Shown: positions 1-40,772 of the stretch, piece by piece
How the letters are laid out: each line of letters starts with the position of its first letter
How positions within the stretch are numbered: position 1 is the first letter of the stretch
DNA from: Bacteroidales bacterium
Lineage (GTDB): Bacteria > Bacteroidota > Bacteroidia > Bacteroidales > WCHB1-69
Assembly (NCBI GenBank): GCA_031253655.1
Contig: JAIRVY010000135.1
Location: 1 to 40,772 of the forward strand
Direction of reading: 5' to 3'
Length of the DNA stretch: 40,772 nt
Made by a program: the position numbers and the translations under genes
The notes under the pieces: model-generated
Database searches by the model: none
The model's input: only the letters and a program-made list of their open reading frames with translations
Told to the model about the DNA's origin: nothing

Positions 1-94
1 TTGGTTCTTTTTTTGTCTTTTTCATAAAAAAAAATAGGTTTTCAAATTAATACTTTTTTTAATTGAAACCCTAAACTATTTTTCTATCTAAACG

Positions 95-1369
95 GTGCAC
101 TTTTTGCTGACGACTTACAATACTACATACGGTATAAATCAATTGGGCGCTATTAATTTTTATGACGGCTATTTGGGTAATAGTCAAGGAGGAGGGAACT
201 TCTTCATAGACAATTTCACCGTTTATGAAATTGAGTCTTCGCAACCCGGAGTATTTGTTATTGAACCCGAGACTCCCATTATTCAAAATTTTTATAATAC
301 CGGAAATTTTACACTCAACTTAAGCAATCAAGGTGGCGCTCCTATTGATTATGAAGTAATAGCCGTTTATGATATTCCTAACACTAATCCAACTTCAACC
401 GGTGCACAAGTTATAACTCATTATAGTGTTCCGTCATCAAATTCTATTATGTGGAGTGCGTACGAACAATACACCTTTGCTTCAGGTTATTCTCCCACAA
501 TGTTGCAGGAGTATATCGGGAAAACCATACAACAATTTGATATTGGACTCATAAATGTTCATGGGATTTTATCGGCAAAACTATGTATTTGGGATATGGG
601 CCCATTTGGAATGCCAAGCGTTAGTCCTCCAATTTATGAACAAGCAATTCCGGTCTCTTCATTAGTTGAAGGGGTAAGTTCAATTCCTCTTTCTGAGCCA
701 TGGCTAATTGATGGGCGTTATTTGTATATCGGAGTTGAATTGGTAGTAACTCCTGCAATAGTTAAAATTGCACTTGACGGAACGCCTTTAAATCAATGTA
801 ACTATTTGGGTCGTATCTACAAACGGAATGTAGCGTGGGCACTAATTCCCGAAAAGGAAAGTGGTACTAATCTCCCACTTAACGGGGTTTGGAATATGAC
901 AGTACATGTGGATGGGGCGCCAATAAAACCATGGATTGCTTTAGACCATACTTCTGCCAGTTTACAACCGGATGTCAATAAAAATCTAAATATTTCTTTT
1001 GGTGCAGATGATGTAATTGATAGTTGTACCAAAAAGGCAAAATTGTACTTCTTTTCTACCGATTTTCAAAAAGAAGAAACCATAATCAATGCAACTATTC
1101 ATTTTTATTTAGTTGGTATCGAAGATATTAATACAAACAATCTACAAGTTAAGATATTTCCTAATCCGGCTTCAGATAGTATTATTATTGAGTGTAATAT
1201 AGTAATTGAGAGTGTTCAAATTTTCAACGAAACTGGACAAGTCGTTTTATCTAAAAGTGTAAAAGAAGAGAAAACTGTGATAGACACTTCCAATTTGCTT
1301 TCAGGTATTTACTTAATCGTTGTAAAAACAGATAATAATACCCATACAGGAAAACTTATCATTAAGTAA
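95..1369 (+). CDS. T9SS type A sorting domain-containing protein, probably 5'-truncated
   Basis: C-terminus KIFPNPASDSIIIEC...GIYLIVVKTDNNTHTGKLIIK is a Por-secretion tail; only a GTG start, in-frame TAA at 89-91, no signal peptide. Confidence 0.7.
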   Translation: MHFLLTTYNTTYGINQLGAINFYDGYLGNSQGGGNFFIDNFTVYEIESSQPGVFVIEPETPIIQNFYNTGNFTLNLSNQGGAPIDYEVIAVYDIPNTNPTSTGAQVITHYSVPSSNSIMWSAYEQYTFASGYSPTMLQEYIGKTIQQFDIGLINVHGILSAKLCIWDMGPFGMPSVSPPIYEQAIPVSSLVEGVSSIPLSEPWLIDGRYLYIGVELVVTPAIVKIALDGTPLNQCNYLGRIYKRNVAWALIPEKESGTNLPLNGVWNMTVHVDGAPIKPWIALDHTSASLQPDVNKNLNISFGADDVIDSCTKKAKLYFFSTDFQKEETIINATIHFYLVGIEDINTNNLQVKIFPNPASDSIIIECNIVIESVQIFNETGQVVLSKSVKEEKTVIDTSNLLSGIYLIVVKTDNNTHTGKLIIK

Positions 1370-1506
1370 GAAGGAAATAGACATTAACTTGTAGTGCATT
1401 TCGCTCCGTATGTTTGGGGGAATAATTTTTTTCTTCCATTTTGAATAAATAAACGCGCAAAAATAATAGAAATTCCTATTTTTGCAAACACATAAGCAGT
1501 ATTTTT

Positions 1507-2580
1507 GTGCAAATCATTGACCGTTACATATTTATGAAATTTCTTAGCGCATTTTTCTATGCGTTAACACTCCTTATGGTAGTGGTAATCGTTTTTGATT
1601 TTGCGGAAAATGTATCCCGATTTATGGATTACAACATCTCCTGGATAGATGTTGTTTTTAAATTTTATCTGAATTTTATTCCCTATTTTTTTAATCTGTT
1701 TATTCCGCTTTTCACTTTTATTAGTACGATATGGTTTACTTCCAAACTCTCTTCCAACAATGAGATTATTGCCATATTAAGCGGGGGTGTAAGTTTTTAC
1801 CGTATGCTGTTTCCCTATCTGGCGAGTGCCATTTGCATTGCATTGCTAGCTGTTTTTATGTCGAATGTGATTGTTCCCAAAGCGGCTTACAATTTGCAAA
1901 CTTTCAAACAGGCTTATATGTCGAGGGTGGCGAAAACTACGACTAATTTTCACGTTCGTAACTCAAAAAACAGCTATATTTATGTGGACCGCTGGAATGT
2001 AGGCGATAATAAAGGGTATTCTTTTTGCTATGATGAAATGGGAGAATCGTTTGTGAAATACAGAATTACCGCGTGCGAAATCCAATATGATGACAGTAAC
2101 AAAGTTTGGCATCTCACCGATTATACTAAACGTTTTACTACCCAAACCGGAGAGAAATTAATTTTTGGAAGTAGAATGGATACTACGCTCAATATTACTC
2201 CGTTAGACTTATCGCAAGATGATAAAGCCTGTGAAATTATGACTTTTGGTGCCATTTTAAAATATATTCGGGAAGATAAAGAGAAGGGTGGAGGAATGTC
2301 GAAATACTACATCATTGAAGCCCATAAACGAATTACTAACTCGCTGGGTGCGATTATTATGACTCTGTTGGGGTTAAGTGTAGCCTCTAGAAAAAACAGA
2401 AGGGGAGTTGGGGTGCATCTCTTTATCGGAGTTGCGTTAGCCTTTGTTTTTGTTTTCCTTCAACAAGTTTCTACCGTATTTTCAAAAAACGCCGACTTAT
2501 CCCCCGCACTTGGAACCTGGATACCTATTATTATTTACTCTTTTGTTTGCCTGATTATGATAAGAACGTGCCAAAAATGA
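1507..2580 (+). CDS. LptF/LptG family permease
   Basis: MQIIDRYIFMKFLSAFFYALTLLMVVVIVFDFAENVSRF, multiple TM, YjgP/YjgQ pattern. Confidence 0.85.
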   Translation: MQIIDRYIFMKFLSAFFYALTLLMVVVIVFDFAENVSRFMDYNISWIDVVFKFYLNFIPYFFNLFIPLFTFISTIWFTSKLSSNNEIIAILSGGVSFYRMLFPYLASAICIALLAVFMSNVIVPKAAYNLQTFKQAYMSRVAKTTTNFHVRNSKNSYIYVDRWNVGDNKGYSFCYDEMGESFVKYRITACEIQYDDSNKVWHLTDYTKRFTTQTGEKLIFGSRMDTTLNITPLDLSQDDKACEIMTFGAILKYIREDKEKGGGMSKYYIIEAHKRITNSLGAIIMTLLGLSVASRKNRRGVGVHLFIGVALAFVFVFLQQVSTVFSKNADLSPALGTWIPIIIYSFVCLIMIRTCQK

Positions 2581-2636
2581 GATAAGAGAAAAGAGATATG
2601 AATTAAAAGTTAAGAGTTATAAATTTAGAGTTAATT

Positions 2637-3416
2637 ATGATTACATTACTTAGTGATTGGAAGTTAAGAGACCCATATATTGGGATATTTAAAGGACAGC
2701 TGTTGAAAGAGTTACTTCAAGTACAAATGGTGGATATTACCCATTATTTAGAGATGTTTAACCCTTCGCAAGCAGCATTCGTGCTGAAAAATAGTTATTC
2801 CTATTTTCCCGAAAAAACGATTCATATTGTGCTGGCAGGATTAACTTTTTCGACAGATACAAAACCGGTATTAGTACTTTATAATGGACACTTTTTTCTG
2901 GGAGAAGATAACGGCGTTTTCTATATGATGTTTGGCTCCGAAAACAGTTATGAAGCGTGGCAGTACAACGGCGATATGTCGATTCCTGTTTTAGAAAAAT
3001 TAGTAATAATGGCTTCGTGGGTAAATCAAAATAAATATAAAAATCATACAACCCCTTATCCTTCTTTAAAGTTTCAACTTAGTAATCTGTCGGAAGCTGA
3101 TTATAATCTCGAACGAAAAACCATATCGGGAAAAACTGTATTTGTTGATTCTTACTGCAATGCGGTTACCAACATTCCTGTTTCAATGTTTGAATCCGCG
3201 CTCGAATCAGCCGGAAAAAAGCAGTTTACCGCCACTGTTTCTACCCATCGTCCTTTGAAAATTACCCGTTTCCATCCTTGTTACAATCCCAACGAACCGG
3301 ATATCTATCTGGTGCATAATCAATTTGGTTTACTTGAAATCACTTTGTTTAACGGTAACATAGCCGTAATGGCAGATATAAACCCTGGAAACAGTATTGA
3401 AATTCAATTTCATTAA
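2637..3416 (+). CDS. SAM hydroxide adenosyltransferase-like (DUF62) protein
   Basis: ITLLSDW..RDPYIGIFKGQLL.....VDITHYLEMFNPSQAAFVLKNSYSYFPEKTIHIV. Confidence 0.75.
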   Translation: MITLLSDWKLRDPYIGIFKGQLLKELLQVQMVDITHYLEMFNPSQAAFVLKNSYSYFPEKTIHIVLAGLTFSTDTKPVLVLYNGHFFLGEDNGVFYMMFGSENSYEAWQYNGDMSIPVLEKLVIMASWVNQNKYKNHTTPYPSLKFQLSNLSEADYNLERKTISGKTVFVDSYCNAVTNIPVSMFESALESAGKKQFTATVSTHRPLKITRFHPCYNPNEPDIYLVHNQFGLLEITLFNGNIAVMADINPGNSIEIQFH

Positions 3417-3444
3417 AGGAGTTAAAAGTTAATAGTTAAATATT

Positions 3445-3879
3445 ATGAGTAACAAATTCTGCTTTTCTGTTTTTCTGTTTTTCTGTTTTTCTGCCTTATT
3501 CGCGCAAAACAAACCTGACGATATTTTGGGGTATTATCTTAATGAAGACCCGTTTTCAGGCGCACTTTCACAGGTTTATATCTATAATGCCGGTAATGGT
3601 ATCTATGAGGGAATTGTGATTTGGGTGAGAGAAGTTGAAAGAAAAAAATATGAAGGTTTAGTGTTTTTGAAGGAGATGACTTTTAACGAGAAAGATAACG
3701 AATGGCAAAACGGGGCAATGATCTACCCGGGGAAAAACGGAAAATTCAAATCTTTTATGCGCCTTGAAAAAGATGGGCGACTTCGAGTTCGAGGCTACTG
3801 GGGAATCTCGATGCTGGGCAAAACAGTCTATTGGACCCGCGAAACAGAATCCCGAAACCCAAAAATAATGCATCCGTAA
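3445..3879 (+). CDS. DUF2147-like secreted protein
   Basis: Signal peptide; DDILGYYLNEDPFSGALSQVYIYNAGNGIYEGIVIWV...GYWGISMLGKTVYWTRE. Confidence 0.65.
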   Translation: MSNKFCFSVFLFFCFSALFAQNKPDDILGYYLNEDPFSGALSQVYIYNAGNGIYEGIVIWVREVERKKYEGLVFLKEMTFNEKDNEWQNGAMIYPGKNGKFKSFMRLEKDGRLRVRGYWGISMLGKTVYWTRETESRNPKIMHP

Positions 3880-3937
3880 GTCTTAGCATTTTAAGATTTA
3901 AAAGTTCAAAAGTTCAACAATTCAACAATTCAATATT

Positions 3938-5011
3938 ATGAGTCTCAAATTCTCCATTTTCCATTCACCATTCTCCATTCTACTCTTTTGCTTTTCCGCT
4001 TTTTCCCTTTCCGCCCAGAAGTATATTTTCTATTTTATAGGTGATGGGTTTGGGATTGGGGCTTTAACTTATTGTGAAAAAATGGCGATGGAAAAAGGGG
4101 ATACTTTATGTTTTACCCAATTTCCGGTAACAGGATTTATCACTACACATTCGGCTGATAATTTGGTTACCTGTTCAGCTGCTGCCGCAACCGCTTTAGC
4201 ATCAGGAGAAAAGACAAAAAACGGGATGTTGAACTTTTCCCCAGACTCGAAAAGGAAATTGCTCCCGATTTCAAAAACACTCCATCAAAAAGGCTTTTCT
4301 GTGGGTATCGCCACTTCGGTTAGTATTGACCACGCTACACCAGCCGGATTTTACGCACATTCTACAAGTAGAAGTGACTATTACGATATTGCCAAACAAC
4401 TTACTGTTTCGGGGTTTGAGTTTTTTGGCGGTTCCGGTTTTTTACAACCAGAGCCCGCGGGTTTTGTTTCTATCTTCAAGCTGCTGAAAGATAACCATTA
4501 TACCGTTTCTACTTCTATGCAACAGTGTTCAGAATCACAATCTATTAAGAATGTTTTAGTTCAGCCGCAGGGAAAAAGTGCGAAACAGCTGCCCTTCGCC
4601 ATCTACAAAGATAAAACAGATTTTACATTACCGCAAATTACCCAATTGGGAATAGAGAAACTCTATGCGCTTGAAAAACCATTCTTTTTTATGGTGGAGG
4701 GAGGATTGATTGACTGGGCTGCCCACGACAACCTGACCAAAGAGTTGTATGGTGAAGTGAAAGAGTTTTCGGAAGCTATTAAGGTGGCATTGAATTTCTA
4801 TGAACAACATACCGAGGATACTTTAATCATTGTAACTTCCGACCACGAAACCGGAGGGATATTTGCTGTTACCAAAGGAATTCGTTTTTACTCGAAAGAC
4901 CATACCGGAAATATTGTTCCCTTGTTCGCTATTGGCAAAGGTGCAGAGAATTTTTCCGGATTGCATGACAATACGCAGATTAGTAAAAAAATTTTAGAAT
5001 TAACCCCATAA
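3938..5011 (+). CDS. alkaline phosphatase
   Basis: FYFIGDGFG, TCSAAAATALASGEKTKNGML, VEGGLIDWAAHDN, VTSDHETGG. Confidence 0.9.
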   Translation: MSLKFSIFHSPFSILLFCFSAFSLSAQKYIFYFIGDGFGIGALTYCEKMAMEKGDTLCFTQFPVTGFITTHSADNLVTCSAAAATALASGEKTKNGMLNFSPDSKRKLLPISKTLHQKGFSVGIATSVSIDHATPAGFYAHSTSRSDYYDIAKQLTVSGFEFFGGSGFLQPEPAGFVSIFKLLKDNHYTVSTSMQQCSESQSIKNVLVQPQGKSAKQLPFAIYKDKTDFTLPQITQLGIEKLYALEKPFFFMVEGGLIDWAAHDNLTKELYGEVKEFSEAIKVALNFYEQHTEDTLIIVTSDHETGGIFAVTKGIRFYSKDHTGNIVPLFAIGKGAENFSGLHDNTQISKKILELTP

Positions 5012-5026
5012 TTATACTCAAAAAAG

Positions 5027-5163
5027 TGGTTAAAAATTAGTTTGAGGCGTTATGAATTAGATTACTCGCTGCGCTCGGAATGACAACGACGCCACCGGTA
5101 GGGAAGGGATTCCTCGCTACGCTCGGAATCACATTCATAACGCCTCAAACTAATTTTTAACCA
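5027..5163. repeat. 137-bp MITE-like element with 31-bp perfect terminal inverted repeats
   Basis: TGGTTAAAAATTAGTTTGAGGCGTTATGAAT (5027-5057) is the exact reverse complement of 5133-5163. Confidence 0.7.
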
Positions 5164-5229
5164 AAAAAGTTAATAAATAAGAAGGAAAAAGAAAAAATGT
5201 GTTTCTTCGCTCCTTAAAATTAACCCCTT

Positions 5230-6243
5230 GTGCTAACCCCATCCCAAATTTCCGACTTTCAAAGCTTACTATCGCAAAGTAAAAAAATTGCTATCTGTAC
5301 CCATTACAATCCCGATGGCGATGCTATAGGTACCTCACTTGCACTGCGCACTTACTTCACTTCGCAAGGTTTTGAGGTAAATTGCGTGATTCCTAATAAT
5401 ATGCCTGATTTTCTTCAATGGCTCCCCGGCGCAGATAGTATCATCAACGCACAGAAACAATTCAAAGATATTAAAGCCATAATCAAAGAAGCAGATATTC
5501 TTTTTTTGGTGGATATGAATGCCGAACATCGCAGCGGTGTGGATGTAGAAAAAGTGCTTTTAGAAACGAGCGCCTTTAAAGTACTGATTGACCACCACCC
5601 CAATCCTACCGCCCAAAGCCACCTTATCTATTCTATTCCCGAAATCTCTTCATCCTGTGAGGTGCTCTATCGCTTCCTTAGCGAAATAACTACACAACAA
5701 TTTCTTAATCAAGAGATTGGAACTTGCCTATATACCGGAATAATTACCGATACAGGCTCTCTAAGTTTTGGATGTAACAACCCCGAAACATATAAATTAT
5801 TAACAAAATTGATGGAATTAGAGATTAATGGCGAGGATATTCACCGAAATTTGTACGATAATTACTTCGAAAGCCGCATCCGTTTGTTAGGTTTGTGTTT
5901 GAATTCACTAAAGGTATTTTTCGAACTGGGAACCTCTTATATGTACCTTACTAAAGAGGAGATGATAAACAACTTTTTTAAAGAGGGCGATACCGAAGGG
6001 TTTGTAAACTATGGACTCTCTTTAAAGGGAATTATCTTTACGGCGTTTTTTACCGAAAGGGACAAAAGAATTAGAATTTCCTTTCGCTCAAAAGGGGATT
6101 TCGACGTTAATAAATTTGCACGAACATACTTTCAAGGAGGCGGGCACAAAAATGCCGCCGCCTCCTATCACTACGACACTCTCGAAAATACGATTAAATA
6201 CTTTGAAGAAGTGATTCACAAACACAACGAATTGGTTATTTAA
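5230..6243 (+). CDS. DHH/DHHA1 family phosphoesterase (NrnA-like)
   Basis: CTHYNPDGDAIGTSLAL, DHHPNP, TGIITDTGSLSFG, GGGHKNAAAS. Confidence 0.9.
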   Translation: MLTPSQISDFQSLLSQSKKIAICTHYNPDGDAIGTSLALRTYFTSQGFEVNCVIPNNMPDFLQWLPGADSIINAQKQFKDIKAIIKEADILFLVDMNAEHRSGVDVEKVLLETSAFKVLIDHHPNPTAQSHLIYSIPEISSSCEVLYRFLSEITTQQFLNQEIGTCLYTGIITDTGSLSFGCNNPETYKLLTKLMELEINGEDIHRNLYDNYFESRIRLLGLCLNSLKVFFELGTSYMYLTKEEMINNFFKEGDTEGFVNYGLSLKGIIFTAFFTERDKRIRISFRSKGDFDVNKFARTYFQGGGHKNAAASYHYDTLENTIKYFEEVIHKHNELVI

Positions 6244-6299
6244 TATTAATTATTATTGTTTTGAGCTATTGAATTATTAAATCATTAAACTTTAAATCT

Positions 6300-6836
6300 T
6301 TGAATTTTAAATCTTTAAATTATAACTTATTATTTTTCTTTTTTTCTGCTCTTCTGCTCTGTTGCAATAATTACACCCCTATCGGCGTTATCGTAAGTTT
6401 ATCAGAAAAAAAAGAAGAAACAAACCCCTTTATTGTGGGTAATAAAAAGATTGTGGAACTTGAGAATCAAGATATTGAACTCTTTTTGAAACGATATAAA
6501 TGGGAAATGACTCAAACCAATACAGGACTGAGGTATGAAATTACAAAGAAAGGAAATGGAAAAAAAATTACGGCAAGAGAAACGGTAGTGTTAAAATATA
6601 AGACACTTTTATTATCGGGAGAAGAGATTTATGACTCAATAAAGGACGGAAAAATTGAATTTATTGTAGAAAAAACGGCAGAAATAGCAGGGTTGCACGA
6701 GGCGGTTCAGTTGATGAACAGGGGTGACGAAGCGAGGCTGATAATCCCCTCATATTTAGCCTACGGTGCAAGCGGAGATGGAGATGGAATTAAACCTTAC
6801 CAAACGATAATAATGAAAATAGTGATTAATGATTAA
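6300..6836 (+). CDS. FKBP-type peptidyl-prolyl isomerase lipoprotein (GldI-like)
   Basis: N-terminal lipobox-like LLCC; FKBP core ETVVLKYKTLLLSGEEIYDS...GLHEAVQLMNRGDEARLIIPSYLAYG. Confidence 0.75.
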   Translation: MNFKSLNYNLLFFFFSALLLCCNNYTPIGVIVSLSEKKEETNPFIVGNKKIVELENQDIELFLKRYKWEMTQTNTGLRYEITKKGNGKKITARETVVLKYKTLLLSGEEIYDSIKDGKIEFIVEKTAEIAGLHEAVQLMNRGDEARLIIPSYLAYGASGDGDGIKPYQTIIMKIVIND

Positions 6837-6917
6837 TGGTTAATAGGTGTATTAGTGTAAAAACCCGTAAACCCATAAATCCATAAACTTAAAAACAATA
6901 ACTTTTAAATATTTATA

Positions 6918-7775
6918 ATGAAAAACGTAACAAAATTTATGATTGCCTTAGTGGCGTTAGCAGTATTGGGAATAGCCTGCTCAAAGCATCCCGGATTTAA
7001 GAAAGACAAAGAAGGGTTCTATTACAAATTCCACGTATTGAACAAAAAAGAGCCACAGCCTCAAATGGGAGATGTAGTGGAAATGACCTATACCCTTCGC
7101 ACATCGGATTCATTGTTATATGATAATGAACCGCTTACAGATATGATTGTAGAATCATTGTTTCCCGGAGATATTTATGCTGCCATTCAAACAATGCATT
7201 TGGGAGATAGTGTAACTTTTATTTTGGATGGAGAGAGCTTCTTTAAATATTTTATGGGACGACCCTGGGAATTTGCGAATAATGACCTGTACTTCGACTT
7301 AAAGTTGAATAATATTATTCCCAAAGAAGAATATGAACAAATACGTGCCGAACAAAGGCAGAAATATGAAATATGGCTGGAAGAATGCAGAGCTGTGGAG
7401 GATAGTTTGATAACAGATTACATTACTAAGCACAAAGCAACACGCACAGATAACGGCCTCTATTTCATATCGAAAAAACCCGGCAAAGGCAAAGAGATTA
7501 AGTTCGGCGCAAAAGTCAAGGTTCACTATACCGGGATGTTTATAGACGGCACAGTTTTCGACAGTTCGGTTAATAGAGGTGAACCTATTGAAATATCTGT
7601 AGGTCAAGGTGGTGTTATATCCGGATGGGAAAATGCGCTGATGATGATGCGTGGGGGAGACAAGGCTACTATACTCATCCCTTCCGAATCTGCTTACGGA
7701 GGTGAAGGGTATAGGAACTTCATACCACCCTATACACCCTTAATTTTTGAGATGGAGATTGTTTCTGTAGAATAA
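6918..7775 (+). CDS. FKBP-type peptidyl-prolyl isomerase
   Basis: GAKVKVHYTGMFIDGTVFDSSVNRGEPIEISVGQGGVISGWENALMMMRGGDKATILIPSESAYG. Confidence 0.9.
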   Translation: MKNVTKFMIALVALAVLGIACSKHPGFKKDKEGFYYKFHVLNKKEPQPQMGDVVEMTYTLRTSDSLLYDNEPLTDMIVESLFPGDIYAAIQTMHLGDSVTFILDGESFFKYFMGRPWEFANNDLYFDLKLNNIIPKEEYEQIRAEQRQKYEIWLEECRAVEDSLITDYITKHKATRTDNGLYFISKKPGKGKEIKFGAKVKVHYTGMFIDGTVFDSSVNRGEPIEISVGQGGVISGWENALMMMRGGDKATILIPSESAYGGEGYRNFIPPYTPLIFEMEIVSVE

Positions 7776-7805
7776 TTTTCTATTTTCGCCACCTGTTTTC
7801 AGGAT

Positions 7806-7879
7806 GGGGCGTTAGCTCAGTTGGCTAGAGCGTTAGACTGGCAGTCTAAAGGTCACGGGTTCGACTCCCGTACGCTCCA
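7806..7879 (+). tRNA. tRNA-Ala (GGC)
   Basis: Cloverleaf; anticodon loop CTGGCAG; acceptor GGGGCGT/ACGCTCC with G3:U70. Confidence 0.95.
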
Positions 7880-7880
7880 C
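7853..7880 (+). repeat. attL: 28-bp tRNA 3'-end core
   Basis: TCACGGGTTCGACTCCCGTACGCTCCAC, identical to 29706-29733. Confidence 0.95.
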
Positions 7881-7999
7881 AAAGTCTGAAAATCAGATTG
7901 TTACACACAATTTTTAATAAAAGGTGTGTCAAAATCGTGCCAAATCTTTTTAACCTTTTAATTATTAAGAAACTAACTAATTAAAGGGGTAAAAAAAAA

Positions 8000-9160
8000 A
8001 TGCGTTTAATTCAAACCTCCCTTCTTAATCAAAAAGCATTAGTATTCAACTATATGCCTGCTAAACTTTGCAAAAACAGATCCGGTTGGATTATAGAATA
8101 TTATGTGGAAAATCCGCTTACTTTTGAAATGTGCCGAGTTCGAAAACGTGTCCATTTTATTAAAAAAAGATACAAAAGTGTGAGAGATGCAGAAAGTCAT
8201 TGCCAAAAAATTATTTACGATATAAATGCAAAGATGGCAAATGGAATTAACCCGATGTTTTCTGATGATAACCCAGTCGGATATACAACCATTGCTGAAG
8301 TTATTAAAAAGTTTTTAGAGGAAAAAACACGCGAAGTACGACCCGACACGATGCGCTCCTACAAATCTTTTTCAAATATTTTTTTAAACTATATTTCTAA
8401 AACGTCTCTCGCTTTTATTTGTAAGTTCGGAAAAATTGAAGCCGCACAATATTTAGACTATATTTATAATGTACGTAAAATATCTCGCCGATCGTATAAT
8501 AACTATTTGAAATTTATTCGGGTTGTTTTTAATTGGGCAATTGAAAAAGGCTACATTTTGACTAATCCTTTTGAGCAAATGAAAACTAAGAAAAAAGAGG
8601 AAAAAAATCGTACTCTTGTGGATTCTGCATCAAGAAAGAAACTAATGGAATATTTAAACGCAAATGATAAGCAGTTTTTAATTGTATTAAAGTTGGTTTA
8701 TAGTGCATTAATCCGCCCCAAAGAGATTACAAATTTACGGGTTTCAGATATAGATTTTAATAACAAAACTGTTTGTGTAAATAGTAAAGCTGCAAAAAAT
8801 CATAACACAAGGTACATAGCCCTTACAGACGATATTTTAAACGATTTAAACTATATTAATGATTTTAAGAAAGATATGTTTTTAATATCTCAAAATATGA
8901 TGCCTGGTTATACTCAAGCACACCGGGCAAAGTACGGGAAAATGTGGGTAAAATTACGTGACAACTTAAAACTACCTAAAACAATGCAACTCTATTCTTT
9001 ACGTGATTCTGGTATTACAGATATGCTTAAAGCAGGTATCGACCCGCTTACCGTTAAACAACATGCCGACCATCATTCGTTAGAAATGACTACAATATAT
9101 TCAAAACACGCGGATCCAAATTTAATAAAAATTATCCGTGAAAAAGCACCGGCGTTTTAA
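8000..9160 (+). CDS. int: tyrosine recombinase/integrase
   Basis: LIRPKEITNLRVSDIDF; LYSLRDSGITDMLKAGIDPLTVKQHADHHSLEMTTIYSKH. Confidence 0.93.
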   Translation: MRLIQTSLLNQKALVFNYMPAKLCKNRSGWIIEYYVENPLTFEMCRVRKRVHFIKKRYKSVRDAESHCQKIIYDINAKMANGINPMFSDDNPVGYTTIAEVIKKFLEEKTREVRPDTMRSYKSFSNIFLNYISKTSLAFICKFGKIEAAQYLDYIYNVRKISRRSYNNYLKFIRVVFNWAIEKGYILTNPFEQMKTKKKEEKNRTLVDSASRKKLMEYLNANDKQFLIVLKLVYSALIRPKEITNLRVSDIDFNNKTVCVNSKAAKNHNTRYIALTDDILNDLNYINDFKKDMFLISQNMMPGYTQAHRAKYGKMWVKLRDNLKLPKTMQLYSLRDSGITDMLKAGIDPLTVKQHADHHSLEMTTIYSKHADPNLIKIIREKAPAF

Positions 9161-9576
9161 TATGGCAACCCTCCATAAATATCTGTCTCCTGATAAATAT
9201 CTTCTACCGTTTCAATGTAGTTTCTTTCTACAAAGGGCATTTTGATTATTCTATATTTCATTTCATTATCGCGGGGCTTATGTTTTTTGATTAATGCCTT
9301 TTCAAGGGCCGCGGCTTGTTTGGGTGTGCAATAAATAACGCGCACGAGATAGTCGCTACTTCTCATGTGCGACTTATAACTTATTACTTCTTGAGTTTTG
9401 TGATGCCACGATTGAAAGTGTCGGTACATTGTTTTATACAGATTATAGCCGGAAAAACCAACGTAAACAATTACTCCATTTTCTTTAATAATATAAACCC
9501 CTGTCCGGTTTACCGTCTGTGGAAAGTTTGTTTTTCCATCTTTTTTGTATGGCGGCAAAAATTTAAAAACTTTCAT
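9157..9576 (-). CDS. GIY-YIG nuclease-like protein
   Basis: TGVYIIKENGVIVYVGFSGYNLYKTMYRHF ... ALEKALIKKHKPRDN. Confidence 0.7.
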   Translation of the reverse strand: MKVFKFLPPYKKDGKTNFPQTVNRTGVYIIKENGVIVYVGFSGYNLYKTMYRHFQSWHHKTQEVISYKSHMRSSDYLVRVIYCTPKQAAALEKALIKKHKPRDNEMKYRIIKMPFVERNYIETVEDIYQETDIYGGLPY

Positions 9577-9719
9577 TATAGTTTTCCTTTAAGTTGCTTT
9601 CCTGCTTCCTTCATGCAGGTAGTCCACTTTTTGCCGGGGCTTGCTTTTCTAATTGCTTTTGCTTTGCTGGTAATTCTCTTACCGTTTGCGCTCATTTGTC
9701 TCTTTGTTAGTTTTGCCAT
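9576..9719 (-). CDS. 47-aa Lys/Arg-rich small protein (absent from supplied ORF track)
   Basis: MAKLTKRQMSANGKRITSKAKAIRKASPGKKWTTCMKEAGKQLKGKL; stop overlaps the ATG of the downstream GIY-YIG gene. Confidence 0.7.
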   Translation of the reverse strand: MAKLTKRQMSANGKRITSKAKAIRKASPGKKWTTCMKEAGKQLKGKL

Positions 9720-9724
9720 GATAA

Positions 9725-10105
9725 TTATTTTTTAGGTAATGGATAAATAAACTCGTTTCGGCGTACAGGCTCATGTTCTGAGCCAATGAAAAACAAATCG
9801 TTTTCATTTTTAGGCACTGCCATTATCTTTCTTTTTTTCTTGTAATGTATGTCAAAAACAAACTGCCCTATTTTAGGGTTCTTTTGTTCCTGTCGGGTTA
9901 TTATGTTCCTGTCGTATCGAATTATTTGATTCTTTTTCAAAAGCTTTAATTCTATTTGTCCATTTTTATACTCTTTTTTTGCAGCAAATGGGTTTTTTCC
10001 ATTATGGATACCAATATACCCCCTTTTCACCATTGTAAATGAATTAGTAACTATCCAACCCTTGGGTACTTTTTTATATATTTTAAGTCCTTTTTTCTTT
10101 TCCAT
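9725..10105 (-). CDS. hypothetical basic protein
   Basis: Operonic spacing, intact ORF. Confidence 0.6.
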   Translation of the reverse strand: MEKKKGLKIYKKVPKGWIVTNSFTMVKRGYIGIHNGKNPFAAKKEYKNGQIELKLLKKNQIIRYDRNIITRQEQKNPKIGQFVFDIHYKKKRKIMAVPKNENDLFFIGSEHEPVRRNEFIYPLPKK

Positions 10106-10110
10106 ATTAT

Positions 10111-10575
10111 TTATTTTAAGTATAATTTAATAATTTTACGAATTATGATTAAAACCGCCACCGTTCCAACACCAAGCAAATAGAAATTGCGTTTTGTTTT
10201 GCGTTGTTTTTCGGCATAGTCTTCAGGAAAATGCTTACGATTGCAAGGTATTACTTTTTCTATCGGTATCTCTACAGTGATAGTTTCTGCCGGTATGATT
10301 AAATTTGTTTTTACTCGATTTGAATCAATGATAATATTACCTGTTATTCGCTTTCCTGTAATAGGAAAAATAAGCGGTTGTAGTAGAGGCATTTCTAACT
10401 TATAGCCGGGTGGAAATAAATAGATTGAATCGTATTTGTATTCCTCAATTACTACGGATTTTGTTACCGTGTCAATAGTAAATAATTCAGGGCATTTGTA
10501 GCGCAGCTTTGCCAATTGTTTCTGACAATTGCAAGATGAAAGAAATACCAAAAGAATTAGAAAATATTTTTTCAT
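10111..10575 (-). CDS. lipoprotein with C-terminal TM; candidate unimolecular spanin
   Basis: MKKYFLILLVFLSSCNC lipobox plus C-terminal TM NFYLLGVGTVAVLIIIRKIIKLYLK, directly next to a holin-like ORF. Confidence 0.65.
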   Translation of the reverse strand: MKKYFLILLVFLSSCNCQKQLAKLRYKCPELFTIDTVTKSVVIEEYKYDSIYLFPPGYKLEMPLLQPLIFPITGKRITGNIIIDSNRVKTNLIIPAETITVEIPIEKVIPCNRKHFPEDYAEKQRKTKRNFYLLGVGTVAVLIIIRKIIKLYLK

Positions 10576-10826
10576 GTTGTATATTTATCCGTTAATACTT
10601 TTGTAACCCCAACTGCTCCCAATAATGCAGAACATGCCCCAATTATTGCCGCTATTCCTGTGAAATAATCAAAACAAATTTTACCACTCTTAACCGTATC
10701 ATATACCATAACAAAACAACAAACCAACAAAATTAACAGGGCTACTACGGTTATCATTAATAGAACTAGTCGTGAACTGCTAACCTCACTCTGTTTATTA
10801 ATTAATCGTAAAAAAAACTTTCTCAT
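10572..10826 (-). CDS. holin-like two-TM protein
   Basis: Two hydrophobic segments LVLLMITVVALLILLVCCFVMVY and YFTGIAAIIGACSALLGAVGVT; 84 aa. Confidence 0.55.
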   Translation of the reverse strand: MRKFFLRLINKQSEVSSSRLVLLMITVVALLILLVCCFVMVYDTVKSGKICFDYFTGIAAIIGACSALLGAVGVTKVLTDKYTT

Positions 10827-11125
10827 CAGTTGTATTTTTTGTCTTGCTTGGTTACTAACTTTTTGTCCATCTCAGTAAGTTTGTCATTAATAGACCCTAA
10901 TTTTGAATCAATATCTTTTAGTAAATCCTTTTCAATTTCTAATTTAAGTACTTCTAATTTTCCTTTCATATCAATTTTTACAAGTTGTATCTCTTTTTCA
11001 ATATGTACAAATTTTATTTGTGTATTTATGAAACTTCCTGCCAAACCCGTAACGACAGTGATTAGGAAAGTCCAAAAAATCGCTTTGGGAATCAATATGA
11101 AATCTCTGTTTTCATTTTTCATCAT
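10826..11125 (-). CDS. membrane protein with N-terminal TM and coiled coil
   Basis: AIFWTFLITVVTGLAGSFI then charged heptad-like tail; 4-bp overlap with upstream ORF. Confidence 0.6.
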   Translation of the reverse strand: MMKNENRDFILIPKAIFWTFLITVVTGLAGSFINTQIKFVHIEKEIQLVKIDMKGKLEVLKLEIEKDLLKDIDSKLGSINDKLTEMDKKLVTKQDKKYN

Positions 11126-11364
11126 TTCATCACTTTTAGAATAACTTGAATATCACCGTTTGACATTTCTGAAAACTGCAAAGCGCCACTTTCTGCTATT
11201 TCGTTCGAAAGTTGCATCACGCCATCTATAGCGATCTGTTTATTAGTCCTTTTTCTGTTCGGTGTAAATCTGTCTGTTACTACTATAGCGCTCCCTTTTT
11301 GAATATATATCCCAAAAATAATCCCTATGATTAATGATGCTAAAATTAATATAATTGTTATCAT
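11122..11364 (-). CDS. small N-terminally anchored membrane protein
   Basis: MITIILILASLIIGIIFGIYIQKG. Confidence 0.6.
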   Translation of the reverse strand: MITIILILASLIIGIIFGIYIQKGSAIVVTDRFTPNRKRTNKQIAIDGVMQLSNEIAESGALQFSEMSNGDIQVILKVMK

Positions 11365-11371
11365 AATATTA

Positions 11372-11812
11372 TTATTTAGATTCTGCTTTCCAATTTTGAG
11401 ATGCTAAATTCGGGGTGGTTTTATTGAAAAATCCATAAACGGGGTCGGTAATGTTTTGTGCTTCGTAAACAACACCATCATAGGTTCTTATAAATCCATT
11501 TTCTACATATTCTCCAAAAATCCATTCTTTATCATCTGCATCGGTAAACGGGCGAAACAAATCAATCATTGTAGGGTAAGAAGGCGGGGTAGTGTTTTGA
11601 TTTGAATTAGGTGATTTAATTGTAAAATATTTTTTCCCATCGTATTGTAACACCTCGTTTACTATAGGGGTTGTTCCACTTATCCATTTTTTGAATAATG
11701 TAAAAGGAAGCTTTAATATTCTGTTTCTGTTTTGCAAAAAACTTGTATTTTGCACAATTTCTGTCATTTGCGCGAACATTTCGTCAACTTTAGTTTTTTC
11801 GTCTCTAATCAT
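11372..11812 (-). CDS. phage structural/fibre-associated protein, carbohydrate-binding-like C-terminus
   Basis: YDGVVYEAQNITDPVYGFFNKTTPNLASQNWKAESK resembles ChiC/chitin-binding-like repeats of phage fibres. Confidence 0.4.
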   Translation of the reverse strand: MIRDEKTKVDEMFAQMTEIVQNTSFLQNRNRILKLPFTLFKKWISGTTPIVNEVLQYDGKKYFTIKSPNSNQNTTPPSYPTMIDLFRPFTDADDKEWIFGEYVENGFIRTYDGVVYEAQNITDPVYGFFNKTTPNLASQNWKAESK

Positions 11813-11830
11813 ATTTTAATATTTATAAGT

Positions 11831-12115
11831 TTAACCGAATAGTAATTGATATAAATAATCTTGAGGCGTTTGTTCAGTGATTGGGATTTCTACCAAATTC
11901 CATTGTTGGATTATTTGTGTTTCGGTTTCATCCCATCCCGCAAATTCATAGTTATATCCTTCGGGTGGTAGTGGTGGTGATAAAGTTATTATTTCTTTAT
12001 ACCCAAGCGTAATTAATTGCGCTTCACTTGGTGGAATTACTAACATGTCGTCCTCTTGTATTATTGTAGGTGCATATTCAATTTGTCCGTTTATCAGTTT
12101 TCCGTATCTTTTCAT
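11831..12115 (-). CDS. small phage protein (XkdW/fibre-accessory-like)
   Basis: MKRYGKLINGQIEYAPTIIQ pattern; next to the fibre-like gene. Confidence 0.35.
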   Translation of the reverse strand: MKRYGKLINGQIEYAPTIIQEDDMLVIPPSEAQLITLGYKEIITLSPPLPPEGYNYEFAGWDETETQIIQQWNLVEIPITEQTPQDYLYQLLFG

Positions 12116-12126
12116 ATTTGTTGTTT

Positions 12127-13107
12127 TTAAAAGGTATAATTAAAACCACGTAATCTTGGATATGTAATATCTTCGCTTACAATCTCCCAAATAGTGTCCA
12201 TATCCCATCCCATTGTATCGCGGTAAAATGCAAGTGATTTTAGCTGTGTTTCTGTTGCGTTAGCGCCATTTCTTAAACTTGCGCCTATATCAATCGTAGG
12301 TATTGCATTGTTTAACAGTGCAGTATCCAATGAATAGTTGTTAATCAATTGTGGAGTATTCGCGTGTCCACCTGCAATTCTTTTTGATCCGACTGTTCCT
12401 GCTAAAGTCGCGTTAATTGTAGCAAGGTTAACGCAATTACTGATTTTCGCCGATGAGTTCTCTGTCCTACATATACCAAACGCATTACCTGACCCACCGT
12501 TTATCGTTCCTTTTGACAAGCAATTTCTAACTTCAAATTGTTGCGCTCTACTATTGATAATATTTGCATATCCATAACCACCATCTTTTGTTGCGACAAA
12601 ATCAACCACACAGTTTTCAATCAACCCTGAAAATTGAGTAGCGATTCCAGCTAACTCATAATTTACTTTTTGTATAATAATACCTTGTACATAAACTTTT
12701 CTTATTATCCCATTTCCTCCATACCCTATTGCGCCTGTATTATTATTAATACCTGCCTTCCCTAATCTGTTAATATACACATTAATAAAAGCCAAATTTT
12801 CTAAAATACCGTTAACGCTTCCAAAAAGTGCTGTTGAATTAAAAGTGGGTGCCTTGTCGTCAATAATTATGTTTTTGAAAACCTTGTAGTTTCCGTGAAA
12901 ATGACCTTCGTAAACAGCATTTTGATAAGGTATTGTAAACCCTGTAAAATCTATGTTATTGGTAACTTTGTGATGTATTCCTGAAAAAGTATTACCAATT
13001 ATCATTTCGTTGCGAAATGCAATATAATCAAATACATTTTCAATTAAAAAAGGGAACTCTTCCGTTCCTAATTCTGGCTTTCCCATTAGTCTTCTACTTT
13101 GTTTCAT
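12127..13107 (-). CDS. GLUG/right-handed beta-helix-like fibre or receptor-binding protein
   Basis: Repeated short strands ALFGSVNGILENLAFINVYI, AGIATQFSGLIENCVVDF, RNCLSKGTINGGSGNAFG, SNCVNLATINATLAG. Confidence 0.6.
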   Translation of the reverse strand: MKQSRRLMGKPELGTEEFPFLIENVFDYIAFRNEMIIGNTFSGIHHKVTNNIDFTGFTIPYQNAVYEGHFHGNYKVFKNIIIDDKAPTFNSTALFGSVNGILENLAFINVYINRLGKAGINNNTGAIGYGGNGIIRKVYVQGIIIQKVNYELAGIATQFSGLIENCVVDFVATKDGGYGYANIINSRAQQFEVRNCLSKGTINGGSGNAFGICRTENSSAKISNCVNLATINATLAGTVGSKRIAGGHANTPQLINNYSLDTALLNNAIPTIDIGASLRNGANATETQLKSLAFYRDTMGWDMDTIWEIVSEDITYPRLRGFNYTF

Positions 13108-13697
13108 ACTGGAATTCTAAAAGGTGTATTACAAATCAACCCATTAGATATTGACAGTTCATAAATCGTACCTCCTTTGCAAGGGAATTCTCCCGCCAAT
13201 GAGGTACCTGCCGGAACACTTAAAATTGTTGGGGATACGGATACGGCGTTGGATGCTATTCCGCTTTTATACCAAATAACTATATCCTGTGTTAGACTTA
13301 ACGGAATTGAATTCAATACTAAGTGTGATAAATTATCAAATATATAGCGCGTATCTAATTTTGGTGTAAGTGCTATAGATGTAGAGACTAAATCTTCAAC
13401 GATTAGGGGCAAAGTACTATTACCGGGATCACCTTTGTCGCCTTTTGGACCGGGATCGCCTTTGTCGCCTTTTGAACCTGGATCACCCTTGTCGCCTTTT
13501 GAACCGGGATCACCTTTGTCGCCTTTTGGACCGGGATCACCTTTGTCGCCTTTTGGACCGGGATCACCTTTGTCGCCTTTTGGACCGGGAGTTTCAGTAC
13601 TAATACCGGATTCATCTTGGCAAAATTTATCACTTTTTCGATAGATAAAGCGTTTATCTAACACCTTATCTGTTATGTTTCCCTTATTTTTTTCCAT
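13104..13697 (-). CDS. collagen-like virion spike/fibre candidate
   Basis: Six GP/SKGDKGDP nonapeptide units, then a beta-rich C-terminal domain; ATG at 13697 preferred over the TTG at 13703. Confidence 0.75.
   Translation of the reverse strand: MEKNKGNITDKVLDKRFIYRKSDKFCQDESGISTETPGPKGDKGDPGPKGDKGDPGPKGDKGDPGSKGDKGDPGSKGDKGDPGPKGDKGDPGNSTLPLIVEDLVSTSIALTPKLDTRYIFDNLSHLVLNSIPLSLTQDIVIWYKSGIASNAVSVSPTILSVPAGTSLAGEFPCKGGTIYELSISNGLICNTPFRIPV
13426..13587. repeat. six tandem 27-bp units encoding the collagen-like region
   Basis: GGATCACCTTTGTCGCCTTTTGGACCG and close variants x6. Confidence 0.95.
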
Positions 13698-13699
13698 AT

Positions 13700-13789
13700 T
13701 CAAAGGTTCTTATAAATTATCCAAATTCCAAAAGCTATAGCTACAGATGCTGCCCCTATTTCAAAATATTTCATAACTTTTTTTTTCAT
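13700..13789 (-). CDS. 24-29 aa single-TM microprotein (absent from ORF track)
   Basis: (MKKKV)MKYFEIGAASVAIAFGIWIIYKNL; overlaps both neighbouring genes. Confidence 0.45.
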   Translation of the reverse strand: MKKKVMKYFEIGAASVAIAFGIWIIYKNL

Positions 13790-14249
13790 CAAGAGTTTCT
13801 AAATTATATTGTTTAATGATGTTTATCAATTTATTGGCATAACCCGGGTCGGTGGCATAACCACAACTTTGCAGCGCCTTTGCCTGTTCTTCCGGGGTTT
13901 GCGCATCTCTAACCCGGGCATAGCGCGATAAAGTGAGTAATAAGTGAGAGTGATCTTTAATAGAATCCTGTATGGAACTGTAGGCACGAAATTTATCTAC
14001 AATGCTAATATTTCCATCACCATAGTTTTCTTTTGTAGAGGCGGTTATTGCGTTTCCTTTCCAATAGGGAGAAAAACTACCGGAGGCTTTAATACCAAAC
14101 AAATTCTTTGCTTCGCCAACTGTGCTTCTTCCCCATCCTGTTTCTAAAGCTGCCTGTGCCATTTTTACGGATGGCAACAATGGCGTGCCCAGTGTGGATA
14201 ATACTATCGCTTCTGAATATTGGTCAATAAATTTTTTTTCTTTACTCAT
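13761..14249 (-). CDS. glucosaminidase-family peptidoglycan hydrolase
   Basis: SVKMAQAALETGWGRSTVGEAKNLFGIKASGSFSPYWKGNAI ... SCGYATDPGYANKLINIIKQYNL. Confidence 0.88.
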   Translation of the reverse strand: MSKEKKFIDQYSEAIVLSTLGTPLLPSVKMAQAALETGWGRSTVGEAKNLFGIKASGSFSPYWKGNAITASTKENYGDGNISIVDKFRAYSSIQDSIKDHSHLLLTLSRYARVRDAQTPEEQAKALQSCGYATDPGYANKLINIIKQYNLETLDEKKSYEIF

Positions 14250-14392
14250 ATCTTTTTACTGATAATTATTAAGATTATTCCCACAATAAAAACAGCTACC
14301 GCTAATACGGCAGCGCTCAAGTAGTCTATTCCAATATCTACTCTCACGGCTTTGTCGCCGGATATTACATCTAAAATTCCTTTGTCGTTCAT
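14246..14392 (-). CDS. 48-aa single-TM protein (absent from ORF track)
   Basis: MNDKGILDVISGDKAVRVDIGIDYLSAAVLAVAVFIVGIILIIISKKI; stop overlaps the ATG of the glucosaminidase gene. Confidence 0.6.
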   Translation of the reverse strand: MNDKGILDVISGDKAVRVDIGIDYLSAAVLAVAVFIVGIILIIISKKI

Positions 14393-14393
14393 A

Positions 14394-14723
14394 TTAGGTA
14401 GTATGTTCTTGGTCTATTTGTGAATAATAAAAAGATTTGCTTACGATACGCATCCCCGTCAAATTGTAGAGTCTGGCTTCTGTTTTATATCCAAAAATTC
14501 CATCTTCAACTAATTGTTCCGCCATAGGATTTAACGCGTTAAGTACTTTCTGAAGAAATATAACCCTTACGCCTGTACTGCCTTGTTTCAAAGGAAAATT
14601 ATCACTGCGTACTTCCGGTGTGTTATCCCTTGCTTTTTTTTGCTTTATCTTTTTGATAATAAAATAAGAAGCAATTCCAAGTAAAGCTAATACAACAATA
14701 ATCATAACGATTTTTTTTTTCAT
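14394..14723 (-). CDS. membrane-anchored peptidoglycan-binding-like protein
   Basis: N-terminal TM, then LKQGSTGVRVIFLQKVLNAL...EDGIFGYKTEARL (PG_binding_1-like). Confidence 0.65.
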   Translation of the reverse strand: MKKKIVMIIVVLALLGIASYFIIKKIKQKKARDNTPEVRSDNFPLKQGSTGVRVIFLQKVLNALNPMAEQLVEDGIFGYKTEARLYNLTGMRIVSKSFYYSQIDQEHTT

Positions 14724-14740
14724 GTTTTTATGTTCGTTAC

Positions 14741-15214
14741 TTAAAATTTGTAAAATATCCCCTTTTTAGTTAGAGTCTTATTTATCTCTTTTTTTATGTC
14801 TCCTGGCTTCCACCAGTGCACCTCACCATCAAGCCACTGCTGCAAGTTCTCTCCGTCTCGTACGCCAAATGCTTGCACTAATTTGAGCACGTCTGTAATG
14901 TTAATCATTTGCTCAAACACATCTTTAATAGTAGTTTTATCGGTCCCTGCGCCTTTCATTGCGGTATAAAGACGGTTGGCAAATTCTTTGTATTTGGCAT
15001 CGTTATAAGATGGTGGGTTGCCGTTGTCTATCTCTTTGCTTATATCGCTGTCTAAGGCTATTTTTGTGCTGATACTGTTGAATAGCGCTTTAATTTTCGA
15101 CCAGGAAAAATAAAATACTACTGCAATTACTGCCAAAATGATTAATAGCGCTAACAAGCGCTTAGGATTACTTACCAACCCCTCTGTTTTATCTAATAAA
15201 TTTTGATTTGCCAT
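14741..15214 (-). CDS. N-anchored membrane protein with annexin-like repeat
   Basis: TM LLALLIILAVIAVVFYFSW; LYTAMKGAGTDKTTIKDVFEQMINITDVLKLVQAFGVRDGENLQQWLDGE. Confidence 0.55.
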   Translation of the reverse strand: MANQNLLDKTEGLVSNPKRLLALLIILAVIAVVFYFSWSKIKALFNSISTKIALDSDISKEIDNGNPPSYNDAKYKEFANRLYTAMKGAGTDKTTIKDVFEQMINITDVLKLVQAFGVRDGENLQQWLDGEVHWWKPGDIKKEINKTLTKKGIFYKF

Positions 15215-15215
15215 A

Positions 15216-15686
15216 TTATTTTTTTTGTTTGAATAATACTAAAATAATGCCTGCTACTACTAAAGCGCCGATAATTAATGTTCCATTTGATATGCCGGAA
15301 AAAAGTTGCTGCTTTTCGTCTTCTAAAGTTTTTTTTCGCAATGTACCATCGTCTTTGTGCAAATTACCATCCTGATCTTCTAAATAACCGTCCTCATCAC
15401 TTTCTGAAAGATACCCGGACCTTTTGATTTCCTGAATTTCTGACATGAATTTGTCTCGATCTCCCACTGATACATGGTAAGTTCTTACAAACCTCTCTTT
15501 TCCGGTTCCACCAACTTCCGTTTTTTGAATCAAATACGACCAATACTTATTAATCAAATCCTGCAGAAGTCCCGTATTATTTTTATTGGTGTTAACCCTA
15601 AGCCGTTTGGGGTAAGCAGCAAAATACTGTGTATTAGTGATCATATCAGCCAAGGTCGTACGATCCTTATTCGTAATTTGTGCCAT
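15216..15686 (-). CDS. C-terminally anchored putative virion membrane protein
   Basis: C-terminal TM GTLIIGALVVAGIILVLFKQKK. Confidence 0.55.
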   Translation of the reverse strand: MAQITNKDRTTLADMITNTQYFAAYPKRLRVNTNKNNTGLLQDLINKYWSYLIQKTEVGGTGKERFVRTYHVSVGDRDKFMSEIQEIKRSGYLSESDEDGYLEDQDGNLHKDDGTLRKKTLEDEKQQLFSGISNGTLIIGALVVAGIILVLFKQKK

Positions 15687-15691
15687 AATTA

Positions 15692-16327
15692 TTATTTTTT
15701 AAGTTTTCCTGAAATAACAAATAGAGATATCAGAATGGCTGCCAACAAAATGTTGGTCATGGAAAAATAGATGTTTCCAATGGCGAAGCCATTCACTTTA
15801 TGGCTTTTTCCGTATGTGGTAGTAGTTACCGGTGTGTCATCGGTGCCGTCGGCGCGTTTTTTTCTGTTCTTTCTTTTCTTTTTTATAGGAAGCATTGCAC
15901 CGTTTGCAGCTGCCTTTTGAAAAGGATTATCTGAATGGTTAAGTTTTTTTCTCATATCGTTTGAATTTTGATTTATTTTTGGGTATGATGTTTTTCCTGC
16001 GTGTTTTATTAAAGCCGCTTCATGATAAAGCGCATTGAGGCGACTTTTGTCTTTCAGGTTCATTTTAGCAAGTGCATTAATGCCGTCTTTTAAGGCACTT
16101 TGGTTTATTTTAAGAGTTTGCACTAATGCGTAGGCATCTGCTTCCTTTTCAAATTCAGTAGGAAGCAAGTAGTGTCCGCGCTCATGCTGAATGATAAAAG
16201 CACGTTCGTAAGGGGTAAATTTATGCCAAACGTCTTTATTGATTTCAATAATGCCGGTTGCCATATATACGGCTGCCGGAGAGCGTCCTATAACCGTTGA
16301 ATCCACAATATTTATTTTATTTTCCAT
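15692..16327 (-). CDS. HExxH metallopeptidase-like tail-anchored protein
   Basis: AFIIQHERGHYLLPTEFEKEADAYALVQTL; C-terminal TM IYFSMTNILLAAILISLFVISGKLKK. Confidence 0.6.
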   Translation of the reverse strand: MENKINIVDSTVIGRSPAAVYMATGIIEINKDVWHKFTPYERAFIIQHERGHYLLPTEFEKEADAYALVQTLKINQSALKDGINALAKMNLKDKSRLNALYHEAALIKHAGKTSYPKINQNSNDMRKKLNHSDNPFQKAAANGAMLPIKKKRKNRKKRADGTDDTPVTTTTYGKSHKVNGFAIGNIYFSMTNILLAAILISLFVISGKLKK

Positions 16328-16330
16328 TTT

Positions 16331-16636
16331 CTACTTTTTTACACTTCTTAATTTCTTAAATCCAAGCCACGCAGCAATAACTACAACTACTATTACTGCT
16401 ATAATAGCAGTAATGTAAGATAAATCTATACCGCCGGTTCTTTTGTCTATGATAAATCGACTTCTCGGAGCATTCGCACTTTTCTTCGACTTAAACAAGT
16501 TCGTAACTCCACTGAAAATACCTTTAACACCCCCCTCTACAACCTCCCCAACAATAAATCTTCTTTTCTTTTTATGAGGGGAAGATTTTTTTATTTCGGT
16601 TTTTTCATCAAGCGAAAAATAGATATATTGTTTCAT
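16331..16636 (-). CDS. tail-anchored membrane protein
   Basis: DLSYITAIIAVIVVVVIAAWLGFKKLRSVKK. Confidence 0.6.
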   Translation of the reverse strand: MKQYIYFSLDEKTEIKKSSPHKKKRRFIVGEVVEGGVKGIFSGVTNLFKSKKSANAPRSRFIIDKRTGGIDLSYITAIIAVIVVVVIAAWLGFKKLRSVKK

Positions 16637-16638
16637 TG

Positions 16639-16914
16639 TTATTTTTTGCGAATTAGCATAATAAGTCCTACCACTACGGCGATACTTACAACACCAAGAA
16701 TCATATACAATCCTATATTACTTTTTTGTGGATTCTGTTGGGCGTTGTAATAGCTTGTGTTTTGTACTTCTTTTCCGCCGATAATACCGCTTGCTAAATT
16801 ACCTGCACCTGTAAGAATATCTCCCGTATTGCTCAATAAAACTTCCCACCACTTGCCGCCGGTTTCTCCCCCGTTTCCATACTGTTTTTTTAATTGTGAT
16901 TGTTTTGGTATCAT
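16639..16914 (-). CDS. tail-anchored membrane protein
   Basis: IGLYMILGVVSIAVVVGLIMLIRKK at C-terminus. Confidence 0.6.
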   Translation of the reverse strand: MIPKQSQLKKQYGNGGETGGKWWEVLLSNTGDILTGAGNLASGIIGGKEVQNTSYYNAQQNPQKSNIGLYMILGVVSIAVVVGLIMLIRKK

Positions 16915-16943
16915 AATCGTGTTTTTTTTGGTTTATTAATAAA

Positions 16944-16973
16944 TATGCCCTGCCCCTAAAGAGGCAGGGCATA
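16944..16973 (-). terminator. strong hairpin (11-bp stem, 8-nt loop) after the candidate capsid gene
   Basis: TATGCCCTGCC...GGCAGGGCATA, T-rich downstream on minus strand. Confidence 0.7.
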
Positions 16974-16995
16974 CCCGGTTAAAGAAAAGGTATCA

Positions 16996-17607
16996 CTAAA
17001 AACGGAAGTTGAAATTCATGGTAGCACCGGCAGGAATGTTTACCGCCATAACCAAATCGTCGCAAATTTCAAGCGGATAGTCGCTAAAGTCAATTATTAC
17101 ACGATCCGGTTGATATTGGTCAGGAGAGAAAAACTGGTTGATGTCAATATTAACCATTTTACCATGACCCAGAGGAGAGGCTTTGGTGAGTTCTATCGAG
17201 GCTTCAAAAGCATCCTGGTTGTTGGTCGTAATTAATAAAGATTTTAATTGTCTTGGGTTGGTGGCGATATATCTTTTAAACGCCTGGATAGTTGCAGCTG
17301 GGTTTCCGCTGGCAAAATCAATAGTTACACCAGGTTCAACTTCAGTACTTCCATCGAAAGCAATAGCTGCTATAGAAAAACCGTTGTCTTTTAATTCTTT
17401 TGTTGAACTTTGATTAATAGGCGCCGATGTACGCGAGGCGTTATAGTCCATTGTGTCGAAAAAAGCACCCAAAAGCGCCACTTTTTGAATTTTGTCGCTA
17501 TTGTTGGTAGCTTTGATGGTAAATTTTTCAAGCATACCATTTTGTACGCTGCGAGATAAGATATTAGCCATTTTTGAGGCTTCTATTTGTAAAATTTTTT
17601 GTGCCAT
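16996..17607 (-). CDS. candidate major capsid protein (beta-rich, no TM)
   Basis: 203-aa soluble beta-rich ORF among small membrane-protein genes, followed by a strong hairpin; FTIKATNNSDKIQKVALLGAFF...LVMAVNIPAGATMNFNFRF. Confidence 0.5.
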   Translation of the reverse strand: MAQKILQIEASKMANILSRSVQNGMLEKFTIKATNNSDKIQKVALLGAFFDTMDYNASRTSAPINQSSTKELKDNGFSIAAIAFDGSTEVEPGVTIDFASGNPAATIQAFKRYIATNPRQLKSLLITTNNQDAFEASIELTKASPLGHGKMVNIDINQFFSPDQYQPDRVIIDFSDYPLEICDDLVMAVNIPAGATMNFNFRF

Positions 17608-17680
17608 GTTTTTGTTTTTTTTTATGTTAATTGTTTATTTTCTTTAAAAACAGAATCTGTATCCGGCTTAGGCCGGTCTG

Positions 17681-17818
17681 TTACTCCCCCGGCGTTAAGG
17701 GAGGTTCTTCGTTTGCTTTTTCTTTTTTGGCTTTATAAACAGAATAAGCCGAATAGCCGCCTAAAGCAAGTGCTATAATTACTATAATTGTGATGTTGTC
17801 GTTAAAAAATTTTTTCAT
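17681..17818 (-). CDS. 45-aa single-TM protein (absent from ORF track)
   Basis: MKKFFNDNITIIVIIALALGGYSAYSVYKAKKEKANEEPPLTPGE. Confidence 0.55.
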   Translation of the reverse strand: MKKFFNDNITIIVIIALALGGYSAYSVYKAKKEKANEEPPLTPGE

Positions 17819-18143
17819 TTGTTTATGTTATTAAAGGTTTAGTTTCAGTTAAAAAGGATTGGGGGCTTTGTTCCTACCACCACCAACGAGTCGTTTACAA
17901 CCGTTTATTTCTTCTTTATATCAAAAAAATACAACCCTTTATATTTTATTTATTAATTCGTTTTTTCGAGGTCAAAAAAGTAGTAACGAAAGATATACTT
18001 TCTCGAATTTGCATGAAAGTTCCTTAAAATACTTAAATTTTCCTCAAAATACCTGAATTGTCCTCAATAAAAAAGCCCTGCGGGCAGGTAGATCTAATGT
18101 ACCTGCTATTGTCGGTTAGTTTGAAAATGCAATGACAGCAAAA

Positions 18144-18338
18144 TTACGGCTCTCCCAGATGATTCACAATTTCGTTTATCTGTTTGATGCTGTAATAATA
18201 CCCGTCAGGTTTGATATGTTGTAAACTTTTACACCTTAGCCACGATTTAAAAGTTTTGGAGCATACACAGTACGCCCGGGCTAATTCTTTCAGCAATCTG
18301 GGTTTGTCGGTTATTTTTTCTCTCTGTCTTGTTTCCAT
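18144..18338 (-). CDS. small HTH (excisionase/MerR-like) protein
   Basis: LLKELARAYCVCSKTFKSWLRCKSL...YYSIKQINEIVNHLG. Confidence 0.5.
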   Translation of the reverse strand: METRQREKITDKPRLLKELARAYCVCSKTFKSWLRCKSLQHIKPDGYYYSIKQINEIVNHLGEP

Positions 18339-18907
18339 AGTGCGCGTATTTGTTCATCAATTAGCAATATCTTATAGTAGTAAGGGTTGCCGGCTTCTAC
18401 TTTCTTTTTTATATCAGCCTGCATTTTTATTATTTTTTCAAATAGTTCGGGGTAAACATCTTTTTTTCGGGAAACAAAACTTTCAACGGTATTAAATAAG
18501 ATAAGATAACTGGTAAAGGTGAAACATTTTGGCGGTACTTGTCTAAGTCCGTGTGCTACAAAATACAGGTCAATGCCGTGGTGTCTGCGGCGTATATACA
18601 GATATTGCATCATTGCCGGCGTTTGTTCATCTAAATATGCCATAGCATCATCAAGTACCAAAATGCCTCCGGAATAGTTGTTTTTTATTGCTTCTAACGT
18701 TTTGGGACCTTCGTAAATCATACGCGCATGCCCTGTGAAGGTTCTTATTTGTTCGTTTGTAATGAGTGGCAATTTACGCCACTCCAAACCATCGGGCGTT
18801 ACAACCAATCCTTTTTTCCCAGTAAGTAATACGGAATTTGCAATAAAAGTAGTTTTACCTGTTCCGTTTACTCCTACTATTAGTGTGAGTTCAGTTTTTC
18901 GTATCAT
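18311..18907 (-). CDS. FtsK/HerA-A32-type genome-packaging ATPase candidate
   Basis: Walker A GVNGTGKTT; Walker B GGILVLDDA; downstream DLYFVAHGLRQVPP; 198 aa. Confidence 0.75.
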   Translation of the reverse strand: MIRKTELTLIVGVNGTGKTTFIANSVLLTGKKGLVVTPDGLEWRKLPLITNEQIRTFTGHARMIYEGPKTLEAIKNNYSGGILVLDDAMAYLDEQTPAMMQYLYIRRRHHGIDLYFVAHGLRQVPPKCFTFTSYLILFNTVESFVSRKKDVYPELFEKIIKMQADIKKKVEAGNPYYYKILLIDEQIRALWKQDREKK

Positions 18908-18910
18908 TAT

Positions 18911-18946
18911 AATTGGTTCATATTGTTTTTATTATATTTTTGCAGC
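18911..18946 (+). promoter_or_regulatory. Bacteroidetes-type promoter TTG-N19-TATTTTTG
   Basis: TAATTGGTTCATATTGTTTTTATTATATTTTTGCAG; 34/36 identical to 20716-20751. Confidence 0.65.
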
Positions 18947-19044
18947 GTGATTTTCATACAGTGCAGAAAATTAAAAACTGTTAGCGTCGATGTTTTTAGC
19001 AGTATCACGAAAAAAAGGAGCCCAAGTTTATTTGGGCTTTTTTA
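18947..19044 (+). ncRNA. candidate sRNA A, convergent with the BECR-like nuclease gene
   Basis: Outer stem CGTGAT/ATCACG, inner stems TTTTC/GAAAA and AAAAAC/GTTTTT, terminator AGCCCAAgtttatTTGGGCTTTTTT. Confidence 0.45.
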
Positions 19045-19426
19045 ATATGTCAAAGGCGGTTAGTAGCCAATTTTTACCTTTATCAATAGCTATAACGAAT
19101 CTAAAACCCTCACCTTCAAAAACTTTTTTATGTGATTCTGATTTTTTTAAATTTACATTTCCATGTTCTACAATAAGAATAATAAATGTTGCAAAATCAA
19201 ATCCAAGTCTTTTTATTTCGGAGCCATGCTTTTCGAAAATATGTTTTAATCCATATCCTTTGTTTGTTTTCGGGTCATTCTTGCCCCAAACAATATCAAT
19301 ATATCCTATATCGTTACGAAATAAAGCTTTGGTACATTCTCCTTCTTTTACTTTTAAAAGATGTTTTATTGCTTTAGTTCCTTGTTTTTCAAATTGTGTG
19401 TAAGTTGTTCCAAATTTACTTTTCAT
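19028..19426 (-). CDS. PBECR-type (barnase-EndoU-colicin-RelE-like) nuclease candidate
   Basis: GYIDIVWGKNDPKTNKGYGLKHIFEKHGSE ... KNWLLTAFDI. Confidence 0.65.
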   Translation of the reverse strand: MKSKFGTTYTQFEKQGTKAIKHLLKVKEGECTKALFRNDIGYIDIVWGKNDPKTNKGYGLKHIFEKHGSEIKRLGFDFATFIILIVEHGNVNLKKSESHKKVFEGEGFRFVIAIDKGKNWLLTAFDILKKPK

Positions 19427-19886
19427 CTTCTTTCTTATTTGGTTGAATAAATTCAGGTTCCGGTTTTTTGTTGAAATGAAAGGCGGCTACTTTCGCTCCA
19501 TAAATGGTGAGTACTGTAGTTAAAAACACTACGCCTGGTGATAGATTAAAGGAGGTGGTTTTAAGATAGGCAGCGCACGCCTGTACGAGTGTATCGCGTT
19601 CATCGGCTTCTACCTTTGTTTCTTCACGGGTAATTCCCTTGCAAATGAAAGATAATGGAATAATCATTAAGTAGTCCATCAAAGAGATTATAATCTCTGC
19701 GGTGGGTTCGTTCAGTTTTAGCATATTCAGTTCCGTCCTTACATCTTTGTCGGAGATATGCTCTTTGGGGTCTTCCGGCATCGGTTCCGGCTCCGATTCT
19801 ATGAAAGCCGGTTCTTCGTAAGCCTGTATCTCCGCCTGGCGGCTTTCGTGCCACAGGGCGGCCTCATCTTTTAATACTTCGCTCAT
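19416..19886 (-). CDS. hypothetical membrane protein
   Basis: Hydrophobic segments LMDYLMIIPLSFIC and VVFLTTVLTIYGAKVAAF. Confidence 0.55.
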   Translation of the reverse strand: MSEVLKDEAALWHESRQAEIQAYEEPAFIESEPEPMPEDPKEHISDKDVRTELNMLKLNEPTAEIIISLMDYLMIIPLSFICKGITREETKVEADERDTLVQACAAYLKTTSFNLSPGVVFLTTVLTIYGAKVAAFHFNKKPEPEFIQPNKKEDEK

Positions 19887-19889
19887 GGT

Positions 19890-20168
19890 TTATCCTTTCT
19901 TTGCTAAGGTGATTAATTCTTTTAAGAGCGGAATCAGTTTTTTCTGTTCTTTGGGCTGGCTTAGTTGAAACACCCGGAGTGTTTGATTGTAACTTCTACC
20001 GCAAACCGTAGCATAAATTACATCGTTTTCCACTTCAATAACCAATACGTTTTTCTTCTCGTTGCCTGTAAGCGGATACTCTTTCAATTTGTTTTCCAGT
20101 AGCGGCGCCAAAGTTTCGTCGTTCAGTACCTTGTCAATTATGGAACTTCCTAATATTTTACTAAACAT
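19890..20168 (-). CDS. hypothetical protein
   Basis: Operonic, 8-bp overlap with the upstream gene. Confidence 0.55.
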   Translation of the reverse strand: MFSKILGSSIIDKVLNDETLAPLLENKLKEYPLTGNEKKNVLVIEVENDVIYATVCGRSYNQTLRVFQLSQPKEQKKLIPLLKELITLAKKG

Positions 20169-20703
20169 TTTCCAACTCCTTTCTCATTTGGTTAATAATA
20201 TGGTCGGGCACGCTGGAAAGGTCGCCATTTAAGGAACCAATCTCGAAGCGGGAATGAATAAAGAAGTTTACCACATCGGAAATGGTCCACTCCTGTTTAC
20301 GTTTCTTGCCTTCGCGGATGGCAACATAATTTAAGATTTGTATGTTGAGCGGGTCAAGGGTTAGTACAGTTCCACCGGCAGGAACGCCGGCAACCGGCGT
20401 TAAATCTTCCATCTCTTTTTTTAACTCATCGTATTCTCTTACTAATTTTACATGGTTTTGTCTTTCTTTTTCAATTTGTGAATCGTAATGTTCCTTTATT
20501 GCAATAACCTCTTTTTGCAGCTCGGTAACCTTTTCCTGGTTGCCTCTATTAATTTGCATAGGATTGTTGTACCGTTCAAGCAAGGTATTAAACATTTGGT
20601 CCTGTGTTTGAAAATCGCCGGAAGCCATTAACTCCGATAAATCTTTTTTGGTTTGCGGAAACAACCGGCATGAGTAGGTTTCTGTTTTTTGTGTTTCTGT
20701 CAT
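20161..20703 (-). CDS. coiled-coil phage protein
   Basis: MTETQKTETYSCRLFPQTKKDLSELM... with central coiled coil; ATG at 20703 preferred over the upstream extension. Confidence 0.6.
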   Translation of the reverse strand: MTETQKTETYSCRLFPQTKKDLSELMASGDFQTQDQMFNTLLERYNNPMQINRGNQEKVTELQKEVIAIKEHYDSQIEKERQNHVKLVREYDELKKEMEDLTPVAGVPAGGTVLTLDPLNIQILNYVAIREGKKRKQEWTISDVVNFFIHSRFEIGSLNGDLSSVPDHIINQMRKELENV

Positions 20704-20715
20704 TTTTTTTGTGTT

Positions 20716-20751
20716 TAATTGGTTTATATTGATTTTATTATATTTTTGCAG
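20716..20751 (+). promoter_or_regulatory. Bacteroidetes-type promoter TTG-N19-TATTTTTG
   Basis: TAATTGGTTTATATTGATTTTATTATATTTTTGCAG. Confidence 0.65.
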
Positions 20752-20752
20752 G

Positions 20753-20833
20753 GTTGAATTCGGAAGGCGAAAAAACAAGTAGAGTTTGCGAAGCGTTCAA
20801 GGTAACTCCTTTATACCGCAAACTCTATTTTAT
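20753..20833 (+). ncRNA. candidate sRNA B, convergent with an LPD/BECR-like gene
   Basis: Promoter plus hairpin TAGAGTTTGCG(20780)...CGCAAACTCTA(20827)TTTTATTTATTT. Confidence 0.45.
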
Positions 20834-21254
20834 TTATTTCTAAATTATAATAAAAATAACCGCCTTTCTGCATTTGGACTGTAATTCTAATATGTTCAAG
20901 TTTTTCATCTATATTGCATTTTACTTTAAAATTTAAGTAACCAATAACAACCTCAGAATCTTTTTCTTTTCTGTTTCCAAAATTATTTAACATAGCATAT
21001 TGTATGAGTTTTGGAAGAATTTGTATTACTGCTGACTTTTTTTTATAAATTGCTCCTCCCATTGCTGTTTTTCTGCCTCCGGTAACAGTTATTTTAATAG
21101 TCAATTTTGTATCTTCATTCACAATGTTTTGTCCAGCAAGTTCTGTTTTTACATAATTGATAATATATTTTCTAAGTTCTTTACCCGACATATTACTAAA
21201 TAAATCCTGAGTTTTTACAGATGGGATTACCTTTTGTATGTATTTTTTATCCAT
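20811..21254 (-). CDS. LPD3/BECR-like phage protein, paralog of 24190-24612
   Basis: IKITVTGGRKTAMGGAIYKKKSAVIQILPKLIQYAMLNNFGNRKEKD..IGYLNFKVKCNID. Confidence 0.5.
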   Translation of the reverse strand: MDKKYIQKVIPSVKTQDLFSNMSGKELRKYIINYVKTELAGQNIVNEDTKLTIKITVTGGRKTAMGGAIYKKKSAVIQILPKLIQYAMLNNFGNRKEKDSEVVIGYLNFKVKCNIDEKLEHIRITVQMQKGGYFYYNLEINKIEFAV

Positions 21255-21294
21255 TCTTTTTATTATTAATGTATTAATTATTGTTTTTTAGTGC

Positions 21295-21387
21295 TGTTTA
21301 CCTGTTTACAAAAAATGTTTACCGGATGTTTTCAAATGTAAACTCAGTGTGTACAGGGTGTGTTTTTGGAAGGATTTTGCTGTTTAC
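21295..21387. repeat. cluster of TGTTTAC-type heptamers
   Basis: TGTTTAC at 21295, 21303, 21316, 21381; inverted GTAAAC at 21338. Confidence 0.6.
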
Positions 21388-21487
21388 GGGCGCAGACGTG
21401 ATTTTGAAGGTAAAAATGAGCATAAAATTGTCGGCTTTTGTTAATTCGTTGGTTGATTGTAGTTTCTGTTTTTTGTATTGTGGCTTT

Positions 21488-21547
21488 GAAACAATGTATT
21501 GTGTTTTTGAAAAACTGCGTTTTGTTCTTGAAACAATGAATTATGTT
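21488..21547. promoter_or_regulatory. two 18-bp operator-like sites
   Basis: GAAACAATGTATTGTGTT (21488-21505) and GAAACAATGAATTATGTT (21530-21547), matching sites near the repressor. Confidence 0.55.
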
Positions 21548-21686
21548 AAAAACAAAATTTTAGTTTTTGCGAGCGTTGCCGCCAATATATAAATTTTTAC
21601 ATTTGCCGCCAAAATGATGTTTCCGGAATTTTTTTACTCTGTGTGTGTGCAGTGATACTTCGTATAAGTTGCTTTTTTTTAGTGAT

Positions 21687-21843
21687 TTTAGTGCTATGGT
21701 GCTATGTTTTAGAAGTAGTTGATTTTCAGGCAGCACTAAATTGATTAGTACTTTAGTGCTATTTAGTGCTATTTTAGTGCTACAAAAAACAGGGTTTAAC
21801 TATTTGTGTTTTAAATCGTTACAAAGTTAGTACTTTTAGTGCT
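21687..21843. repeat. iteron cluster TTTAGTGCT; candidate replication origin
   Basis: Direct copies at 21687, 21752, 21762, 21773, 21835; inverted copy AGCACTAAA at 21732; AT-rich tract 21891-21926. Confidence 0.7.
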
Positions 21844-22186
21844 CACTAAAGTACTAAAATTTAGGTAAAAATATCTAAGTATCATTGCAGAAAAAAATAT
21901 AAAAAAAAGATATATTACTATATATAAGCGCATTACATTTTTTTGTTGAATTGTTGATATACAAAAGCACCAATTTTTTTTTCAAAAGCAAGGGGGGCGC
22001 GGGGAAAATAATGATTAATGCTTAATGGTTAGTGATTAATTGGCTGCCGCGATTTGCCTTCTTTCTTCTTTTTGAAAATATATTTTGGTGCTTTGGATTG
22101 ACAACCCTCTGAGAATTGAATATTTGAAATGAAACAAGCCCATAGTGTTGAATATGGGCTTGTGGTGAGGGTAAAGTAAGGATTAT

Positions 22187-22465
22187 TTATCGAAATAAAT
22201 CAGAATGAGTTCCCGTATGGGTTAAAACTACAGTTACAGTGTTTTTATTTACATACCATATAAGTAACCAGTTGGGTTGCAAATGCGCTTCCCACATATT
22301 CGAGTAATTGCCGCTTAATTTATGCGTTTTATACTTGTCTACCGGTAATGTTCCTGTGGCAATAAGTATTTTAATAGCATCATTTAGCAATTCCATATTA
22401 TAGGACCGCTTTTGCATCAATTTTGCCTGTTTTTTAAATTCGTTGGTATATTCAATAGAATACAT
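22187..22465 (-). CDS. YafQ/RelE-family toxin
   Basis: YSIEYTNEFKKQAKLMQKRSYNMELLNDAIKIL...LSGNYSNMWEAHLQPNWLLIWYV. Confidence 0.85.
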   Translation of the reverse strand: MYSIEYTNEFKKQAKLMQKRSYNMELLNDAIKILIATGTLPVDKYKTHKLSGNYSNMWEAHLQPNWLLIWYVNKNTVTVVLTHTGTHSDLFR

Positions 22466-22471
22466 ACTTGA

Positions 22472-22678
22472 TTACTGTAATATTTCTTCCAATGGATTTT
22501 TAGTATTTTTTAATTTGAGAGTTTTGCCGGATTGTAATTCACTCATTGACTTTTTAAATGAATGGGTAGGCAGTTTTTCTTCCATTCTAAAAATACCTAA
22601 TGTCAATAAGTAATTTAATGTTTGCACTGCCATTCTATTTCTTGTATTGTAATGTAATGTAACTGTCGCCATTGTCAT
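22472..22678 (-). CDS. cognate antitoxin
   Basis: Small ORF directly upstream of the toxin; own promoter TATTTTTG at 22699-22692 (minus). Confidence 0.7.
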   Translation of the reverse strand: MTMATVTLHYNTRNRMAVQTLNYLLTLGIFRMEEKLPTHSFKKSMSELQSGKTLKLKNTKNPLEEILQ

Positions 22679-22753
22679 ATTTTTGATGCGGCAAAAATAG
22701 TATATTTTTCATTGTAAATAAAAAAGCCCTGCGGGTGGCAGGGCTTCGGATAC

Positions 22754-22984
22754 TCAGAGCGCACTTAATTCTTTCTCCAAATCTTCCATAAAAACATAGA
22801 GCATTTGAGCTGCATCGGCCTCCTCTTCATCCAAACCGGCATCTAAAAGCCGGGCAAAGCCGGCGCGAAATAAAGACTTGTAACCACTCAGAATGGCGCG
22901 CCAAAAACTACAGTCGTTCTCAAATGCAATGTACTTGCTGTTGTCGGCTAGTTTGAAACTGCCCGGAATTAAATTAGTTTGCAT
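22754..22984 (-). CDS. hypothetical protein
   Basis: MQTNLIPGSFKLADNSKYIAFENDCSFWRAIL...; ATG at 22984 overlaps the upstream stop; the 107-aa version is over-extended. Confidence 0.6.
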   Translation of the reverse strand: MQTNLIPGSFKLADNSKYIAFENDCSFWRAILSGYKSLFRAGFARLLDAGLDEEEADAAQMLYVFMEDLEKELSAL

Positions 22985-23282
22985 GGGCGCCTCCTTTCTC
23001 TGTTTTGCGTACTGTGACTTCAACTTCAATCCTGCCATCGAGGAAAATGGCTTTAACTGAACTCTTGCTTTCCTCAAAAAAATCTAAAAAGTGCTCATTG
23101 GCGCTAAATTCTCCAAGGTAGCAATCTTCTGCATAAATTCTGTGGGAAGATTTTACTACATAGGTTTTGATTACCGGTTCCATTAATTCGGGATTGTGCT
23201 TCCTTTTGAAAAATTTTGGATGGTTGGAAGCAACTTCTTGCAGGTTTAAAGCCTCATGCGTGGCTGTGGGTTGTTGTTGCAT
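22974..23282 (-). CDS. hypothetical protein
   Basis: MQQQPTATHEALNLQEVASNHPKFFKRK...; ATG at 23282 preferred. Confidence 0.6.
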   Translation of the reverse strand: MQQQPTATHEALNLQEVASNHPKFFKRKHNPELMEPVIKTYVVKSSHRIYAEDCYLGEFSANEHFLDFFEESKSSVKAIFLDGRIEVEVTVRKTEKGGAHAN

Positions 23283-23305
23283 AATATAGAAATTTGGTGT
23301 AAATG

Positions 23306-23382
23306 AAAAAGCCCCCGACAGGAGTACCGCGCTTTCTATAAGTGCGCCACGCTGGTTTCCTTTGCGCATACCATAAGGGGCT
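23306..23382 (-). ncRNA. structured leader RNA/attenuator candidate
   Basis: Promoter TATTTTTG (23445-23438) then AGCCCC...GGGGGCT-TTTTT with inner GCGC hairpin, upstream of ATG 23282. Confidence 0.4.
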
Positions 23383-23455
23383 AAATAAAATCCTTTGGAT
23401 TGTTTTTTTAAACATTTTTAATAGAAATTTGGTTCGGCAAAAATATAAAAATATT

Positions 23456-24055
23456 TCATTCATCAGGAAAATCAATATCATATTGATTATTCACTGCACT
23501 TTTTATTTCGTTAATACACTCCATTGTAAGAGATTTTCGTTTGTTTTCTTCTGCGGTTAGTTGTTGGGAAATTTCCAAGTATCTATCAAAATCTTCAATG
23601 GTTTTGCTATCCTTTTTAAGAATCCTGCTTATTTCCTTTTTAAGAATTGCAGATGTTTTAAAAGATTCTTCTCTTTTGGCATGCCTACCGAAAAGAAGCT
23701 TGTCAATGGTAGAATATACCCATAGTTCAAATTCTGGAGACAACCAAGCGGCAAATTTTAGGGCTAAAATGCGGTGCATAAAAGTACCGGATTTTTGTTT
23801 AGAAGTGTATAAATCTTCTTCATTTTCTATATCTAAAAAGTGCATTTTCGCACTTTTTTCATCATTTAAAAACGCGGAATTCCTCGTTTTTAAACAAACA
23901 GAAATGAAATCTTTTGTGCTTTTGTTTTCCATAAAACGGGCTACTTCAGCATTAAAAATTTTCGCCATTTCTGTGGCATTTACCATAACTTTATTTTCTG
24001 TGTCGAGTGTGAAGGTTATTTCGCTGCCTTCAAAAGCAAATTTTACGGTTTTCAT
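23456..24055 (-). CDS. KilA-N domain protein
   Basis: NKVMVNATEMAKIFNAEVARFMENKSTKDFI...GTFMHRILALKFAAWLSPEFELWVYSTIDKLL. Confidence 0.88.
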   Translation of the reverse strand: MKTVKFAFEGSEITFTLDTENKVMVNATEMAKIFNAEVARFMENKSTKDFISVCLKTRNSAFLNDEKSAKMHFLDIENEEDLYTSKQKSGTFMHRILALKFAAWLSPEFELWVYSTIDKLLFGRHAKREESFKTSAILKKEISRILKKDSKTIEDFDRYLEISQQLTAEENKRKSLTMECINEIKSAVNNQYDIDFPDE

Positions 24056-24137
24056 AAGCTTAATATTTTAATTGGTTTAATAGTTATCGTTAAGTCATAT
24101 GTGGGGTTATGTTGTTTTTTTATTATTTTCGCGGCTC

Positions 24138-24204
24138 AAAACAATCGGTTAGAAATTCTCATTGAGAGCGATATTCAATCTCTGACTTTCTAACCGATTT
24201 TTAT
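24138..24204 (+). ncRNA. candidate sRNA C, convergent with an LPD/BECR-like gene
   Basis: Stem AATCGGTTAGAAA...TTTCTAACCGATT followed by TTTTATT; weak promoter TATTTTCG at 24124-24131. Confidence 0.35.
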
Positions 24205-24612
24205 TATGTTTACTTCGTGATTGTAATATGTATCACCTGTTTTTAAAAGCCTTACAGATATTCTAACACACTCCTTTTTATCATTAATGTATACAAATGC
24301 CTTAAAATTCAGATAACCCAACAATTCTTTTGGGTCGTTTTCTTTTCTGATTCCAAAATTATTATACTTTGCTACTTTTAGAAGTGATGGTAAAACTTCT
24401 AATACGGCTGTTTTCTTTATGTGTAACGCCCTGCCGTATGCTAGTTCAGCCTTTCCAAGTGCTGTAAACTTTATGCTTATTCCCAAATGATCGTTTACAA
24501 TGGTTTTTCCTTGTAAATTATTAGTATAATATTTAGCAACACTTTTTCTGTTATTGGCAATGGACCCGGTCTTAACCTTGGGGATTATGATTTGTTTGTA
24601 TTTTTCTATCAT
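24190..24612 (-). CDS. LPD3/BECR-like phage protein, paralog of 20811-21254
   Basis: GISIKFTALGKAELAYGRALHIKKTAVLEVLPSLLKVAKYNNFGIRKENDPKELLGYLNFKAFVYIND. Confidence 0.5.
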   Translation of the reverse strand: MIEKYKQIIIPKVKTGSIANNRKSVAKYYTNNLQGKTIVNDHLGISIKFTALGKAELAYGRALHIKKTAVLEVLPSLLKVAKYNNFGIRKENDPKELLGYLNFKAFVYINDKKECVRISVRLLKTGDTYYNHEVNIIKIG

Positions 24613-24661
24613 AATATTATCATTTTTTTGCTCTCTTACTGCTATGATATATGGGATTTTT

Positions 24662-25189
24662 TTAGAAAAGTTTCAATTGGTAGCCATCGCCAATCTTTTC
24701 TATTCGCTCTTTATTACTGCTAATAATATCTTTGAGTTCTGTTTTTCGCTTGTAGATATTGCTTTCTTTAAACTCTTTATCCAACTCTTTTAGTTCTGAT
24801 TCTGCATTTTCTATAGCGTCTAAACTTTCTCTCAAATCAATTACAGAGGTGATAAAATGGTTTCCCAGCGCTTCAATACACTGTGCACGGTATTTAATCA
24901 GTTTGTCTTTTGCATCTTCTTTTACATTCGCCGGCGTTATGGTAAAGAGCCATGCCGGGATATACATAATGGGTAAACAAAGCATTTCTCGTTGTTTTTC
25001 ATCACCTCCAACTGTAACCCTCAGGGTTATAATTGAGGCAAAATTTTCGTCATCTTTTAGTTTTTCTTGCTGCTTTTGGTTAGATACTCCGATTATTTCA
25101 CAAATGGGTTTAATAGGTACATAAACATTGTTGTTTTCGTATAAAAGTTCAATTTCTTTGTTTAAAATTTTGATGTGTGTTAATTTCAT
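24662..25189 (-). CDS. P22-type phage antirepressor (P22_AR_N-like)
   Basis: NNVYVPIKPICEIIGVSNQKQQEKLKDDENFA...REMLCLPIMYIPAWLFTITPANVKEDAKDKLIKYRAQC. Confidence 0.85.
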   Translation of the reverse strand: MKLTHIKILNKEIELLYENNNVYVPIKPICEIIGVSNQKQQEKLKDDENFASIITLRVTVGGDEKQREMLCLPIMYIPAWLFTITPANVKEDAKDKLIKYRAQCIEALGNHFITSVIDLRESLDAIENAESELKELDKEFKESNIYKRKTELKDIISSNKERIEKIGDGYQLKLF

Positions 25190-25220
25190 AAGATATTATT
25201 TTATAGGTTAATAATTAATT

Positions 25221-28200
25221 CTATTCTTCCATATCAAACCACTTATTAGCAATGGTAATATACTCCGTTCCGCTGCGCTTATCCTTTCCGGGTTTCTCCG
25301 GATCGAGCGTTTGTGCCGGGTTTAGGCGCAAGCCCCAGTAGCGGCAATATTGCGTAAGTTTTTTCCAAAATTTCTGCGGCGTGTAAAAGCGCTTTTGACT
25401 GGGGCACTTATCCAAGTAGTTGTATTGCAGGATAACGCGCTCTATCGGCGTGTTAAGCTGCGTGTCGTTTCGGCTTTCAACGGTGTTTTCGTCAACCCCC
25501 AAGTAGTCGTTAAACCAGCCGAGAAACAACTCGCCTATTTCCTGTTTCAACTGGCGGCGCTCTAAGCGCTCGGTGGAAGCCTGTATCAGCCCGGTCCCGT
25601 TAATGCCCCAGCCATTTTCGCGGGCAATAAAATAGAGTTCCAAACACTCTGCCATGAAATTGTAAAACAGATTCCATTCTTCGCCGTCCCATTCATCAAA
25701 GAAGTTTTTGCCAAACAGTTCTCGCGGTTTGTAGTCGTCATCAAAGAAGTCACAGAAGGCTATCCGGAACTGCCGGTCGCGGATGCTGGCGCTGGTGCCG
25801 TTAATGGCGTGGTTGGTAGTAAGGTAAATCTTGGGAACCTCAGAGCCGGAGAGGGTAAAGCGCGGCTTCCCTTTCGGTTCTACTACCATCTTGCCGGTGA
25901 TGATGGTAAATAGTACATCGAAATCGAAGTTTACCCGGATATCGTCAACAAAAATATTTTCTGTTTTTTCTGTTACTTCTTCCCAAAGGTATTTTTCTTT
26001 ATCCATGTCGCACTTTCCGTTTACATACGCCTGTATGAGCATTTGCTCCAGCGCAACGCCGAGCAGAGACTTGCCGGAACGTCCGTTGCTCTCTCCCACT
26101 TCCGACAGTTTACCGTCCATGCCCACAATTGCCTTTTCGCAGCTTTTATCCCGGTATTGGTGTAACAGATACCCAATGGCGCACATTTTACTTACAAAAT
26201 GCAGATTCGTGTCGGCAATTTCTTCCGGAAATTGTAGAATATCAAGCGCGTTGGTTTGCTGTTTGTGGTCATCATAAAACTTTTCCCAGTAGAAGTTTGA
26301 AGTGTAGTAGAGAAATCGGGCAAAGTCGCATTTTTCACCGAAAGTACTAAATCCCACAAGATACTTACCCATGAGGGAAGCGGGTAAAGAGGATTTTTCA
26401 AGTATTGCTTTGTCAATCTTAACCACGTTAATAATGCGGTCGGTGCGTGTGGCATCAAATTCTTTCAATTGTTCGTGCCAAACGTTTTCTTCTATCAGCT
26501 TCATGGGCTTTTCATTGATGCCGGCTGCCGATATTTCCCAGTATTTGGTTTTGAAAAAAATATTTTCGCTGTCGCGGTTTGGTTTGAGCAGGTTCGGATA
26601 ATAGTAGTCTATATTGCTGATACTTTCGCGCCCGAAGTACATTTTACCGCCTTTTAGCAGCATATTTACAACCGGTTTGTCGCATACTTCTTTTGCTAAA
26701 TCCATGGCAAAGTCGCGGGCTTCGTAGTGGCTTATCATGCGCACGATGTTATCTTCCACTCTTACAAAATCGAAATCGTTGTTGTGGGTGTGAATGCGGT
26801 AAAAGCCGCGGTTGCGGTAAAACTTTAGCATATTCACATAATCGAAGTTGTACAGTTCGTATTCTTCGCCGGTGCGGTCGGTTTTCTTTATTACCTGCCA
26901 AAACTTTTCATCATCGTAGAGCGGTTGCGCCAGTTCCATTTCGTTTTGCTCGTTAAAGCGCCACATATTGCCGCCATATTTGAATTTTGGCAGTTTTTTA
27001 AGCGCTTCAATATGAAACTCGCAGAAATCTTTCCGGTCGTTCAAATACCAAATCTGCATGAGTTGCAAATCCGGTATGGAGGAAATTTTGTATAACTCGA
27101 TATTGATAAATGCCCGGGTTTCTTTTTTGGCAATATCGTTCATCTGTTGCTCAAGTTCTACAATAAACTCCGATTCTTTGCCGGAAAGGCTACCGGTTAG
27201 CAAATCATCAATCCCTTTTTCTGCCGGCGTGTTTCCGCAAACTAAATACACTTCAAGAAATATTTGCCGGTTTGCCAATGTTTGAAACCAGTCGCGGAAG
27301 TTCTTTGCTGCATAGAAAAAATTGCGGCTTCGTTGCGAAACGTCTTTATCTTCCTTTATGTTGTCGGATAGTTCTCTAAAATCGCTATCGAGTACTAAAA
27401 AAACTTCTTGCACTCCGCACCGTTCAATCACTTTCAATACGTTGTCCGGAAACTGTTTGTTTTTGCCAACCAAAGAATTTATACCGGGCATGCCAAAAGC
27501 CGGCATGCCGTGTTTGCACATCTTTTCGGCTTTCTTTTCGCCTTCGGTAAAAAACAATCGCTTTGTTTCCCGGGAGTTTTTGTACATTTCGCGCAATGTT
27601 TCCGGAATATACAGTTGCACACTGGCGCCGTAAGGCGTTTTATACTTGCAAATACTTCCGTCTTTCAATTGGTGGCTTTCTGGGAACTGCCAGCGCACGC
27701 GGTAAAAGTCTCGCAGTTTTTTATTATCTTCTTTAACTTTATACTGAACCTGCCTGCCTTCCAAATCCAAATAGCGAATAATCATATCGTCGCCGTCCAC
27801 AATTTGCCCCATCTCATTGAGCGTTGCCGCCTCAAACACATTGAGGCTTTTAATGCCGTTGTCGGTATTTTCCATTGCCCGCACGTCCTTAACGGTAAGT
27901 CCGGATTGTTCTAATTGCCGGTTTTTAAATGATACTTCCCGGGCGCTTGCTTTAAGCCCACGGTCCCGATGAGGCTCCTCCGGAATGGTGATGTTAAATA
28001 GATCGGCTAAATAGCGCAATGCTTCCGGGTAGGTCTTACCGGTGGCATCCATCACGTATTTTATAGCGCTATTACCGCCATAATCACAGGAAAAACATTT
28101 AAAAAGATACTCCCCTTTTACCTTGCTTACTTTCAGCCCCCGGTCTTTATGGCACATGGGGCACTCTCCGGCATAATCCTTGCCGCTCTTTTTAAGAGTA

Positions 28201-28277
28201 GTAATAGTATCTATGGTTTTAAAGAGATCGGCGGCGCGTTTAATTTCATCGGCGGTTTCTTTACTAATATGGCTCAT
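25221..28277 (-). CDS. CHC2 zinc-finger primase / SF3-type helicase fusion
   Basis: CPMCHKDRGLKVSKVKGEYLFKCFSCDYGG; TOPRIM-like FFTEGEKKAEKM..VFLVLDSD; Walker A GESNGRSGKS; LTTNHAINGTSASIRDRQFRIAF. Confidence 0.88.
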   Translation of the reverse strand: MSHISKETADEIKRAADLFKTIDTITTLKKSGKDYAGECPMCHKDRGLKVSKVKGEYLFKCFSCDYGGNSAIKYVMDATGKTYPEALRYLADLFNITIPEEPHRDRGLKASAREVSFKNRQLEQSGLTVKDVRAMENTDNGIKSLNVFEAATLNEMGQIVDGDDMIIRYLDLEGRQVQYKVKEDNKKLRDFYRVRWQFPESHQLKDGSICKYKTPYGASVQLYIPETLREMYKNSRETKRLFFTEGEKKAEKMCKHGMPAFGMPGINSLVGKNKQFPDNVLKVIERCGVQEVFLVLDSDFRELSDNIKEDKDVSQRSRNFFYAAKNFRDWFQTLANRQIFLEVYLVCGNTPAEKGIDDLLTGSLSGKESEFIVELEQQMNDIAKKETRAFINIELYKISSIPDLQLMQIWYLNDRKDFCEFHIEALKKLPKFKYGGNMWRFNEQNEMELAQPLYDDEKFWQVIKKTDRTGEEYELYNFDYVNMLKFYRNRGFYRIHTHNNDFDFVRVEDNIVRMISHYEARDFAMDLAKEVCDKPVVNMLLKGGKMYFGRESISNIDYYYPNLLKPNRDSENIFFKTKYWEISAAGINEKPMKLIEENVWHEQLKEFDATRTDRIINVVKIDKAILEKSSLPASLMGKYLVGFSTFGEKCDFARFLYYTSNFYWEKFYDDHKQQTNALDILQFPEEIADTNLHFVSKMCAIGYLLHQYRDKSCEKAIVGMDGKLSEVGESNGRSGKSLLGVALEQMLIQAYVNGKCDMDKEKYLWEEVTEKTENIFVDDIRVNFDFDVLFTIITGKMVVEPKGKPRFTLSGSEVPKIYLTTNHAINGTSASIRDRQFRIAFCDFFDDDYKPRELFGKNFFDEWDGEEWNLFYNFMAECLELYFIARENGWGINGTGLIQASTERLERRQLKQEIGELFLGWFNDYLGVDENTVESRNDTQLNTPIERVILQYNYLDKCPSQKRFYTPQKFWKKLTQYCRYWGLRLNPAQTLDPEKPGKDKRSGTEYITIANKWFDMEE

Positions 28278-28300
28278 TGGTGGTGCTTTTGATCTCTTTG

Positions 28301-28519
28301 TTATTCAAATTCTACAATCGTATTATCTAACCCGTCTATCATTTTAAGTTGTTTGTCTCTGGGCGTTTTTGTGGTATAACTGTTTAAAACTGTCCAGCAT
28401 CCAAACTCCTTACATTGCATAATGGCGTATGCTGTTTTACCATTTTTAGCCGTAATATCTCTCGTGCGTATAAGCACATACCCGGCTTTAAGTAGTTTTT
28501 CCTTGCTTTGTTTTGTCAT
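28301..28519 (-). CDS. hypothetical small protein
   Basis: Operonic ORF. Confidence 0.5.
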   Translation of the reverse strand: MTKQSKEKLLKAGYVLIRTRDITAKNGKTAYAIMQCKEFGCWTVLNSYTTKTPRDKQLKMIDGLDNTIVEFE

Positions 28520-28530
28520 AATTATAAGAT

Positions 28531-28779
28531 TTAAAGATAATTTTCAATTTCTACCGGTTCTGCTACTGGTATGTTCCACACTTCCGTTATGCCATACTCG
28601 GCAAATATGGCTTCAATTTTTTGAGCTTCGCTTACTTTTGGCTCTACTCTGCCATTCATACGCTGGTAAAATGCATAGGATTCTTTTGATAATTCAGACA
28701 TTATTTTGGCGCGCACTTCAGATTTTTTATTTGCAGGAAGTGATTCGTAGGCGCGTTTAAATGAAAATAGATTGTTCAT
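28531..28779 (-). CDS. hypothetical small protein
   Basis: Operonic ORF. Confidence 0.55.
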   Translation of the reverse strand: MNNLFSFKRAYESLPANKKSEVRAKIMSELSKESYAFYQRMNGRVEPKVSEAQKIEAIFAEYGITEVWNIPVAEPVEIENYL

Positions 28780-28791
28780 ATTTAATATATA

Positions 28792-28986
28792 TTATTTGGT
28801 TAAAATAAATTCGCATGTTTCGCCAACGTAGGCAACACAATTGTCAAAATAGCAAGCGTTGTTACTCTTGCTATAGGTAAATTGTCTAACAATTGTACCT
28901 TCCGGATAGCCCTCTTTCCGAAGTTCCATAATATATCCCGCATTATCGCCGGTTACATCTTTTATCATTATTTTGTTAGTTCGCAT
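28792..28986 (-). CDS. hypothetical small protein, first gene of early operon
   Basis: ORF downstream of the operator/promoter region. Confidence 0.55.
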   Translation of the reverse strand: MRTNKIMIKDVTGDNAGYIMELRKEGYPEGTIVRQFTYSKSNNACYFDNCVAYVGETCEFILTK

Positions 28987-29026
28987 TGCTCTTTTTTCGT
29001 ATTACTTTTTTTATAATTTTGCTTTT

Positions 29027-29080
29027 AAAACAATCCATTGTGTTTTTAAAACAATTGGTTGTTTATACGGCGCAAAAATA
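29027..29080 (-). promoter_or_regulatory. early promoter with two operator-like sites
   Basis: TATTTTTG (29080-29073, minus); AAAACAATCCATTGTGTTTT (29027-29046) and AAAACAATTGGTTGTTTA (29048-29065). Confidence 0.6.
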
Positions 29081-29122
29081 AACTAATTGTTTAATAAATA
29101 CACAAATTGACAATATTTTTTT

Positions 29123-29551
29123 ATGGAAAGTGATAAAACATTAATATTAAATAGAATAAAACAAGTAATGGGACTTAAAACCGATAAGGAATTGGCTCAA
29201 TTTTTAGAAATTACCCCACAGACTTTGTCAAATAATATAAAAAGAAATAGCATTGATTTGGAAAATGTATTGTCAAAATGTGAATTGATAAATTTGAATT
29301 GGCTTTTCACCGGAAGCGGTGAAATGTTCCGAAATATTAACAAAAATGCAATTAATGGCGACAATAACATACAGAATAATATCCAAGCCGGGCATAACAG
29401 TAATGTAGATGCTCGCCAGTATTACAGTGATAGCCCCGATGTTTTGCGGGCGCAGATTGATGCTTTGGATGTCAGGATTAAGGAGAAGGATGCGCAGATT
29501 AAGGAGAAGGATGCGCAGATTAATAAGTTGTTAAATATTATGTCTAAATAA
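29123..29551 (+). CDS. CI-like HTH repressor with C-terminal coiled coil, no S24 peptidase
   Basis: ILNRIKQVMGLKTDKELAQFLEITPQTLSNNIKRNSIDLENVLSKC..NLNWLFTGSGEMF; IKEKDAQIKEKDAQINKLLN. Confidence 0.8.
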   Translation: MESDKTLILNRIKQVMGLKTDKELAQFLEITPQTLSNNIKRNSIDLENVLSKCELINLNWLFTGSGEMFRNINKNAINGDNNIQNNIQAGHNSNVDARQYYSDSPDVLRAQIDALDVRIKEKDAQIKEKDAQINKLLNIMSK

Positions 29552-29590
29552 AAACACGCTATCTTTGTAACACGTTAATAGCGTGTTTTT
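29551..29590 (+). terminator. terminator of the repressor gene
   Basis: AAAACACGCTAT...ATAGCGTGTTTTT, 12-bp stem. Confidence 0.75.
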
Positions 29591-29705
29591 TGCAGCGAAA
29601 AAAGTGTGTCAAAATTGTGCCAAAAATAGTGAAAAAAAGAAAAATTATAAATTATAAATAATTAAAAACAAAAGAGTTATATAAGTGGTTGATTTTCAGA
29701 ATTTT

Positions 29706-29733
29706 TCACGGGTTCGACTCCCGTACGCTCCAC
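29706..29733 (+). repeat. attR: 28-bp tRNA-Ala 3'-end repeat
   Basis: Identical to 7853-7880. Confidence 0.95.
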
Positions 29734-29738
29734 TTTCA

Positions 29739-30611
29739 ATGTCCAAACCAAAAGGAATTCTCTACGCTATTTCTGCTTACCTCATTTGGGGAACAATGCC
29801 ACTCTACTGGTATCTGTTGTCTTCGGTTCCTGCATACGAAGTGGTGGCGCACCGTATTTTGTGGTCGGCAGTGTTTATGCTTATCCTCTCCGTAGCCGTG
29901 TTCAAAGCCGATTTTCGTTCCATATTTAACAACAGAAAGAAAATGCTCTATCTGTTATCCACCTCTACGTTGATTACACTGAATTGGGCACTCTATATCT
30001 GGGCGGTGGCAAACGAACACATAGTAGATGCATCCTTGGGATACTATGTAAATCCGTTTCTCAATGTAATTCTGGGAGTGTTTTTTTTGAAAGAACGGCT
30101 GTCGGGAATGCAAAAAATAGCGATTCTCTTTGCGCTTTTCGGGGTTACCTATTTCACAATCAGTTACGGCACATTCCCTTTTATCGCAATTATACTTGCC
30201 TTATCCTTTGCTCTCTATGCCCTGTTGCGAAAGAAAGCGCAAGTGGAAGCGATGCCGGCACTGACCATAGAAACCGCTATTGCGATGCCGGTGGCACTCG
30301 GGTTTCTAATTATCACCTTTTGTACAGACGCAGCGAACCACGTTCCTGCGTACCACGTCTCTACGATATTTTTGCTAATGCTGGCAGGACCCATCACTGC
30401 CATTCCGCTCTATCTTTTTGGAAAAGCCGCAGAAACGGTATCCTTAACCTCTCTCGGATTTGTGCAATATCTTTCTCCAACATTGCAACTACTCATTGGT
30501 ATTTTGCTGTTCAAAGAAACATTTTCAACTGCACATCTCGTATGTTTCTGCGCAATTTGGGTAGGATTGGTTTTCTACTCGGTATATTTAGTGAGTGAAA
30601 ATAGGGTATAA
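29739..30611 (+). CDS. RarD/EamA family transporter
   Basis: MSKPKGILYAISAYLIWGTMPLYWYLLSSVPAYEVVAHRILWS; ATG at 29739 preferred. Confidence 0.88.
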   Translation: MSKPKGILYAISAYLIWGTMPLYWYLLSSVPAYEVVAHRILWSAVFMLILSVAVFKADFRSIFNNRKKMLYLLSTSTLITLNWALYIWAVANEHIVDASLGYYVNPFLNVILGVFFLKERLSGMQKIAILFALFGVTYFTISYGTFPFIAIILALSFALYALLRKKAQVEAMPALTIETAIAMPVALGFLIITFCTDAANHVPAYHVSTIFLLMLAGPITAIPLYLFGKAAETVSLTSLGFVQYLSPTLQLLIGILLFKETFSTAHLVCFCAIWVGLVFYSVYLVSENRV

Positions 30612-31007
30612 TTTGAAATGTTTTGGTAGAAATTTGTGGTGATTCACTATCACCATCGTTAATTTAGCGAAAATATTATTCCCGCAAAATACTGTAGCGC
30701 CAATCTTACAGGTATCATTCTCTATTGATAAAATAGAGATTGAAAAAGTAACTTCTTTGTTCTCAGATGGCTGAATGATATTCAAAAACTTTACCTGTGG
30801 AATTTTTTTTATTAGAAGTGCAGGCACGCCGGTTTCTATTAACAATTCTTTGATAATATGTATGATACAAACACCAGGGGTAATAGGATTATCCGGGAAA
30901 TGCGCCTTGTAAATAAAGTGCTCGGAGTTAAATTCTATAAAAAAATTAACCCCCTTTTCTGTATTAGAAAACCCTTTTATCCGGTAAAAACTATCTTTAA
31001 GTATCAT
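30588..31007 (-). CDS. FabZ-like 3-hydroxyacyl-ACP dehydratase
   Basis: YKAHFPDNPITPGVCIIHIIKELL. Confidence 0.75.
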   Translation of the reverse strand: MILKDSFYRIKGFSNTEKGVNFFIEFNSEHFIYKAHFPDNPITPGVCIIHIIKELLIETGVPALLIKKIPQVKFLNIIQPSENKEVTFSISILSIENDTCKIGATVFCGNNIFAKLTMVIVNHHKFLPKHFKLYPIFTH

Positions 31008-32304
31008 CGGTTTTACTAAAAATTAAACAGGTATCATTACCGCCAAACCCAAAAGAGTTTTTTAGGATGTGGTTTATTGAGATGTGTGATGTGTGATGTG
31101 AGACTTGAGATTTTGAATTTGAGATTTGAGATGGGGTTATTTCTTCCATTTCACGGTAGGGTGAGAAGGAGATTTCAGGCATTTTTTCGGCGAAATTTAG
31201 ATTTATCGGTATGAAGTTGTACTGCAGAGCCAAAATAGATATGACAGATTCTACGCACCCCGCCGCGCTTGTAGTATGTCCGGTAAAAGATTTAGTAGAG
31301 GAAACGGGTGGGGGTTTATTTCCGAAAACTCTCATTATTGCAGTACCTTCGCTCACATCGTTATTGGGGGTTCCGGTGCCGTGTGCATTGATGTAATCAA
31401 TATCCTGCGGTTGCAAACCGGCATCTTCAAGTGCCTGTTTCATAGCCAAATAAGCACCTTCTCCATCGGGAGAGGAAGCAGTTTGATGATAGGCATCGCA
31501 AGTATTTGCGTATCCTGAAAGTTTGCACAACACAGTCAAAAACGTGTTAACTTGTTTTCTTTTATCAAAGTTTTCCTTAGATTCCATCACAACAAACGCC
31601 GCACCTTCGCCAAGGTTTAATCCTGCTCGTGAAGCATCGAAAGGGCGACATGGTTCTTTATCAAGTATCATCAAGGTATTAAATCCATTAAGATGAAATT
31701 TTGTTATACACTCGCTACCACCTGCCACTACAATATCGGCGCGTCCGCTTTTTAGAAATTCAGCACCCAAAATGATGGCATTTGCAGCCGAACTGCAAGC
31801 AGTAGAAATAGTATCTAACTGAGAAAAAATCCCGAAATAATCGGCAAGCATTTCGGTGCAAGTGCCGCAATCGTGCGTGGAAATATACTCGTTTCGCAAA
31901 TCATTCTCAAGAAAATCGAGGTAATACTGCTCGCTCTTGTCCATCCCACCTACAGTAGTACCTGAAATTAGGGCAATTCTCGGCCCATCTTTCAATTTCC
32001 ATCTTCCAACCTCCCCCTTCCATCTCTCATCGCAAATTCCCGCATTTTGCAGTGCTTCTCGAAGTGCCAAAATTCCCATTAACGCTGTTCTTACAGTGGG
32101 CACATCTTCCGAGATATCGAGCAATGCGAGCATCTCCTCGTTGGTCATCTTCACTTCCCCCACCGGAAACTCGGTGTGTGATGTCTTCAAGTAACGCAAA
32201 GGCGCTATTCCGGTACGTTTTTCAAGCAATGCCTGTAAGTTTTCCTCCACATTGTTACCCAACGCCGATACAATTCCCATTCCACTAATAACTATTTCTG
32301 TCAT
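30997..32304 (-). CDS. beta-ketoacyl-ACP synthase (FabF-like)
   Basis: ISTACSSAANAI; INAHGTGTPNNDVSE; STKSFTGHTTSAAGCVE; LKNSFGFGGND. Confidence 0.9.
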   Translation of the reverse strand: MTEIVISGMGIVSALGNNVEENLQALLEKRTGIAPLRYLKTSHTEFPVGEVKMTNEEMLALLDISEDVPTVRTALMGILALREALQNAGICDERWKGEVGRWKLKDGPRIALISGTTVGGMDKSEQYYLDFLENDLRNEYISTHDCGTCTEMLADYFGIFSQLDTISTACSSAANAIILGAEFLKSGRADIVVAGGSECITKFHLNGFNTLMILDKEPCRPFDASRAGLNLGEGAAFVVMESKENFDKRKQVNTFLTVLCKLSGYANTCDAYHQTASSPDGEGAYLAMKQALEDAGLQPQDIDYINAHGTGTPNNDVSEGTAIMRVFGNKPPPVSSTKSFTGHTTSAAGCVESVISILALQYNFIPINLNFAEKMPEISFSPYREMEEITPSQISNSKSQVSHHTSHISINHILKNSFGFGGNDTCLIFSKTDDT

Positions 32305-32405
32305 AACTATTTTGTTTAATGTTTATAGTTCAAAAGTTTAATAGTTTTAAAGTTCAAAACAACTTTTCTTATAATTCTTAATTTTTTTTTTTACTCCTCT
32401 AATTT

Positions 32406-33656
32406 CTATATCTTCCTCCTCCTATTATACCCCAACGCAATTCCCATACAAACTACTGCAAACCCCAATGAATAAGCACACTCAGGAAGAATATCCATCA
32501 GCGTACCGTTGCGTATCAAAATGTTGTAAAAGCCATTCAGACCCCAATTCAATGGTGATATTTTGCTGATGATTTTCATAATTTCGGGCATAGTAAATAC
32601 AGGGATCCAAATTCCGCCTATAGCAGCAAAAATAACTACCGATAACGCTGCAAGAACCGCCGCTTGTTGATGGTCTGTCGTTATTTTCCCAATAAAAATA
32701 CCAAAACCTATCGCTGCTAAAGATGAACAGATACACATGGGCAGCAAGAGCCAGGCATTATCTCCAAGGAGCAGTTTAGGTAAACCAAGATGCGGGAAAA
32801 GATAGATTCCCAGCGCAAAGAGCAACGCAAACTGGAGTAAGCAAACGAACAGAAACAAAATGCTTTTACTTAACAAATATTGAAAATAAGTACATGGCAA
32901 AGCGAGTAATCTTTTAAAACTGCCATCTTTTCTTTCGTTTATTAACCCTACCGAAAGAGAAAGAGAGATAAAAAATATGGCAAATAATGTCCAAGCCGGA
33001 ACATTATGCTGGGTTGCATTGGGTACTGCTGCATTTTCGTCTTTCAGCGCATACTGCACATCAAAATTCACTTGATTTCCATCTAATTGTATAGTTCCCA
33101 GCATAAAAGGAAAACTTTGATTGAGGGCTGCCAACAGTTCCTGTAGAAGAAAATCGCGTTCAGTTTTGGCAGAATACTCTTTCATTGTACTCATCAGGGT
33201 ATTACGAAACGATGTTTTAAGTGTTGGGTCAATTAAAATATGAATAGTAACCGAATCTTTACTTTCGTATTTTTCTCCTTTAAACCCTTTCTGCACTGCG
33301 CGCTTGGCGTTCAAACGAATGGAATCGGAAGCATTTTCGGGTACCACAATACCAATCATATAATTGCCGCGTGCTACTGCAATGCGTAACTCATTTTCGC
33401 TGTTTTTCGACTTCGTCAGTACAAAACTCTCCGATTCTGAGATATGTTTTTCGATAGAGTTTCCCAGAATATCGTTGTCCAAATTGAGCATTATTACCGA
33501 TATTTCTGCTTCATTCACTTTTCCTATGATGTCGTTCTGTAAAAAAGTCATTAGAAAAACCAGCGCAATAGGCATAAGAAACATCAGGCAAAGTCCTGCC
33601 ACATCACGAATGAGCAACAAATAATCCTTATATAGTAGTGAAATTAACTTTTTCAT
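32406..33656 (-). CDS. ABC-2 type transporter permease
   Basis: Multiple TM; ABC2 layout with large extracytoplasmic loop; abuts ATPase gene. Confidence 0.85.
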   Translation of the reverse strand: MKKLISLLYKDYLLLIRDVAGLCLMFLMPIALVFLMTFLQNDIIGKVNEAEISVIMLNLDNDILGNSIEKHISESESFVLTKSKNSENELRIAVARGNYMIGIVVPENASDSIRLNAKRAVQKGFKGEKYESKDSVTIHILIDPTLKTSFRNTLMSTMKEYSAKTERDFLLQELLAALNQSFPFMLGTIQLDGNQVNFDVQYALKDENAAVPNATQHNVPAWTLFAIFFISLSLSVGLINERKDGSFKRLLALPCTYFQYLLSKSILFLFVCLLQFALLFALGIYLFPHLGLPKLLLGDNAWLLLPMCICSSLAAIGFGIFIGKITTDHQQAAVLAALSVVIFAAIGGIWIPVFTMPEIMKIISKISPLNWGLNGFYNILIRNGTLMDILPECAYSLGFAVVCMGIALGYNRRRKI

Positions 33657-34402
33657 CAGTCGCGCAGAGTTTTACCGGTTAATTTTAAATACAAACTTTC
33701 CAAATTGGGGCAATTCGTGTTCTGAATCAGGTTTTGTGGGGTATCTTTGCACAGCAGTTTACCTTCGTCCATAAAAGCCACGCGCGAGCAGAGCATTTCG
33801 GCTTCTTCCATAAAATGTGAGGTATAAATGATGGTGGTACCTTGCGCATTTATCTCTTTCAAATTATCTAATATCAATGTTTTGGATTGAACATCAACCG
33901 ATACAGTCGGTTCATCAAGAAAGAGTACTTTAGGTTGGTGCAGCAGTCCGGCAATCAAATTAATCCGGCGTTTCATACCTCCGGAATAAGTTTTAATTTG
34001 TCGGTTTTTACTTTGTTCCAACCCGAAATAGTTCAGCAAGTTATCCATCCTTTGTTTCAACTCTTTACTAATTATTCCATAAATGCCGCCAAAAATTTTC
34101 AGATTTTCCACTGCTGTAAGGGTTGGATAAAGTGCTATTTCTTGGGGAACTACGCCAATCAGGGGTTTAATTTCATTCAGTTGTTGGGGCATATTTCGTC
34201 CGCAAATGGAGATATTTCCCGTATCAAAAGTGAGTAATCCGCTCAAAATATTGAGTAGTGTTGATTTTCCCGCACCATTAGGACCCAACAGACCGAATAT
34301 TTCTCCTTCTCTCACTTCAATAGAAAAATTACGCAAAGCGGGAGTGTAACTTCCTCTATAAGTTTTATTTACATTGTTGACTTGGATAATTATTTCTGAC
34401 AT
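33656..34402 (-). CDS. ABC transporter ATP-binding protein
   Basis: GLLGPNGAGKSTLL; YSGGMKRRINLIAGLLHQPKVLFLDEPT. Confidence 0.95.
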   Translation of the reverse strand: MSEIIIQVNNVNKTYRGSYTPALRNFSIEVREGEIFGLLGPNGAGKSTLLNILSGLLTFDTGNISICGRNMPQQLNEIKPLIGVVPQEIALYPTLTAVENLKIFGGIYGIISKELKQRMDNLLNYFGLEQSKNRQIKTYSGGMKRRINLIAGLLHQPKVLFLDEPTVSVDVQSKTLILDNLKEINAQGTTIIYTSHFMEEAEMLCSRVAFMDEGKLLCKDTPQNLIQNTNCPNLESLYLKLTGKTLRD

Positions 34403-34510
34403 TATGCTTACCATAAAAATAGTAATAAACTAAAAATAAAGACGCGAAAGTAGAGTTTTTATTGAATTGCGGCGTATATTTTAGTGAGGTGGTAAACAAG
34501 GGAAGTTCTT

Positions 34511-36181
34511 TTACTTTACCAATTTTCTCACCTGCGCCTCAATAACCGCATTTTCAATTTTTTCAAAAAGATATTCGGGGGCATTGATTTTGTGTCCTGC
34601 TTTTAGTAGGTCAACTCTGCCGCTATCGCTCCAGTAGAGGATATCAATATTCAATATCTTTCGAAGTTTTGCCGAAGTAAAGGGCAGGAATGGTTCGCCC
34701 AATACCGACAAATTGGCGCAAATTTGGATAGAAAGGTGCAGGATAGTTTTTACGCGCTTGGGGTCGGTTTTTACAACCTTCCATGGCTCTGTATCGGTTA
34801 AGTATTTGTTACCCAACCTCGCTAAGTTCATGAATTCCGCCAGGGCTTCTCTGAAACGGTATTTTTCAACAGATGTGCCAATGACGCTCGGAAAACCGGC
34901 GATTTTAGCAATCAATTCTTTTTCCTCGTCTGTAAATTCACCTATTTCCGGAATTACTCCTTCATAATATTTGTGAATTAAAACCACTGTTCTGTTCACA
35001 AAGTTTCCGAAAATTGCCAATAGTTCATTGTTGTTTTTTGCTTGAAAATCTGCCCATGTAAAATCAGAATCTTTGGTTTCCGGTGCTATAGTAGTTAAAG
35101 TATAACGCAAAACATCTTGTTTGTCTTTAAATTCTTCCAAATACTCATGCAACCACACTGCCCAATTTCTCGAGGTGGAAATTTTATTGTTTTCCAAGTT
35201 CAGAAACTCGTTTGCGGGTACGTTTTCGGGCAAAATATAAGAGCCCTCCGCTTTCAACATTACGGGAAAAATAATACAGTGAAACACAATATTGTCTTTT
35301 CCAATGAAATGAAGTAACCGCGTTTCTTCATCTTTCCACCATCTTTCGTAGTTTTGACCGTTTTGTTCGCACCACTCTTTCGTTGCAGAGATATAACCGA
35401 TGGGGGCATCGAACCAAACATACAGCACTTTGCCTTCTGCATCTGCTAAGGGAACCTTAACGCCCCAACTCAGGTCGCGGGTAACCGCTCTTGGGTGCAA
35501 TCCTTGTTCAATCCACGATTTGCACTGCCCATACACGTTGGTTTTCCAATCCTCCTTATGTCCTTCTAAAATCCACTTTTTCAACCAATCTTCATATTGT
35601 TCAAGGGGTAAATACCAATGTTTCGTTTCTTTCATTATAGGAACATTTCCACTGAGTACCGATTTTGGATTTATTAAGTCGGTGGCGTTAAGCGAGGAAC
35701 CGCATGCTTCGCACTGGTCGCCGTATGCACTGTTGTTTTCGCAATGAGGGCAAGTTCCGGTAATATACCGGTCGGCTAAAAACTCGCTCGCCACCTCATC
35801 AAAATATTGTTCGGAGGTTTTCTCAATCAACTTTCCTGTTTTATACAAATTTGTAAATATTTCGGATGCAGTTTCGTGGTGAACTGGTTTTGTTGTTCTG
35901 GAATAAATATCAAATATGATACCTAATTGTTCAAACGATTTTTGAATCATTTCGTGGTATCTATCCACAATTGCCTGTGGGGTTGTATTTTCTTTTCGCG
36001 CTGTAATGGTAATTGGAACGCCGTGTTCATCCGAACCGCCTATAAACAGCACCTCTTCGCCTTTGGCACGCAAATAGCGGCAGTAAATATCTGCCGGAAT
36101 ATAAACACCGGCTAAATGTCCGATGTGAATAGGTCCGTTGGCGTATGGCAACGCAGTAGTAATCAAGTGTCTTTTTATCAT
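34511..36181 (-). CDS. metG: methionyl-tRNA synthetase
   Basis: [31 protein letters not shown]; zinc-binding [32 protein letters not shown]. Confidence 0.95.
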
Positions 36182-36250
36182 TCTGTTTTTTTTAAAGAGT
36201 CGGCAAAAGTATCAAAAAAAAATATATTTTCGCCGCCTTAAAACCAACAC

Positions 36251-36324
36251 TCCTCCTTAGCTCAGTTGGTTAGAGCATCTGACTGTTAATCAGAGGGTCC
36301 GAGGTTCAAGTCCTCGAGGGGGAG
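36251..36324 (+). tRNA. tRNA-Asn (GTT)
   Basis: Cloverleaf; anticodon loop CTGTTAA. Confidence 0.95.
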
Positions 36325-36372
36325 CAAAAATATGGGACAGGTAATGCCTGTCTCTTTTAATATCAAATCACT

Positions 36373-37218
36373 ATGGATTGGCTGCAGGCGCTCATTTTAG
36401 GAATAATTCAAGGATTAACAGAGTTTCTGCCTATCAGTAGCAGTGGGCATCTAATTATTGGTAAAGAACTACTTGGCTTGGAAGTATCCGACAATATCGC
36501 TTTTGAAACGGCGGTGCACTGCGCCACAGTGTTGAGTACCATCACGATTTTACGAAAAGAAATATCTGCTTTGTTTCTAAAATTCTTCAAATTTCAAAGG
36601 AATGCCGAAACACAATATATCGGCAGGGTCTTACTTTCCATGATTCCGGTAATGATTGTGGGATTGTTTTTTAAGAAAAATGTAGAACAACTTTTTGGCG
36701 AAGGGTTGACATTTGTGGGTGCCATGTTGCTGATTACAGCGCTATTGTTAGCATTATCATCGTTCAAAAGTTCAAAAATTCAAAAGTTCAAAGTCCAAAG
36801 TTCAAAATCATTGAATCTTAAATCTTTAAATTCTAAATCAGTGGGCTGGGGAAGCGCCTTCCTTATGGGCATTGCGCAAGCGGTTGCCGTTTTACCCGGT
36901 TTGTCTCGTTCCGGCGCTACCATTGCCACCGGATTATTAGCCGGAGTAAAAAAAGAAGAAGTAGCAAAATTTTCATTTTTAATGGTATTGATTCCTATTT
37001 TGGGAGAAACCGCATTAGGCGCTATGAAAGGCGATTTTGCGGCTGAAGTTTCGGGAATTTCAGTAAGTTCGCTAATTGTTGGTTTTATTGCGGCTTATCT
37101 CTGCGGTTGTTTTGCCTGTAAATTTATGATTGAATTGATAAAACGAGCTAACCTCCTCTGGTTTGCCCTTTATTGTTGCATAGCCGGAATTATCGCTTTA
37201 ACCTATTCGTTATGTTAA
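36373..37218 (+). CDS. uppP: undecaprenyl-diphosphatase
   Basis: ILGIIQGLTEFLPISSSGHLII; LPGLSRSGATIATGLLAG. Confidence 0.95.
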   Translation: MDWLQALILGIIQGLTEFLPISSSGHLIIGKELLGLEVSDNIAFETAVHCATVLSTITILRKEISALFLKFFKFQRNAETQYIGRVLLSMIPVMIVGLFFKKNVEQLFGEGLTFVGAMLLITALLLALSSFKSSKIQKFKVQSSKSLNLKSLNSKSVGWGSAFLMGIAQAVAVLPGLSRSGATIATGLLAGVKKEEVAKFSFLMVLIPILGETALGAMKGDFAAEVSGISVSSLIVGFIAAYLCGCFACKFMIELIKRANLLWFALYCCIAGIIALTYSLC

Positions 37219-37958
37219 AAAAAATGATTCACCAAACGCGGTTTGAACTGCCAGAAATAGAGGTTAATTTGGAAGGCGATGTGTTGGTTTTTGACAAACC
37301 ATACCGATGTACCTCATTCGATTTGGTAGCAAAAACAAAAAAATATATCCAACAAAAAGTAGGAGCGACCTTTATGGTCGCTCAAAATATCTCCATGGCA
37401 GCCCAACGGAAAAAAATAAAGGTTGGGCACGCCGGCACCTTAGACCCCTTAGCCACCGGTGTGATGATTATTTGCGTAGGTTCATTTACAAAAAGAATAG
37501 AACAATATCAAAATCTGGAAAAGGAATATACCGGTACTTTTACATTAGGCGCAACAACGTCAAGTTTTGATTTGGAAAAACCTGTGAATGAAACATTTTC
37601 GATAGAACACATTACCGAAGAACAGATTTATGAAACTGCCAAAACGTTTATTGGAGAACAGGAACAAATTCCGCCCCATTTCTCGGCTGTTAAAGTGAAT
37701 GGAAAACGTGCATATCTTTTGGCACGTATAGGAGAAGAACCAGAAATAAAACCAAAGAAAGTTACCATTTCTGCATTTGAAATAACAAGAATAGCACTAC
37801 CGGAAGTGGATTTTAAAATTATCTGTTCCAAAGGCACTTACATTCGCTCCATTGCTCGTGATTTCGGACAGAAACTGGAAAGCGGCGCACATTTAACGGC
37901 ATTATGCAGAACCAGAATCGGAGAGTTTAAAGTAGAGGAGGCAATTGCCATATTATAG
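37212..37958 (+). CDS. truB: tRNA pseudouridine(55) synthase
   Basis: VFDKPYRCTSFDLVAK; KVGHAGTLDPLATGVMIICVG; YTGTFTLGATTSSFD; ATG 37212 overlaps the uppP stop. Confidence 0.93.
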   Translation: MLKKMIHQTRFELPEIEVNLEGDVLVFDKPYRCTSFDLVAKTKKYIQQKVGATFMVAQNISMAAQRKKIKVGHAGTLDPLATGVMIICVGSFTKRIEQYQNLEKEYTGTFTLGATTSSFDLEKPVNETFSIEHITEEQIYETAKTFIGEQEQIPPHFSAVKVNGKRAYLLARIGEEPEIKPKKVTISAFEITRIALPEVDFKIICSKGTYIRSIARDFGQKLESGAHLTALCRTRIGEFKVEEAIAIL

Positions 37959-37978
37959 AAACAAGGCGCGCCCTATCC

Positions 37979-38842
37979 CTAAAGGATATTCGCTAATTGT
38001 TCTTTCATTTTCTCTGCCTCATCTTTCATCAAAACCACAATTTGTTGAATATTAAAATCATTGGCTTTTGACCCAATGGTGTTAATTTCTCTACCAATTT
38101 CCTGAACGATGAAACCCAGCTTTTTTCCGGCACTTTTTTCTTTCATCGTTTCTAAAAAATAATTGCAATGCTTGCGCAAACGAACTTTCTCTTCGGTAAT
38201 ATCTAATTTCTCAAGGTAGAAAAACAACTCTTGTTCTAAACGGTTCGGGTCATATTTAATCGGTAATGTTTCAAGATTTTCAATTATTTTTTTCTTGAAC
38301 TCTATGATGCGATTTTTTTCAAAGGGTGTAATATCCTTTATCATATTTGAAATTAGCAGAATTCGAGTAGAAAAATCTTTTTGTAAAATAGTGCCTTCTA
38401 TTTCTCTGAAGCGGTTAACTTCATCGCAGGCGATTATTATCCCTTTTAAAAGTTCTCCCCATAGATTTTCAGAAATTATTTCTTTGGATGTAGAGATAAC
38501 ATCCGGAATACGAAGTATTTGCGCAAAAATATCAGTATTTACGGGATTGTTAACCAATTTCGACAGTTTTGTTAATTTTTCGAAATAGGCTTTTGCCAAA
38601 TCCTCTTCAATGGCAATAGTTTGATTATCTGTCTTTTCAATATAAACAACTATCTCAATCTTTCCTCTTTCCAATTCTTTATTGATCAGGCTTCTAATTT
38701 CGTTTTCCTTTTCTCTTAGCAGTGCAGATATTCGGGTTACGATGTCTAGTTGTTTGCTGTTTAACGATCTAATCTCTATTGCAATCGTTTTTCCCTCGCA
38801 ATTTACTGTGGCTTTTCCAAAGCCGGTCATTGATTTTATCAT
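37979..38842 (-). CDS. YicC family protein
   Basis: MIKSMTGFGKATVNCEGKTIAIEIRSLNSKQLD; GKKLGFIVQEIGREINTIGSKAND. Confidence 0.92.
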   Translation of the reverse strand: MIKSMTGFGKATVNCEGKTIAIEIRSLNSKQLDIVTRISALLREKENEIRSLINKELERGKIEIVVYIEKTDNQTIAIEEDLAKAYFEKLTKLSKLVNNPVNTDIFAQILRIPDVISTSKEIISENLWGELLKGIIIACDEVNRFREIEGTILQKDFSTRILLISNMIKDITPFEKNRIIEFKKKIIENLETLPIKYDPNRLEQELFFYLEKLDITEEKVRLRKHCNYFLETMKEKSAGKKLGFIVQEIGREINTIGSKANDFNIQQIVVLMKDEAEKMKEQLANIL

Positions 38843-38844
38843 AA

Positions 38845-39456
38845 TTACAAATCTATACCCACACTAACTTTAAAATAAGGGTAAAAACTATGTGAATAAT
38901 TATTTATTGTAGGTGGGTTAATTGGAATATCAATAAGAACTAATCCTTGAATATATATTTTCTGCGCAAGATACTGTTTGTATCCTCCTCCTAACACAAC
39001 ATAGTTAAAATTTTCTTTTTCTCTTGGGTATATATCAAGCCATTTAATCTGTATTTGATTGAATTTGTACCCAGCGTGAAGTAAGATTCTATCAATAATA
39101 CAGGGTTGAACAGCAACGCCAATTCCCCAAATATGAGCATTAAAATAATTTTTGTTCCACATAAAGGCATATTCACCATTAACTAAAAAAACCAACCATT
39201 TAGTGGCATAAATTCCGGCAAAAGGGGAGATTTCGACTGCACTGGTAGCGCCAAATTGGGCGCCGATTCCGCTACCTACCGTAAAAACAGGTCTTTTTTT
39301 CTCGGTTTTAATATTTTGTTGCAAACTTTTAGGTAGTGGAATTTTTTCGGTTTGTGCGTTGCAATGGAAAAAGGCGAAGAAAAAGAAAAGCAGAAAGAAG
39401 AAGGGAGAAAGGAGAAAGGAGAAAAGATTTTTTGATTTCTTGTTTCCGGGTTTCAT
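38845..39456 (-). CDS. secreted outer-membrane beta-barrel-like protein
   Basis: Signal peptide; alternating aromatic beta strands. Confidence 0.5.
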   Translation of the reverse strand: MKPGNKKSKNLFSFLLSPFFFLLFFFFAFFHCNAQTEKIPLPKSLQQNIKTEKKRPVFTVGSGIGAQFGATSAVEISPFAGIYATKWLVFLVNGEYAFMWNKNYFNAHIWGIGVAVQPCIIDRILLHAGYKFNQIQIKWLDIYPREKENFNYVVLGGGYKQYLAQKIYIQGLVLIDIPINPPTINNYSHSFYPYFKVSVGIDL

Positions 39457-39542
39457 AGTTTATTTTTTTTATTCTAAAATATTGATTTACTGCATGATAT
39501 TCGAACATTAGCCATTATTCACTAATTACTAATTATTAATCA

Positions 39543-40541
39543 CTACTTACTGGCTTGGCATGCAGTTATTGCCACCAAACTCACGATATCATCCACTGAG
39601 CAGCCGCGCGACAGATCGTTGATGGGGGCTGCCATTCCTTGCATAATCGGTCCAATAGCATCTGCGCCGGCAATACGTTGCACCAATTTGTAGGCAATAT
39701 TTCCTACTTCTAAGGTTGGGAATACCAGCACATTAGCTTTTCCCGCGATTTCACTGTTGGGGGCTTTTGATTTTCCAACACCGGGCACAATAGCAGCATC
39801 GGCTTGCAGTTCACCATCAATTTTAAAGTGGGGTGCCATCTCTTGTGCTATTTTTGTAGCATTTACTACTTTATCCACCATTTCGTGTTTTGCGGAGCCT
39901 TTTGTAGAAAAACTCAACAGCGCTACACGTGGCTCTAATTGTGCAATTGATTTGGCAGTTTGCGCGGTAACCACGGCAATTTCAGCCAATTCACGCTCGT
40001 TGGGGTTGGGGTGTGCTGCACAGTCTGCCCATACCATCACGCCGTTATCGCCCCATTGCGGGTCTTTGAACACCATAATGAACGCGCCCGAAACGACAGA
40101 TACGCCGGGTAATGTTTTTACCACTTGAAACGCGGGGCGAAGCACATCGCCGGTTGAATTTTGCGCACCTGCAACTTCGCCGTCTACCTCTTTGTTCTTG
40201 ATTAACAGCGTTGCCAAATACAGGGGATCTTCCACCAAGCGCATGGCTTCTTCCATCTGCATTCCCTTGTTTTTCCGGATTTCATAAAGCATTTTCGCGT
40301 AGAACTCTTTTTTTGGAGTATTTTTTGGATCAATAATTATGGCGTCTTTAATGTGGGTTAACATCCATTCAAAAGCTTGGTTCTCAATTTTTTTGCGGTT
40401 CCCAAGAAGCACAATTTTTGCAAACCCCTCTTTTATTATTATGTCTGCGGCTTTTAGTGTTCTTTCCTCCTCGCCCTCCGGAAGTACAATAGTTTTGTTT
40501 GCCAATTTGGCACTTGATTTAATTTGGTCTATCAAATTCAT
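39543..40541 (-). CDS. pta: phosphate acetyltransferase
   Basis: IVLPEGEEERTLKAADII; DGEVAGAQNSTGDVLRPAFQVVKT; LSFSTKGSA; NVLVFPTLEVGNIAYKLVQRI. Confidence 0.93.
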   Translation of the reverse strand: MNLIDQIKSSAKLANKTIVLPEGEEERTLKAADIIIKEGFAKIVLLGNRKKIENQAFEWMLTHIKDAIIIDPKNTPKKEFYAKMLYEIRKNKGMQMEEAMRLVEDPLYLATLLIKNKEVDGEVAGAQNSTGDVLRPAFQVVKTLPGVSVVSGAFIMVFKDPQWGDNGVMVWADCAAHPNPNERELAEIAVVTAQTAKSIAQLEPRVALLSFSTKGSAKHEMVDKVVNATKIAQEMAPHFKIDGELQADAAIVPGVGKSKAPNSEIAGKANVLVFPTLEVGNIAYKLVQRIAGADAIGPIMQGMAAPINDLSRGCSVDDIVSLVAITACQASK

Positions 40542-40633
40542 AAGAAATAAATTATTCGTTTTGTAAAAGTTTGGCAAAAATAGAAATTTATACCACCCAC
40601 CTCAAAAAAATCTTATTTTTGCCGCCTGCTTTT

Positions 40634-40717
40634 GCCCAGGTGGTGGAATTGGTAGACACGCTACTTTGAGGGGGTAGTGAGAGAACTCTCGTGCAAGTTC
40701 GACTCTTGTCCTGGGCA
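40634..40717 (+). tRNA. tRNA-Leu (GAG)
   Basis: Long variable arm; anticodon loop TTGAGGG; acceptor GCCCAGG/CCTGGGC. Confidence 0.93.
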
Positions 40718-40772
40718 CTTTGAAAATCACTAATGATTTGAACAGTAAATTGTTAGCGATTTTTGCTTTACT

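Follow-up and report, generated by a model that had tools for sequence, protein, structure and literature searches.

A candidate iteron-type replication origin accompanying a DnaG-like primase-helicase in a Bacteroidales provirus and its relatives

SaPI Rep and SCCmec Cch2 each possess a C-terminal domain that recognises iterons located downstream of the protein's own gene (PMC7581432). A cis region downstream of the rep gene is likewise essential in pRN1 (PMC4234260), the replication protein of which, ORF904, has primase, SF3 helicase and winged-helix domains. Phage P4 pairs its primase-helicase alpha with short iterons at two sites, ori and crr, and crr lies just downstream of alpha according to the GenBank annotation. 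Iterons and an A/T-rich unwinding element are also found together in iteron plasmids of the RepA/RepE type. The Rep protein of these plasmids is no helicase, and DnaA assists it. Iterons also serve incompatibility, copy control and partition. Little has been described of how phages of Bacteroidota start replication, and in the open literature we found no iteron origins of the kind reported here for them.

The window, which is the whole stretch of 40,772 nucleotides that was analysed, contains a provirus of about 21.9 kb (~21.85 kb, about 7881-29733) that is inserted in a tRNA-Ala gene and flanked by 28-bp repeats (Table 1). The minus strand carries nearly all of the genes between the repressor and the integrase, and a glucosaminidase is encoded in addition to the proteins listed in the table. 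The structural model of the capsid-like protein has a pLDDT of 62.6 and its top PDB matches are to PRD1 P3 at an E-value of about 2e-3, which weakly suggests a jelly-roll identity. A collagen-like gene contains, at 13395-13610, 27-bp repeats that encode Gly-X-X, and its product is probably a receptor-binding or fibre protein. In the same host genome there is one more provirus from this capsid family, in fragmentary form (G000:C173 = L055; ATPase 46% identity). Judging from sequence comparison, we consider it very probable that positions 21678-21927 are the replication origin of the provirus and that this origin is served by the provirus's own primase-helicase.

Table 1. Positions of the features discussed, numbered along the forward strand of the window.
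Feature	Position	Strand	Basis or remark
tRNA-Ala	7806-7880		
attL core, 3' end of tRNA-Ala, 28 bp	7853..7880	+	identical to 29706-29733
Tyrosine integrase	8000..9160	+	Pfam Phage_integrase 1.1e-17
Capsid-like protein	16996-17607		weak PRD1-P3-like jelly-roll match
Small ATPase	18311-18907		
LPD3-domain gene, first of the downstream, mostly structural block	20811-21254		late operon start 21254
Non-coding gap holding the proposed origin	21255..22186	.	
Outlying exact TTTAGTGCT copy	21287..21295	+	
21-bp-period ATTGTnnnTTTnAAACAAT palindromes, proposed late-operon repressor operators	21477..21558		separate from the iterons
Iteron array, TTTAGTGCT and TNGTRC variants	21678..21858	mainly +	
Imperfect palindrome (inverted iteron pair) AGTACTTTTAGTG-CT-CACTAAAGTACT	21829..21855		kept in relatives, e.g. 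as TTTTNGTGCttTNGTGCGCACNA
A/T-rich stretch, proposed DNA unwinding element	21861..21927		primase-proximal of the iterons; core 21892-21927
Primase-helicase, proposed initiator, 1018 aa	25221..28277	-	Pfam, AlphaFold2, Foldseek
C-terminal segment of primase-helicase (residues about 903-1018), proposed iteron-binding domain	25224..25571	-	secondary structure of the model
Operator-like palindromes upstream of the CI-like gene	29016..29055		same as at 21477..21558
CI-like repressor	29123..29551	+	Pfam Phage_CI_repr 2.3e-11
attR core, 28-bp direct repeat of the tRNA-Ala end	29706..29733	+	

The primase-helicase, which the initial annotation had credited to the element, is predicted to comprise a zinc ribbon, a DUF3854/TOPRIM-like region and a D5/SF3-like helicase. 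Pfam identifies a CHC2 zinc ribbon and a DUF3854 domain, the latter a TOPRIM-like region. The AlphaFold2 model has a pLDDT of 89.4, and the Foldseek matches are to D5/SF3-type primase-helicases that include SaPI5 Rep (7ola), AsfvPrimPol, mpox E5 and NrS-1. Residues 916-1010 of the model run helix-strand-helix-helix-strand-strand, which is the order of a winged helix; from this order of secondary structure rather than from a domain-level match, we propose a winged helix at the C-terminus, and this segment may be the part of the protein that binds DNA.

Like SaPI and SCCmec, the locus pairs a D5-type helicase, here the proposed initiator, with iterons downstream of the helicase gene, and SaPI5 Rep ranks high among the structural matches. 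It differs from them in its primase, which is archaeo-eukaryotic in those elements and DnaG-like here; no archaeo-eukaryotic (AEP) primase is fused or adjacent as in SaPI5, and the CHC2 zinc ribbon and DUF3854 stand in its place. The iteron of SCCmec Cch2 is AAGTG, whereas here it is TTTNGTRCT, and the array here lies kilobases downstream, with genes between, in Bacteroidota hosts. The likeness to P4 lies in the pairing of a primase-helicase with short iterons, but the P4 iteron, GGTGAACA, is unlike that of the window, a profile comparison of alpha with the window protein returns only a weak zinc-ribbon match (probability 42%), and we identified no second, crr-like array. pRN1 resembles the locus in its domain composition and downstream cis region, but has a long stem-loop and an archaeo-eukaryotic primase where we see iterons and only a short imperfect palindrome. 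Finally, iteron plasmids use DnaA, while the gap at 21255-22186 has no DnaA box (TTATCCACA) with 0-1 mismatch.

The 932-bp gap is non-coding, as had been claimed, in that its sole open reading frame, at 21281-21592 on the plus strand, is spurious. Rfam gave only a chance match. Exact copies of TTTAGTGCT lie at 21687, 21752, 21762, 21773 and 21835 on the plus strand and at 21732 on the minus strand. These are the five direct copies and one inverted copy that the initial annotation had placed within 160 bp, and they span 157 bp (21687-21843). One-mismatch forms occur at 21678, 21850 and 22084, the generalised word TNGTRC has 10 sites across 21689-21856, and the direct-repeat part at 21746-21781 is spaced 8-11 bp. 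The imperfect palindrome with a CT centre was found as it had been described, and the 36-bp tract reported as nearly all A/T is 34/36 A/T (94%). GC skew was uninformative, with no clear change of sign at the iteron cluster. Two further observations concern the same gap and its border: a stretch of TAATGATTAATGCTTAATGG type at 22009-22040 has approximately 11 further copies in the host genome at 82-96% identity and is thus a dispersed host repeat within the provirus, and a gene for a YafQ/RelE-family toxin (22187-22465) adjoins the proposed origin.

Repeats of this length might arise by chance or as low-complexity sequence, since the gap is rich in A and T, and tracts of this composition on their own are also found elsewhere in the provirus. 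When the gap was shuffled 1000 times, the best 9-mer per 160 bp reached 2 copies, and 3 in one case; shuffling the element 100 times gave 2 copies every time, and 60 shuffles of the window never gave more than 3. A de novo word scan of the window found comparable clusters only in this array and in the collagen-like coding repeats. Together with the conservation of the word in relatives, described below, these shuffles refute a chance origin, to which we attach next to no probability. The A/T tract by itself is unremarkable because 36-mers that are equally A/T-rich are found at a few other sites in the provirus; it is its conserved position that is notable.

Relatives of the primase-helicase were collected from same-order genomes (ten loci) and then from IMG/VR (80 loci) and GTDB genomes (80 loci), with loci extending up to 10 kb or to the contig end. 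Single-protein queries with the primase, the ATPase and the capsid-like protein against viral collections gave no matches, while alignment-based searches succeeded; a nucleotide search of the array against phages gave no match. Across 160 loci that encode relatives of the protein, the most clustered word frequently has a GTRC core, with the consensus TNGTRC, and hypothesis-free scans of further relatives return the GTRC-core words GCACGAA, ATCGTGC, GTACGAA and GCACAAA repeatedly. This consensus was picked after the data had been seen, and permutation, upstream-flank and new-record controls back the choice. At least eight TNGTRC copies per 250 bp occur in 67/127 loci and in 0 of the shuffles. 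Under the same test with 59 permuted words, the other top-ranked words reach at most 6 loci, with the exception of TNRTGC (35 loci), which overlaps TNGTRC. After dereplication at 90%, 60/100 loci have at least seven copies per 250 bp. The initial annotation had named non-conservation in relatives among the results that would count against its candidate origin; the iterons are conserved, at approximately 60% of the dereplicated primase loci. The other 40% or so show no TNGTRC cluster in the sequence within reach; their words may have diverged, their contigs may end too soon, or they may use a different origin.

Every one of the 67 strong clusters is found downstream of the primase gene, and none upstream; in paired flanks of 53 loci, clusters of at least seven copies number 29 downstream versus 2 upstream. 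The distance from cluster to primase has a median of about 2 kb, often with genes between, and is 3.4 kb in the window. Of the 62 positive loci, 50 have the A/T-rich 40-mer on the side of the cluster that faces the primase and 12 have it within the cluster; none has it on the distal side. A TATAT..CTTTTTT element is present near the cluster in about one quarter of the loci versus about none of the controls. The TGTAACGATTT box of the nearest relatives was considered as a general feature and rejected, being present in 3/62 loci or fewer. In MT835542.1, which lies outside the set that defined the motif, the same array is found ~2.1 kb after the primase, with an A/T tract before the array. The closest primase relative, L143 (= L029; 52-54% identity), has as its top cluster six copies of GCACTAAA, the same word (TTTAGTGC) as the window, in a gap ~1.1 kb after the primase; as in the window, a paired site comes next after the array and then a similar A/T tract. 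The recurrence of array and A/T tract beside related primases supports the reading of the region, already made in the initial annotation, as a candidate origin of iteron-plus-unwinding-element type.

Of the genes in the window, the primase-helicase alone has relatives in all of the other positive loci (61/61); the next-best gene has relatives in 7. This linkage bears on whether the repeats are instead operators for a transcription regulator, the CI-like repressor or another, of the late operon. The repeats do lie upstream of that operon, the provirus does encode a CI-like repressor, and several relatives have repressor-like genes upstream of the primase. However, relatives of the CI-like protein are present in only 3/61 iteron-positive loci, strong clusters are never upstream of the primase, and a single TNGTRC falls in the intergenic region of the CI-like and early genes (28780-29122), which has palindromes of its own with a 21-bp period. 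Exact ATTGTnnnTTTnAAACAAT occurs in the window only at 29037 and 21477. Since the palindromes of the CI-like/early region recur at 21477-21558, the repressor probably acts there, and the ATTGTnnnTTTnAAACAAT palindromes are probably repressor operators that link early and late control. We regard an operator role for the iterons themselves as quite unlikely. A further argument against it, that the CI DNA-binding domain is shared by an element with different iterons, was dropped because the 74% similarity to L058 falls in the C-terminal part of the protein. Three TGTTTACCGG-like decamers are also present at 21295-21390, just upstream of the late operon. The same linkage speaks against a partition (centromere-like) or copy-control site for another protein of the element. 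Iterons serve such roles elsewhere, but the primase-helicase alone accompanies the array in all positive loci and no partition gene was recognised among the scanned open reading frames of the element, which makes this explanation very improbable.

A different question is what the iterons do within an origin. DnaG-type primases begin synthesis at short words, and the GTRC words could be single-strand priming sites of the zinc-ribbon primase rather than double-strand initiator sites, in which case the region would still be an origin. Primase start sites in SCCmec coincide with the helicase iterons (PMC7581432). The inverted pairs, the near-helical spacing, the A/T bases at -1 and -2, and the tight clustering beside an A/T tract nevertheless favour double-strand binding, and we consider a priming role in place of initiator binding unlikely; the two roles may coexist. 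Iteron and protein also covary: on the primase tree, the variable base of the iteron changes 14 times, compared with 24.4 times in shuffles, and 0/200 shuffles are as low.

We also gathered relatives of the capsid module, by means of the ATPase, from genomes of the same bacterial family. Comparing primase-based with ATPase-based relatives separates the companions of the replication gene from those of the capsid genes. A Bacteroidales provirus family with the capsid-like protein and the small ATPase was observed (L053-L059, L146, L152, L155, L224, L226), in which no terminase or tail-tube genes were recognised; in IMG/VR, only 3 ATPase relatives were found. The capsid-like and other structural genes of the window recur in L058 and L056/L227, but there with a VapE-type helicase, and these elements carry CTAACTAC clusters and no TNGTRC cluster. 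The VapE of L056 was foretold from its iterons before the contig was extended and was then found (75% identity), a prediction that is not fully independent because L056 and L058 are close kin in that region. The L056 cluster, like that of the window, lies upstream of an LPD3-domain gene (50% identity), so that the place is the same while the word and the initiator differ. The CTAACTAC/GGTAGTTA iteron clusters of these VapE-type capsid relatives (L056:17300-17499, L058:4964-5164) are likely a second origin type.

The converse arrangement is seen in L143. This locus encodes a ClpP-type head maturation protease (PHROGs match) and is therefore of the tailed kind, although the terminase candidates of the tailed relatives have no PHROGs match. 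Barring a weak 26-residue match, the primase is the sole gene that it shares with the window. The window, L143, L152, L146 and L155 form one fully supported primase clade, and TAGTGC predominates among the iterons of each. Relatives of the window's structural genes are present in L152, L146 and L155, but the sister of the window in this tree, L143, is of the tailed type. From this tree and the gene content, we infer that the replication module moved between virion types and carried its iterons along. More broadly, we lean towards the view that the fusion of a DnaG-type primase with a D5 helicase, together with its TNGTRC origin, is a mobile cassette that has been shuttled as a unit between tailed phages and a little-known, tailless-looking lineage of Bacteroidota proviruses, with the iterons co-evolving with the initiator. 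This would then be among the commonest origin types of phages of the phylum.

The array is real and conserved and, as read from sequence, represents a new iteron family that goes with a DnaG-type primase. The sequence shows the array and that it is conserved, that it keeps a fixed position downstream of the primase gene, that it is linked to the primase-helicase alone, and which domains are predicted for that protein. The steps set out below, from iteron binding and DNA melting through helicase self-loading to priming, and the replication mode, are proposed by analogy, and the best reading is that the origin works like those of SaPI, SCCmec and P4. The origin at 21678-21927 would be used after excision of the provirus. 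The primase-helicase would act as initiator, its C-terminal winged-helix-like domain binding the iterons (consensus TTTNGTRCT; in the window, TTTAGTGCT), and the protein would form SF3-type rings over the array and the inverted pair, whereupon the neighbouring A/T tract would melt and allow the helicase to load itself there, after which the DnaG-type zinc-ribbon/TOPRIM-like part would prime and a host polymerase would carry out synthesis.

If so, one word and one initiator family predict where replication starts in dozens of phages and prophages, and origins of this kind accompany the same copying enzyme across dozens of otherwise unrelated Bacteroidota viruses. Origin recognition, the co-evolution of iterons and initiators, and the exchange of replication modules between virion types thereby become directly testable, and the array with its initiator would provide a replicon part for Bacteroides genetics.
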